This document shows, in pieces, positions 1-64,000 of a DNA stretch of 64,000 nucleotides. Origin of the DNA: Burkholderiaceae bacterium (lineage in GTDB: Bacteria > Pseudomonadota > Gammaproteobacteria > Burkholderiales > Burkholderiaceae_E); assembly GCA_021166725.1 (NCBI GenBank), contig JAJPES010000052.1:1-64000 (forward strand). Direction: 5' to 3'. The notes beneath the pieces are model-generated. The model made no database searches. It saw only the letters and a program-made list of their open reading frames with translations, and was not told the DNA's origin. How positions within the stretch are numbered: the stretch's first letter is position 1; the number at the start of each line of letters is the position of its first letter. The translations under genes were made by a program, and so were the position numbers.

Positions 1-34
1 CGGTTTCGTTAAGCGAAACCGTGGTCTGACCCCG
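1..34. repeat. Right half of a palindromic intergenic repeat at the window edge
   Basis: Positions 1-21 form a perfect 8-bp hairpin (CGGTTTCG, loop TTAAG, CGAAACCG). It is followed at 22-32 by TGGTCTGACCC. If the palindrome is symmetric, the mirror sequence GGGTCAGACCA should lie just outside the left edge. The element sits upstream of lon, where the end of the previous gene (clpX in most relatives) would be expected, so it may act as a terminator or mRNA 3'-end structure. Confidence 0.5.
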
Positions 35-35
35 G

Positions 36-71
36 TTTTCCCTTCTTCCCCCTTCCCCCTTCCCCTCCTCA
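36..71. repeat. CTTCCCC heptad repeat
   Basis: A pyrimidine-rich tract of about five imperfect CTTCCCC/CCCTTCC units. The same heptad, in either orientation, recurs at 26,455-26,490, 26,522-26,546 and 49,948-49,980. All sites are at or between gene ends. No function is evident. Confidence 0.6.
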
Positions 72-110
72 AAGCGTTATCCTCAAGCGGACCCCACGGA
101 TCGTGGTTCG

Positions 111-138
111 CTTGAAATCCCCCGGTGCGCCGCAACAT
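111..138 (+). promoter_or_regulatory. Possible heat-shock (sigma-32) promoter of lon
   Basis: CTTGAAA at 111-117 matches the sigma-32 -35 consensus exactly. CAACAT at 133-138 is a 4/6 match to the CCCCAT -10 core at a 15-bp spacing. Transcription from here would leave a leader of about 20 bases before the lon start at 166. lon is a sigma-32 regulon gene in many proteobacteria. The weak -10 keeps this tentative. Confidence 0.35.
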
Positions 139-165
139 CGCCGGGGAGACTACCTGGAGATCCGA

Positions 166-2577
<2,412 letters not shown>

Positions 2578-2663
2578 AAAAGACCGCGTCGTCTCGACGG
2601 CGCATCGCGTGCGGAATCGGCTTCCGCGCGCGGTGCGTTTTCGAATCGCACGCCGGGTGTTTT

Positions 2664-2696
2664 CGATGTGCGGTCGAGGCATATCCGATGTGCGGT
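2664..2696 (+). promoter_or_regulatory. Direct repeat upstream of the hupB promoter
   Basis: CGATGTGCGGT occurs twice, at 2664-2674 and 2686-2696. The repeats are 22 bp apart start to start (about two helical turns), and the second ends 7 bp before the hupB -35 box. The spacing and placement suggest a binding site for a dimeric or tandem regulator. The regulator is unknown. Confidence 0.45.
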
Positions 2697-2703
2697 AATC
2701 GGC

Positions 2704-2732
2704 TTGACACTCATGGGAGGCGGCGATTTAAT
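2704..2732 (+). promoter_or_regulatory. Sigma-70 promoter of hupB
   Basis: TTGACA (2704-2709), a 17-bp spacer, then TTTAAT (2727-2732). The -35 is a perfect consensus and the -10 is close. It lies about 118 bp upstream of the hupB GTG start, in the 272-bp lon-hupB gap, giving hupB its own promoter and a leader of about 110 nt. Confidence 0.75.
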
Positions 2733-2849
2733 ACGGCTCCCATTTCGCTGCGCCCGACGTGCGCGCGACGCATCGCGGCGATCCGCGCAACGCGCCTCGC
2801 GCGTTCGGAAGATGCCGCCTGAACGAACACGACGACCCAGGGAGACTCC

Positions 2850-3122
2850 GTGAACAAGACCGAAATGATCGACCACATCGCACGGCAGGCAGACATCTCG
2901 AAAGCCGCTGCCGGTCGCGCGCTCGATGCGCTAGTGGGGGCGATCAGGACGACCTTGAAGAAGGGAGGCACGGTCACCCTCGTCGGTTTCGGCACCTTCG
3001 CCGTCGGCAAGCGCGTGGCTCGCAGCGGACGCAATCCGCGCACCGGCGAGGCGATCAAGATCCGCGCCGCCAAGGTCCCGAAGTTCCGCCCTGGCAAGGC
3101 GCTGAAGGACTCGATCAACTGA
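2850..3122 (+). CDS. hupB: DNA-binding protein HU-beta
   Basis: Small basic nucleoid protein that bends DNA as a dimer; 90 aa, the family length. It starts [11 protein letters not shown], the usual HU N-terminus, from a GTG codon with GGGAGA just upstream. The central GFGTF and the arm motif GRNPRTGE are the HU/IHF signature; the arm intercalates in the minor groove. The gene follows lon, as in E. coli and Burkholderiales, but has its own consensus promoter at 2704-2732. Two tRNA genes follow 60 bp downstream. Confidence 0.97.
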
Positions 3123-3181
3123 AGGAACACTTTCTGCTATAGTTGCGTGCTTCGCAGCGCCCGCGATTGCTTCGTGACTTC

Positions 3182-3257
3182 GGGTGCTTAGCTCAGCCGG
3201 TAGAGCGGCGCCCTTACAAGGCGTAGGTCGGGAGTTCGATCCTCTCAGCACCCACCA
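3182..3257 (+). tRNA. tRNA-Val (anticodon TAC)
   Basis: 76 nt including an encoded CCA. The acceptor stem GGGTGCT pairs with AGCACCC. The anticodon stem GCGCC/GGCGT encloses loop CTTACAA with anticodon TAC at 3215-3217. The T-loop TTCGATC and D-arm GCTCAGCCGGTAGAGC are standard. A possible -10 (TATAGT, 3138-3143) lies upstream. A tRNA-Asp follows 57 bp downstream. Confidence 0.97.
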
Positions 3258-3314
3258 GATCCCGCAGCCGGGGAGCTTTACGCGAGCCGTCGAAGGCGCT
3301 GCATCGTACGGCAC

Positions 3315-3391
3315 GGAGTGGTAGTTCAGTTGGTTAGAATACCGGCCTGTCACGCCGGGGGTCGCGGGTTCGAGTCCCGTCCACTCCGCCA
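3315..3391 (+). tRNA. tRNA-Asp (anticodon GTC)
   Basis: 77 nt with encoded CCA. Acceptor stem GGAGTGG pairs with CCACTCC, the anticodon loop is CTGTCAC with GTC, and the T-arm GCGGGTTCGAGTCCCGT is canonical. It is probably co-transcribed with tRNA-Val; the intrinsic terminator at 3432-3457 closes the unit. Confidence 0.97.
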
Positions 3392-3431
3392 ACTTCCGGA
3401 AGCGGGCCGAGCCCAGCTTCCCGCCGACCGG

Positions 3432-3457
3432 GGCGAACGAGAGTTCGCCTTTTTTTT
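3432..3457 (+). terminator. Intrinsic terminator of the tRNA-Val/tRNA-Asp unit
   Basis: GGCGAAC, loop GAGA, GTTCGCC gives a perfect 7-bp stem, followed directly by eight T residues (3450-3457). It lies between tRNA-Asp and the start of ppiD. It is the cleanest intrinsic terminator I found in the window. Confidence 0.9.
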
Positions 3458-3471
3458 CGGACCCTCAGCGC

Positions 3472-5394
3472 ATGTTCGAATGGATCCGTAAGCATCAGCG
3501 CTTGATGCAGCTGCTGTTGCTGCTGCTGATCTTTCCCGCCTTCGCCTTCTTCGGCATCCAGGGCTACGAGCGGTTCTTCTCCAGCGAGGGCGCGCTTGCC
3601 ACCGTCGGCGACGCGAAGATCACGCGGCAGGATTTCGAGATGGCGCAACGCCAGCAGAGCGAGCAGCTGCGCCAGGCGCTCGGCGATCGCTTCGACTCGT
3701 CGATGCTGGAAACGCCGCAGGCGCGCCAGCGCATCCTCGATTCGCTGATCGCGCAGCGCGCGCTGCTGATCGACGCCATCGACCATCGCGTGGTCGTTCC
3801 CGATTCGCGGCTTCGCGCAACGATCCGCGCAACCGGCCTCGGCGGCACCGAAGGCGCTTTCGATTTCGATCGCTATCGCAATGCGCTGCGCGCGCGCGGC
3901 CAGTCGGAGGCGGCCTTCGAGGCGGAGATGCGCCGCGAGATCGCGTTGCAGACGATGCCCGAAGCGATCGCGCAGACGGTTACCGTGCCCGCGTCGGTAG
4001 TCGACGCGGTGATCGCGTTCGCCGAGCAGACGCGCGACGTGCGGCAGCTGCTGATTGCGCCGGATACGTTCGCGAAGGACATCGAGCCCACCGACGAACA
4101 GCTTGCTGCCTGGTACGAGCGCAATGCGGCGTCTTTCGAGGAACCCGAGCACGCGAAGGTGGCCTACGTCGTGCTCACCCAGGAAGCGATCGCGCGCAAC
4201 ATCGATGTGTCCGCGGACGATGCTCGCAGCTATTACGAACAGAACAAGGCGCGCTTCACCACCGCCGAGCAGCGTCGCGCCAGCCACATCCTGATCCGGG
4301 TCGATCCGGGTGCCAGCGCCGAGCAGCGCGAGGCGGCACGCGCGAAGGCCGAAGCAATCGAACGCAAGCTGAAGGAGGGCGCCGAATTCGCGCAGCTCGC
4401 GCGCACCGAGTCGCAGGACCCGGGATCGGCCAACGCCGGAGGCGACCTCGGCTTCTTCACGCGCGACATGATGGTCCAGCCTTTCGCCGACGCCGCGTTC
4501 GGCCTGCAGGTGGGCCAGACGAGCGGCATCGTCGAGACCGAGTTCGGCTTTCACATCATCCGCGTCACCGACATCCGGCCGGCCACCCAGAAGAGCTTCG
4601 AATCGGTGCGCCCCGAGATCGAGAACGAGATCCGTACCCAGCTGGCTGCCACGCGCTACGCCGAGGCGGCGGACACGTTCAGCAACCTCGTCTACGAGCA
4701 GCCGGACTCGCTCGAGCCCGCGGCGAAGCGCTTCGGGCTGAAGATCGAGACGGCCGACGTCGGGCGCGACGGAAACCCGCAGTTGCCGCGCGAGAATCCG
4801 CTGAACGACCGGCGCCTGCTGCAGGCGCTGTTCCGTAGCGACTCGATCGAAAGCAAGAACAACACCGAGGCGGTCGACGTCGGGTCGAACCGACTGGCCT
4901 CCGCGCGCATCGTCGAGTACCACCCCGCGCGCCGCCGTCCCTTCGAAGAGGTGAAGGACGAAGTGCGCAAGCGGCTGGTCGCCGAGCAGGCGCACGAGCG
5001 CGCGGTGAAGGCCGGCGAAGAGCGGCTGGCGCAGTTGCGCAAGGGCGAGGGTGCGAAGCCCGGCGACTTCGGCGCCCAGCGCAGCGTTCGTCGCAGTGCA
5101 CCCGGCGATTTCCCGGTTGCCGCGCTCGAACCGGTATTCCGCGCACCCGCCGATTCGCTTCCTGCCTACGTCGGTGTCGACCTCGGCGCGCAGGGCTACG
5201 CGCTGTACGAGATCGTCCGTGTCACGCCGCCCGACCCGTCGCTGGTGGCGCAGCGACGCGATGCGTACCGGCAGCAGCTGTCGCAGGCGTACTCGCAGCA
5301 GCTGCTCGGCGACTACGTCGCATCGGTGATCGCCGACGCGAAGGTGGTGCGCTACCCGGAGCGTCTCGGCGGCAACGACAACGAGAACCCCTGA
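3472..5394 (+). CDS. ppiD: Periplasmic folding chaperone / peptidyl-prolyl isomerase PpiD
   Basis: Inner-membrane-anchored periplasmic chaperone of the SurA/PpiD family; 640 aa. Residues 11-29 form a single N-terminal membrane anchor after a short basic tail, giving the cytoplasm-in orientation typical of PpiD. A SurA-N-like chaperone region is followed by a parvulin domain at about 270-365 (ASHILIRVD, GGDLGFF, GFHIIRV) and a second chaperone-like C-terminal region. It begins 15 bases after the tRNA terminator. The lon-hupB-ppiD order is also that of E. coli, here with tRNAs inserted between. It converges with mnmH. Confidence 0.93.
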   Translation: MFEWIRKHQRLMQLLLLLLIFPAFAFFGIQGYERFFSSEGALATVGDAKITRQDFEMAQRQQSEQLRQALGDRFDSSMLETPQARQRILDSLIAQRALLIDAIDHRVVVPDSRLRATIRATGLGGTEGAFDFDRYRNALRARGQSEAAFEAEMRREIALQTMPEAIAQTVTVPASVVDAVIAFAEQTRDVRQLLIAPDTFAKDIEPTDEQLAAWYERNAASFEEPEHAKVAYVVLTQEAIARNIDVSADDARSYYEQNKARFTTAEQRRASHILIRVDPGASAEQREAARAKAEAIERKLKEGAEFAQLARTESQDPGSANAGGDLGFFTRDMMVQPFADAAFGLQVGQTSGIVETEFGFHIIRVTDIRPATQKSFESVRPEIENEIRTQLAATRYAEAADTFSNLVYEQPDSLEPAAKRFGLKIETADVGRDGNPQLPRENPLNDRRLLQALFRSDSIESKNNTEAVDVGSNRLASARIVEYHPARRRPFEEVKDEVRKRLVAEQAHERAVKAGEERLAQLRKGEGAKPGDFGAQRSVRRSAPGDFPVAALEPVFRAPADSLPAYVGVDLGAQGYALYEIVRVTPPDPSLVAQRRDAYRQQLSQAYSQQLLGDYVASVIADAKVVRYPERLGGNDNENP

Positions 5395-5404
5395 TCGCTG
5401 CGCT

Positions 5405-5426
5405 CTCGGCGGCGCGCGCCGCCGAG
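5405..5426. other. Perfect GC-rich palindrome between convergent genes
   Basis: A 22-bp perfect palindrome (arm CTCGGCGGCGC) sits between the ends of ppiD and mnmH. It has no T tract on either side, so a bidirectional transcription stop is possible but not shown by the sequence. Confidence 0.35.
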
Positions 5427-5439
5427 CGCGGCGCCCCTG

Positions 5440-6528
5440 TCACGGGGTCGGCGCTACATCCGCTGCCCGCCGCGTCCGGTCGATGAGTTCGACGGCGGCG
5501 CGATCCAGCGTGACGTCGGCTGCGTCCACGTCGAGCGCGGCGCCCGAATCGATCTGCGAGTAGTTCTGGCGCGTCGAACGCGCATAGGCCGGGTCGTAGT
5601 GCACCGACAGCATCGATTCGACGAAGTCGTGCCAGCGTCCGGCGCGCGCCATCTCCTTCCAGGCGTCGAGGCGCGCGCGTCCGTGCAATTGCAGCAGTCG
5701 ATCCAGGCGTTCGAACAGCCGGTCCGGGTTCTCGACGAAATGGCTGTACTCGTCGAGCAACAGGCGAGCGCGGACGTCGATCGCTGCACGAAGGCTCGTG
5801 CAGGGTGCGGCGCGCATCGCGTCGATGACCGCGTCGGGCACGTGGCAGCGGCCGACGCGGCGGCTTTCCGACTCGACGAACACCACGCGGTCCGCCTCGA
5901 AGCGGCGCAGTGCATCCCACAGCCGCGTCTCGAAGGCCTTCTGCGAGGGCTGCGACCCGTCGGGCAGCAGGCCGAGCACGGAGCCCCGGTGACGCGCGAT
6001 CGCCTCCAGATCGAGCACCTGTTCGCCGCGTTCGGCCAGGCGCTGCAGCAGGCGGCTCTTGCCGCTGCCGGTGGGGCCGGCGACGACGTGCCAGTGCAGC
6101 CGCGACGGCAGCCGCACGAGTTCGTCCATCACGTGCCGGCGGAATTCGCGATAGCCGCCGTCGACGACACTGGTGCGCCAGCCGATCGCGGCGAACACGG
6201 TGGCGAGCGAATCGGAGCGATTGCCGCCGCGCCAGCAGTAGACGAGCGGGCGCCAGGCGGGCGGGCAGTCGGCGAAGGCGTGCTCGATCAGCGAAGCGAT
6301 GTTGCGCGAGACGATCGCCGCACCCGTACGCCGGGCGACGAAGGCCGATTGCTGCTTGTAGATCGTGCCGACGAGCGCCCGCTCGGCGTCGTCGAGCACC
6401 GGTGCGCTGATCGCGCTCGGCAGATGGTCGTCGGCGAACTCGGCCGGGCTGCGTGCATCGACGATCGCGTCGAAGTGCGCGTCCGGGGCGAATGCCTGGG
6501 CGATCGCGATGCGTTGCGGCGTCTTCAC
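5440..6528 (-). CDS. mnmH: tRNA 2-selenouridine synthase
   Basis: Converts 2-thiouridine at the tRNA wobble position to 2-selenouridine via a geranylated intermediate, using selenophosphate; 362 aa. An N-terminal rhodanese domain carries the catalytic Cys98 in YCWRGG (Cys97 in E. coli SelU). A P-loop GPTGSGKS lies at 151-158. The GTG at 6528 was chosen because it gives the family length and N-terminus; the frame stays open far upstream over the divergent neighbour. It implies a selenophosphate supply (SelD) elsewhere in the genome. Confidence 0.9.
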   Translation of the reverse strand: MKTPQRIAIAQAFAPDAHFDAIVDARSPAEFADDHLPSAISAPVLDDAERALVGTIYKQQSAFVARRTGAAIVSRNIASLIEHAFADCPPAWRPLVYCWRGGNRSDSLATVFAAIGWRTSVVDGGYREFRRHVMDELVRLPSRLHWHVVAGPTGSGKSRLLQRLAERGEQVLDLEAIARHRGSVLGLLPDGSQPSQKAFETRLWDALRRFEADRVVFVESESRRVGRCHVPDAVIDAMRAAPCTSLRAAIDVRARLLLDEYSHFVENPDRLFERLDRLLQLHGRARLDAWKEMARAGRWHDFVESMLSVHYDPAYARSTRQNYSQIDSGAALDVDAADVTLDRAAVELIDRTRRAADVAPTP

Positions 6529-6617
6529 GCGCGCGTTCCCCGCCCGGCGCTGCTTCGTCGCGGTCGCGACCTCGCGCAACGAAGCGTCGACGAAAAACCC
6601 GTAGAATTCATGATGGT

Positions 6618-7085
6618 ATGAAAGTATTCGATCTTTCCTGCGAACGCGGGCACGCCTTCGAGGGTTGGTTCGCGTCGGCCGAAGCCTTCGACGAGCAGAT
6701 CGCGCGCTCGCTGGTGCATTGTCCCGTCTGCGAGAGCGCGAAGGTGCGCCGCACGCCGAGTGCGCCGCGGCTGAATCTGTCGAACGCGCCCGAAGCGCGC
6801 CCGTCGCAGCCCGTGGCAAAAGCGCCGGGGGCGCAGACCACGGCGATGCCCACCGATACGCAACTGCGCGCGTTGTGGCTCGAGGCGGCGCGGCATCTCG
6901 TGCGCAACACCGAGGACGTCGGCGAGCGCTTTGCCGAAGAGGCGCGTCGCATCCATTACCAGGAAGCACCCGAGCGCGGAATCCGCGGCGTGACCACCGC
7001 CGAACAGCGAGCCGAACTCGCCGACGAAGGCATCGACGTCTTCAGCTTCCCGATCCCGGCAGCGGCCGAAGAGCCGCTGCAGTAG
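6618..7085 (+). CDS. DUF1178 family zinc-ribbon-like protein
   Basis: 155-aa cytoplasmic protein of unknown function, of the DUF1178 family common in proteobacteria. The N-terminus MKVFDLSCERGH is typical, with Cys8 plus a CPVC pair (35-38) that could form a metal-binding knuckle. A variable Pro/Ala linker follows, then a conserved helical C-terminus containing ERFAEEARRIHY and a final FSFPIP. It is divergent from mnmH, with 89 bp between starts. Confidence 0.8.
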   Translation: MKVFDLSCERGHAFEGWFASAEAFDEQIARSLVHCPVCESAKVRRTPSAPRLNLSNAPEARPSQPVAKAPGAQTTAMPTDTQLRALWLEAARHLVRNTEDVGERFAEEARRIHYQEAPERGIRGVTTAEQRAELADEGIDVFSFPIPAAAEEPLQ

Positions 7086-7114
7086 CGGCGCCCGGCCGCG
7101 CGGCGCTCGCGCCG

Positions 7115-7807
7115 TCATCGACGGTACTGGCGCTCGCCGAACAGCACTTCTTGCGCCTTCTCGTCCATCGTCGGCTTGCGCCGGTCGGCCAGCACGGTGA
7201 TCGCGCGCTGCACGGCCGGACGTTCGGCGATCGTCTCGAACCATCGCTGCACGTTCGGGTAGTCGTCCAGCGCCACGCCCTGGTTAGCGTGCGACCGGAT
7301 CCATGGCCAGGTCGCGATGTCGGCGATCGAATATTCGCCAGCCGCCAGCCAGTCACCGGTGGCGGCAAGGCGCCGATCGAGCACTCCGTACAGCCGCTTC
7401 GCCTCGTTCGTGTAGCGTTCGATGCCGTAGGCGATCTTCTGCGGCGCGTAGTTGCGGAAGTGGTGTGCCTGCCCGAGCATCGGCCCGACGCCGCCCATCT
7501 GGAACATCAGCCACTGCAGCACTTCGTACTTTCCACGGGTGTCTTGCGGCAGGAAACGGCCGGTCTTCGCGGCCAGATAGACGAGGATCGCGCCCGACTC
7601 GAACAGCGGGATGGGCTCGCCGCCGGGGCCTTCGTCGTCGACGATCGCCGGGATCTTGTTGTTCGGGCTGATCGCGAGGAAGTCGGGCGAGAACTGGTCG
7701 CCGGCGGAGATGTCGATCGCGTGCACCGCGTAGGGCAGTTCGCACTCCTCGAGCAGGATGTGGACCTTGTGGCCGTTGGGCGTCGGCCAGCTGTAGAGGT
7801 CGATCAT
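7115..7807 (-). CDS. Glutathione S-transferase family (YfcG/YghU-like) protein
   Basis: 230-aa protein with an N-terminal thioredoxin fold and a helical GST C-terminus. The motif WPTPNGHKV puts Thr9 and Asn11 where E. coli YfcG uses them to bind glutathione; no active-site Cys is present. The NKIPAIVD cis-Pro loop and the ESGAI glutathione gamma-Glu site are clear. It is the last gene of a leftward operon (hydroxyacyl-CoA dehydrogenase, enoyl-CoA hydratase, phosphotransferase, GST), and its ATG overlaps the previous stop by 4 bp. YfcG-type proteins are disulfide-bond oxidoreductases; the substrate here is unknown. Confidence 0.88.
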   Translation of the reverse strand: MIDLYSWPTPNGHKVHILLEECELPYAVHAIDISAGDQFSPDFLAISPNNKIPAIVDDEGPGGEPIPLFESGAILVYLAAKTGRFLPQDTRGKYEVLQWLMFQMGGVGPMLGQAHHFRNYAPQKIAYGIERYTNEAKRLYGVLDRRLAATGDWLAAGEYSIADIATWPWIRSHANQGVALDDYPNVQRWFETIAERPAVQRAITVLADRRKPTMDEKAQEVLFGERQYRR

Positions 7808-8886
7808 CCCTTGACTCCCTGCGCGATGCGCCAGCCGAGTTCGGCGAGCGGGCGCGCCCGGCGTCCGGCATCGACGGCCTTCGCGTTCGATGCGGTGCCC
7901 TCGACGGCGCGCTTCATGATGCCCTGCAGGATCGCGGCCAGCCGAAACAGGTTGTACGCAAGGTAGAAATCCCAGTACTCGAGTACGCGCGACGGGTCGC
8001 GTCCGGTGCGCTGGCAGTAGCGTTCGACGTAGTCGCGCTCGGCCGGGATGCCGAGCGCGGCGTGATCGAGGCCGGCGATTCCGCGGAACTGCCCCGGCTC
8101 GATGTGCCAGGCCATGCAGTGGTAGGAGAAGTCGGCCAACGGGTGGCCGAGCGTGGACAGTTCCCAGTCGAGGATCGCGCGAATGCGCGGCGCCTGCGCG
8201 TCGAAGACGAGGTTGTCGAGGCGGAAGTCGCCGTGCACGATCGATGTCTCGTCACCGGGCGGAAGATGCGCCGGCAGCCATTCGATCAGCCGGTTCATCG
8301 CCTCGATCGCTTCGGTCTCCGATGCCTGGTACTGGCTGCTCCAGCGCGCGATCTGGCGCGCGAAGTAGTTGCCGGGCCGGCCGAAGCCGCCGAGTCCGAT
8401 CGCCTCGGGGTCGATCGAGTGCAGTGCGGCGATCACGCGGTTCATTTCGTCGTAGATCGCAGCGCGCTCGTCGCGGGTGGACTGCGGCAGCGACTGGTCC
8501 CACAACACGCGACCGTCGACGTGCTCCATCACGTAGAACGCGCGGCCGATCACCGCTTCGTTCTCGCACAGGGCGTGAACGCGCGGCACCGGCAGGTCGG
8601 TGCGCGCAAGCGCTTCCAGCACGCGGAACTCGCGCTCGATGGCGTGCGCGGACGGCAACAGGCGGGCCGCCGGGGCGGGCTTCGAGCGCATCACGTAGCG
8701 CGCCGCGGGTGTCGTCAGCAGGTAGGTCGGGTTCGACTGGCCTCCGCGGAACAACTCGACCTCGAGCGGACCGGCGTAGCCTTCGACGTGCGCGGCGAGC
8801 CAGCGTCCGAGCGACTCGACGTCGACGCGAAGCCGCTCGGGCACGGTCGTCGTGCCAACGTTCTCGTTCTCGCCGCTGGCGCTCAT
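7804..8886 (-). CDS. APH/ACAD10-like phosphotransferase family protein
   Basis: 360-aa kinase-fold protein related to aminoglycoside phosphotransferases and to the N-terminal domain of ACAD10/11. The Brenner-type catalytic loop HGDFRLDNLVFD is followed by the metal-binding ILDWELS. In ACAD10/11 this domain phosphorylates 4-hydroxyacyl groups, so with an enoyl-CoA hydratase and hydroxyacyl-CoA dehydrogenase upstream a role in acyl-CoA catabolism is more likely than antibiotic resistance. The ATG at 8886 has GAGGAGG 7 bases upstream; longer in-frame versions lack this. Confidence 0.85.
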   Translation of the reverse strand: MSASGENENVGTTTVPERLRVDVESLGRWLAAHVEGYAGPLEVELFRGGQSNPTYLLTTPAARYVMRSKPAPAARLLPSAHAIEREFRVLEALARTDLPVPRVHALCENEAVIGRAFYVMEHVDGRVLWDQSLPQSTRDERAAIYDEMNRVIAALHSIDPEAIGLGGFGRPGNYFARQIARWSSQYQASETEAIEAMNRLIEWLPAHLPPGDETSIVHGDFRLDNLVFDAQAPRIRAILDWELSTLGHPLADFSYHCMAWHIEPGQFRGIAGLDHAALGIPAERDYVERYCQRTGRDPSRVLEYWDFYLAYNLFRLAAILQGIMKRAVEGTASNAKAVDAGRRARPLAELGWRIAQGVKG

Positions 8887-8905
8887 CGCTTCCTCCTCGG
8901 GGCGG

Positions 8906-9700
8906 TCATTGCGGTTCGCTGCCGTCGAAGCGCGGTGCACGCTTGTCGAGGAACGCTGCGATTCCCTCGGCGGCGTCTTCGTGAAAGAGCGACGCGACGA
9001 ACGCGTCGCGTTCCCGCTGCTGGCGCTGGACGAGCGCCGCACGTTCGTCGTCCGACAACAGCGACTTGATTCGAGCCAGCGCAAAGGCGGGCCCGCGCGC
9101 GAGCCGCTCGCCGCGCGCCAGCGCCGCATCGAGCGCGCTTCCGGGTTCGACGAGTTCGTTGACCAGGCCCGCCGAGTGCAGGCGCGCGGCGCCGATCGGC
9201 TCGCCGGTGGACAGCCATTCGTAGGCGAGCGGGTAGGGGACGCGGTGGCCCAGGAACCAGCTCGACCCGCCGTCGGGGCTCAATCCGATGCGCACGTACG
9301 ACATCGCGAAGCGCGCGTCGCGGGCGGCGACCACCAGGTCGCAGGCGAGCACGAGCGAGAAGCCGGCGCCGGCGGCAGCGCCTTCCACGGCGGCGATCAC
9401 CGGCTTCGGACAATCGCGGATCGCGAGTACCCAGCGATTGAGCAGGTCGATCGACGCGGCCTGCAGCGCGGGGTTCCTCGTGCGGTTCTCCTGCAGCCGG
9501 TTCAGGTTGCCGCCGGCGCAGAAGTGCTCGCCGTCGCCGGCGAGGACCACGGCGCGCACCTGCGCGTCTTCGGCGGCGCGCGCGAAGGCGTCGATACCCG
9601 CGGCATAGACGTCGGGGTGCAGCGCGTTGCGCGCTCCCGGATTGGAGATGCGCAGCACCAGGACGGCGCCACGGCGCTCGTCGAGCAGCCGCGCCGACAC
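8906..9700 (-). CDS. Enoyl-CoA hydratase/isomerase family protein
   Basis: 264-aa crotonase-fold enzyme acting on CoA thioesters. The first oxyanion-hole segment is GDGEHFCAGGNL and the second is AVEGAAAGAGFSLVLACD, where crotonases keep their glycine-rich turn. The usual first catalytic Glu is not obvious, so the reaction (hydration, isomerisation or dehalogenation) is uncertain. It starts at GTG 9700, three bases past the stop of the upstream hydroxyacyl-CoA dehydrogenase gene, implying co-translation. Confidence 0.88.
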   Translation of the reverse strand: MSARLLDERRGAVLVLRISNPGARNALHPDVYAAGIDAFARAAEDAQVRAVVLAGDGEHFCAGGNLNRLQENRTRNPALQAASIDLLNRWVLAIRDCPKPVIAAVEGAAAGAGFSLVLACDLVVAARDARFAMSYVRIGLSPDGGSSWFLGHRVPYPLAYEWLSTGEPIGAARLHSAGLVNELVEPGSALDAALARGERLARGPAFALARIKSLLSDDERAALVQRQQRERDAFVASLFHEDAAEGIAAFLDKRAPRFDGSEPQ

Positions 9701-9703
9701 CGG

Positions 9704-11284
9704 TCAGTCCTCGTGCAGCAGCGAAAGCCCGAGCTGCGCGCGCCTGCGCAGCCAGCCGCCGGTGCGGTAGCGCGGGTCGCCGGTGAGCCCGTGCAGGTTG
9801 TCGAGGATCTCGCAGACGGTGGCGGCGCCGATCGCGTCGCCCATCGCGAGCGGGCCGAGCGGATAGCCCAGGCCCGCGCGCACCGCGGCGTCGATATCGG
9901 CGGGCGAGGCGATGCGCTGCTGCGCGATTTCGCTGCCGACGGCGACGATCATCGCCACCACGCGCTGCGCGACGAAGCCGGGGCTGTCGCGCAGCACGGT
10001 GACGGGGACGCCGTCGGTGGCGAACAGCGCGTGCGCCGCGTCGCGATAGTCGCTGCGCGTGGCAGGCGTGGTCATCAGCACGCGGCGCCGGCAGCGGCCC
10101 GTTTCGATCGGGAACAGCGTGTCGATCGCGACCACGCGCTCGGCGGGAAGATCGATGCCTGCCGTCGGCGCGCGCGAGGCGGCGCTCGCATCGCGTCCGA
10201 GCGGCGCGACGAGGACGAGCTCGTGCTCGCCGGGCGCGGCGCCGTTGCGAACGACGCCGCCCAGTTGTCGCACCGTCGCATCGACGAGCGCCGAGCGCGG
10301 ACCCGGCGCGATCCACACCGGCGGCCGAACGGCCACCGAAGGCGCAGCCGGTTCGGCGCATGCGTCGGTGCGCTTGCCGCTGCCGTCGTAGCGGTAGAAG
10401 CCCTCGCCGCTCTTGCGCCCGAGCAGGCCGGCGGCGAGCCGCTGCGCACCGAGCACCGACGGGCGAAAACGCGGTTCGTCGTAGAACTGCCGGTAGATCG
10501 ACTCCATCACCGGCTGCGACACGTCGAGTGCGGTTAGATCGAGCAGTTCGAACGGACCGAGTCGAAAACCGTTGCCGTCGAAGGACACCTGCTCGCGCAG
10601 GATGCGATCGATCGCCTCGACGTCGGCGACGCCTTCGCCGAGCGCCGCGAGCGCCTCGGTGCCGTAGGCGCGCCCGGCGTGGTTGACGATGAAGCCCGGC
10701 GTGTCGCGCGTGACCACCGCCCGGTGACCGGTTGCGCGCACCAGCGCGACGAGGCGCTCGACGACCGCTTCGTCGGTGCGCATCGCCTGCACGACTTCGA
10801 CGACCTTCATCAGCGGAACCGGATTGAAGAAGTGCAATCCGGCGATGCGCGCGGGCAAGCGACAGCGCGCGGCGATCGCGGTGACCGACAGCGACGACGT
10901 GTTGGTGGCGAGCACCGCCGCGTCGCCGACGATCGGCTCGAGCGACTGGAACAGCTCCCGCTTGGCGTCGAGTTGTTCGACGATCGCCTCGACGACGAGA
11001 TCGCAGCCGGCGAGCGCCTGGAGCGAATCGACCGACTCGAGCGACGCGCGGGCGCGCTGCGCGGCCTCGGGCGCGAGTCGGCCCTTGTCAACGAGCTTCG
11101 CGAAGGTGTCGTGCAGCGAGGCGAGCGCCGAGGCGACGGCAGCCGGGTTCGCGTCGTACAGTCGCACGGCGACGCCGGCCTGCGCGAAAAGCTGGGCGAT
11201 GCCGCGGCCCATCGCGCCGCTGCCGACGACGCCGACGCGCGCGAAGGGAAGGGATTCGGGGGAGTTCGGGGCGGGCGAGTTCAT
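9704..11284 (-). CDS. 3-hydroxyacyl-CoA dehydrogenase (PaaH/HbdA type, tandem C-terminal domains)
   Basis: 526-aa NAD-dependent 3-hydroxyacyl-CoA dehydrogenase. The Rossmann motif GVVGSGAMGRG is at 18-28. The HFFNPVPLMK and TPGFIVNHAG motifs mark the first catalytic and 3HCDH domains, and DSPGFVAQR with PLGPLAMGD marks a second C-terminal 3HCDH domain. This two-domain layout is seen in PaaH-type enzymes of phenylacetate and fatty-acid breakdown. It is first in a four-gene leftward operon. An 88-bp gap separates it from the ABC-F gene upstream. Confidence 0.92.
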   Translation of the reverse strand: MNSPAPNSPESLPFARVGVVGSGAMGRGIAQLFAQAGVAVRLYDANPAAVASALASLHDTFAKLVDKGRLAPEAAQRARASLESVDSLQALAGCDLVVEAIVEQLDAKRELFQSLEPIVGDAAVLATNTSSLSVTAIAARCRLPARIAGLHFFNPVPLMKVVEVVQAMRTDEAVVERLVALVRATGHRAVVTRDTPGFIVNHAGRAYGTEALAALGEGVADVEAIDRILREQVSFDGNGFRLGPFELLDLTALDVSQPVMESIYRQFYDEPRFRPSVLGAQRLAAGLLGRKSGEGFYRYDGSGKRTDACAEPAAPSVAVRPPVWIAPGPRSALVDATVRQLGGVVRNGAAPGEHELVLVAPLGRDASAASRAPTAGIDLPAERVVAIDTLFPIETGRCRRRVLMTTPATRSDYRDAAHALFATDGVPVTVLRDSPGFVAQRVVAMIVAVGSEIAQQRIASPADIDAAVRAGLGYPLGPLAMGDAIGAATVCEILDNLHGLTGDPRYRTGGWLRRRAQLGLSLLHED

Positions 11285-11372
11285 CGGGCGATTCTACCCG
11301 CAGCGGCAGCGGGCTCGATGCCGGCCGAGGCGGCTCGACAGTGCCGCTGCGAGCGGCGATTCGGCAGGCGCT

Positions 11373-13360
<1,988 letters not shown>

Positions 13361-13364
<4 letters not shown>

Positions 13365-14314
13365 GCCGGCAGCGGAAGCGCGGCCGCCTCGATCAGCACG
13401 AGCAACTGCTCGCCCGCTGCCGTCGGCAGATAGTGGAACTCGATCGTCGGAAAGGCGGCTTCGAAGTGCTCGGCCTCGTGCCCGATCTCTAGGATGAGCA
13501 GGCCGTCGCCGGTCAGATGCGAGCGTGCGCCGACGACGATGCGTCGGACGAGATCCATGCCGTCGCGGCCTCCTGCGAGCGCATCGTGCGGCTCGGCGCG
13601 GAATTCCGGCGGCAATGCGCGCATCGATGCGTCGTTCACGTACGGCGGGTTGCAGACGACCAGGTCGAAGCGACGCGCGCCGATCGAGGCGAACAGGTCG
13701 GAGCGCACCCACTCGATTCGTTCGTCCAGGCCGTGCAGCGAGGCGTTGGCCGTGGCGAGCGCCAGCGCATCCTCGGACAGATCGGCGCCGACGACGGCCG
13801 CGTGCGGGAACAGGTGGGCGGCGAAGATCGCCAGGCTGCCGCCTCCCGTGCACAGGTCGAGCACGGCGCCCGGATCGAATGCCGCGTCCGGTCGATGCAC
13901 GTCGAGCCATTGCGCGAGCGTTTCGTCGAGCGCCTCGGCGATCGGCGAGCGCGGCACGAGCGCGCGCTCGTCGCACAGGAAACGCAGGCCGCGCAACCAC
14001 GCTTCGCCGGTGAGATAGGCCGCGGGCGCACGCGTGACGATGCGGCGTTCGACGAGCGCCGTCGCCATCTCGCGCTCGCCACGCGACAGCCGTGCATCGA
14101 GCCAGGGGTCGAGGCGATCGGGCGGCAGGTGCAGCGCGTACAGCAGCAGCGAGACCGCCTCGTCCCACGCGTTGTCGGTGCCGTGCCCGTAGGCGAGACC
14201 CGCGGCCTCGAAGCGCGACACTGCCCAGCGAAGCAGGTCGCGCAGCGTGCGCAACTCGCGCACGGCTTCGGCGGCACCGACGATGACGCGTTGGGGGCGG
14301 CCGGCGTCGGTCAT
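13361..14314 (-). CDS. prmB: 50S ribosomal protein L3 glutamine N5-methyltransferase
   Basis: 317-aa SAM-dependent methyltransferase that modifies the Gln of ribosomal protein L3. The SAM-binding motif is [14 protein letters not shown], the acidic loop is [12 protein letters not shown], and the catalytic NPPYV tetrad is present. An N-terminal helical domain is seen, as in PrmB and PrmC; PrmC (HemK) is the alternative, but the N-terminus ([33 protein letters not shown]) is the PrmB form. ATG 14314 overlaps the dapE stop (ATGA), and its own stop overlaps the ABC-F start. Confidence 0.9.
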
Positions 14315-15447
14315 TCGCCGAGCAGCGCGGTGATCGTGCGCCGATAGATGTTCTTCAACGGCTCGATTTCGTCGAGGCCCACCGACTCGTCGATGCGGTG
14401 GATGCTTTCGTTCACCGGGCCGAATTCGATGACCTGCGGACAGACCCTTGCGAGGAAGCGTCCGTCCGAGGTGCCGCCGCTGGTCGAGCATCGAGGTTGC
14501 GCACCCGTTTCCGCGCGGACGGCATCGGCGAGTGCGCGCGACAGCTCGCCCGCCGGACAGCGAAAGGGTTGCGCCGGTTGCGCCCAGTCGATGGTGTACC
14601 GAAGCCCGTGCGCGTCGAGCCGCTCGGTGAAGCGGCGCTGCAGCGTTTCGACCGGGCTCGCCGGCGAGAAGCGAAAGTTGAAGTCGAGAACGGCCTCGCC
14701 GGGAATGACGTTGCCGGCGCCCGTGCCCGCGTGCAGGTTCGACATCTGCCAGCTCGTCGGCGGGAAGTCGGCGTCGCCGCGATCCCATTCGACGGCGACC
14801 AGCTCGGCCAGCGCCGGCGCCAGCTCGTGCAGCGCGTTGCGCGCGAGCTGCGGATATGCGACGTGTCCCTGCACGCCGTGCACGACCAGTCGCCCGGACA
14901 GCGAGCCGCGCCGCCCGTTCTTGATCGTGTCTCCGAGGCGCCGTTCGCTGGTGGGTTCACCGACGATGCAGTAGTCGAGGGGCTCGCCGCGTGCCATCAG
15001 CTGCTCGACGACTCGCACCGTTCCGTCGACGCCGGGGCCTTCCTCGTCCGAGGTGAGCAGCACTGCGATGCGTCCACGGCGCAGTAGCCCGGCGTCGAGC
15101 GCTTCCTCGATCGCGACGACGAAGGCGGCTACCGACGTCTTCATGTCGGCCGCGCCGCGCCCGTACAGCCTGCCGTCGCGCTCGACGGGCTCGAAGGGGT
15201 CGCTCGTCCACCGCTCGAGCGGGCCGGGAGGCACGACGTCGGTGTGTCCGGCGAAAACGAGCGTCGGGCCGGGCCGGTCGAGCGCGCGCAGCGCCCACAG
15301 GTTCGCCACCCCGTTCGCATCGAAGTGCTCGCAGCCGAAGCCGCGTGGCGCGAGGCGTTCGGCCACCAGCGCCTGGCAGCCGTGGTCGTCGGGCGTGATC
15401 GACGGACGGCGAATCAGCGCGCGTGCCAGCTGCAGCGCCGCGGTCAT
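14311..15447 (-). CDS. dapE: Succinyl-diaminopimelate desuccinylase
   Basis: Zinc-dependent hydrolase giving LL-diaminopimelate for lysine and peptidoglycan; 378 aa. Metal ligands are recognisable: His68 and Asp70 in GHTDVVPPG, Asp101 in GRGAADMK, and the catalytic Glu135 with Glu136 in SDEEGPG. A dimerisation domain follows. ATG 15447 overlaps the upstream yffB stop by 4 bp. dapD, the preceding step but one of the same pathway, is three genes upstream in the same operon. Confidence 0.96.
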
Positions 15448-15797
15448 GGGAACAGGCCCGTGTAGAGCAGTTCGGAAAAACCGATGACGATCTGGTCGGG
15501 CATCTGCAGCACCGGCCGCTTGACGAGCAGCGGCTCCTCGAGCATCAGCTCGCTTGCACTCGCCTGGTCGGTGACCGCGGCGCGGCGCGCTGCATCGAGC
15601 CGGCGCCACGCCATCCCCCGCCGGTTCAACAGCGAATCCCACGGCACGCGCCCGAGCCAGAGCGACAGGCGTTGCGCGTCGAGTCCGTCGCGGCGCAGGT
15701 CGTGGAAGCGGTGCTCGATGCTGCGCGCTCGCAGCCATGCGCGCGCCTTGCGCACCTGGTCGCAGTTCTCGATGCCGAAGACGACGACCTCGGACAT
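15444..15797 (-). CDS. ArsC/Spx-family thioredoxin-fold protein (YffB-like)
   Basis: 117-aa ArsC-fold protein. Cys12 in [15 protein letters not shown] and the KRPVLQ motif near 93 are typical of the YffB branch rather than true arsenate reductases. In E. coli yffB also directly precedes dapE, which supports the call; the function is unknown, possibly glutathione-dependent thiol chemistry. It sits 2 bp after the pilU stop and overlaps dapE by 4 bp. Confidence 0.85.
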
Positions 15798-15799
15798 TC

Positions 15800-17011
15800 T
15801 CAGACGTTGAGCAGGAACTCGGTGAACGACGCGCTGTCGCCCGATTCGCCTCGCTGCTGGGCGTCCGGCCTTTGCAGCGCCGACGATGCCATTGCCGGCG
15901 AGACGAGCGAGGCCTGCGAAGACGCTGCGCGAGCTTCTTCGGAAGGCGGCGCCCCCGCTTCGTTCTCGAGCAGCCACAGCAGGTTGGTCGGCGAATCGGC
16001 ATTCGCCAACGCGTCGGGGCGGGAGATGCGCTGCTGGCGCACCAGCGCGGCCAGCGCGTGGTCGAAGGTGCACGATCCGGGCGCGAGGCTCTGCTCCATC
16101 GCGTCCTTGATCTCGGTGAGGCGTCCCTGCTCGATCATCTCGGAGATGTGCCGCGTGTTGGTCAGCACTTCGAGCGCCGGCAGCCGACCCTGCGTGGCGG
16201 AACGAACGAGGCGCTGCGAGACGATCGCCTTGAGCGTGGCCGCCAGGTCGGACAGCAGCACGCTGCGGTTGTCGAGCGGGTAGAAGCTGACGATACGGTT
16301 GAGCGCGTGGTTCGCGTTGTTCGCGTGCAGCGTGGCAAGGACGAGGTGCCCCGACTGCGCGTAGGCGAGCGCTGCCGACATGGTCGCGGTGTCGCGGATC
16401 TCGCCGATGAGAATGCAGTCGGGTGCCTGCCGCATCGCGTTCTTCAGCGCGATGTCGAGCGAGTCGGTGTCGGTGCCGATCTGGCGCTGGTTGACGATCG
16501 ATCGCTTGTTGCGAAACGCGAACTCGATCGGATCCTCGAGCGTGAGGATGTGTCCGCTGCGGTGCTCGTTGCGGTGGTCGAGCATCGCGGCCATCGTCGT
16601 CGACTTGCCCGAGCCGGTGGCGCCCACCACGAGCAGCAGGCCGCGTTTCTCGAGGATCAGCTCGCCGAGGATGGCGGGCAGCTGCAGTTGCGCGAGGTTC
16701 GGGATGTCGTGCGGGACGAAGCGCACGACGCCGGCCGGGCTGCCGCGCTGGCGAAACACGTTCACGCGGAAGCTGCCGACGCCGCTGATCCCGTAGCCGA
16801 CATTCAGTTCGCGTTCGTCCTCGAAGCGCCCCCACTGCGCATCGGAGATGATTTCGCGCAGCAGCGCCTCGACGTTGGCGGGTTCCAGGCGCTGCGCATT
16901 CACCGGCACCATCGCGCCGTCGATCTTGATCTGGATCGGCGAGCCCGGCGCCAGGAACAGGTCGGAAGCCTTCTTCTCGGCCATCAGGCGCAACAAGCGG
17001 TCCATCGCCAT
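15800..17011 (-). CDS. pilU: Type IV pilus retraction ATPase PilU
   Basis: 403-aa hexameric GspE/PilT-family ATPase that assists PilT in retracting type IV pili. A PAS-like N-terminal domain is followed by Walker [10 protein letters not shown] (130-138), the Asp box, Walker B LIGEIRD and the His box [19 protein letters not shown] and the long divergent tail after residue 340 fit PilU better than PilT. It lies within the dap/que operon, apart from other pilus genes, and is separated from dapD by 33 bp. Confidence 0.85.
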
Positions 17012-17044
17012 CGCAGTCTCCTCTCCTGGCTCGCGCCCGCGTCG

Positions 17045-17935
17045 TCAGTCGCCGCGCAGCAGTTCGTTGATCGCGGTCTTCGCGCGCGTGCGGGCATCCA
17101 CGCGCTTGACGATGACCGCGCAGTACAGGCCGACCGCGCCGTCGGACGACGGCAGCGTGCCCGGCACGACGACGGAGCCGGCGGGCACGCGACCATAGAG
17201 CACTTCGCCGCGGGCGCGATCGTAGATCTTCGTGCTCTGTCCGAGGAACACGCCCATCGAGATCACCGAATTCTCCTCGACGACGACGCCCTCGACGATC
17301 TCCGAGCGCGCGCCGATGAAGCAGTTGTCCTCGATGATCGTCGGCGCCGCCTGCAGCGGCTCGAGCACGCCGCCGATGCCCACGCCGCCGGACAGGTGCA
17401 CGTTGCGGCCGATCTGCGCGCACGAGCCGACGGTGACCCAGGTGTCGACCATCGTTCCGTCGCCCACGAAGGCACCGATGTTCACGTACGAGGGCATCAG
17501 CACGACGTTTTTGCCGACGAAGGCGCCGCGCCGTGCGACGGCTGGCGGCACGACGCGTATCGCGGCGGCGGCGAACTCGGCGGCGCTCCAGCCGTCGAAC
17601 TTGGTGGGAACCTTGTCGAAGAAGCGCATCGGGCCGCTGCCCGACGGCGCCGCCACGTTCAGCCGGAACGAAAGCAACACCGCCTTCTTCACCCATTCGT
17701 GGACGACCCAGTCGCCGGGCGCCGGCGAACGCTTCTCGGCCACGCGCAACGAGCCGGCGTCGAGCAGCGCAAGCACGCGTTCCACCGCATCGTGCAACTC
17801 GGGCGAAGCCGAGGTCGGCGAAAGATCGGCGCGCCGCTCCCAGGCTTCGTCGATGCTGTGTTGCAGCGCAAGCCGCTGCGCGTCGTCGCCGGGCAGGGGC
17901 TGCGACGGCGAGGTCGGAGGTGCGGAGATGTTCAT
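17045..17935 (-). CDS. dapD: 2,3,4,5-tetrahydropyridine-2,6-dicarboxylate N-succinyltransferase
   Basis: Trimeric left-handed beta-helix acyltransferase using succinyl-CoA in diaminopimelate synthesis; 296 aa. An N-terminal helical domain (to about 110) is followed by hexapeptide repeats such as [14 protein letters not shown] and [18 protein letters not shown] 17935 gives a MNIS start and overlaps the queF stop by 4 bp. The length slightly exceeds the usual 275 because of an N-terminal Pro/Ser-rich stretch. Confidence 0.96.
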
Positions 17936-18360
17936 GGTCGCGTGCTGGCGCCAGAGGCGAAGTTGCCGAGCTCGACGTGCGGCGCAGGCGCCCAGCCCGG
18001 TTGCCGGTGCTCGGCCTGCACCGTGGTGAAGATGCCGCCGCGCACGTACCAGCGCGCCGTCAGCCGCAGGAAGCGCGGCGCCAGCGCGCCGACGAGGTCG
18101 TCGAGGATGCGGTTGGTCACCGCCTCGTGGAAGGCGCCTTCGTCGCGGTAGCTCCACATGTAGAGCTTCAGCGCCTTCAGTTCGACGTTGCGCTCGTCGG
18201 GGATGTAGTCGAGGACGATCGTCGCGAAGTCGGGCTGGCCGGTGAGCGGGCACAGGCAGGTGAATTCCGGAACCTCGATGTGCACGAGGTAGTCGCGCTC
18301 GCGCGCCGGATTCGCAAAGGTCTCGAGCTGTCGGGACGGTCGGGTGGGCGCAGGCGACAT
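17932..18360 (-). CDS. queF: NADPH-dependent 7-cyano-7-deazaguanine reductase
   Basis: Reduces preQ0 to preQ1 in queuosine tRNA modification; 142 aa, the short unimodular (YkvM-type) form. [15 protein letters not shown] carries the nucleophile Cys37 and the proton-shuttling Asp44. It is the first gene of the leftward queF-dapD-pilU-yffB-dapE-prmB-ABC-F unit. A TATAAT box on the minus strand lies 41 bases upstream. No preQ1 riboswitch was seen in the leader. Confidence 0.95.
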
Positions 18361-18400
18361 GGACGGCTTCGTTGTGCCGAGGCGGCACGGGGCCGGTGCT

Positions 18401-18406
18401 ATTATA
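18401..18406 (-). promoter_or_regulatory. -10 box of the queF operon
   Basis: The minus strand reads TATAAT at 18406-18401. This would start transcription about 33 bases before the queF ATG. The -35 region (around 18424-18429, CTCGGG) is poor. The same stretch read on the plus strand (TATTAT) could serve smc, which starts at 18534. Confidence 0.4.
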
Positions 18407-18533
18407 CGGAGCGACCGAAGCCGCCCGAGAGCGGCTTCTTCATTGGGGCGGTCGCTCGCGCCCCAGCCCAGCGGCGAGAGGCCTGACCGCGGGCCCTCGG
18501 CCGGTGCCCGCGGATTCTTGCATAGGGCTTTCG

Positions 18534-25713
<7,180 letters not shown>

Positions 25714-25717
25714 ACTG

Positions 25718-26449
25718 ATGCTAGCGATCATCGGCGGCACCGGACTCGCCCGCCTGGCGGGCCTGCGCGACGCACGCCGCGAGGTGGTGCGAACGCCCTT
25801 CGGCGACCCGTCGTGCGCGCTGACCTTCGGCCATATCGACGGCGCGCCGATCGTCTTCCTGGCGCGCCACGGCTACGGTCACACGATCGCGCCGCACGAA
25901 ATCAACTATCGCGCCAACATCTGGGCGCTGCAGGAAGTAGGCGTCGAACGCGTGATCGCCGTGGCGACGGTCGGCGGCATCCGCGGCGATTGCGCGCCCG
26001 GCGCGCTCGTCGTACCGGACCAGATCATCGACTACACCAGCGGTCGGCACGGCAGCTACTTCGAGGGCACCGAGCAGCCGGTCACCCACATCGACTTCAC
26101 CGAGCCCTACGACGCCGAGACGCGCGCGCGGCTGCTCGCCGCCGGCGCGCGCGCGCAGCGCGCGCTGATCGACGGCGCCACCTACGGCTGCACGCAAGGA
26201 CCCCGTCTCGAGACGGCCGCGGAGATCACGCGCCTCGAGCGCGACGGTTGCTGCATCGTCGGCATGACCGGAATGCCCGAGGCCGCGCTCGCGCGCGAAC
26301 TCGAGTTGCCCTACGCCGCGCTGTGCGTCGTCGCGAACTACGCGGCAGGCAAGGGCAGCAGCAGCACCGCCATCTCGATGGAAGGAATCCGCCGCGTCCT
26401 CGACGGGGCGATGGATTCGGTGCGTGAGGTGCTCGAGGCGGCCGTGTGA
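25718..26449 (+). CDS. S-methyl-5'-thioinosine / S-methyl-5'-thioadenosine phosphorylase
   Basis: 243-aa purine nucleoside phosphorylase of the MTAP/PNP class II family. It cleaves methylthio-nucleosides from polyamine and SAM metabolism with phosphate. GGTGLARL at the N-terminus binds phosphate, ARHGYGHTIAPHEINYRAN is the family signature, and GMTGMPEAALA is the substrate-binding MTGxPE motif. The short length and the sequence resemble the thioinosine-specific branch, as in Pseudomonas, but I cannot assign base specificity. It begins 4 bp after the ligA stop. It converges with glnD. Confidence 0.85.
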   Translation: MLAIIGGTGLARLAGLRDARREVVRTPFGDPSCALTFGHIDGAPIVFLARHGYGHTIAPHEINYRANIWALQEVGVERVIAVATVGGIRGDCAPGALVVPDQIIDYTSGRHGSYFEGTEQPVTHIDFTEPYDAETRARLLAAGARAQRALIDGATYGCTQGPRLETAAEITRLERDGCCIVGMTGMPEAALARELELPYAALCVVANYAAGKGSSSTAISMEGIRRVLDGAMDSVREVLEAAV

Positions 26450-26554
26450 TCGAGGAGGGAAGGGGGAAGGGGGAAGGGGGAAGGGGGTAGGTGGAACGGC
26501 CCCGGCTTCGCCGGTCGAGGCTTTTCCCCTTCCCCCTCCCCGTTCCCTTGCCCG
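26450..26554. repeat. Inverted GGGGAAG heptad arrays between convergent genes
   Basis: About four GGGGAAG units (26,455-26,490) face about three CTTCCCC units (26,522-26,546) across a GC-rich centre that itself contains GGCTTCGCC. The transcript of either strand could fold into one long purine/pyrimidine stem, a plausible bidirectional end for the phosphorylase gene and glnD. No coding frame was found here. Confidence 0.6.
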
Positions 26555-29164
26555 TCAAACCCGCAACGTCGCCAAAAGCTCCCCCTGCAACTGCCGCGAT
26601 TCGCGCGGTCTTGCGAGCGCTTCGCCGTCGATCAGGAACACGTCCTCGACGCGTTCGCCCAACGTGGTGATGCGTGCGGTGTGCACGTTGATCCGGTGAT
26701 GCGCGAGCACGCGGGCGATGCGATACAGCAGGCCGGTCCGATCGTTGGCCACGATCGACAGCAGGAAGCGCTGCCCGCGCTCGTCGGCCTGCAGCTCCAC
26801 CGACGGCTCGATCGGGAAATGGCGGGAGCGGCGCGAGCTGCGACCCTCGACCGGTGGCGCGAGCGGGACCCGCTCGGCGAGCCGCCGGGCGAGTTCCTCC
26901 TGCAGTTCGTGCAGCGCCTCGCTGCCGCGCGCCGTCACGTCGGGATCGACCAGGACGAAGGTGTCGAGCGCGTATCCGTGGCGCGTGGTGTGGATGCGCG
27001 CCTCGAGCACCGACAGCCTGCGGCTGTCGAAGTAGCCGCAGATGCGCGCGAACAGATCCGGCTGGTCGGGAAGGTAGACGACGACCTCGAAACCTTCGCC
27101 CACCGGTGAGAGTCGCGAGCGCACGATCGGCGTGGGCGTGTCGACGTGCGAGTACAGCGCGCGCACGTGCCAGGCGATGTCCTGTGCCCCGTGACGCAGG
27201 AAATACGGCACGTCGAGCTGTTGCCAGAAGCGCGCATAGTGCGCTTCGTCGATCCCGTACAGCGAAAGAACGTGCGCGGCGTCGCGCTGCACAGCCTCGA
27301 CGCGCGTGTGCGTGGAGGGCGCGTTGCCGTGCAGCGCCTGGCGCGTCGCGAAGAACAGATCCTGCAACAGCTTTCCCTTCCACGCGTTCCATACCTTCGG
27401 ACTGGTGCCGCGGATGTCCGCGACCGTGAGCAGGTACAGCGCCACGAGCCTGCGCTCGGTTCCTGCCAGCGCGGCGAAGCGGGCCACCACCGCCGGGTCG
27501 CTCGAGTCCTGCTTCTGGGCGACCGACGACATCGTCAGGTGCTGCAGTACGAGGAACTCGACCAGCGCGGTGTCCTCGTCCGACAGTGCGTGGTCGCGGC
27601 AGAAGCGGCGTGCGTCGATGCGACCCAGCGTGGAGTGATCGCCGCCGCGCCCCTTCGCGATGTCGTGAAAGAGCGCAGCGACGTACAGCAGCCAGGGCCG
27701 GGCGAAGTCGGCCATCAGCTCGCTGCACAGCGGGTACTCGTGCGCGTGCTCGGGCATCGCGAAGCGGCGCAGGTTGCGCACGACCATCAGGATGTGCTGG
27801 TCCACCGTGTAGACGTGGAACAGGTCGTGCTGCATGCGCCCGACGATGCGCCGAAACGGCGGCAGGTAGTGGCCGAGGATCGACCACTGGTTCATCCGGC
27901 GCAGCTCGTGCGTGATGCCGCGCGGCGCCTGCAGCACCTGCAGGAACAGCGCGCGGTGCGCCGGGTCGCGCCGAAACGCGGCATCGATGCGCGTGCGCGC
28001 GTTCCACAGCGCGCGCAGCGTCGGCGTGGCGATGCCGCCGAGTTCGGGATGCGCCTGCATCGTGCGGAAGGCGCGCAGGATCGACGACGGATCGCGTTCG
28101 AAGCATCCAGGGTCGATCGCGCCTAGCAGCCCGTGCACGTTGCGGAACAGCGCATCGATCGGTTCGCCCTGCGTGTCGCTCTGCGGGAAGATCGCCGTGC
28201 GCAGGTTCTGCAGCACGATCGTGTTCAGCTGCACGACCGCCTTGGCCGCCCAGTAGTACCGCTGCATCAGCTCCTCGGAGGCGCGGCGCGCATCGTCGCC
28301 CGCGACGCCCAGTGAACGCGCCACCTGCGCCTGCAGGTCGTAGACGAGTCGATCTTCGTGCCGGTTGGCGACGATGTGCAGCGCGGCGCGGATGCGCTTC
28401 AGCCGCCGCTCGTTGCGACGCAGCTGCGCCGCCTCGCGGTCGGTGATGAGTTCGCGTGCAGCCAGGTCGCGCCAGCGCCGGCCCAGGCCCGCTGCCCGCG
28501 CGATCCACACCAGCACCTGGAGGTCGCGCAATCCGCCGGGGCTTTCCTTCGTGTTGGGCTCCAGGCTGTACGGCGTGTCGTCGTACTTCGCGTGCCGCTG
28601 GCGCATCTCGACGAGCTTGGCCGAGAAGAATGCCGCCGGATCGAGGATCGCCCGCAGCCTCGCGAGCGCCTCGGCGCATCGCCTGCGGCTGCCGGCGAGC
28701 CAGCGCAGTTCGAGCAGGCTCGTCTGCACGGTGACGTCGGCCAGCGCTTCGGCGACGCATTCGTCGATGCTGCGCACGCTGTGGCCGATCGGCAGTCCGC
28801 AGTCCCAGCAAGCGCCGATGAACGCTTCGATGCGCGTGGCCATCGCCGGATCGAGGGTGCCGGCGGTCAGCACCATCAGGTCGACGTCCGAATGCGGGAA
28901 CTGTTCGCGCCGGCCGTATCCACCGACGGCGACCAGCGACGCGTGCGGTCCGGGGGCATGCCGGCGCCACAACGCCCGCAGCGCGCGATCGGTGGCGGCG
29001 GTGAGCGCACGAGTCAGCGCGTCGGGATCCGGATGCGCCCGAAAGCGCGCGATCGTCGCCGCTCGCGCCTCGGCGTACTCGTGGCGGATTTCTTCGGGCG
29101 CTTGCAACGGCGCCGGCGCGCGCTGCGCAGCCGGCGTCGGCGAGTCAGGCCCGACGCGGCTCAC
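26555..29164 (-). CDS. glnD: [Protein-PII] uridylyltransferase / uridylyl-removing enzyme
   Basis: 869-aa nitrogen sensor that uridylylates PII (GlnB/GlnK) under nitrogen limitation and removes UMP when glutamine is high. The nucleotidyltransferase motif GGYGRREQFPHSDVDLM is at 81-97. The HD hydrolase domain has LFHDIAKGRGGDHS. Two ACT domains at the C-terminus sense glutamine. It lies next to map, as in E. coli, with 18 bp between map's stop and its start. Confidence 0.97.
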   Translation of the reverse strand: MSRVGPDSPTPAAQRAPAPLQAPEEIRHEYAEARAATIARFRAHPDPDALTRALTAATDRALRALWRRHAPGPHASLVAVGGYGRREQFPHSDVDLMVLTAGTLDPAMATRIEAFIGACWDCGLPIGHSVRSIDECVAEALADVTVQTSLLELRWLAGSRRRCAEALARLRAILDPAAFFSAKLVEMRQRHAKYDDTPYSLEPNTKESPGGLRDLQVLVWIARAAGLGRRWRDLAARELITDREAAQLRRNERRLKRIRAALHIVANRHEDRLVYDLQAQVARSLGVAGDDARRASEELMQRYYWAAKAVVQLNTIVLQNLRTAIFPQSDTQGEPIDALFRNVHGLLGAIDPGCFERDPSSILRAFRTMQAHPELGGIATPTLRALWNARTRIDAAFRRDPAHRALFLQVLQAPRGITHELRRMNQWSILGHYLPPFRRIVGRMQHDLFHVYTVDQHILMVVRNLRRFAMPEHAHEYPLCSELMADFARPWLLYVAALFHDIAKGRGGDHSTLGRIDARRFCRDHALSDEDTALVEFLVLQHLTMSSVAQKQDSSDPAVVARFAALAGTERRLVALYLLTVADIRGTSPKVWNAWKGKLLQDLFFATRQALHGNAPSTHTRVEAVQRDAAHVLSLYGIDEAHYARFWQQLDVPYFLRHGAQDIAWHVRALYSHVDTPTPIVRSRLSPVGEGFEVVVYLPDQPDLFARICGYFDSRRLSVLEARIHTTRHGYALDTFVLVDPDVTARGSEALHELQEELARRLAERVPLAPPVEGRSSRRSRHFPIEPSVELQADERGQRFLLSIVANDRTGLLYRIARVLAHHRINVHTARITTLGERVEDVFLIDGEALARPRESRQLQGELLATLRV

Positions 29165-29182
29165 GCCCCCGCCCGATCCGGG

Positions 29183-29992
29183 TCACGCCGCCGACGGCAG
29201 CGGTTCCGGACGAGGCGGGGCGCCGGCCGACATCGTGAGGACCTCGTGGCCGGTCTCGGTGACGAGGATCATGTGTTCCCATTGCGCCGACAGGCTGTGG
29301 TCCTTGGTGACGATGGTCCAGCCGTCGGCGAGCTCGCGCACCTCGCGGCGTCCTGCGTTGATCATCGGCTCGATCGTGAAGATCATTCCCGGGCGCAGCG
29401 TCTCGCCGACTCCGGGCCGCCCGTAGTGCAGCACCTGCGGCTCCTCGTGGAAGCGTTCACCGATGCCGTGCCCGCAGAATTCGCGCACGACCGAATAGCC
29501 GCTCGCCTCGGCGTGCTTCTGGATCGCGTGCCCGATGTCGCCGAGCGTTGCGCCCGGGCGTACCTGGTCGATGCCGATCCACATGCACTCGAAGGTGACG
29601 CGGCACAACCGGCGTGCGGCCACCGACGGTTCGCCGACCAGGAACATGCGGCTGGTGTCGCCGTGGTAGCCGTCCTTGATCACGGTGATGTCGATGTTGA
29701 GGATGTCGCCGTTCTTCAGTACCCGTTCGCCGGGGATGCCGTGGCAGACCTGGTGGTTCACCGAAGTGCAGATCGACCTCGGATACGGCGAATAGCCGGG
29801 AGGCGCGTAATTGAGCGGCGCAGGCACCGTGCCCTGCACATCGATCATGTACCGGTGGCAAAGGCGATCGAGCTCGTCGGTGGTGATGCCGGCCTTCACG
29901 AAGGGGGCGACGTGGTCGAGGACTTCGCCGGCGAGCCGGCCCGCGATGCGCATCGCCTCGATCTGCGGGGCGGACTTGAGGATGACTGCCAT
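29183..29992 (-). CDS. map: Methionine aminopeptidase, type I
   Basis: Removes N-terminal Met from nascent proteins; 269 aa with the pita-bread fold. The five metal ligands lie in the usual contexts: NIDITV and GDTSRMF (two Asp), CGHGIGERFHEEP (His), FTIEPM (Glu) and QWEHMI (Glu). It is divergent from rpsB, 190 bp apart, as in most proteobacteria, and is followed by glnD in the same direction. Confidence 0.97.
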   Translation of the reverse strand: MAVILKSAPQIEAMRIAGRLAGEVLDHVAPFVKAGITTDELDRLCHRYMIDVQGTVPAPLNYAPPGYSPYPRSICTSVNHQVCHGIPGERVLKNGDILNIDITVIKDGYHGDTSRMFLVGEPSVAARRLCRVTFECMWIGIDQVRPGATLGDIGHAIQKHAEASGYSVVREFCGHGIGERFHEEPQVLHYGRPGVGETLRPGMIFTIEPMINAGRREVRELADGWTIVTKDHSLSAQWEHMILVTETGHEVLTMSAGAPPRPEPLPSAA

Positions 29993-30005
29993 GCTAGAAT
30001 TATAG
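29976..30005 (+). promoter_or_regulatory. Candidate rpsB promoter in the map-rpsB gap
   Basis: TTGAGG (29,976-29,981) and TTATAG (30,000-30,005) are spaced 18 bp. The AT-rich TAGAATTATAGG stands out in this GC-rich sequence. It would give rpsB a leader of about 170 nt, room for S2 autoregulation known in E. coli. I could not identify a specific leader motif by eye. Confidence 0.35.
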
Positions 30006-30182
30006 GCTTCGCTCGAGGCGCATGCCGCGGGTGAGACGTCCGGGCTCGCCCCGGGCGGGAACGCGGATAACCCCGCGGCAAATCGCGCGCACCGCCGATC
30101 GAGGGTGCCGTCTCGTGAGCCGTATTCCGGTTGCGCGACGGTTCAAGGCGATGCGTCGGACCCAACCCGATCGGAGTCTGTC

Positions 30183-30929
30183 ATGTCCGTTTCCATGCGG
30201 CAAATGCTCGAGGCCGGAGTGCATTTCGGCCACCAGACGCGGTTCTGGAATCCCCGGATGGCGCCCTATCTCTACGGGCACCGCAACCGCATCCACATCT
30301 TCAACCTCGAGAAGTCGCTCGCGCAGTACGACGATGCGATGAAGTACCTGCGCCAGCTCGCCGCCAATCGCGGCACGGTGCTCTTCGTCGGCACGAAGCG
30401 GCAGGCACGCGAGATCCTCGCCGAGGAGGCGCAGCGCGCCGGCATGCCCTACGTCGACCAGCGCTGGCTCGGCGGCATGCTCACCAACTTCAAGACCGTC
30501 AAGATGTCGATCAAGCGCCTGAAGGACATGGAAACCACCGTCTCCGAAGGCGGCATGGAGCGCATGTCGAAGAAGGAATCGCTGCTGTTCCAGCGCGAGC
30601 TCGACAAGCTGCAGAAGAGCCTGGGCGGCATCAAGGACATGGGCGCGCTGCCCGATGCGATGTTCGTCATCGACGTCGGCTTTCACCGCATCGCCGTCAC
30701 CGAGGCGAACAAGCTGGGCATTCCGATCGTCGCCGTCGTCGACAGCAACCATTCGCCGGCCGGCATCGATCACGTCATCCCGGGCAACGACGACTCCGGC
30801 AAGGCGATCCGCCTGTACGCGCGCGGTGCGGCCGATGCCATCCTCGAAGGCCGTGCAGCGGCGCTGCAGGAAATCACCAAGAGCGCCGCCGACGAGGAAG
30901 AGTTCGTCGAGCTCGAAGACGAAGAATGA
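30183..30929 (+). CDS. rpsB: 30S ribosomal protein S2
   Basis: 248-aa S2 protein of the small ribosomal subunit. The start [18 protein letters not shown] is the family start; later motifs [22 protein letters not shown] and VVDSNHSP are diagnostic. The acidic tail [11 protein letters not shown] is usual for betaproteobacteria. It heads the rpsB-tsf-pyrH-frr cluster. The stop codon lies inside an 11-bp tandem repeat (30,924-30,953). Confidence 0.98.
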
Positions 30930-30953
30930 GCAGGGAATGAGCAGGGAATGAGC
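30924..30953 (+). repeat. 11-bp tandem repeat at the rpsB stop
   Basis: GAATGAGCAGG is repeated exactly twice (30,924-30,934; 30,935-30,945) and a third time in part. Each unit contains ATGA, so the rpsB stop codon is duplicated in spacing. A replication-slippage origin is likely. Confidence 0.85.
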
Positions 30954-31018
30954 GAAGGATGAGGCAAGCGCGGGCGGTCGAACCGCCTGCGGGCCGCAGC
31001 GAAGCAAGGAGCTCAACG

Positions 31019-31939
31019 ATGACGGCGATAACCGCCAGCATGGTCAAGGAACTGCGCGAGAAGACCGACGCGCCGATGATGGAGTGCAAGAAGGCGCTGG
31101 CCGAGGCCGGCGGCGATCTCGCCCGCGCCGAGGAAATCCTGCGCGTGAAGCTGGGCAACAAGGCGAGCAAGGCGGCTGCGCGCGTGGCTGCCGAAGGCGT
31201 GGTCGCGCTGTGGATCGCCGACGACGCGAAGCTCGGCGCCCTGGACGAGGACAACAGCGAAACCGACTTCGTCGCCAAGAACGACGATTTTCTCGCGTTC
31301 GCGCGCACGCTCGCCGAGCGCGTCGGTACGCAGGCGCCGGCCGACGTCGACGCGCTCTCGCAACTGCCGATCGACGGCGGAACCGTCGAGCAGGTGCGCA
31401 CGGCGCTGGTCGGGCGCATCGGCGAGAACATCTCGGTGCGTCGTTTCGTGCGCCTGCAGGCGAAGGGGAGGCTCGCCTCCTACGTGCACGGCGGCTCGAA
31501 GATCGGCGTGATGGTCGATCTGGTCGGCGGCGACGACGCGCTTGCGCGCGACCTCGCGATGCACATCGCCGCGAGCAAGCCGAGGGCGTTGTCGCGCGAG
31601 GGCGTGCCGGCCGCCGACGTCGAGCGCGAGCGTTCGATCGCGCAGCAGAAGGCCGACGAGGAACAGGCCAGGGCGAAGGCCGAGGGCAAGGCGGGCAAGC
31701 CTGCGGAGATCGTCGCGAAGATGGTCGACGGTGCGGTGCAGAAGTACCTGAAGGAAGTCACGCTGCTCGGCCAGCCCTTCGTCAAGGACGACAAGCAGAC
31801 GGTGGAGCAGTTGCTGAAGGCGCGCGGCGCGCAGGTCGCGCAGTTCGTGCTGTTCGTCGTCGGCGAGGGCATCGAGCGCAAGCAGTCCGATTTCGCCGCC
31901 GAGGTGGCGGCCCAGGCGGCGGCCGCCGCCGGTCGTTGA
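31019..31939 (+). CDS. tsf: Elongation factor Ts
   Basis: 306-aa nucleotide exchange factor for EF-Tu. The N-terminal UBA-like domain ([20 protein letters not shown]) and the EF-Tu-contacting [13 protein letters not shown] are diagnostic. It follows rpsB by 89 bp, with GGAG upstream of its ATG. In E. coli the two are co-transcribed, with attenuation between them. Confidence 0.98.
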
Positions 31940-31982
31940 CGCCCGGCGCAACAGGCGACGCCGCAGCGCACCAGGAGAGTCC

Positions 31983-32780
31983 GTGAGCTCCAACGACAGC
32001 CCCGTCGCAGCTACGCCCGACTCCCTGACCGGCGCCCCGGCGCGGGCGGGCGCCGGTGCGCCGGCCCCGCAGCTTCGCTATCGTCGCGTGTTGCTCAAGC
32101 TCTCCGGCGAAGCGTTGATGGGCGACGATGCCTACGGCATCAACGCCGACACGCTGCAGCGCATGGTCGAGGAGATCGCCTCGGTCGTGGCGATGGGCGT
32201 GGAGTTGGCCATCGTGATCGGCGGGGGCAACATCTTTCGCGGCGTGGCGGGCGGGGCCGCGGGCATGGACCGCGCCACGGCCGACTACATGGGAATGCTC
32301 GCCACGGTGATGAATTCGCTGGCGCTGCAGGACGCGCTGCGCCAGCATGGCGTGGTTGCGCGCGTGCAATCGGCGTTGAAGATCGAGCAGGTTGTCGAGT
32401 CGTACATCCGGCCGAAGGCGCTGCGCTACCTCGAGGAGGGCAAGGTCGTCATCTTCGCTGCCGGAACCGGCAATCCCTTCTTCACCACCGACACCGCTGC
32501 GGCGCTGCGCGGCGCCGAGATGGGCGCCGAGGTCGTCCTCAAGGCAACCAAGGTCGATGGCGTCTACAGCGCCGACCCGATGCTCGATCCGTCCGCCCAG
32601 CGCTTCGCGCGCATCAGCTTCGACGAGGCGATCGCGCGGCATCTGAAGGTCATGGACGCCACCGCCTTCGCTCTGTGTCGCGATCGCAAGCTGCCGATCA
32701 AGGTCTTCTCGATCCTCGGTGCGGGCGCGCTGCAGCGCGCCTTGTGCAGCGACGACGAAGGTACGCTGGTCCATGTGTGA
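31983..32780 (+). CDS. pyrH: Uridylate (UMP) kinase
   Basis: Hexameric kinase making UDP; 265 aa. [15 protein letters not shown] begins the conserved core at about residue 33 and is preceded by an unusual Ala/Pro/Ser-rich extension. The GGGNIFRG substrate loop and [12 protein letters not shown] are the family signatures. The GTG start at 31,983 has GGAGAG upstream (31,973-31,978), so the extension is probably translated. It is followed by frr after 63 bp. Confidence 0.96.
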
Positions 32781-32843
32781 ATCCACGCGCGCATTGCGTC
32801 GCCTTGCCGGCACGACGCGCGCGCACTGTTGTGCGGAGGAATC

Positions 32844-33404
32844 ATGAGCATTGCTGAAATCCGGCAATCGGCCGAGCAGAAGATGCAGAAGTCGATCGAC
32901 TCGCTGCGCACCAGCCTGGCGAAGGTGCGCACCGGGCGCGCGCACGCGGGCCTGCTCGACCACATCCACGTCGACTACTACGGCACGTCGGTGCCGATCG
33001 GGCAGGTCGCCAACGTCACGGTGCAGGATGCGCGCACGCTGGGCGTGCAGCCGTGGGAGAAGAAGATGGTCCAGGTCGTCGACAAGGCCATCCGCGAGTC
33101 CGACCTCGGGCTCAATCCCTCCACCAGCGGCGACCTGATCCGCGTGCCCATGCCGCCGCTGTCCGAGGAGCGCCGTCGCGAGCTCACGAAGGTCGTCAAG
33201 CACGAGGGGGAGCAGGCCAAGGTCGCCGTGCGCAACCTGCGGCGCGACGCCAACGAGCACCTGAAGAAACTCGTCAAGGACAAGGAGATCTCCGAGGACG
33301 ACGAGCGGCGCGCCGTCGACGAAATCCAGAAGCTTACCGACCGCTTCGTCGTCGAGATCGACCAGGTCCTCGACGTCAAGGAGCGCGAGATCATGACGGT
33401 GTGA
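32844..33404 (+). CDS. frr: Ribosome recycling factor
   Basis: 186-aa tRNA-mimic protein that, with EF-G, splits post-termination ribosomes. [13 protein letters not shown] and the [14 protein letters not shown] region are diagnostic. The ATG at 32,844 has GGAGGA 7 bases upstream, the strongest ribosome-binding site in this cluster. Confidence 0.98.
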
Positions 33405-33417
33405 TCCGTCGAGCCTC

Positions 33418-34215
33418 GTGTCAAACCTCACGTCGCCCGCTACGATGATTCCTGTATCGAGCACCACGATCACCGTGCCGCGTTCGCGCGACGTGCCGCG
33501 CCACGTCGCGATCATCATGGACGGCAACGGGCGCTGGGCCACGCAGCGGCGGCTGCCGCGCGTGGCCGGCCATGCCAGGGGCGTCGAGGCGGTGCGCGCC
33601 ACCGTCGAGGCATGCGCGAAGCGCGGCGTCGAGTTCCTCACGCTGTTCGCGTTCAGTTCCGAGAACTGGCGCCGCCCGGCCGACGAGGTGTCGCTCCTGA
33701 TGCGGCTGTTCGTCACCGCGCTCGAGCGCGAGGTCGCCCAGTTGCGCGCCAACGGCATCCGCCTGCGCGTCGTCGGCGATCTTTCGGCCTTCGAGCCGCG
33801 CCTGCGCAAGCTGATCACCCACGCCGAGACGCGAACCGCGGCGAACCGGCGGCTGACGCTGACCATTGCGGCCAACTACGGCGGGCGCTGGGACATCCTG
33901 CAGGCCATGCAGTCGATGCTGCGCGCACAACCCGAGCTCGCCGACGACCCCGACCGCATCGGCGAGCAGGCGCTGTCGCCGCACCTGGCGCTCGCCTATG
34001 CGCCGGAGCCCGACCTGTTCGTGCGCACCGGCGGCGAGCAGCGCATCAGCAATTTCCTGTTGTGGCAGCTCGCCTATACCGAGCTGTACTTCACCGACAC
34101 GTTCTGGCCCGACTTCGATGCCGCGGCGCTCGATTGCGCGATCGAATCGTTCCGGCGACGCGAGCGCCGCTTCGGCCGCACGAGCGAGCAGGTTTCTGCC
34201 GCCGAAGCGGGCTGA
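33418..34215 (+). CDS. uppS: Undecaprenyl diphosphate synthase (cis-prenyltransferase)
   Basis: Makes C55 undecaprenyl diphosphate, the lipid carrier for peptidoglycan and O-antigen; up to 265 aa. The motif [13 protein letters not shown] carries the catalytic Asp; FSSENWRRP and the C-terminal [15 protein letters not shown] are diagnostic. The start is uncertain: GTG 33,418 (13 bp after frr) or ATG 33,445. Its TGA stop is directly followed by a truncated copy of the palindromic element described at 40,520. Confidence 0.95.
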
Positions 34216-34244
34216 GAAGCTGTGAACGAATCCGTCCTGCCCGC
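34216..34244. repeat. Truncated copy of the 159-bp stop-codon-linked element
   Basis: The 29 bases after the uppS stop match the left end of the element at 40,520 at 27 of 29 positions (GAAGC, GTGAACGAATCCGTC, TGCCCGC). The match then ends abruptly. As in the complete copies it begins exactly at the base after a TGA stop codon. Confidence 0.75.
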
Positions 34245-34270
34245 GTCGCGCTGAGCCTCAGGTCGCGTCG

Positions 34271-35092
34271 ATGCTCGGCAAGCGAGTCGCCACCGCCCTG
34301 GTGCTGCTGGCGATCCTGTTGCCGCCGATCTTCTTCTTCGACGCGTGGGTCTGGGGCGCCGTCACGCTCGTCTTCCTTGCCGTGGCGACCTGGGAATGGG
34401 CGCGGCTGGTCGCCGGCGTGCGCGCCGCGGCCGGCGCGGCGGCCGGGCTCGCGGTCGCCGGGGCAGCGCTGCTCGCCTGGCGCGAGACCGCCGGTTGGCC
34501 GGCGTCCTTCGTCCTTGCCGTGTGCGCGGCTGCCACCGTCGCCTGGCTGTGGCTCGGCCCGACCCACTTGCGCGCGCACGATGCGCGGCGTGGCGGCCTG
34601 GCGCTGGCCGCAGGCTGGCTGCTCGCCTGCTGGGTCGCGCTGGTTGCGTTGCGGGCGATCGGCCCGCTGGCGCTGCTCGCCGCGATGGCGATCGTCTGGG
34701 TGGCCGACATCGCCGCCTATTTCGCCGGCCGTGCGTTCGGCCGGCGCAAGCTCGCACCTTCGATCAGCCCGGGCAAGAGTCGCGAAGGCGCGCTCGGCGG
34801 TTTCGTCGCCGTGGCCGTGCTCGGACTGCTCGCCGCGTCGAGCCCGTCGCTGTCGTCGACGTTGCCGGCGCGACTGGTCGACGCCTGGGGTGCGCCGGCG
34901 GCCGTCGTGGTGCTCGTCGCGCTTGCCGCGTTGTCGATCGTCGGCGACCTGCACGAGTCGCTGCTCAAGCGCCAGGCGGGTGTGAAGGACAGCGGCACGG
35001 TGCTGCCCGGCCATGGCGGCGTGCTCGATCGCATCGACGCGCTCGTTCCCGTGATGCCTGCCGCCATGCTGCTGCATCGGCTGCTGGGATAA
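34271..35092 (+). CDS. cdsA: Phosphatidate cytidylyltransferase (CDP-diglyceride synthase)
   Basis: 273-aa inner-membrane enzyme making CDP-diacylglycerol for all phospholipids. There are about seven hydrophobic segments. The C-terminal CDP-diglyceride synthetase signature spans [10 protein letters not shown] to [18 protein letters not shown] and [12 protein letters not shown], with the metal-binding acidic residues in place. Its start follows the truncated repeat after uppS. Confidence 0.96.
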
Positions 35093-35103
35093 TCGGCTCC
35101 GCC

Positions 35104-36288
35104 ATGCAGACGCTCATGATTCTCGGCGCCACCGGTTCGATCGGCCGCAGCACGCTCGACGTCGTCGCGCGGCACCCCGATCGCTATCGCGTGTTCGCGC
35201 TCGGCGCGCAGCGCCGCGACGACGAGTTGTACGAGCAATGCCTGCGGTATGCGCCGCGCTACGCGGCGCTGGCCGACGAGCCGGCCGCGCGTCGCCTGGC
35301 CGAGCGCATCGCGGACGCCGGCCTCGACACCGAGGTGCTGGGCGGCCCATCGGCGCTCGCCGCGCTCGCCGCGCACGAGGAGGTGGACACCGTGATGGCG
35401 GCAATCGTCGGCGCCGCCGGGCTCGCTCCGACGATCGCTGCCGCGCGTGCCGGCAAGCGCATCCTGCTGGCGAACAAGGAATCGCTGGTGATGGCCGGAG
35501 AAGTCTTCCTGCGCGCGTGCCGCGAAGGCGAGGCGACGGTACTGCCGATCGACAGCGAGCACAACGCCGTGTTCCAGTGCCTGCCCTCCAACGGTCGCGG
35601 CGGACGCGGCTGTCCGGGCGTGCGCCGCATCGTGCTCACCGCGTCCGGAGGGCCGTTTCGCGGTGCCACCTACGAGCAGATGGGCGACGCGACGCCCGAG
35701 CAGGCCTGCGCGCACCCGAAGTGGTCGATGGGCCGGAAGATCTCGGTCGACTCGGCCACGATGATGAACAAGGGCCTGGAGCTGATCGAGGCTTTTCATC
35801 TGTTCGGCGTCGCCGGCTCGCAACTGGACGTACTCGTGCATCCGCAGAGCATCGTGCATTCGCTCGTCGAGTACGAGGACGGCTCGGTGCTCGCGCAGAT
35901 GGGCAACCCCGACATGCGCACTCCCATTGCGCAGGCGCTCGCGCATCCCGAGCGCATCGACAGCGGCGTGGCGCCGCTCGACCTGGTCTCGATCGGGCAA
36001 CTCGAGTTCGAAGCGCCCGATGCGCAACGGTTTCCCTGCCTGCGCCTGGCGCGCGAGGCGCTCGCCGCCGGCGGCGCGGCGCCGTGCATCCTGAACGCGG
36101 CCAACGAGATCGCGGTGTCGGCCTTTCTCGAACGCACGATCCGCTTCACCGACATTGCCGCCGTCACCGAAGCCGTATTGAATTCGATCGGCGCGCGCCC
36201 CGCCGGCGCTACCATCGAAGAAGTCTTCGCCATCGACGCGGAGGCGCGCTCGGCCGCGCACGACCGCCTCGGGAGGTGCCCTGCATGA
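35104..36288 (+). CDS. dxr: 1-deoxy-D-xylulose 5-phosphate reductoisomerase
   Basis: 394-aa NADPH enzyme of the MEP isoprenoid pathway, the target of fosmidomycin. [13 protein letters not shown] is the NADPH loop. [20 protein letters not shown] and SGGPFR carry metal and substrate residues, and [23 protein letters not shown] is the flexible loop and metal site. The product pathway feeds uppS upstream. Its stop overlaps the rseP ATG by 4 bp. Confidence 0.97.
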
Positions 36289-37622
36289 ACACGCTCCAGA
36301 CGATCGTCGCGTTCCTCGCGGCGCTCACGCTGCTCATCTTCGTGCACGAGATGGGCCACTACCTGGTCGCCCGCTGGTGCGACGTGAAGGTGCTGCGCTT
36401 TTCCATCGGCTTCGGCCGGCCCCTGTTGCGCTGGCACTCGGGCCCCGATCGCACCGAGTGGGCGATCGCGTCGATTCCGCTCGGCGGCTACGTGCGCATG
36501 CTCGACGAGCGCGACCCCGATTGCGGTCCGATCGCGCCGCACGAACTGCCGCGCGCCTTCACACGCAAGTCGCTGCTGCAGCGCTCGGCGATCGTCGTCG
36601 CCGGGCCGCTGGCCAACTTCCTGCTGGCCATCGTGCTGTATGCGGCGATGGGTTGGGTCGGCATGCAGGAACCGTCCGCGCTGATCGATGCGCCTGCGCC
36701 GGGCACCCCCGCGGCGGCCGCGCACCTCGAGGCCGGCGACCGCGTGCTCGAAGCCGACGGCAGCGTCGTGCGCTCGTGGAACGACCTGCGCCTGGCGCTG
36801 CTCGAACCGGTGATCGAGCAGCGCGCCGCCACGCTCCTCGTCGAGCACGACGGCGAGCGGCGTTCGGTGCGACTCGACGCGAGCGGATTGCCGGCCGACG
36901 AGGCCGAACGCGATTTCCTCGGTACGCTGGGCCTGCGCATCGCGCCCGGCGACGTCGCAATCGGCAACGTGGTCGCCGGCGGCGCTGCCGAGCGCGACGG
37001 ACTGCGCGCCGGCGACCTGATCCGCGCGATCGACGGCAAGCCGATCGAACGCGCCCGGCAGGTGATCGACGTGGTGCAGGCGAGCGCGGGGCAACCGCTT
37101 CGTTTCGGCGTGCTGCGCGACGGCGCCGAAGTCACGCTGTCGGTGACGCCTCGGCAGCAGGAGGGCGTCGGCCGCATCGGCGCCGGACTGCAGGATCGGC
37201 TCGCGATGCAGACGGTGCGCTTCGGACCGCTCGAATCGATCGGCCAGGGCGCGCGCCAGACGTGGGAGATGTCGGCGTTCTCGCTGCGGATGATGGGCAA
37301 GATGGTCACCGGCGAGTTGTCGCTGCGCAATTTGAGCGGGCCGGTGACGATCGCCGATCTCGCCGGGCAGACGGTGCGCGTGGGGTGGCTCGCCTACCTG
37401 AGCTTTCTCGCGCTGATCAGCATCAGCCTGGGAGTGCTGAATCTGCTGCCGATTCCCGTTCTCGACGGGGGGCATTTGGTATATTACGCGCTCGAAGCGC
37501 TCAAGGGCAGGCCGCTGTCGGAACGCTTCATGGCGGTCACGCAGAAGGCCGGCCTGGCGATCATCATGATGATGATGGCAGTCGCGCTGTTCAACGATTT
37601 CACTCGGTTGATCGGTTCCTGA
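36285..37622 (+). CDS. rseP: Site-2 intramembrane zinc protease RseP
   Basis: 445-aa inner-membrane protease that cuts anti-sigma-E RseA and clears signal peptides. The zinc site HEMGH (His21, Glu22, His25) is in the first membrane segment. Tandem PDZ domains follow (about 120-300), and [11 protein letters not shown], the third zinc ligand region, lies near the C-terminus. It sits between dxr and bamA, linking envelope stress sensing with outer-membrane assembly, as in E. coli. Confidence 0.97.
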
Positions 37623-37626
37623 ACGA

Positions 37627-39966
37627 ATGCATTTCGCTCGACGCCGACCGGGGCGCAAGCCGGGTGCGGCGCAACGGGCGCTCGCCATTCTGCTGCTGGC
37701 GGTATTCCCTGCCGTCGCCGGCGCCTTCGAACCTTTCAAGATCCGCGACATCCGCGTCGAAGGCGTGCAGCGCACCGAGCCCGGCACGGTCTTCAGCTAC
37801 CTGCCGGTTCGCGTCGGCGACACGATGACCGACGAGAAGGCGAGCGAGGCCGTCAAGGCATTGTTCGCCACCGGGTTCTTCCGCGACGTGCGCCTCGAGG
37901 CCGATGGCGACGTGCTCGTCGTGCATGTCGAGGAGCGTCCGGCGATCGCGTCGGTGGACATCACCGGCGCCAAGGAGTTCGACAAGGACACGCTGCGCAA
38001 GATGCTGCGCGACCAGGGCCTGGCCGAGTCGCGCATCTTCGATCGCGCCGTGCTCGAGCGCGCCGAGCAGGAACTCAAGCGCCAGTACCTTGCGCGCGGC
38101 AAGTACGGCGTGCAGATCACCTCGACGATCACGCCGCTCGAGCGCAACCGCGTCGGCATCACGCTGGCCGTCGAGGAAGGGCAGAACGCGCGCATCACCG
38201 CGATCCGTTTCGTCGGCAACAAGGCGTTCAGCGAGAAGCAGCTGCTCGACGAGATGCGGCTCACCACGCCGGGCTGGTTCACCTGGTACTCGAAGAACGA
38301 CCAGTACGCGCGCGAGAAGCTCGCCGGCGACCTCGAAGCGCTGCGCTCGTTCTATCTCGATCGCGGCTACCTGGAGTTCGCGATCGAATCCACGCAGGTG
38401 TCGATCTCGCCCGACAAGGAAAGCGTGGAAATCACCATCGACGTGCACGAAGGCGAACAGTTCCGCGTGTCGCAGGTCCGCTTCGGCGGCGAACTGCTCG
38501 GCCGTGAGGAGGAGTTCGCCAGCCTCGTCGAGCTGAAACCCGGCGACGTCTTCTCCGGCAGCAAGCTGAGCGACTCCACCAAGCGCATCTCCGAGCGACT
38601 CGGCGCGCTCGGCTACGCGTTCGCCAACGTGAACGCGGTGCCCGACATCGATCGCGAGAAGCGCGAGGTGGCTTTCGACGTTCTCGTCGATCCGGGGCGC
38701 CGCGTATACGTGCGCCGCATCGACATCGCGGGCAACCTGCGCACGCGCGACGAAGTCATTCGCCGCGAGCTGCGCCAGTTCGAGGATGCGTGGTACGACG
38801 CCGAGAAGATCCGGCTGTCGCGCGAGCGCATCGATCGTCTCGGTTACTTCACCGAGGTGCGCATCGAGTCGCGTCCGGTGGCCGGGGCACCCGACCAGGT
38901 CGACCTCGAAGTGATCGTCACCGAGCGGCCCACCGGCAACATCACGCTCGGCGTCGGCTTCTCGAGCACGGACAAGGTCATCCTCTCCGGTTCCATCGTG
39001 CAGCACAACTTCCTCGGCACCGGGAAGTCGCTCGCGCTCGACGTGAACACGAGCCGCCTGTCGCGCACGATCGTCGTCTCGTACACCGATCCGTACTTCA
39101 CGCCCGACGGCGTGAGCCGCTCTTTCGACCTGTACACGCGCAGCTTCAACGCCGACGAGCTCGGGCTGGGCGACTATCGCACCCGCGCGAGCGGCGTGGG
39201 GCTGCGCTTCGGCATCCCGTACACCGAGTTCGACCGCATCAGCCTGGGCACCACCTTCGAGCGCAACGACGTGCACCTCGGGGCGCTGCCGCCGGTGCGC
39301 TACCAGCAGTTCGTCGACGACTTCGGAACGTCGAGCACCGCGTGGCTCGCCAACATCGGCTGGGTGCGCGACAGTCGCGACAGCGCGATCGTTCCCACGC
39401 GCGGACGCGTGCAGACGGCGAACTTCGAGGTGACGATGCCGGTCGCCGAGCTGCGCTACTGGCGTGCGACCTACCTGCACCAGTGGTACTACCCGCTGGG
39501 GCGCGACTACACCTTCGCGCTGAACGGCGACCTCGGCATAGGGCGCGGCTTCGGTGGCGAACCCTATCCGATCTTCAAGAACTTCTACGCGGGCGGCATC
39601 GGGTCGGTGCGCGGCTACTACCCGAGCTCGCTGGGGCCGAAGGAGCTGGAGACCACGCGGCTGGGGGGCACGCGCCTGGTGCCGCTGGGCGGACAGACGC
39701 GCGTGGTCGGCAGCGCCGAATTCATCTTCCCGTTGCCCGGCACCGGGCACGATCGCACCATCCGTTCCTTCGTCTTCATGGACGCCGGCACCGTTTTTCC
39801 CGAGGGCGAGACGGTGAGCCTGGGCGACCTGCGCTATTCCGCAGGCATCGGCCTGACCTGGCTGTCGCCGATCGGGCCGCTGAAGCTGAGCATAGCCGCC
39901 CCACTGCGCAAGCGCGAGGGCGATCGCACGCAGCGGCTGCAGTTCCAGATCGGCACCGGGTTCTGA
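37627..39966 (+). CDS. bamA: Outer membrane protein assembly factor BamA
   Basis: 779-aa Omp85 protein that inserts beta-barrel proteins. The signal peptide ends about residue 33 (AVAGA then FEPF). Five POTRA domains run to about 425, then a 16-strand barrel with the lid-lock motif VRGY at 661-664, and a C-terminal Phe. It starts 4 bp after rseP and is followed by skp, the periplasmic chaperone that delivers its substrates. Confidence 0.98.
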   Translation: MHFARRRPGRKPGAAQRALAILLLAVFPAVAGAFEPFKIRDIRVEGVQRTEPGTVFSYLPVRVGDTMTDEKASEAVKALFATGFFRDVRLEADGDVLVVHVEERPAIASVDITGAKEFDKDTLRKMLRDQGLAESRIFDRAVLERAEQELKRQYLARGKYGVQITSTITPLERNRVGITLAVEEGQNARITAIRFVGNKAFSEKQLLDEMRLTTPGWFTWYSKNDQYAREKLAGDLEALRSFYLDRGYLEFAIESTQVSISPDKESVEITIDVHEGEQFRVSQVRFGGELLGREEEFASLVELKPGDVFSGSKLSDSTKRISERLGALGYAFANVNAVPDIDREKREVAFDVLVDPGRRVYVRRIDIAGNLRTRDEVIRRELRQFEDAWYDAEKIRLSRERIDRLGYFTEVRIESRPVAGAPDQVDLEVIVTERPTGNITLGVGFSSTDKVILSGSIVQHNFLGTGKSLALDVNTSRLSRTIVVSYTDPYFTPDGVSRSFDLYTRSFNADELGLGDYRTRASGVGLRFGIPYTEFDRISLGTTFERNDVHLGALPPVRYQQFVDDFGTSSTAWLANIGWVRDSRDSAIVPTRGRVQTANFEVTMPVAELRYWRATYLHQWYYPLGRDYTFALNGDLGIGRGFGGEPYPIFKNFYAGGIGSVRGYYPSSLGPKELETTRLGGTRLVPLGGQTRVVGSAEFIFPLPGTGHDRTIRSFVFMDAGTVFPEGETVSLGDLRYSAGIGLTWLSPIGPLKLSIAAPLRKREGDRTQRLQFQIGTGF

Positions 39967-40012
39967 ACGCTATGCGACAATTCGTGCCACTCTTCGAGAC
40001 AGGAAGTGCCGG

Positions 40013-40519
40013 ATGAAGTTTCTCGGTTGGCTTGCCGCATGCGCGCTCGCCGCGGCGTGCGTTCCGGCGGTTGCGCAGGAAGCAACGAAAATCGGCTTCG
40101 TGAACACCGAGCGAATCCTGCGTGATGCCGGCCCGGCCAAGGTGGCGCAGCAGAAGCTCGAGCAGGAGTTCAGCAAGCGCGACAAGGAATTGCAGGACAT
40201 GGGTGCGCGGCTCAAGGCGCTGGGCGAGCGTCTCGAGCGCGACGCGGCGGTGATGAGCGACGCCGACCGCCTGCGTCGCCAGCGGGAGTTCTCCGACCTC
40301 GAGAAAGACTTCCAGCGCCGCCAACGCGAGTTCCGCGAAGACCTGAACCAGCGTCGCAACGAAGAGCTTGCGCAGGTCATCGACAAGGCCAATCGCGTGA
40401 TCAAGCAGATCGCCGAACAGGAGAAGTACGACATCATCCTGCAGGAGGCGGTCTTCGCGAGCCCGCGGATCGACATCACCGACAAGGTGCTGCGCGCGCT
40501 CACCAACGGCAAGCCCTGA
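40013..40519 (+). CDS. skp: Periplasmic chaperone Skp/OmpH
   Basis: 168-aa trimeric chaperone for unfolded outer-membrane proteins. A signal peptide to about residue 21 (AVA then QEATK) is followed by a short beta segment (IGFVNTERIL) and two long charged coiled-coil tentacles. The TGA stop (40,517-40,519) is also the left flank of the 159-bp palindromic element. Confidence 0.94.
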   Translation: MKFLGWLAACALAAACVPAVAQEATKIGFVNTERILRDAGPAKVAQQKLEQEFSKRDKELQDMGARLKALGERLERDAAVMSDADRLRRQREFSDLEKDFQRRQREFREDLNQRRNEELAQVIDKANRVIKQIAEQEKYDIILQEAVFASPRIDITDKVLRALTNGKP

Positions 40520-40678
40520 GAAGCCGTGAACGAATCCGTCATGCCCGCTCGTTCCGCGCAGGCGCGCCCACTCCGCGTTGCAAATGCTCGCCGTAGCCCG
40601 AGCTACGGCTGCGCTTTGCGCCTTGATTGGGCGTGCCTCGGCGGCCCGCCCGGGCACGGCGGATTCATTCACAGCTTC
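40520..40678. mobile_element. 159-bp palindromic MITE-like element, copy 1
   Basis: It lies between skp and lpxD. The left end GAAGCCGTGAACGAATCCG and right end CGGATTCATTCACAGCTTC are inverted repeats with 2 mismatches in 19. Inside are TGCCCG/CGGGCA arms, a GGCGCGCCCA/TGGGCGTGCC pair, and a central hairpin CCGTAGC-ccga-GCTACGG. It is flanked by TGA on both sides; the left TGA is the skp stop. A same-length relative lies at 53,491-53,649. There is no coding capacity beyond a short incidental frame. Confidence 0.75.
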
Positions 40679-40685
40679 TGAGACA

Positions 40686-41738
40686 GTGCGCCGGCTCGAT
40701 CCGCCGCTGAGCCTCGACGAGCTCGCGAGGCTCGGCGGTGCGACACTCGTTCGCGGCGACCCCGCATCGCGGCTGCATTCGCTGGCCAGCCTGGAGGCGG
40801 CCGGCCCCGACGACCTCGCCTTTCTCGCGTCGGCACGCATGGCGTCGGCGGCGCGCGCCACGCGCGCGGGTGCCGTCGTCGTCGCCCCCGCGCTCGCCGC
40901 TCTGGTACCGGTGCAGGCCGCGCTGCTCGAGAGCGACGATGCGCAGCGCAGTTTCTCGGCGATTGCCCGCCACGTGGCGCTGCGCCTCGTTGCGCGCCCC
41001 GGCCCGGGCCTGCACCCCACCGCGGTGATCGGGGCGTCGGTGCGGCTCGGCCGCGACGTGCACGTCGGCGCCTTTGCCACCATCGCCGATGGCGCGGACA
41101 TCGGCAACGGCGCGCTCGTCGAAGCCGGGGCGCACGTCGGAGCGGGTAGTGCGGTAGGAGCGGGAACGCGACTGCACCCGCGCGTGACCATCGAGCACGA
41201 CTGCGTGCTCGGGCGCGACTGCGAGGTGTTCGCCGGCACCGTCATCGGCGCCGACGGATTCGGTTTCGTCGACACGGCCGACGGCTGGGAGAAGGTCCCG
41301 CAACTGGGTCGCGTCGTCATCGGCGATGCGGTCGAGATCGGTGCGAACTGCGCGATCGATCGCGGCGCGCTCGACGACACCGTCATCGAAAGCGGCTGCA
41401 AGCTCGACAACCTGATCCAGGTCGCGCACAACGTGCGCATCGGAGAGCGCACGGCGATCGCCGGCTGCGTGGGCATCGCCGGCAGCGCGCACATCGGCCG
41501 GCGCTGCCGCATCGGCGGCGGCGCGGGCATCCTCGGTCATCTCGAGATCTGCGACGACGTGACGATCTCGGCGATGAGCCTCGTCACCCGTTCGATCCGC
41601 CGGCCCGGCTTCTACTCCGGCGTGTTTCCGCTGATGGACAATGCCGACTGGGAGAAGGCGGCCGTGCTGGTGCGCCGCCTTCCGCAGGCGCGCGCGCGTC
41701 GGCGGGCAACGACGAATCACCACAGGACCGACGAATGA
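40686..41738 (+). CDS. lpxD: UDP-3-O-(3-hydroxyacyl)glucosamine N-acyltransferase
   Basis: Third step of lipid A synthesis; 350 aa. An N-terminal uridine-binding domain is followed by hexapeptide-repeat beta-helix and a C-terminal helical region. IGADGFGF and the [21 protein letters not shown] stretch, which carries the catalytic His context, are diagnostic. The frame is open to 40,578, but that part translates the repeat element, so the GTG at 40,686, 8 bp past the element, is the likely start. Its stop overlaps fabZ by 4 bp. Confidence 0.94.
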
Positions 41739-42211
41739 CTGACGTGCTCGACATCCACGCGATCCTCGAACACCTGTCGCATCGCTATCCCATGCTGCTG
41801 GTCGACCGCGTGGTCGAACTCGAACTGGGCAAGCGGATCGTCGCGATCAAGAACGTTACGATTAACGAGCCGTATTTCCTCGGGCATTTTCCGCACTATC
41901 CGGTGATGCCTGGCGTGCTGCAGATCGAAGCGCTCGCGCAGGCGGCCGGCATCCTCTCGTTCCAGACCATGGGGCGCACGTCGGATGCGCGCTCGGTCTA
42001 CTACTTCGTCGGCATCGACAGTGCGCGCTTCAAGCGCCCGGTCATTCCCGGCGACCAGTTGCGCCTCGAGGTGGAAATCGTGCGCATCGCCCGCTCGATC
42101 TGGAAATACGCCGGCAAGGCCACGGTGGACGGGCAGGTCGCCGCCGAGGCGGAGCTTATGTGCACGCTGCGCGAGATCGCGCCGGCCGAGGCGGCGCAGC
42201 CGGCGCAATGA
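41735..42211 (+). CDS. fabZ: 3-hydroxyacyl-[acyl-carrier-protein] dehydratase
   Basis: 158-aa hot-dog-fold dehydratase of fatty-acid elongation. It competes with lipid A synthesis for 3-hydroxyacyl-ACP, which explains its place between lpxD and lpx[12 protein letters not shown], and the catalytic His and Glu in [20 protein letters not shown], are clear. It overlaps both neighbours by 4 bp. Confidence 0.97.
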
Positions 42212-43041
42212 CCAGCGCGGTGAAACGCGGCACCAGCGTCCATCCCGGCGCGTTCGTCGACGCGGCTGCGCAACTCGACGAAGGCGTCGAGATCGGACCC
42301 GGTGCGGTGATCGGTCCGCAGGTGCGCATCGGCGCCCGCACCCGCATCGGCGCCCACGTCGTCGTTCACTGCAACACGACGATCGGCGCCGACAACCGGA
42401 TCTTCCCCTTCGCGTCGATCGGTGCCGATCCGCAGGACAAGAAGTACGCCGGCGAGCAGACCTGGCTCGAGATCGGCAACGGCAACACGATCCGCGAGTG
42501 CGTCACGGTGAACCGCGGGACGGTGCAGGACCGCACCGTCACGCGCGTGGGGGACGACAACTGGATCATGGCCTACGTGCACATCGCGCACGACTGCGCG
42601 ATCGGCAGCCACACCATCTTCGCCAACAGCACGAATCTCGGCGGACACGTCGAAGTAGGAGACTGGGCGTTTCTCGGCGGCGCCTCGCAGGTGCACCAGT
42701 TCTGCAAGGTCGGCGCGCATGCGATGACCGCCACCGGCACGGTCGTCCTGCACGACGTCCCTCCCTACGTGACGGTCTCGGGCAACACGGCCGCCGCGCA
42801 CGGCATCAACACCGAGGGCTTGCGCCGGCGTGGTTTTTCCGCCGAGCGCATCGAGACGATCCGCCGCGCCTACCGCACGCTGTATCGCAGCGGCCTGACG
42901 CTGCAACAGGCGATCGCCGCGCTGCGCCAGCGCCACGACGAACTCGCGCGCGACGCGGCAGGCGAGTCGCCGGCGGCCGCGCTCGATCTCGCTCTGCTGG
43001 CCGGCTTCCTCGAACGCGTCGGTCGCGGCATCGTGCGCTGA
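42208..43041 (+). CDS. lpxA: UDP-N-acetylglucosamine O-acyltransferase
   Basis: First step of lipid A synthesis, adding a 3-hydroxyacyl chain from ACP; 277 aa. Left-handed beta-helix hexapeptides are followed by a helical C-terminus. The catalytic His128 lies in YVHIAHDC (His125 in E. coli). The acyl chain length cannot be read reliably by eye. Its stop TGA shares one base with the lpxB start (TGATG). Confidence 0.97.
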
Positions 43042-44222
43042 TGCCGGCGCAGCCTGCGCGCCGCGACTCGCTCGCGCTCGGCATGGTGGCCGGCGAGGCC
43101 TCGGGCGACGTTCTCGCCGCAGCGCTGCTGGCGGGTCTAGGCGGGCAGGTCGGTCGGATGCACGCTGCCGGCATCGGCGGTCCGTCGATGCGCGCGCAGG
43201 GCTTCGAGGCGTGGTGGACGATCGACGCGCTGTCGGTCAACGGCTACCTGGAGGTACTGCGCGAGTATCCGCGGCTGCGACGCATGCGCAACGCGCTGCG
43301 CGAGCGCCTGCTGCAGTGGCGCCCCGATGTGTTCGTCGGCGTGGATGCGCCCGACTTCAACCTCGATCTGGAGCGCGCGCTGCGCAGCCGCGGGCTGCGC
43401 GTCGTCCACTTCATCGGCCCGTCGATCTGGGCGTGGCGGCGCGAGCGCATCCGCAGGATCGCGGCCAGCGTCGATCGCATCCTGCTGCTGTTCCCGTTCG
43501 AGCAGAAGCTGTATCACGACGCCGGCATCGACGCGGTCTACGTCGGCCATCCGCTGGCCGACGTGATTCCATTCGACGTCGATGCGGGCGAGGCCAGGCG
43601 CGCGCTCGGCCTGCCGGCCGACGCACCGGTGGTCGCGCTGCTGCCCGGCAGCCGCCCCGCCGAGATCGAGCACCTCGCTGCACCGTTCCTCGCCACCGCT
43701 GCGTGGCTGCATGCGCGCCGTCCCGATCTGCGCTTCGTGCTGCCCGCCGCCTCCGACGCGGGCTTCGAACGGCTGAAGCTGATCGCCGCGCGCGCACGCC
43801 TGCCGACGACGATGCCGTTGACGATCGTGCGCGGCCGCGCGCACGATTCGCTGGCCGCGGCCGAAGCGGTGCTCGTCGCCAGCGGAACGGCGACGCTCGA
43901 GGCGGCCCTTTTTCGCAGGCCGATGGTTATCGCGTACCGGATGAGTGCGGTCAGTTATCGAATCATGCGGCCGATGGCGCTGTTGCCGTGGATCGGCCTG
44001 CCGAACGTGCTCGCCGAGCGCTTCGTCGTGCCGGAGTTCCTGCAGAACGACGTGCAGCCCGAAGCGATGGGGCGCGCGCTGCTGCGCCAGCTCGACGACG
44101 CAGCGCACCGCGCGTCGATCGTCGAGATCTTCTCGCAGATGCACGAGACGCTGCGTCGAGGCTGTGCATTGCGTGCCGCGCAGGCAGTGCTGGAGGTGGC
44201 CGATGATCGTGCACTCGCCTAG
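43041..44222 (+). CDS. lpxB: Lipid-A-disaccharide synthase
   Basis: 393-aa GT-B-like glycosyltransferase joining lipid X and UDP-diacylglucosamine at the inner membrane. The N-terminal GEASGD is diagnostic. [12 protein letters not shown] and [13 protein letters not shown] match the family. It overlaps lpxA by 1 bp and rnhB by 20 bp. Confidence 0.96.
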
Positions 44223-44907
44223 GCGCGCGCAGGCCGAGCTTGCGCTCGGCGCGCTGCAGGTCGACGGCCCGGTGTGCGGCGTCGACGAGGCAGGGCGCGG
44301 ACCGCTCGCCGGTCCGGTCTATGCGGCGGCCGTCGTGCTCGATCCGCGGCGACAGATCCGCGGCCTGCGCGATTCCAAGCAACTCGATGCGCCGCGGCGC
44401 GAAACGCTGTCGCTGCGCATACGCGAGCGGGCGCGGGCATGGGCGATCGCCAGCGCGAGCGTCGAGGAAATCGATGAATTGAACATCCTGCAGGCGTCGC
44501 TGCTCGCGATGCAGCGCGCAGTGGCCGCGCTGGGCGTCGCACCGGTGCTCGCACGCATCGACGGCGATCGGGCGCCGAAGCTCGCCTGCGCGGTGCAGAC
44601 GATCGTCGGCGGCGACGCGAGCGATCGCGCGATCTCGGCTGCGTCGATCCTCGCCAAGGTCGCACGCGACGAGGCGATGTGCGCGCTGCACGAGCGCTTT
44701 CCGCAATACGGTTTCGACCGGCACAAGGGCTACGGAACGCCCGAGCATCTGCGCCTGCTGCAGCGAAACGGTCCGTGCGGCGCGCATCGGCGCAGCTTCG
44801 CTCCGGTGCGCATGTTGCTCGCGTCGCCGGGCGACGGCACGACGCTCGAAAGCTTTCGCGCGGGCCTGTTCGCAGTCGGCGCCGACGTCCCGTCGGACGA
44901 TGACTGA
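44203..44907 (+). CDS. rnhB: Ribonuclease HII
   Basis: 234-aa endonuclease removing ribonucleotides from DNA and RNA in hybrids. [14 protein letters not shown] holds the first Asp and Glu of the DEDD site; [10 protein letters not shown] and [14 protein letters not shown] provide the others, and the [11 protein letters not shown] motif is present. The ATG at 44,203 lies within the end of lpxB. The association with lpxB is widespread in proteobacteria. Confidence 0.95.
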
Positions 44908-45745
44908 CGACGCACCGCGCGTCGTCGCTTCGGCGTCGAATGCGCGCTACCGGCGGCTGCTCGCACTCGTCGCCTCGTCGCGCGATCGAGCGCGCGCCGG
45001 CGTCGTCGTGCTCGAGGGCGTTCACCTGCTGCAGGCCTGGGCGGCGCGCTTCGGAGCGGTGACCGAGCCGATCGAGGTCTTCGTCGCCCGGCGGGCAATC
45101 GCCGACGCCGAGATCGCCTCGTGGACGAGCCGCCATCGATCGAACGCAATCGTCCTCGAAGATCGTCTGTTCGACCGTGCGAGCAGCGTCGAGCACGGCG
45201 CGGGCCTGCTGGCGGTAGTCGCGAAGCCTTCGGTGCCGCTCCCTGCGCAACTGGACGACGACGCCGTCTATCTCGATCGCGTGCAGGATCCCGGCAACGT
45301 CGGCACCGTGCTGCGCAGTTGCGCGGCCGCCGGCGTGCGACGCGTGCTGTGTGCTCCCGGTACCGCCGCCTGTTGGTCGCCGAAAGTGCTGCGCGCGGCG
45401 ATGGGCGCGCATTTCGCGCTCGAGATCCACGAGGGCATCGAAGTCGCCGAGTTGCAGGAACGCTGTCGCATTGCGGCGATCGCCACCGATGCCGGTGCGC
45501 CGCGTTCGCTGTACGACAGCGACCTGCGCGCCCCCACGCTCTGGCTGCTCGGCAACGAGGGGCAGGGCCTCGCCCCGCGGCTGAGGGCGTGGACGCACGC
45601 GCGGCGCGTATCGATTCCGCAGACGGCAGCGGTGGAGTCGCTGAACGTGGGCGTCGCTGCGGCCTTGTGCCTGTACGAGCAGTGGCGGCAGCGCGGCTTT
45701 ACGGGCCGCGACCGCAGCGCCGGGGTTGTGCGAGACGGGGCCTGA
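44900..45745 (+). CDS. SpoU/TrmH-family RNA 2'-O-methyltransferase
   Basis: 281-aa knotted SAM-dependent methyltransferase. An N-terminal substrate-binding domain (about 1-100) precedes the SPOUT domain: motif 1 [16 protein letters not shown], motif 2 LLGNEGQGL, and motif 3 [16 protein letters not shown]. The RNA target (23S or tRNA) cannot be assigned from sequence. It overlaps rnhB by 8 bp and is the last gene of the long rightward cluster. Confidence 0.9.
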
Positions 45746-45759
45746 GCGGGCGCTAGTCC

Positions 45760-45778
45760 GCGAGCGCTTAACGCTCGC
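45760..45778 (+). terminator. Hairpin after the rnhB/methyltransferase cluster
   Basis: Perfect 7-bp stem GCGAGCG/CGCTCGC with loop CTTAA, 15 bp after the stop codon of the last gene in the rightward cluster. No U tract follows, so termination efficiency is doubtful, but position and stem fit a 3'-end structure. Confidence 0.4.
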
Positions 45779-45896
45779 CATGTGTCAACGCCGGCCGAAA
45801 ATTGCACATCGGGAGGTGCAAATTACGCCCGCCACCGACACCATGGCCTGAACGGATTTAGGCGCCTAAACCGCCTCACCTACGAAAAGACGGATA

Positions 45897-46060
45897 GGTC
45901 CAGCCCGCGTCCTGCGCCGCGTCCTGCGCCCCGCGTCCTGCCCGTTGCGCTGGTGTCCTGCGCCGTTGCGCTGCTGTCCTGCGCCGTTGCGCCCTGCGTC
46001 CTGCCCTGCGCCCCGCGTCCTGCGCCCGCGCCCCGCGTCCCGCGTCCCGCGTCCCGCGTC
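45897..46060. repeat. Degenerate GTCCTGCGCC / CGCGTCC tandem repeat
   Basis: About 160 bp of interleaved short units (GTCCTGCGCC, CCGTTGCG, CGCGTCC) in direct orientation, non-coding and slippage-prone. A distinct GGCAC-based tract lies at about 46,401-46,480 in the same gap. Confidence 0.75.
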
Positions 46061-46120
46061 CGGACAACGGCTCGAAATGCTGCGGAACGCAGCATTTCTT
46101 GCTGTAGAAATCGTTGTCCG
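46061..46120. repeat. Nested inverted repeat
   Basis: An inner hairpin GAAATGCTGCG-GAA-CGCAGCATTTC (46,074-46,098, perfect 11-bp stem) sits inside an outer perfect 9-bp pair CGGACAACG (46,061-46,069) and CGTTGTCCG (46,112-46,120). It would form a strong two-part structure in RNA or extruded DNA. Confidence 0.7.
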
Positions 46121-46521
46121 CCTAAAAACGCAGCGCTCCGCAGCAAAATGAGCGTTGGCAAAGCCCGGATCCGGTCGCGCCGATGGCTTGCTGCGTCCGT
46201 CCGCTTGAAGCAGGCCGAGGGAGTCTGCAGCAGCAACGGTGTCGCCGACATGCCGGCGTGCTCCGCGCAAGCATGGCGTCGGCCGTGCGCGGGCGTCGGT
46301 TACCCTTTCGAGTGCCAAATTGCCGCGAAAAGCAGCGTTCCTGGCGCTGCAAGACCTTCTCCGGCCCAAAGCGCCGCTTTTCACAGCAGAATGCTTGCGT
46401 CACGGCACCGGCACCGGCGCGGCACGGGCGCCGCACGGGCACGGAACGGGCACGGCACGGACCCGGCACCGGCACCAGTGCGCCGCCGCGGTCGGCATCC
46501 TGGGGCGCGTCGGTTCACCAG

Positions 46522-47415
46522 CTAGGCCAGATCGAGTTCGTGCAGCACCGTCGCCGCGATCTCCTCGATCGACTTCGTCGTCGACGACAGCCAGCGGATT
46601 CCCTCGCGGCGCATCAGCGCCTCTCCGCGACTGACTTCGTAGCGGCAGTTCTGCAGCGATGCGTAGCGGCTGCCCGGGCGGCGCTCATTGCGGATCTCGG
46701 CCAGCCGCTCCGGCGCGATGGAAAGGCCGAACAGCTTCGGCTTGTATCGGTACAGCACTTCAGGCAGCTTGCCGCGTTCGAAGTCTTCCGGAACGAGCGG
46801 ATAGTTGGCGGCACGGATACCGTGCTGCATCGCCAGGAACAGGCTGGTCGGCGTCTTGCCGCTGCGCGATACGCCGATCAGGATCACCTCGGCGTGGTCC
46901 AGCTCGACGTGGCTCTGCCCGTCGTCGTGCGCCAGCGTGTAGTTGATTGCCGCGATCCGACGCTGGTAGGCCTCGGAGTTGGTCGCCGTGTGCGAGCGAC
47001 CGACGGTGTGCGTCGAGCGCACGCCGAACTCGCTTTCGAGCGGCTCGACGAAGGTGGCGAACAGGTCGAGGTAGCGGCAGTTCGCCATGCGGACGATGTC
47101 GTTGATCGCCGGGTCGATCAGCGTGCTGAACACCACCGGCCGATTGCCGTCGACCAGTGCCTGGCGGTCGATGCGCTCGACTGCCTGCTGCGCCTTCTCC
47201 ACCGAATCGACGAAGGGCAGGCGAACCTGGCGCAGCTTCATCGGCTCGAATTGCGTGAGCAGCGAATGGCCGAAGGTCTCGGCGGTGATGCCGGTGCCGT
47301 CGGAGACGAAGAAGATCGTGCGCTCGAAGCGCGGATGCGCCGGCACCGCTTCGCCGGCAGGCGCGGGCACCGGCGGCTGCGGCCCGACGGCGGCCTCCTG
47401 CGGGCGGTCGCTCAT
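46522..47415 (-). CDS. ppsR: Phosphoenolpyruvate synthase regulatory protein (bifunctional kinase/phosphorylase)
   Basis: 297-aa DUF299 protein that inactivates PEP synthase by ADP-dependent phosphorylation and reactivates it by Pi-dependent dephosphorylation. The N-terminus FERTIFFVSDGTGITAETFGHSLL and the P-loop-like GVSRSGKTPTSLFLA are diagnostic. ATG 47,415 was chosen over an upstream in-frame start because the family start lies close to it. It is divergent from its target ppsA (148 bp between starts), the usual arrangement. Confidence 0.95.
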   Translation of the reverse strand: MSDRPQEAAVGPQPPVPAPAGEAVPAHPRFERTIFFVSDGTGITAETFGHSLLTQFEPMKLRQVRLPFVDSVEKAQQAVERIDRQALVDGNRPVVFSTLIDPAINDIVRMANCRYLDLFATFVEPLESEFGVRSTHTVGRSHTATNSEAYQRRIAAINYTLAHDDGQSHVELDHAEVILIGVSRSGKTPTSLFLAMQHGIRAANYPLVPEDFERGKLPEVLYRYKPKLFGLSIAPERLAEIRNERRPGSRYASLQNCRYEVSRGEALMRREGIRWLSSTTKSIEEIAATVLHELDLA

Positions 47416-47563
47416 TGCGCGCGCGCAGCGGCAGGTGCCCGGCGGATGGGCGCGCGCGGCGCAGTAGAATCGTCCGAAAGCCGGACCGGCCGCTGCGGCG
47501 CCGGTCGCCTGCACGCGACAGGGCGCGCGCGACACGAATTTCCAACCATGTCAGGACCTTTCC

Positions 47564-49987
47564 ATGAATTCGAACGACGAACGATACGTCGTCGCCTTCG
47601 AGGCGCTGCGCATGACCGATGTCGAATCGGTCGGCGGCAAGAACGCTTCATTGGGCGAGATGATCGGCGAACTGGCCGCATCGGGCGTGCGCGTGCCGGG
47701 GGGCTTCGCCACCACGGCATTCGCCTTTCGTGATTTCCTGCAGCGCAACGGACTCACCGAACGCATCGCCGCGCGCCTGCGCGAGTTGAACACCGAGGAC
47801 GTCAAGGCGCTCGCCGATTGCGGCGCCGAGATTCGTAGCTGGATCGTCGACGCGCCGCTGCCGGAATCGCTCGAACGGGCCATCCGCGAGCATTATCGCC
47901 GGATGTCCGAAGAGGCGGGCGGCCAGCTCGCGGTGGCCGTGCGCTCGTCGGCCACCGCCGAGGACCTTCCCGACGCCTCCTTCGCCGGCCAGCAGGAGAG
48001 CTACCTGAACGTCGTCGGCATCGACGCGGTGCTCGACCGCATCCGGCACGTGTTCGCATCGCTGTACAACGATCGCGCGATCTCCTACCGGGTGCACAAG
48101 GGATTCGAGCACGGAGAGGTCGCGCTGTCGGCCGGCGTGCAGCGCATGGTGCGCAGCGACCTCGCCAGCTCGGGCGTGATGTTCACGATCGACACCGAAT
48201 CGGGCTTCCCCGACGTCGTCTTCATCACCAGCGCCTACGGACTCGGCGAAACGGTGGTGCAGGGCGCGGTGAACCCCGACGAGTTCTACGTGCACAAGCC
48301 GATGCTCGAGGCCGGCAAGTTCCCGATCATCCGTCGCGAGCTCGGCTCGAAGCTCATTCGCATGGTGTTCGCCCCCGATGCGGGCAGCGCCGATGCCGGA
48401 CGTCGCGTGCGCACGCTCGACACCTCGCTAGAAGCGCGCAACCGGTTTTCGCTGTCGGACGACGACGTGATCGAACTCGCCCGCTACGCGGTGATCATCG
48501 AGCGTCATTACGGACGGCCGATGGACATCGAGTGGGGCAAGGACGGCACCGATGGCAAGCTCTACATCCTGCAGGCGCGTCCCGAGACGGTGAAGTCGCG
48601 TGCCGGCGAAACGCGCCAGCAGCGCTACAAGCTCAAGGCGAGCTCCGAGGTGCTCGCGTCGGGCCGCGCGATCGGCCAGAAGGTCGGCGCAGGCCAGGTG
48701 CGGGTGGTCGCCGACGCGAGCGCGATGGATCGCGTGCAGCCGGGCGACGTGCTCGTCACCGACATGACCGACCCGAACTGGGAGCCGGTGATGAAGCGCG
48801 CATCGGCGATCGTCACCAACCGGGGCGGGCGAACCTGCCATGCGGCGATCATCGCGCGCGAACTCGGCATCCCGGCCGTCGTCGGCTGCGGCGACGCCAC
48901 CGAGCGGCTGAAGGACGAAGCGCTCGTCACCGTATCGTGCGCCGAGGGCGACACCGGGTACATCTACGACGGGCTGCTCGAAACCGAGGTCACCGAGATC
49001 GATTCGGGCTCGATGCCGCCGCTGCCGGTGAAGCTGATGATCAACGTCGGCAACCCGCAGCTCGCCTTCGACTTCGCGCTGCTGCCCAGCCAGGGCGTGG
49101 GACTGGCGCGCCTCGAGTTCATCATCAACAACAACATCGGCATCCATCCGAAGGCGATCCTCGACTACCCGAACGTCGATGCCGACCTGAAGAAAGCGGT
49201 GGAAAGCGTCGCGCGTGGACACGCCACGCCGCGCTCGTTCTACGTCGAGCGGCTCGCCGAAGGGGTCGCGACGATCGCGGCGGCGTTCTGGCCGCGCCCG
49301 GTCATCGTCCGACTGTCCGATTTCAAGTCGAACGAGTACCGCAAGCTGATCGGCGGCTCGCGCTACGAACCCGACGAGGAGAATCCGATGCTCGGTTTTC
49401 GCGGCGCCTCGCGCTACGTCGCCGAGAGCTTCCGCGATTGCTTCGAGCTCGAATGCGAGGCGATGCGCCGCGTGCGCGGACGGATGGGCTTCACCAACGT
49501 CGCGCTGATGGTGCCGTTCGTGCGAACGACGAAGGAGGCCGCGTCGGTCGTCGAGTTGCTGTCGCGCTACGGGCTGCGCCGCGGCGAAGACGGACTGCGC
49601 CTGATCATGATGTGCGAGCTGCCGTCCAATGCACTGCTCGCCGAGCAGTTCCTCGAACACTTCGACGGCTTCTCGATCGGCTCGAACGACCTTACGCAGC
49701 TCACGCTGGGGCTGGACCGCGACTCGGGACTGGTCGCCGAGGGCTTCGACGAGCGCGACCCAGCGGTGCGCCAGCTGCTCGAACGCGCGATCCGCGCCTG
49801 TCGCGACACCGGCAAATACGTCGGCATCTGCGGCCAGGGCCCCTCCGACCATCCCGATCTCGCCCGCTGGCTGATGGAGCAGGGTATCGAATCGATCTCG
49901 CTGAATCCGGATACGTTGCTTTCTACCTGGCAGCAGCTGGCCCAGGAAGGGAATGGGGAAGGCGGAAGGGGGAAGGGGCAGGAATAG
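47564..49987 (+). CDS. ppsA: Phosphoenolpyruvate synthase
   Basis: Makes PEP from pyruvate and ATP for gluconeogenesis; 807 aa. An N-terminal ATP-grasp domain ([29 protein letters not shown]) is followed by the phosphohistidine swivel domain with His426 in GGRTCHAAI, and the PEP/pyruvate TIM barrel (GIGPEF-type GICGQGPSD and GSNDLTQL). The last dozen residues (after WQQLAQE) are Gly/Arg/Lys-rich and are encoded by a GGGGAAG repeat, so the natural C-terminus probably ended earlier. It is paired with the divergent regulator ppsR. Confidence 0.97.
49948..49980 (+). repeat. GGGGAAG heptad repeat inside the 3' end of ppsA
   Basis: GGGAATGGGGAAGG, CGGAAGG and GGGAAGGGG units run in frame through the last codons of ppsA. 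It is the same heptad type as at 36-71 and 26,450-26,554, here in coding sequence. Confidence 0.7.
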
Positions 49988-50006
49988 TCGGCGCGAGCGG
50001 GAAGGG

Positions 50007-50465
50007 CTACGAAGCCCGGGCCTTGCCCGCCTTCAAGACCCGCTGCTTCTCGCGCTGCCATTCGCGCTCGCGTTCGGTGGCGCGCTTGTCGTACTGGCGC
50101 TTGCCCTTGGCCAGGCCGATCGTCGCCTTCACGCGTCCGCGGGTGTAATGCAGGTCGAGCGGCACCAGCGTGTAGCCGGCGCGCTCGACCTTGCCGATCA
50201 GCTTTGCGATCTCGGCCTGGTGCATCAGCAGTTTGCGCGAACGCAGGGGATCGGGCTGCACGTGCGTGGACGCCTCGGGCAGCGCAGTGATATGGGCGCC
50301 GACCAGGAACAGCTCGGCGTTGCGCACGATCACGTAGCCTTCCTTCAGCTGCACGCGCCCGGCGCGAATCGCCTTGACCTCCCATCCCTCGAGCACGATC
50401 CCTGCTTCGAAACGCTCCTCGATGGAATAGTCGTGCGTCGCCTTCTTGTTCTGCGCGATGCTCAT
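50007..50465 (-). CDS. smpB: SsrA-binding protein SmpB
   Basis: 152-aa tmRNA partner in trans-translation, rescuing stalled ribosomes. An OB fold with [26 protein letters not shown] and the Arg/Lys-rich C-terminal tail that enters the mRNA channel are typical. It converges with ppsA (19 bp) and is divergent from ratA (42 bp), matching the conserved smpB/ratA arrangement of proteobacteria. Confidence 0.97.
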
Positions 50466-50507
50466 GTTGCGTATGCCGCCTGGCCGTTGACACTAAAATC
50501 CTAACCC

Positions 50508-50948
50508 GTGCACGCCGTCCGCAAGTCCGTCCTGCTTCCTTACAGCGATCGGAAGATGTACGAGCTCGTCGAGCGCGTCGAGGATTACCCGAAGTTCCTG
50601 CCGTGGTGCGGGGGCACGGAGGTCGATCGCGAGAGCGACGAGCGCGTCGTCGCCACCGTGCTGATCGACTTCCGCGGCTTGAAGCAGCGCTTCACCACCA
50701 CCAACCTGCAGCGCCCTCCCGAGTCGATCTCGATGCGGCTGCGCGAGGGGCCGTTTTCGAGACTGGACGGCGAATGGCGCTTCCGTGCGCTGCGCGAGGA
50801 CGCCTGCAAGGTCGAGTTCTCGCTCGAATACGCGTTTGCCGGCGGACTGCTCGGCCGCGCGCTGGCGCCGATCTTCGACCAGATCGCGCGTTCGTTCATC
50901 GACGCCTTCGTTCGCCGCGCCGACCAGGTCTACGGCGGCACGGGCTGA
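50508..50948 (+). CDS. ratA: RatA/Coq10-family START-domain protein
   Basis: 146-aa SRPBCC-fold protein. In E. coli, RatA was described as binding 50S subunits and blocking 70S association, while eukaryotic and other bacterial homologues bind ubiquinone (COQ10). The motif YPKFLPWC, FRGLKQRF and the final helix FDQIARSFIDAFVRRA match. It starts at GTG 50,508, with TAAAAT only 8 bases upstream, so the transcript may have a very short or no leader. It is followed by ratB after 5 bp. Confidence 0.9.
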   Translation: MHAVRKSVLLPYSDRKMYELVERVEDYPKFLPWCGGTEVDRESDERVVATVLIDFRGLKQRFTTTNLQRPPESISMRLREGPFSRLDGEWRFRALREDACKVEFSLEYAFAGGLLGRALAPIFDQIARSFIDAFVRRADQVYGGTG

Positions 50949-50953
50949 GAACG

Positions 50954-51271
50954 ATGCGTATCGAGCTCGCCTGGGTCGGAGCGGGCGGCGACGTGCTGCT
51001 GCGCTCGCTCGAGCTGCCGACCGGCGCTACGGTGTACGCCGCTATCGCTGCGTTGGAAGAACCGCTGGGCGGCTCGCTGCGCGAGCAGATTCGCGACGGC
51101 GCGCTCGCCGTGGCCGTCCATGGACGTTTGCGCAGCGCCGAAAGCGTCGTGAAGGACGGCGATCGCATCGAACTCGTCGGTGGCCTCGTGGTCGATCCTC
51201 GCACTGCCCGCAGGCGCCGCGTGCAGCAGCGGCGTGCAGAAGGCGGCGATGCTCGCTGGAAGCGCCGCTAG
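50954..51271 (+). CDS. RnfH/RatB family (UPF0125) ubiquitin-like protein
   Basis: 105-aa beta-grasp protein of the RnfH/UPF0125 family, with VVKDGDRIELVGGLVVDPRTARRRR at its C-terminal end. It is the usual second gene after ratA. The function is unsettled. In E. coli the homologue follows ratA but is not an antitoxin in a proven sense. Confidence 0.85.
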   Translation: MRIELAWVGAGGDVLLRSLELPTGATVYAAIAALEEPLGGSLREQIRDGALAVAVHGRLRSAESVVKDGDRIELVGGLVVDPRTARRRRVQQRRAEGGDARWKRR

Positions 51272-51317
51272 GAGGCTGTCGGACTATGGACAGGGGTCGC
51301 GCAGAGGACGGCAGCGC

Positions 51318-53490
<2,173 letters not shown>

Positions 53491-53649
53491 GAACGTGTGA
53501 AGCAATCGTCCATGCCCGTCCTGCACGCCGTAGCGCGCCCGCTCTTCGTTGCAAATGCTCGCCGTATCGTCCGATACGGCTGCGCTTTGCGCCTCGACAG
53601 GACGCGTTCAGACGTGCCTTCCGGGCACGGCCGATTGCTTCACACGTTC
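53491..53649. mobile_element. 159-bp palindromic MITE-like element, copy 2
   Basis: It lies between guaB and guaA and is exactly as long as the copy at 40,520-40,678. The terminal inverted repeats are perfect over 18 bp: GAACGTGTGAAGCAATCG and CGATTGCTTCACACGTTC. The central hairpin is CCGTATC-gtcc-GATACGG, and TGCCCG/CGGGCA arms are kept. TGA flanks both ends (left, the guaB stop; right, 53,650-53,652). The transcript between guaB and guaA would contain a very long stem. Confidence 0.8.
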
Positions 53650-53675
53650 TGAGGCGCCGACCGAACGGACACGAG

Positions 53676-55256
53676 ATGCACGACCGGATCCTCATTCTCG
53701 ATTTCGGCTCGCAGTTCACGCAGCTGATCGCGCGGCGCATTCGCGAAGCGAACGTCTACTGCGAAATCCACCCCTGCGACGTCGACGACGCGTTCGTGCG
53801 CGGGTTCGCGCCGAAAGGCATCGTGCTGTCGGGCAGCCACCTGTCGGCGCACGAGACGTCGAACGACCGCGCTCCCGATGCCGTGTTCACGCTCGGCGTG
53901 CCGCTGCTGGGCATCTGCTACGGCATGCAGACGATGGCGCAGCAGCTCGGCGGTCGCGTCGCGAGCGGCTCGCCGCGCGAATACGGCTACGCGCAGGTGC
54001 GCGCGCGCGGACACACGAAGCTGCTCGACGGCATCGAGGACTTGCGCAATCCCGAGGGCCACGGCCTGCTCGAAGTGTGGATGAGCCACGGCGACAAGGT
54101 GGTCGAGCTGCCGCCCGGCTTCCGCACGATGGGCTCCACCGCGTCGTGTCCGATCGCGGCGATGGCCGACGAGGAGCGCCGCTTCTACGGCGTGCAGTTC
54201 CACCCGGAGGTCACGCACACGAAGCAGGGCACGAAGATCCTGCGCCGCTTCGTGCTCGACATCTGCGGCTGCAACGGCGACTGGGTCATGGCCCGGCATA
54301 TCGACGAGGCCGTCGAGTCGATCCGTCGCATGGTCGGCGACGAGGAGGTGATCCTCGGACTGTCGGGCGGCGTCGATTCGAGCGTCGCTGCAGCACTCAT
54401 CCATCGCGCGATCGGCGAGCGACTGCACTGCGTGTTCGTCGACACCGGACTGCTGCGACTGGGCGAAGCCGAGCAGGTGATCGATACCTTCGGTCGGCAC
54501 ATGGGCGTGCATCTGGTACACGCCGAGGCCGCCGGGCGTTTCCTGGGGAAGCTCGCCGGTGTCGCGGAGCCGGAGGCCAAGCGCAAGATCATCGGCCGGG
54601 AATTCGTCGAGGTGTTCCAGGCGCAGGCCGCGGAGATGCCGAACGCGAAGTGGCTTGCGCAGGGGACGATCTACCCCGACGTCATCGAGTCGGCCGGCGC
54701 CGGCTCGAAAAAGGCAGCCGTCATCAAGTCGCACCACAACGTCGGCGGCCTGCCCGAGACGCTGCACCTGAAGCTGCTCGAGCCGCTGCGCGACCTGTTC
54801 AAGGACGAAGTGCGCGAGCTGGGCCTTGCGCTCGGGCTGCCGCGCGAGATGGTCTATCGCCATCCGTTCCCCGGACCCGGCCTCGGCGTGCGCGTGCTCG
54901 GCGAAGTGCGACCCGAGTACCTGGGGATGCTGCGCGAGGCCGACGCGATCTTCATCGACGAGTTGCGCAACACGCATGACCTCGACGGACTGAGCTGGTA
55001 CGAGAAGACCTCGCAGGCCTTCGTCGTGTTCCTGCCGGTGAAGTCGGTCGGCGTGATGGGCGACGCGCGCACCTACGAATACGTGGTTGCCTTGCGTGCC
55101 GTGCAGACGCAGGATTTCATGACCGCACAGTGGGCGCCGCTGCCGCACGACCTGCTCGCGCGCGTGTCGAACCGCATCATCAACGAGGTGCGGGGAATCA
55201 ATCGGGTGGTGTACGACGTTTCGGGGAAGCCGCCGGCGACGATCGAGTGGGAGTAG
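53676..55256 (+). CDS. guaA: GMP synthase (glutamine-hydrolysing)
   Basis: Converts XMP to GMP; 526 aa. An N-terminal class I glutamine amidotransferase domain has Cys81 in GICYGMQ and the His/Glu pair in QFHPEVTHT. The ATP-pyrophosphatase P-loop is LSGGVDSSV, and the C-terminal dimerisation domain ends PATIEWE. The last codons (ATC GAG TGG GAG TAG) are a classical integration site for genomic islands, and accessory DNA starts right after the stop. Confidence 0.98.
55241..55256 (+). other. Candidate attL at the guaA 3' end
   Basis: GATCGAGTGGGAGTAG covers the last codons of guaA. A related sequence GATTGAGTGGGAATGA at 62,543-62,558 matches at 12 of the first 14 bases and would encode the same I-E-W-E-stop. 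The two bracket about 7.3 kb of atypical DNA that includes conjugative-element genes. Confidence 0.55.
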
Positions 55257-55483
55257 GGGGCGCTCCCGGGCGATCGGTATCTATCGAGATCGACCGGGAG
55301 AATCGGCTGCCACTCTGGTCTGTTTCTTGGGGTACGGAGTTCCGCTGAAAAGTGCCGGGTTGCATCCAGGGCCAGCCTTCAGGCCGACCCGAGAATCCGA
55401 CCGTGGCCAATCCTTCGTTGCATCGAAAGCGGTGAGAGGGCGCCGCAGAGGCGGGTTCTTCATGCCCACCGGCCCGATGGCGT

Positions 55484-56749
55484 CTTGAGGAGGCCGCCGC
55501 CCGCATCGCCGGCCAGTTGTGCTCGGAAGGCCAGTCTGCCGCGTTCAAGGGGTTCGTCTGGCGCCTCGTGAACGTGATGGCACGTGCGCTCGTGGCGCTC
55601 GGCCGCAAGCCCGACTACCAGGAGATCAACCGATATGCGTCCGATGTCGAGCCGCTGCTGATCGACTACTTCGAGTACTGGCTCGACCGGGAGCCCGCGG
55701 CCGCAGGCTGGCGCGAGGAGCTGCGGTCACTCGCCATCGACAAGAAGAATCTCGACAAGGGTCTGCAGTCGCGCGGTGCGCGTGCGGTGAGCCTCGTGGA
55801 ATACGCGCGGCGCAAGAAGCTCTACGACCCGATCGCCCACGCGCTCGCCTCAACGCTCAACTACGAGAAGAGCCACTTCGACAAGCTGGTGGCCTCGCTG
55901 CTGCCGTTGATGGAGAAGCTCACTACCGGACGCACCGCGTCGCTGCTCTCGCCGGAGCTCGACGATCCGACCGACTGGCGACCGGTGTTCGACTGGACCT
56001 CGGTGATCCATCTGGGCGGCATCGTCTACGTCGGGCTCGACGCGCTCTCCGACTACGAAGTGGCAGCAGCCATCGGCAACTCGATGTTCGCGGATCTCAC
56101 GAGCGTGGCGGGCAGCCTCTACAAGTTCGGCGCCGGTCGCGGACTGCCGGGCGCGGTGACGCCGCGGCGGATCGCGATCCACGCCGACGAGTTCAACGAG
56201 CTGATCGGCGACGAGTTCATCCCGCTGCTCAACAAGGCGGGCGGAGCGGGGTTTCAGGTGACCGCGTACACGCAGACCTGGTCGGACGTGGAGGCGCGCA
56301 TCGGCTCGCCCGCCAAGGCCGGGCAGATTGCCGGCAACTTCAACACCCTGCTCATGCTGCGGGTGAAGGAGGTGGCCACCGCGGAGCTGCTGACCAGCCA
56401 GCTGCCGCAGGTGCACGTGACGTCGACGGTGGTGTCGTCGTCGGTGTCCGACACGAACGATCCGGTTGACTTCGCGGACTTCGCCAGCCGCAACGATGAT
56501 CGCATCGCGCCCGAGACCGTCCGGATGATCGAGCCGACCGATCTCGTGCAGCTTCCCAAGGGCGAGGCCTTCGCGCTGATTCACGGCGGCCAACTGCACA
56601 AGGTCCGCATGCCGCTGCCGTCGGCGGCGAGCGATCCGCTGATGCCGGCCAGCTTGGCGGCGATCGGTACGACGCTGCGCGCCCGCCTCGACGGGCCATG
56701 GAATTGGCCGGAGGCGGGTGAAGAGCCGGAGGATCGCGATGTCGTCTAG
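55484..56749 (+). pseudogene. C-terminal part of an ICE TraD-type coupling protein
   Basis: The recognisable homology to the integrating-conjugative-element TraD (VirD4-like coupling ATPase) starts about 55,484 (LEEAAARIAGQL) and runs about 420 codons to the stop at 56,749. The usual protein is about 700 aa; the N-terminal membrane region and Walker A are missing. Still present are ALVALGRKPDYQEI, LLPLMEKLTTGRTASLLSP, GGIVYVGLDALSD and the Walker-B-like IAIHADEFNEL. The remaining frame is intact; TTG 55,517 is the first possible start. It is followed by its usual ICE neighbour. It is most likely a dead remnant. Confidence 0.8.
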
Positions 56750-56781
56750 GAACGCGGCCCTTCACGACGGGGCGCTGGCAG

Positions 56782-57450
56782 GTGCTGCTCAGCCCGCTGA
56801 AGTTGGTCTTCTCGCTTGCCCTGGGATTGGCGGCGCTCCTGCTGTGCGCCTGGATCCTCGACTGGGTATTCGTGTTCAAGGTCTGGCCGCAGGGGATCGA
56901 GCGGCTGCGCGAGCTATTGGCGAACGATCTCGAGCAGGGCGTTGCTCTTGCCGCGCAGCAGGGTGCCGGGCCCGGTGCGATCACCGCGCCGGCGAATGCG
57001 CTGTACTCGATCGTGTTCGAGGCCACTGGCATCCACGACATGGGCACGCAGTTCGCCCACGGGGCGGCCGTGTCGATTCCGGACACGATCTTGCGGCGCA
57101 GCTATATGTCGCACCAGGAGGGCATCGAGGTGGCGATGGTCGGCACCCAGCTCCTCGGCGTGCGCGCGGCGATCCTGGTGCGGTTCGCGCCGTTGCTCCC
57201 GCTCCTCTACGCCGTCGGTGCCGCCGACGGCTTCGCGCAGCGGGCGATCCGCCGGACCTGCGGCGGACGCGTGTCCGCCGGCCTGTATCACCGGGCGAAG
57301 TACCTGCAGGTGGCCGTGCTGGGGCTTGGTGGTGTCGGCCTGCTGCTCTGGCCCGGGCCGGTGCAGTGGGAGCTGTGCGTACCGATCGGTGCGGTGTTGG
57401 CGGGCGGCATGGCCAGCGTGCAGTGGACCTACTACAAGAGGCACATGTAG
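56782..57450 (+). CDS. ICE membrane protein (TIGR03747/DUF4400 family)
   Basis: 222-aa membrane protein with about four hydrophobic segments (near 5-30, 125-145, 175-195, 200-215). Sequence and position directly after traD match the integrating-conjugative-element protein family TIGR03747; its role in conjugation is unknown. No good start exists: GTG 56,782 is the first in frame, but similarity-like sequence (GRWQVLLSPLK) begins before it, so the true start may be lost. It is probably a non-functional remnant along with the truncated traD. Confidence 0.65.
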   Translation: MLLSPLKLVFSLALGLAALLLCAWILDWVFVFKVWPQGIERLRELLANDLEQGVALAAQQGAGPGAITAPANALYSIVFEATGIHDMGTQFAHGAAVSIPDTILRRSYMSHQEGIEVAMVGTQLLGVRAAILVRFAPLLPLLYAVGAADGFAQRAIRRTCGGRVSAGLYHRAKYLQVAVLGLGGVGLLLWPGPVQWELCVPIGAVLAGGMASVQWTYYKRHM

Positions 57451-57684
57451 GTCAGCCGTGCGTCGCTGAATTGGGCAACGCTTTGCGGGAGCCTGCTGAT
57501 GTTGCGCGCCTGGACTGCCCGACGCCCGAGCCAATTACGCGTTCGCTGGGCGGTCGCGCTCAGCTCGGCCGGTAAGGCGTCCCGATCTACGCCGACGGCC
57601 TGCCGACAGGGCGACCAGCACACGCCAAAACAGACTTGCTCGAATGGGGTTGACAGTCAATACGTACGTACGTAGTATACGGGC
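57451..57684. other. Gap between the ICE remnant and the tetR operon
   Basis: 234 bp with no recognisable gene fragment on either strand, apart from the promoter and operator of the downstream regulator at 57,650-57,678. It marks the junction between conjugation remnants and cargo genes. Confidence 0.5.
57650..57678 (+). promoter_or_regulatory. tetR operon promoter with embedded palindromic operator
   Basis: TTGACA (57,650-57,655), a 17-bp spacer, then TAGTAT (57,673-57,678). Most of the spacer is the perfect palindrome TACGTACGTACGTA (57,661-57,674). A TetR dimer bound there would block RNA polymerase, so autorepression of the tetR-dehalogenase operon is the simplest reading. The regulator's ATG is at 57,685, giving almost no leader. 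Confidence 0.75.
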
Positions 57685-58278
57685 ATGCCCAAACCATCTC
57701 ATCGTGATCGTCTCCTAGACGCTGGACTCAAAGTCATGTTCCGCAAGGGCTATGTCGGGGCCGGTGTGCGCGACATCGTCGCCGAGGCCGGCGTACCTCA
57801 GGGATCCTTCACCAACCACTTTCGAACCAAAGAAGCCTTCGCGCGCGAGGTTCTCGACCGCTACTTCGATCACGTCAAGGTGCTGGTCGGGCAGGCCCTG
57901 AATGACGAGAGCCTCACCCCGCGGGAGCGCTTGCGTCGCTATCTCGAAATCATCACGGCGAGGCTCGAGGCAGACGGCTTCGCGCGCGGCTGCCTGATCG
58001 GTGACTTCAGCCTCGAGGCTGCGTCGCTCAGTGAAGCTTTGCGCGAGCGCTTGGTGGCGATCTTCGCCGAATGGCGCGGCCCATTCGAGGTCAGCATCGC
58101 CCAGGCCCAGGCCGCAGGCCAGATCTCTTCCAACTTCGCTGCTGACGACCTTGCCGACTTTCTGCTCGCCTCCTGGGAGGGAGCCATCTTGCGTATGAAG
58201 GTCGAGCGCGATGGAGAGCCTCTCGAACGATTCAAGCGAATCGTCTTTGCAACCGTTCTCAAGGATGCCCACGGATGA
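57685..58278 (+). CDS. TetR-family transcriptional repressor
   Basis: 197 aa. The N-terminal helix-turn-helix (RDRLLDAGLKVMFRKGYVGAGVRDIVAEAGVPQGSFTNHF; recognition helix about 39-47) is followed by a ligand-binding C-terminal domain of the TetR_C_6/AcrR-like kind (ARGCLIGDFSLE). The operator palindrome overlaps its own promoter. Its stop overlaps the ATG of the dehalogenase (ATGA), so the dehalogenase is co-expressed and its substrate or product is a good candidate inducer. Confidence 0.92.
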   Translation: MPKPSHRDRLLDAGLKVMFRKGYVGAGVRDIVAEAGVPQGSFTNHFRTKEAFAREVLDRYFDHVKVLVGQALNDESLTPRERLRRYLEIITARLEADGFARGCLIGDFSLEAASLSEALRERLVAIFAEWRGPFEVSIAQAQAAGQISSNFAADDLADFLLASWEGAILRMKVERDGEPLERFKRIVFATVLKDAHG

Positions 58279-59177
58279 ATACCGATATCACGCTTCCGCA
58301 CCTGCCTGTGTTCGATTCGACGATGGCATATCGCGAAATCAGAAGGCCCGGCGCGCCTGTCGTGCTGTTCTTGCACGGCAACCCCACGTCCTCGTACATC
58401 TGGCGCAACATCATCCCGCGCGTGGCAAGCGTCGCCCACTGCATTGCGCCGGACCTCATCGGGTTCGGCCAGTCGGGCAAGCCGGACCTCGACTACCGAT
58501 TCGAGGATCACGTTCGATTCCTCGACGGATTCATCGCCGAAGCGCAGATTTCGTCCGCCTATCTCGTCGCGCAGGATTGGGGCACGGCGCTGGCGTTCCA
58601 CCTTTGCGCACGTCGACCCGAGTTCGTTCGTGGCCTTGCCTTCATGGAGTTCATCCGTCCCATGCCGACATGGGAGGATTTCCACCAGCAGTCGGCAGCG
58701 CGGGAGCTCTTTCGGAAGTTCCGCACTCCCCGCGAGGGCGAGACTTTGATCCTCGACGGCAATGTCTTCGTCGAGCGCGTGCTGCCTGGTTCTGTCATCA
58801 GGACGCTAACGCAAGAGGAGTTGGACGTGTATCGCGCGCCGTTCGGGACTCCGCATTCGCGTCGACCTGTCTGGCGCCTGCCGAACGAGTTGCCGATTGC
58901 CGGCCAGCCCGCAGACGTATGTGCCTTGCTCACCGAAGCGCACGCAGCTTTGCAAGAGTCGCGGTATCCCAAGCTGCTTTTCGTCGGCAATCCAGGGGCA
59001 CTTGTCTCCCCGACGTTCGCCGTGGAATTCGCCTCCAAGCTACACGACTGCCGCGTCGTGGAGCTCGGCCCTGGTGCCCACTACTTGCAGGAGGATCACC
59101 CGCAGACGATCGGTGAGTCCATTGCCGACTGGATCGCCGAGAACGAGCGTGCTCGCCAAAGCGGCATCGCAGCATAG
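58275..59177 (+). CDS. Haloalkane dehalogenase (alpha/beta hydrolase)
   Basis: 300-aa hydrolytic dehalogenase converting haloalkanes to alcohols, halide and a proton. All pentad residues of the HLD-II (DhaA/LinB-like) subfamily are recognisable: nucleophile Asp101 and halide-binding Trp102 in QDWG, halide-binding Asn36 in HGNPTSS, acid Glu125 in MEFIRP, and base His269 in GPGAHYLQED. RPLTEEEMD-like and RLPNELPIAG regions also fit. There is no signal peptide. It is cotranscribed with an upstream TetR gene. The substrate range cannot be predicted by eye. Confidence 0.9.
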   Translation: MNTDITLPHLPVFDSTMAYREIRRPGAPVVLFLHGNPTSSYIWRNIIPRVASVAHCIAPDLIGFGQSGKPDLDYRFEDHVRFLDGFIAEAQISSAYLVAQDWGTALAFHLCARRPEFVRGLAFMEFIRPMPTWEDFHQQSAARELFRKFRTPREGETLILDGNVFVERVLPGSVIRTLTQEELDVYRAPFGTPHSRRPVWRLPNELPIAGQPADVCALLTEAHAALQESRYPKLLFVGNPGALVSPTFAVEFASKLHDCRVVELGPGAHYLQEDHPQTIGESIADWIAENERARQSGIAA

Positions 59178-59234
59178 TCGCTGCAAGTCGGCTCAATGGA
59201 TCAGGACATTTCCGTGTGAATCGAGGAGTTGAAC

Positions 59235-59468
59235 ATGAAGCAGGTTTCGATCGTGTACTGCAAGCCCTGTGGATACCTGAAGCGCGCCGAAGCCGCGGCT
59301 GGGGCCGTCAAGGAGAAGTTTGGCGTGTCGGTTTCGCTCACACCTGACACAGGGGGCATCTTCGAGGTGCGCATCGGTGCAAACGTGGTCGCCAAGCGCG
59401 AGAAGGGGCACTTCCCTGACACACAGGAGATCGTCGCGGCCGTGGCGGGCGCCTTGAAGGCGCGATGA
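59235..59468 (+). CDS. SelT/SelW/SelH (Rdx) family thioredoxin-fold protein
   Basis: 77-aa protein with redox motif CKPC (Cys9, Cys12) after the first beta strand, then EVRIGANVVAKREKGHFPD, the family pattern. Eukaryotic relatives carry selenocysteine at the second position; here it is Cys, so no recoding is needed. ATG 59,235 has GAGGAG 8 bases upstream. It lies 57 bp after the dehalogenase, probably in the same operon. Confidence 0.85.
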   Translation: MKQVSIVYCKPCGYLKRAEAAAGAVKEKFGVSVSLTPDTGGIFEVRIGANVVAKREKGHFPDTQEIVAAVAGALKAR

Positions 59469-59538
59469 GTGTTCGATGAGTCATGGATCGCCGGGGGATG
59501 TCTCCGTGGGGCATCCATGCATTGATGGGAGCTTTGTG

Positions 59539-60078
59539 ATGATCATTCAACAGTCTGCAGGTCCGATGACCGAATCGCTGCATGCGCCGGGTCCGGACGC
59601 CGAGCATCAAGCGAAGCTGATGCAGTTCGGCTGCTTGGTCGGGAGTTGGGATCTCGACGTGGTCTACTACGACGAGTCCGGCGCAATCAAGCGGCGAACT
59701 CCTGGCGAATGGCACTTCGGGTGGGCACTCGAGGGCCGCGCTATCGTGGATGTCTGGATGGTCCCGCCGCGCCCTCGGCGTGCGTCCGAGGGCCCAGCTC
59801 CCGGCGAGTGCGGCATGACCGTGAGGTTCTATGACCCGCGGCTCGACGCCTGGCGCTCGACCTGGCATGGGCCGGTGAATGGCATCGTCTGGCCCTTCAT
59901 CGCGAGGCAGGTTGACGACGAAATGGTTCTGGAGCGCACCCAGGACGACGGTAGTCTGACCCGCTGGGTATTCAGCAAGATGAGGCCCGAATCGTTTCAC
60001 TGGCGTGCTGTCACATCAACCGACAGCGGCAAGACATGGCGTCTCGAGCAGGAGATGTTCGCGGATCGTCGTCATTGA
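59539..60078 (+). CDS. Uncharacterised protein (DUF1579-like / lipocalin-like fold)
   Basis: 179 aa from ATG 59,539, which has GGGAG 8 bases upstream; an in-frame ATG at 59,476 is less well placed. Features are FGCLVGSWDLDVVYYDESG, a W-H-F-G-W segment, and repeated WRSTWHGP/DDEMVLERTQDDGSLTRW stretches, resembling proteins that bind small hydrophobic molecules (DUF1579-like). I do not recognise a specific function. Its position after the dehalogenase and SelW-like gene suggests shared control. Confidence 0.65.
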   Translation: MIIQQSAGPMTESLHAPGPDAEHQAKLMQFGCLVGSWDLDVVYYDESGAIKRRTPGEWHFGWALEGRAIVDVWMVPPRPRRASEGPAPGECGMTVRFYDPRLDAWRSTWHGPVNGIVWPFIARQVDDEMVLERTQDDGSLTRWVFSKMRPESFHWRAVTSTDSGKTWRLEQEMFADRRH

Positions 60079-60403
60079 CGGGATGACTCCGTTTCGCCCT
60101 GAATCGCCCCGTCCATCCTCTACGCCGCTGATCGCGTTCTCGCTGCGATCCTGGCCGGGAGGCGAAGAAGGGGGGGTGGCAGCAATCACCGGCATCGATG
60201 CCACCCAGCGCCTTCGTCTCTGACTTGCTGTCAGCTCACTTCCTCAGAGTTGTCACGGTCACAGAAAGTTATCCATCTATGCCGTGCCCGGCAACAGTCC
60301 CTTCTACAGGCAGTTCGGCATTCGCCACTCGAAGGCTGCAATGGCCAGGCTCACTTGAAGACATCATTTCCGGCCCAGGCGGCCATCAGGCTGTACCCAC
60401 GCA
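60079..60403. other. 325-bp gap with GNAT remnant
   Basis: No intact gene. The right half contains the C-terminal stub of a GNAT acetyltransferase (60,263-60,358). The rest shows no family features on either strand. Confidence 0.6.
60263..60358 (+). pseudogene. C-terminal fragment of a GNAT acetyltransferase
   Basis: The frame reads ...KLSIYAVPGNSPFYRQFGI and ends RHSKAAMARLT-stop. YAVPGxxxFYxxxGF followed by KxAMA is the usual end of small GNAT N-acetyltransferases. The N-terminal part is absent: the frame upstream shows no GNAT motif. It is a decayed cargo gene. Confidence 0.55.
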
Positions 60404-61018
60404 ATGAAGCACCCCACCATCTCCCTCATCGAGCGGCGCGTGTCTGCGAACCACTTCGACGCTTCGTTCACCCTGACAAACGCCGAGATCGAACGGCTGG
60501 TCGATCTCGCGACGCGCGCGCCAACGGCCTACAACTTCCAGAACTGGCGGTTCGTTGCCGTGCGGGGAACGCAATACAAAGAGCGCTTGCGCGCCCTCGC
60601 CTACGGACAAACCAAGGTGGCAGATGCGGGCGTCACCTTCATCGTCTGCGGGGTGCTTCCCCATCATGAGGTTCTTCGAGAAAGGCTGCGTCCGTTCGTA
60701 GAGGCGGGCTTCATGTCCGCTGCCACGGCAGCGGGCTGGCGCGAGGCCGCGCGGCAGGCGTACGCCGATGAGCAGAAGGCACGGGACGAGGCGGTGCGCT
60801 CGGCCGCGCTTGGCGCGGCGACACTGATTTACGCTGCCGAGGCGATGGATCTCGCTACAAGCCCCATTGGAGGGTTCGACACCGCAGGAGTGGCCAGTGC
60901 CTTCGGCTTGGCGTCGAACGAGTTGCCCGTTCTCCTTGTGGCCGTCGGACGCCCTGCGTGCGGCAACTGGCCACAGAAACCGCGACGTCCAGTGTCCGAG
61001 GTGCTGGAGATCGCATGA
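60404..61018 (+). CDS. Nitroreductase family protein
   Basis: 204-aa FMN-dependent oxidoreductase of the nitroreductase fold. RRVSANHFD at the N-terminus binds the flavin phosphate, APTAYNFQNWRF is the conserved FMN loop (P-T-xx-N-xQ-xW), and the GLASNELPVLLVAVGRP end is typical. The substrate is unknown; such enzymes reduce quinones and nitro- or halo-organic compounds. It overlaps the following exporter gene by 4 bp. Confidence 0.85.
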   Translation: MKHPTISLIERRVSANHFDASFTLTNAEIERLVDLATRAPTAYNFQNWRFVAVRGTQYKERLRALAYGQTKVADAGVTFIVCGVLPHHEVLRERLRPFVEAGFMSAATAAGWREAARQAYADEQKARDEAVRSAALGAATLIYAAEAMDLATSPIGGFDTAGVASAFGLASNELPVLLVAVGRPACGNWPQKPRRPVSEVLEIA

Positions 61019-61920
61019 AGGCGCGCGCTTCCAACTTGCTCGCGACGGCGGTCGCGCCTGCTATCTGGGGAAGCACCTACGTTGTCACCACCGAACTGTT
61101 GCCAGGCCTTTCTCCGCTGTTGGTCGCGATGCTCAGAGCCTTGCCAGCAGGGTTGCTTCTCCTGCTGATCGTGCGACAGATCCCATCGGGCATCTGGTGG
61201 TTGCGCATATTCATTCTCGGTGCCCTGAACTTCTCGATCTTCTGGAGCATGCTGTTCGTTTCGGCGTACCGTCTGGCGGGCGGGGTGGCGGCAACTCTTG
61301 GAGCGACACAGCCGTTAATTGTCGTTTTCATCGCCGCGGTCGTCTTGGGGCACACGGTACGGCCGCTGTCAGTGCTAGCGGCCATCGTCGGCCTCGCAGG
61401 AGTGGCGCTACTCGTGCTCACGCCGAACGCGGCACTCGACATGGTCGGCGTCGCGGCCGGACTCGCGGGTGCGACCTCCATGGCCTGCGGAACGGTGTTG
61501 ACCCGCAAGTGGAAACCCCCGGTGTCGCTGCTGACAATCACTGCCTGGCAGCTGACGGCTGGCGGCCTGCTCTTGTTGCCGGTAGCCTTCGTTGCGGATG
61601 TGCCCGTTCCGGTTCTGAGTGCGACCAACCTGCTTGGGCTTGCATGGCTTGCACTGATCGGTGCGGCCTTGACCTATCTGCTCTGGTTCAGGGGTATTGC
61701 TCGCCTGGATCCAACGGCGGTCGCCCCGTTAGGGTTCCTCAGTCCGGCAGTGGCTGTGATTCTGGGGTGGGTCCTCCTGAAAGAAGCGTTGTCGGCGCTT
61801 CAGGCAGTCGGCTTCATCCTCATTGTCGGCAGCATCTGGCTCAGTCATCGCACCTCGAGCACCGCTGAGTGCGCGCCTGCGAGGAGCGGCGACAGCAAAG
61901 CCTCGGCCGACGCGCGGTGA
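61015..61920 (+). CDS. EamA/DMT-family transporter
   Basis: 301-aa inner-membrane protein with ten predicted helices in two EamA repeats. It starts LLATAVAPAIWGSTYVVTTELLPGLSP, the classic DMT beginning. ATG overlaps the nitroreductase stop (ATGA), suggesting coupled expression. DMT exporters move metabolites or toxic compounds; the substrate is unknown. Confidence 0.88.
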   Translation: MKARASNLLATAVAPAIWGSTYVVTTELLPGLSPLLVAMLRALPAGLLLLLIVRQIPSGIWWLRIFILGALNFSIFWSMLFVSAYRLAGGVAATLGATQPLIVVFIAAVVLGHTVRPLSVLAAIVGLAGVALLVLTPNAALDMVGVAAGLAGATSMACGTVLTRKWKPPVSLLTITAWQLTAGGLLLLPVAFVADVPVPVLSATNLLGLAWLALIGAALTYLLWFRGIARLDPTAVAPLGFLSPAVAVILGWVLLKEALSALQAVGFILIVGSIWLSHRTSSTAECAPARSGDSKASADAR

Positions 61921-61965
61921 GCCCGAGAAACAATGGGCGGCGCGATGACGCAGACCAGCGGAACT

Positions 61966-62198
61966 TCAAACCAGTGCCCGCACCGGCTCGTGCAGCGCGA
62001 TCCAGTACACGCCGGTGGACTCCATCACTCCATCGCCACAATCTTCGCCTCACGGCGCTCAAGCCAGTCGGCCAGCTCGGTCAGATCGACCGTCAAGCTC
62101 TTGAACTCCCCGCACCGGTTCGTCGTCGCGATCCGGTGGTGCCGCCGCGTGGTGCGCCGCTCAGCCCACGCCAATGCCCGCTGCGTATGGGGGCATCA
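61966..62198 (-). pseudogene. IS110-family transposase fragment, frameshifted
   Basis: On the minus strand the frame encodes SLTVDLTELADWLERREAK then IVAME. After an 8-bp duplication (GATGGAGT repeated at about 62,019-62,034) it continues in another frame as MESTGVYWIALHEPV and a stop at 61,966. LADWL...VAMESTGVYWI is the N-terminal DEDD-domain signature of IS110 transposases. The remaining two thirds of the enzyme are missing, so it is inactive. Confidence 0.75.
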
Positions 62199-62543
62199 CG
62201 CACACGCCGCTTCGGCTGATTCTGCGATTGCGCACTGCCATGCGTTGCTCAATCATACGTTGACGATATGGCGTCGGGTATAGGACGCGTTTGTTTTCGC
62301 ACTCACGTGAACGGGATGTCCTTCGCGGAGCCTATCATTGAGCGGCCGCGCGGCGGTGTGCTGATCGGGATAGATCTCGAAAGCTGGCCATCGTGGAAGC
62401 GCCGACTGTCCTCGATAGATGTCGATTGATGGTGAATGCTGCGCTTGGGGATACCAGTCAGAATGACGGTAAAGATGGCGGTAAAACGCAGCCGTTGCGA
62501 GGCAAGCATCAAGCCAGACAACGACTTACCGAAGCTGTTGATG

Positions 62544-62558
62544 ATTGAGTGGGAATGA
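62544..62558 (+). other. Candidate attR: displaced guaA 3'-end sequence
   Basis: ATTGAGTGGGAATGA would encode I-E-W-E-stop, the invariant end of GuaA. It matches the resident guaA end (ATCGAGTGGGAGTAG) at 11 of the first 13 bases, and no other part of guaA is nearby. It marks the probable right boundary of the guaA-linked island. No integrase gene lies in the interval. Confidence 0.55.
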
Positions 62559-62673
62559 CGGCACGAGGCAGCCCGTCGAGGCTGTCTCCAGCCTAATTGC
62601 GTCCGCGGCGTGCAAGCCGCGATAGGGAAAGAGCGCCGCGCGGGCCGGCGTGCTGCGGCACCTCATCGTCGAA

Positions 62674-62900
62674 GCTGATCTCGGTGCCTATGGTCCCGGC
62701 GCCAGCGGGGCAGGCGACCACGGCTAGCGGTGGCGCGCTGTTCTTCACATTTGCCGGCGTGCTGATCGGTCCGTCGATGTTCGCGCGGTCTACGCGAGGC
62801 TGCAGAGCTACACCGGAATGTTCGCCGTCGCGGCGGTGCTGGCCGTTGCCGGGATGGTCCTCGCGGTGCTGGCGATGCCGGCGTCGGGGAGCCGTTGCGC
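62674..62900 (+). pseudogene. MFS transporter C-terminal remnant with frameshift
   Basis: The sequence encodes [33 protein letters not shown], then after a frameshift near 62,787 VYARLQSYTGMFAVAAVLAV and AGMVLAVLAMP. Together these resemble the last two membrane helices of a major facilitator protein. No N-terminal ten helices are present upstream. It is a decayed gene end. Confidence 0.6.
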
Positions 62901-63037
62901 GGTTCGCAGGGAGGTGGGATGCTGGGCAGTGAGATCGACCCGAGAGCGGGAGCGGCAATGTTGGCGCAGGCATGCACGGCGACGCTGCGCTCCGTTCCGG
63001 CGTGCACCCGCGCCGATCGAGAATCCGAGGAGGTCGC

Positions 63038-64000
63038 ATGTCCGCAGTTCCCGCCCCGCAGAGCGGCGCAGTGCCGGGCCGTGCAAGAGGCTTCCTGTCC
63101 GGTGCGCGCGAGATCGACGACGCGGTCGTCGACATGCGTGGCGCGTTGCCGTCGTGGCTCGCTGGTACGCTGCTGCTGAACGGTCCGGCCCTGTGGGAGC
63201 TGCCCGGCGGGCGGCTGGATCACTGGTTCGACGGCTACGCGATGTGGCATGCGCTGCGCATCGACGGCGCCGGCGTGCGATACCGCAGCCGCTTCTGCGA
63301 GAGCGAATCGTATCGGCGCAGCGTAACGGCAGGCGCGCCGGTGTACGGCGAGTTCGGCACCGCCAATCCCGCGGGCCTGCTCGCGCGGCTCAAGGGAACT
63401 AAAGTCACCGACAATCCGGCGGTGGTGATGTCGCGCCACGGCGAGCGCTGGGTGTCGGTCACCGAGACGCCGAGCCTGACCTACTTCGACCCGCAGACGC
63501 TGCAGACGCAGGAGCGGCTCGACCTCGGGCGGCGCGACGAGGCGATGCACCTGATGAGCGCGCACGGCTTCACGCTGCCCGACGGCAGCTATCTCAACGT
63601 GGCGACCGCGCTGGGCCCGAAGTGCGAGATGAAACTGTTCCGGCTCGCGCCGGGCGCGACGCAAGCGCAAGTGATCGCACGGATCAGGATGCCGAAGTCG
63701 GGCTATACACACGGCTTCGGCCTCGCACCCGGCCACGCCGTCGTCTGGGAGACTGCGCTGCGCGCTCAACCGCTGGCGTTCCGCTTCGGCGCACGGTCCT
63801 ACGCCGACAATTTCCGCTGGGAGCCGACCCACGGCTCGGCGATCCACGCTGTGGCGCTCGACGGCGGCGCGGTGCGCAGCTGGCGCGTCCCGCCGATGAT
63901 GGCTTTCCACGCGACGCAGGCCTGGGCCGACGGCGCGGACATCGTCCTGGAGATGGCGATCTACGACGACGGCACGGTGTTCGACGACCTTCGCCTGGAG
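63038..64000 (+). CDS. Carotenoid oxygenase (RPE65) family protein, truncated by the window
   Basis: At least 321 codons, open to the window end. ATG 63,038 has GAGGAGG 7 bases upstream. Seven-bladed-propeller carotenoid-cleavage-type motifs are visible: WFDGYAMWHAL, three of the expected iron-ligand His contexts (MSAHGFTLPDGS, YTHGFGLAPGH, AFHATQAWADG) and EMAIYDDGT. The fourth His should lie beyond the window. These non-haem Fe(II) enzymes cleave carotenoids, stilbenes or lignin-derived aromatics; the substrate here is unknown. Confidence 0.88.
   Translation, partial: MSAVPAPQSGAVPGRARGFLSGAREIDDAVVDMRGALPSWLAGTLLLNGPALWELPGGRLDHWFDGYAMWHALRIDGAGVRYRSRFCESESYRRSVTAGAPVYGEFGTANPAGLLARLKGTKVTDNPAVVMSRHGERWVSVTETPSLTYFDPQTLQTQERLDLGRRDEAMHLMSAHGFTLPDGSYLNVATALGPKCEMKLFRLAPGATQAQVIARIRMPKSGYTHGFGLAPGHAVVWETALRAQPLAFRFGARSYADNFRWEPTHGSAIHAVALDGGAVRSWRVPPMMAFHATQAWADGADIVLEMAIYDDGTVFDDLRLE

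Follow-up and report, generated by a model that had tools for sequence, protein, structure and literature searches.

MITEs of the ERIC/RU-1 and Correia/NEMIS kinds, and similar bacterial elements, are palindromic, hairpin-forming and non-autonomous sequences of 100–170 bp that occupy intergenic positions and, as far as we are aware, insert at TA, not at TGA. Another class of short palindromic repeats often found near gene ends, REP sequences and REPINs, is moved by RAYTs; REPs measure 20–40 nt, have a GTAG foot, rely on a Y1 transposase and leave no target duplication. The element described here, which lies between guaB and guaA of a Burkholderiaceae bacterium, resembles the former in size, palindromic form, intergenic position, hairpin formation and lack of autonomy, and the latter in its position near a gene end. 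However, its ends and its target differ from those of ERIC/RU-1 and Correia/NEMIS, and long terminal inverted repeats together with a TGA duplication set it apart from REP/REPIN sequences, as does the lack of a GTAG at the foot of its core.

The IS1182 family of insertion sequences (NF033551) stands closer, an IS1182-type element matching the right end of the element over 24 bp. Most of the IS1182-family relatives seen have CTNAG flanks, and these insertion sequences differ from the element in that it has no coding sequence. One member of the family, IS1272 of staphylococci, has been reported to replace inverted-repeat targets without producing target duplications (PMC5678879). IS1272 and the element have in common an unusual choice of target and, through the likely partner of the element, the transposase family, whereas the element shows a TGA duplication at CTGAG.

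A palindromic element behind the guaB stop codon

In the window, that is, the whole 64-kb stretch of DNA analysed, the element occupies positions 53491–53649 of the forward strand as an imperfect palindrome with the ends GAACGTGTG...CACACGTTC, a delimitation based on its sequence, its copies in the same genome and its fold. It lies between the guaB stop codon (53488–53490) and the guaA start at 53676. The 18-bp terminal inverted repeats, at 53491–53508 on the forward strand and 53632–53649 on the reverse strand, are perfect (GAACGTGTGAAGCAATCG / CGATTGCTTCACACGTTC). The guaB stop codon is itself the left TGA of a 3-bp target duplication (context CTGAG, 53487–53491) and the right TGA lies at 53650–53652 (context CTGAG, 53649–53653), so that CTGAG appears as a direct repeat on the left and on the right. 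A second copy (40520–40678, forward strand) is located right behind the stop codon of skp; it has the same 159-bp length, is about 75% identical and is flanked by CTGAG on either side, and its two ends mismatch at 2 of 18 positions. Both copies contain the same core hairpin, at 53547–53601 (80.8 bits with the covariance model R1) and at 40576–40630 (80.5 bits), both on the forward strand, which is common to MITEs with other ends. An earlier reading of this DNA, made from the letters alone and referred to below as the sequence-only reading, had described a near-palindrome of 159 bp with perfect terminal repeats starting at the base after the guaB stop, TGA on both flanks and a copy of equal length after skp, and the sequence agrees with each of these points. 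A further stretch at 34212–34255 (forward strand) consists of a left end behind a TGA stop followed by a second CTGAG at 34251. Its upstream neighbour is the gene at 33445–34215, in our reading uppS, whose stop it follows; the next gene lies at 34271. The stretch is what remains of a family member after an internal deletion.

The element is not a chance arrangement of letters, as indicated by three lines of evidence. The pattern of its ends, allowing up to three mismatches, is found at five positions of the window, where 0.18 would be expected; its predicted RNA fold has −90.2 kcal/mol, compared with a mean of −54.4 for shuffled sequences (z −9.4); and it recurs at 11 places in its own genome, besides fragments. 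This genome (3.57 Mb in 88 contigs, 89% complete) was searched at the DNA level on both strands, which returned 52 rows. At each of the 11 places, 158 or more of the 167 bases in the query are matched; two large partial matches and fragments come next. One fragment (L023, C27:71261) consists of two family ends that form a palindrome of some 50 bp, without arms or core. A search of 61 genomes with an E threshold of 0.001 gave matches in 17 (the own genome included), in several through the central part alone; 16 of these genomes are from the same family, and G060 is from a different family of the order. The relative G012 contains 13 copies that are 85–87% identical to the query and whose ends are nearly identical among themselves, a sign of a recent burst. 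The element thus has the attributes of a MITE: it is short (159 bp), has 18-bp terminal inverted repeats and no transposase gene, and is present in many dispersed copies both in its own genome and across the 61 genomes. The proposal of a small non-autonomous transposable element holds, given the 11 near-full-length copies in the own genome and the empty sites in relatives described below.

A different explanation is that the sequence is a regulatory or structural intergenic repeat, such as a terminator or an RNA-stability hairpin, that is selected at gene ends and was mobile only formerly. Its very stable fold (about −90 kcal/mol, z −9.4) and the compensatory changes in the core hairpin would suit such a role, but the 13 very similar copies of G012 sit at different places, presence and absence vary among close relatives and the element is positioned within the guaB–guaA gene pair. 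Scans for promoters and terminators at the site of the element returned neither, and the element has no T-rich terminator tail. No Rfam family matched between 53450 and 53700 up to E 1, and at gathering scores the only Rfam matches in the whole window were two tRNAs. We regard this explanation as very improbable.

CTGAG target, TGA duplication and the association with stop codons

The flanks were analysed in a set of 65 copies, 53 from eight relatives and 12 from the own genome, which represents the best matches selected and not all copies present there; L013, in which the core was not found, was excluded and the small fragments L014–L025 were not classed. TGA is present on both sides in 52 of the 65 copies. 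In these 52, the inner base next to the left TGA is G (50 copies) or A (two) and the outer base C (47), G (four) or T (one); next to the right TGA, the inner base is C in all 52 and the outer base G (47), C (three) or A (two). Since the inner bases are fixed and the outer ones variable, the duplication comprises 3 bp (TGA), the outer C and G belong to the context of the target, and CTGAG is the preferred target. The other 13 copies do not have TGA on both sides, being mutated, truncated or rearranged.

Sites free of the element provided direct evidence of the duplication. The guaB–guaA gap was read in 29 other genomes, none of which has the element, and 13 of the 16 gaps from the same genus are 7–13 bp long. 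In G012, the closest relative judged by guaB (93% identity across the query), the empty gap, gccgatTGAGGGGCCGG..., contains a single TGA; the sequence-only reading had proposed this comparison as a check. Further empty sites were sought by joining the flanks of ten insertions and searching the relatives with them; five of the ten gave no spanning match. The other five were the skp insertion (empty in G012), L009 (in G010 and G003), L011 (in G010 and G012), and L074 and L084 (both in the own genome). In all seven comparisons counted, the junction of the empty site has one TGA and the filled site two, and the empty pentamer is CTGAG in four of the seven and CTGAT, TTGAG and TTGAT in the remainder. 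The element-less skp site of G010 (L333) reads CTGAGAAGCGGTGAGG, with a second TGA within a stretch resembling the left end of the element; it probably represents what is left of the left end after excision or deletion of a copy and was kept out of the count. Mobility is therefore seen as presence and absence between relatives, and the single TGA in the guaB gap of G012 and at five other loci upholds the claim that insertion creates a 3-bp TGA duplication and keeps the upstream stop codon intact.

One association is not explained by a simple 3-bp duplication. A left TAA goes together with a right TGAC in three copies (L126–L128), 3/3 against 3/62 (p = 5e-4). The loci L343 and L344 also have TAA on the left and TGAC on the right, and L373, with TAA on the left and TGC on the right, breaks the rule, so that five of the six cases noticed follow it. 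At L344 (in G272), a core-less palindrome of about 45 bp, TAAGAACGTGTTTACGATC...GATCGTAAACACGTTCTAAG, is placed directly upstream of the core-bearing element, and the TAA is shared between the two.

The orientation of the element relative to CTGAG looks fixed, although this pentamer is symmetric save for its middle base. When copies are oriented by the core, the 52 with TGA on both sides contrast with 0 of 65 with TCA on both sides; among the 13 others, L121 has TCA on the left and L130 has TCA on the right only. This fixed orientation is also found in copies away from stop codons, which means that it follows the strand of the target and not the gene. Among full insertion sequences of the related type, the six copies in G005 all agree in orientation (6/6), with the transposase pointing the opposite way relative to TGA. 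The left ends of the insertion sequence in G031 have CTCAG in 12 of 12 cases, with a search pattern that was able to show CTGAG too. Its right ends have CTGAG in 8 of 8 cases and do not amount to a test of orientation, because the pattern was blind to CTCAG there. In contrast to the single orientation of the element, four relatives from Rhizobium and Bradyrhizobium occur in both orientations (L186 and L189 versus L187 and L188).

The location of so many copies behind stop codons raises the question of what is being recognised. A test by coding score places the beginning of 47 of the 65 copies at a coding-frame stop; the other 18 are elsewhere. The copies at stops number 11 of 12 in the own genome, 10 of 13 in G012, 9 of 13 in G005, 2 of 6 in G009, 2 of 2 in G014, 2 of 2 in G015, 1 of 1 in G017, 8 of 13 in G022 and 2 of 3 in G023. 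This high share would be expected if the transposition complex recognised translation termination or gene ends beyond CTGAG itself. Such recognition would also agree with the G031 right ends, where the upstream frame ending in TGA is open for at least 100 codons in six of eight cases, and with plasmid 4 of Variovorax sp. WDL1, in which an acyl-CoA dehydrogenase gene is followed, right behind its annotated stop codon, by an element with CTGAG on both flanks.

The background for comparison was obtained from one genome, using contigs C1 and C22 of G012 (771,582 bp, 652 genes predicted with our own gene caller, which classed 91.0% and 92.5% of the two contigs as coding). CTGAG occurs there at 370 sites on both strands, 240 within genes, 76 at gene stops (that is, at the stop of 76 of the 652 called genes) and 54 in intergenic positions. 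After removal of the occupied sites, 72 of the free non-coding sites are at stops and 48 are intergenic, so that about 60% are already gene ends. Compared with all free CTGAG sites, the copies are in excess at stops (p = 4e-16 for all copies, 3e-5 for G012). Compared with the free non-coding sites, there is no significant excess (47/65 versus 72:48, Fisher p = 0.11 for all copies; 10/13, p = 0.37 for G012 alone), and insertions at stops do not significantly exceed what target and tolerance predict. Moreover, CTGAG copies away from stops have the same orientation as those at stops, and on our own reading full relatives lie inside reading frames: L185 in a frame that we read as encoding an EAL domain and, among the six G005 copies, L167 in a frame and L169 probably so. 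Recognition of gene ends is accordingly an unlikely explanation. The association with stop codons is real, yet it needs no stop-codon recognition, as it can be explained by the target sequence together with a probable loss of insertions inside genes. The suggestion that stop codons as such are targeted is therefore not sustained: the target is CTGAG, 18 of the 65 copies are off stops, relatives reside within frames and the background is about 60%. On balance, the interpretation given by the sequence-only reading is supported in part.

Ends in common with IS1182-type insertion sequences

The identity of the ends points to the enzyme that may move the element. Positions 53630–53653, 24 bp including the flank, coincide base for base (24/24) with an insertion-sequence end in G031, the Burkholderiales MAG LacPavin_0818_WC40_MAG_72_27, which belongs to the same family as the own genome. 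Twelve contig ends of G031 carry the end that matches the last 24 bp of the query and eight carry the opposite end. The insertion sequence is broken by the assembly and 62 transposase residues could be read, which by themselves match no Pfam family; its placement in IS1182 goes through relatives. The start of the G031 transposase is 44% identical to that of L182, from a Lysobacteraceae MAG, whose transposase matches NF033551 with E 1.8e-106 and contains the domains PF05598 (DUF772) and PF01609 (DDE). The transposase of L185 is 61% identical to that of L182. CTCAG stands on either side of L182, whose right end coincides exactly with the stop of an opposite-strand ORF (7618–8346). In G005, six complete relatives of about 1.65 kb have CTGAG on both sides and the ends AGCCTGTGAATTTTTC...GAAAAGTTCACGAACT, and one MITE subfamily of the same genome starts with GAGCCTGTGAAAG. 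Another IS1182-family insertion sequence (L187), on a plasmid of Bradyrhizobium sp. CB82, is inserted between groES and groEL. An IS5 parent and an origin in Xanthomonadaceae were considered at first and rejected, since the transposase is of the IS1182 family and the relatives are Burkholderiales.

No autonomous partner turned up in the same genome: a search for PF05598 was negative there (completeness 89%), as it was in G023, so that the partner of the element may be lost, unassembled or located elsewhere in the cell. PF05598 matches are present in G012, G009 and G022, and several in G031 and G005, but none of the ends of the element was found in the stretches scanned.

The element is an IS1182-type MITE. 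As a whole, the evidence makes it highly probable that it is mobilised in trans by a DDE transposase of the IS1182 family, with orientation-specific insertion into CTGAG and duplication of TGA. In this model, which for the trans step builds on the identity of the ends, the transposase would probably recognise the 18-bp ends and act in trans. Insertion into CTGAG with a 3-bp stagger would duplicate TGA to give C TGA [G....C] TGA G, with the same end of the element always facing the TGA strand of the target. Where CTGAG contains the stop codon of a gene, the left TGA would restore that stop and leave the protein unchanged. Insertions within genes would mostly be lost by selection, and purifying selection may thus be the cause of the clustering of the surviving copies at gene ends. 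The statement of the sequence-only reading that no named family behaves in this way was too strong, as the likely mobilising enzyme belongs to the named IS1182 family; among the publications listed by literature searches, none showed the CTGAG/TGA target behaviour or the core hairpin.

The core hairpin in MITEs with other ends

The central 55 nt of the element (53547–53601) recur in elements with other ends, already within the own genome (L014, L016 and L025). Twenty distinct cores were chosen by hand and aligned, with the predicted structure of one of them as the guide; 98.5% of the cells are paired, and five pairs, each in the upper stem, differ in both partners. The covariation score of the core is 0.230, compared with 0.103 in shuffled alignments and at most 0.057 in slid controls. 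The covariance model R1 has matches in 67 of 399 Burkholderiales genomes and 41 of 158 genera, the E-values being rough. Plasmids of Cupriavidus, Mitsuaria and Variovorax also contain the core, and core-bearing palindromes were observed on two IMG/VR contigs classed as viral (L421 and L422), one of which has two.

Among 78 loci that were read (L342–L419), 69 have an enclosing inverted repeat, by a criterion of our own applied with no control for chance. Eight of the 78 lack an enclosing repeat, and most of these look by eye like family members whose arms are imperfect or absent; in L371 no core was found by pattern. When 18 hand-picked representatives were aligned on the core, the information content was 1.2–1.9 bits at most core positions and mostly 0–0.5 bits in the arms. 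Because the loci were found through the core, its conservation is partly by construction, and the news lies in the unlike arms. A comparison of 17 termini, from which L353 and L401 were omitted on account of unclear outer ends and to which a second TGA terminus was added, yielded at least nine groups at a similarity reached by about 0.1% of pairs of shuffled ends. The TGA ends form a loose group with two ends of the CTAG type, and some groups of termini are weakly alike. In the insertion sequences of the IS1182 type that were tested, by contrast with the element, no match to the core was convincing (best score 15.1 bits, and 19.7 bits in the flank of L189).

These results could mean that the hairpin is the real unit, being passed between MITEs with different ends or inserting into their centre. 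The presence of one core in MITEs of at least nine groups of termini and in 67 of 399 Burkholderiales genomes, its compensatory base changes and the failure to detect it convincingly in those related insertion sequences that were tested all argue for such a unit. Nevertheless, no clear free-standing core was seen, most loci having the enclosing repeat as judged by our own uncontrolled criterion, and we know of no enzyme for the hairpin. The partly built-in conservation weakens the case as well, and gradual change of the ends from common descent would look similar, given that some groups of termini are weakly alike. This possibility is therefore doubtful, though of some weight. Slightly better placed, and still tentative, is the broader proposal that the core is a structured module acquired by Burkholderiales MITEs with different ends, hence probably with different transposases. 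Such a module would either supply a function common to non-autonomous elements or spread between MITEs as a parasite of parasites, and its carrier here also inserts in an orientation-specific manner into a 5-bp target.

The fixed orientation and the common core are features that a specialist would not expect and go beyond an ordinary MITE. A fixed orientation in a nearly symmetric pentamer is a testable puzzle for the biochemistry of DDE transposases. In a GC-rich genome, CTGAG outside genes is found mostly at stop codons and the duplication restores the stop, which explains the ability of a transposon to insert between paired genes like guaB and guaA without harm to the upstream protein. If the core is a common module, it may serve as a binding site for a host protein or an enzyme needed for mobility or tolerance. 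The common core suggests that one module underlies many MITE families, a point relevant to how MITEs originate and are maintained.
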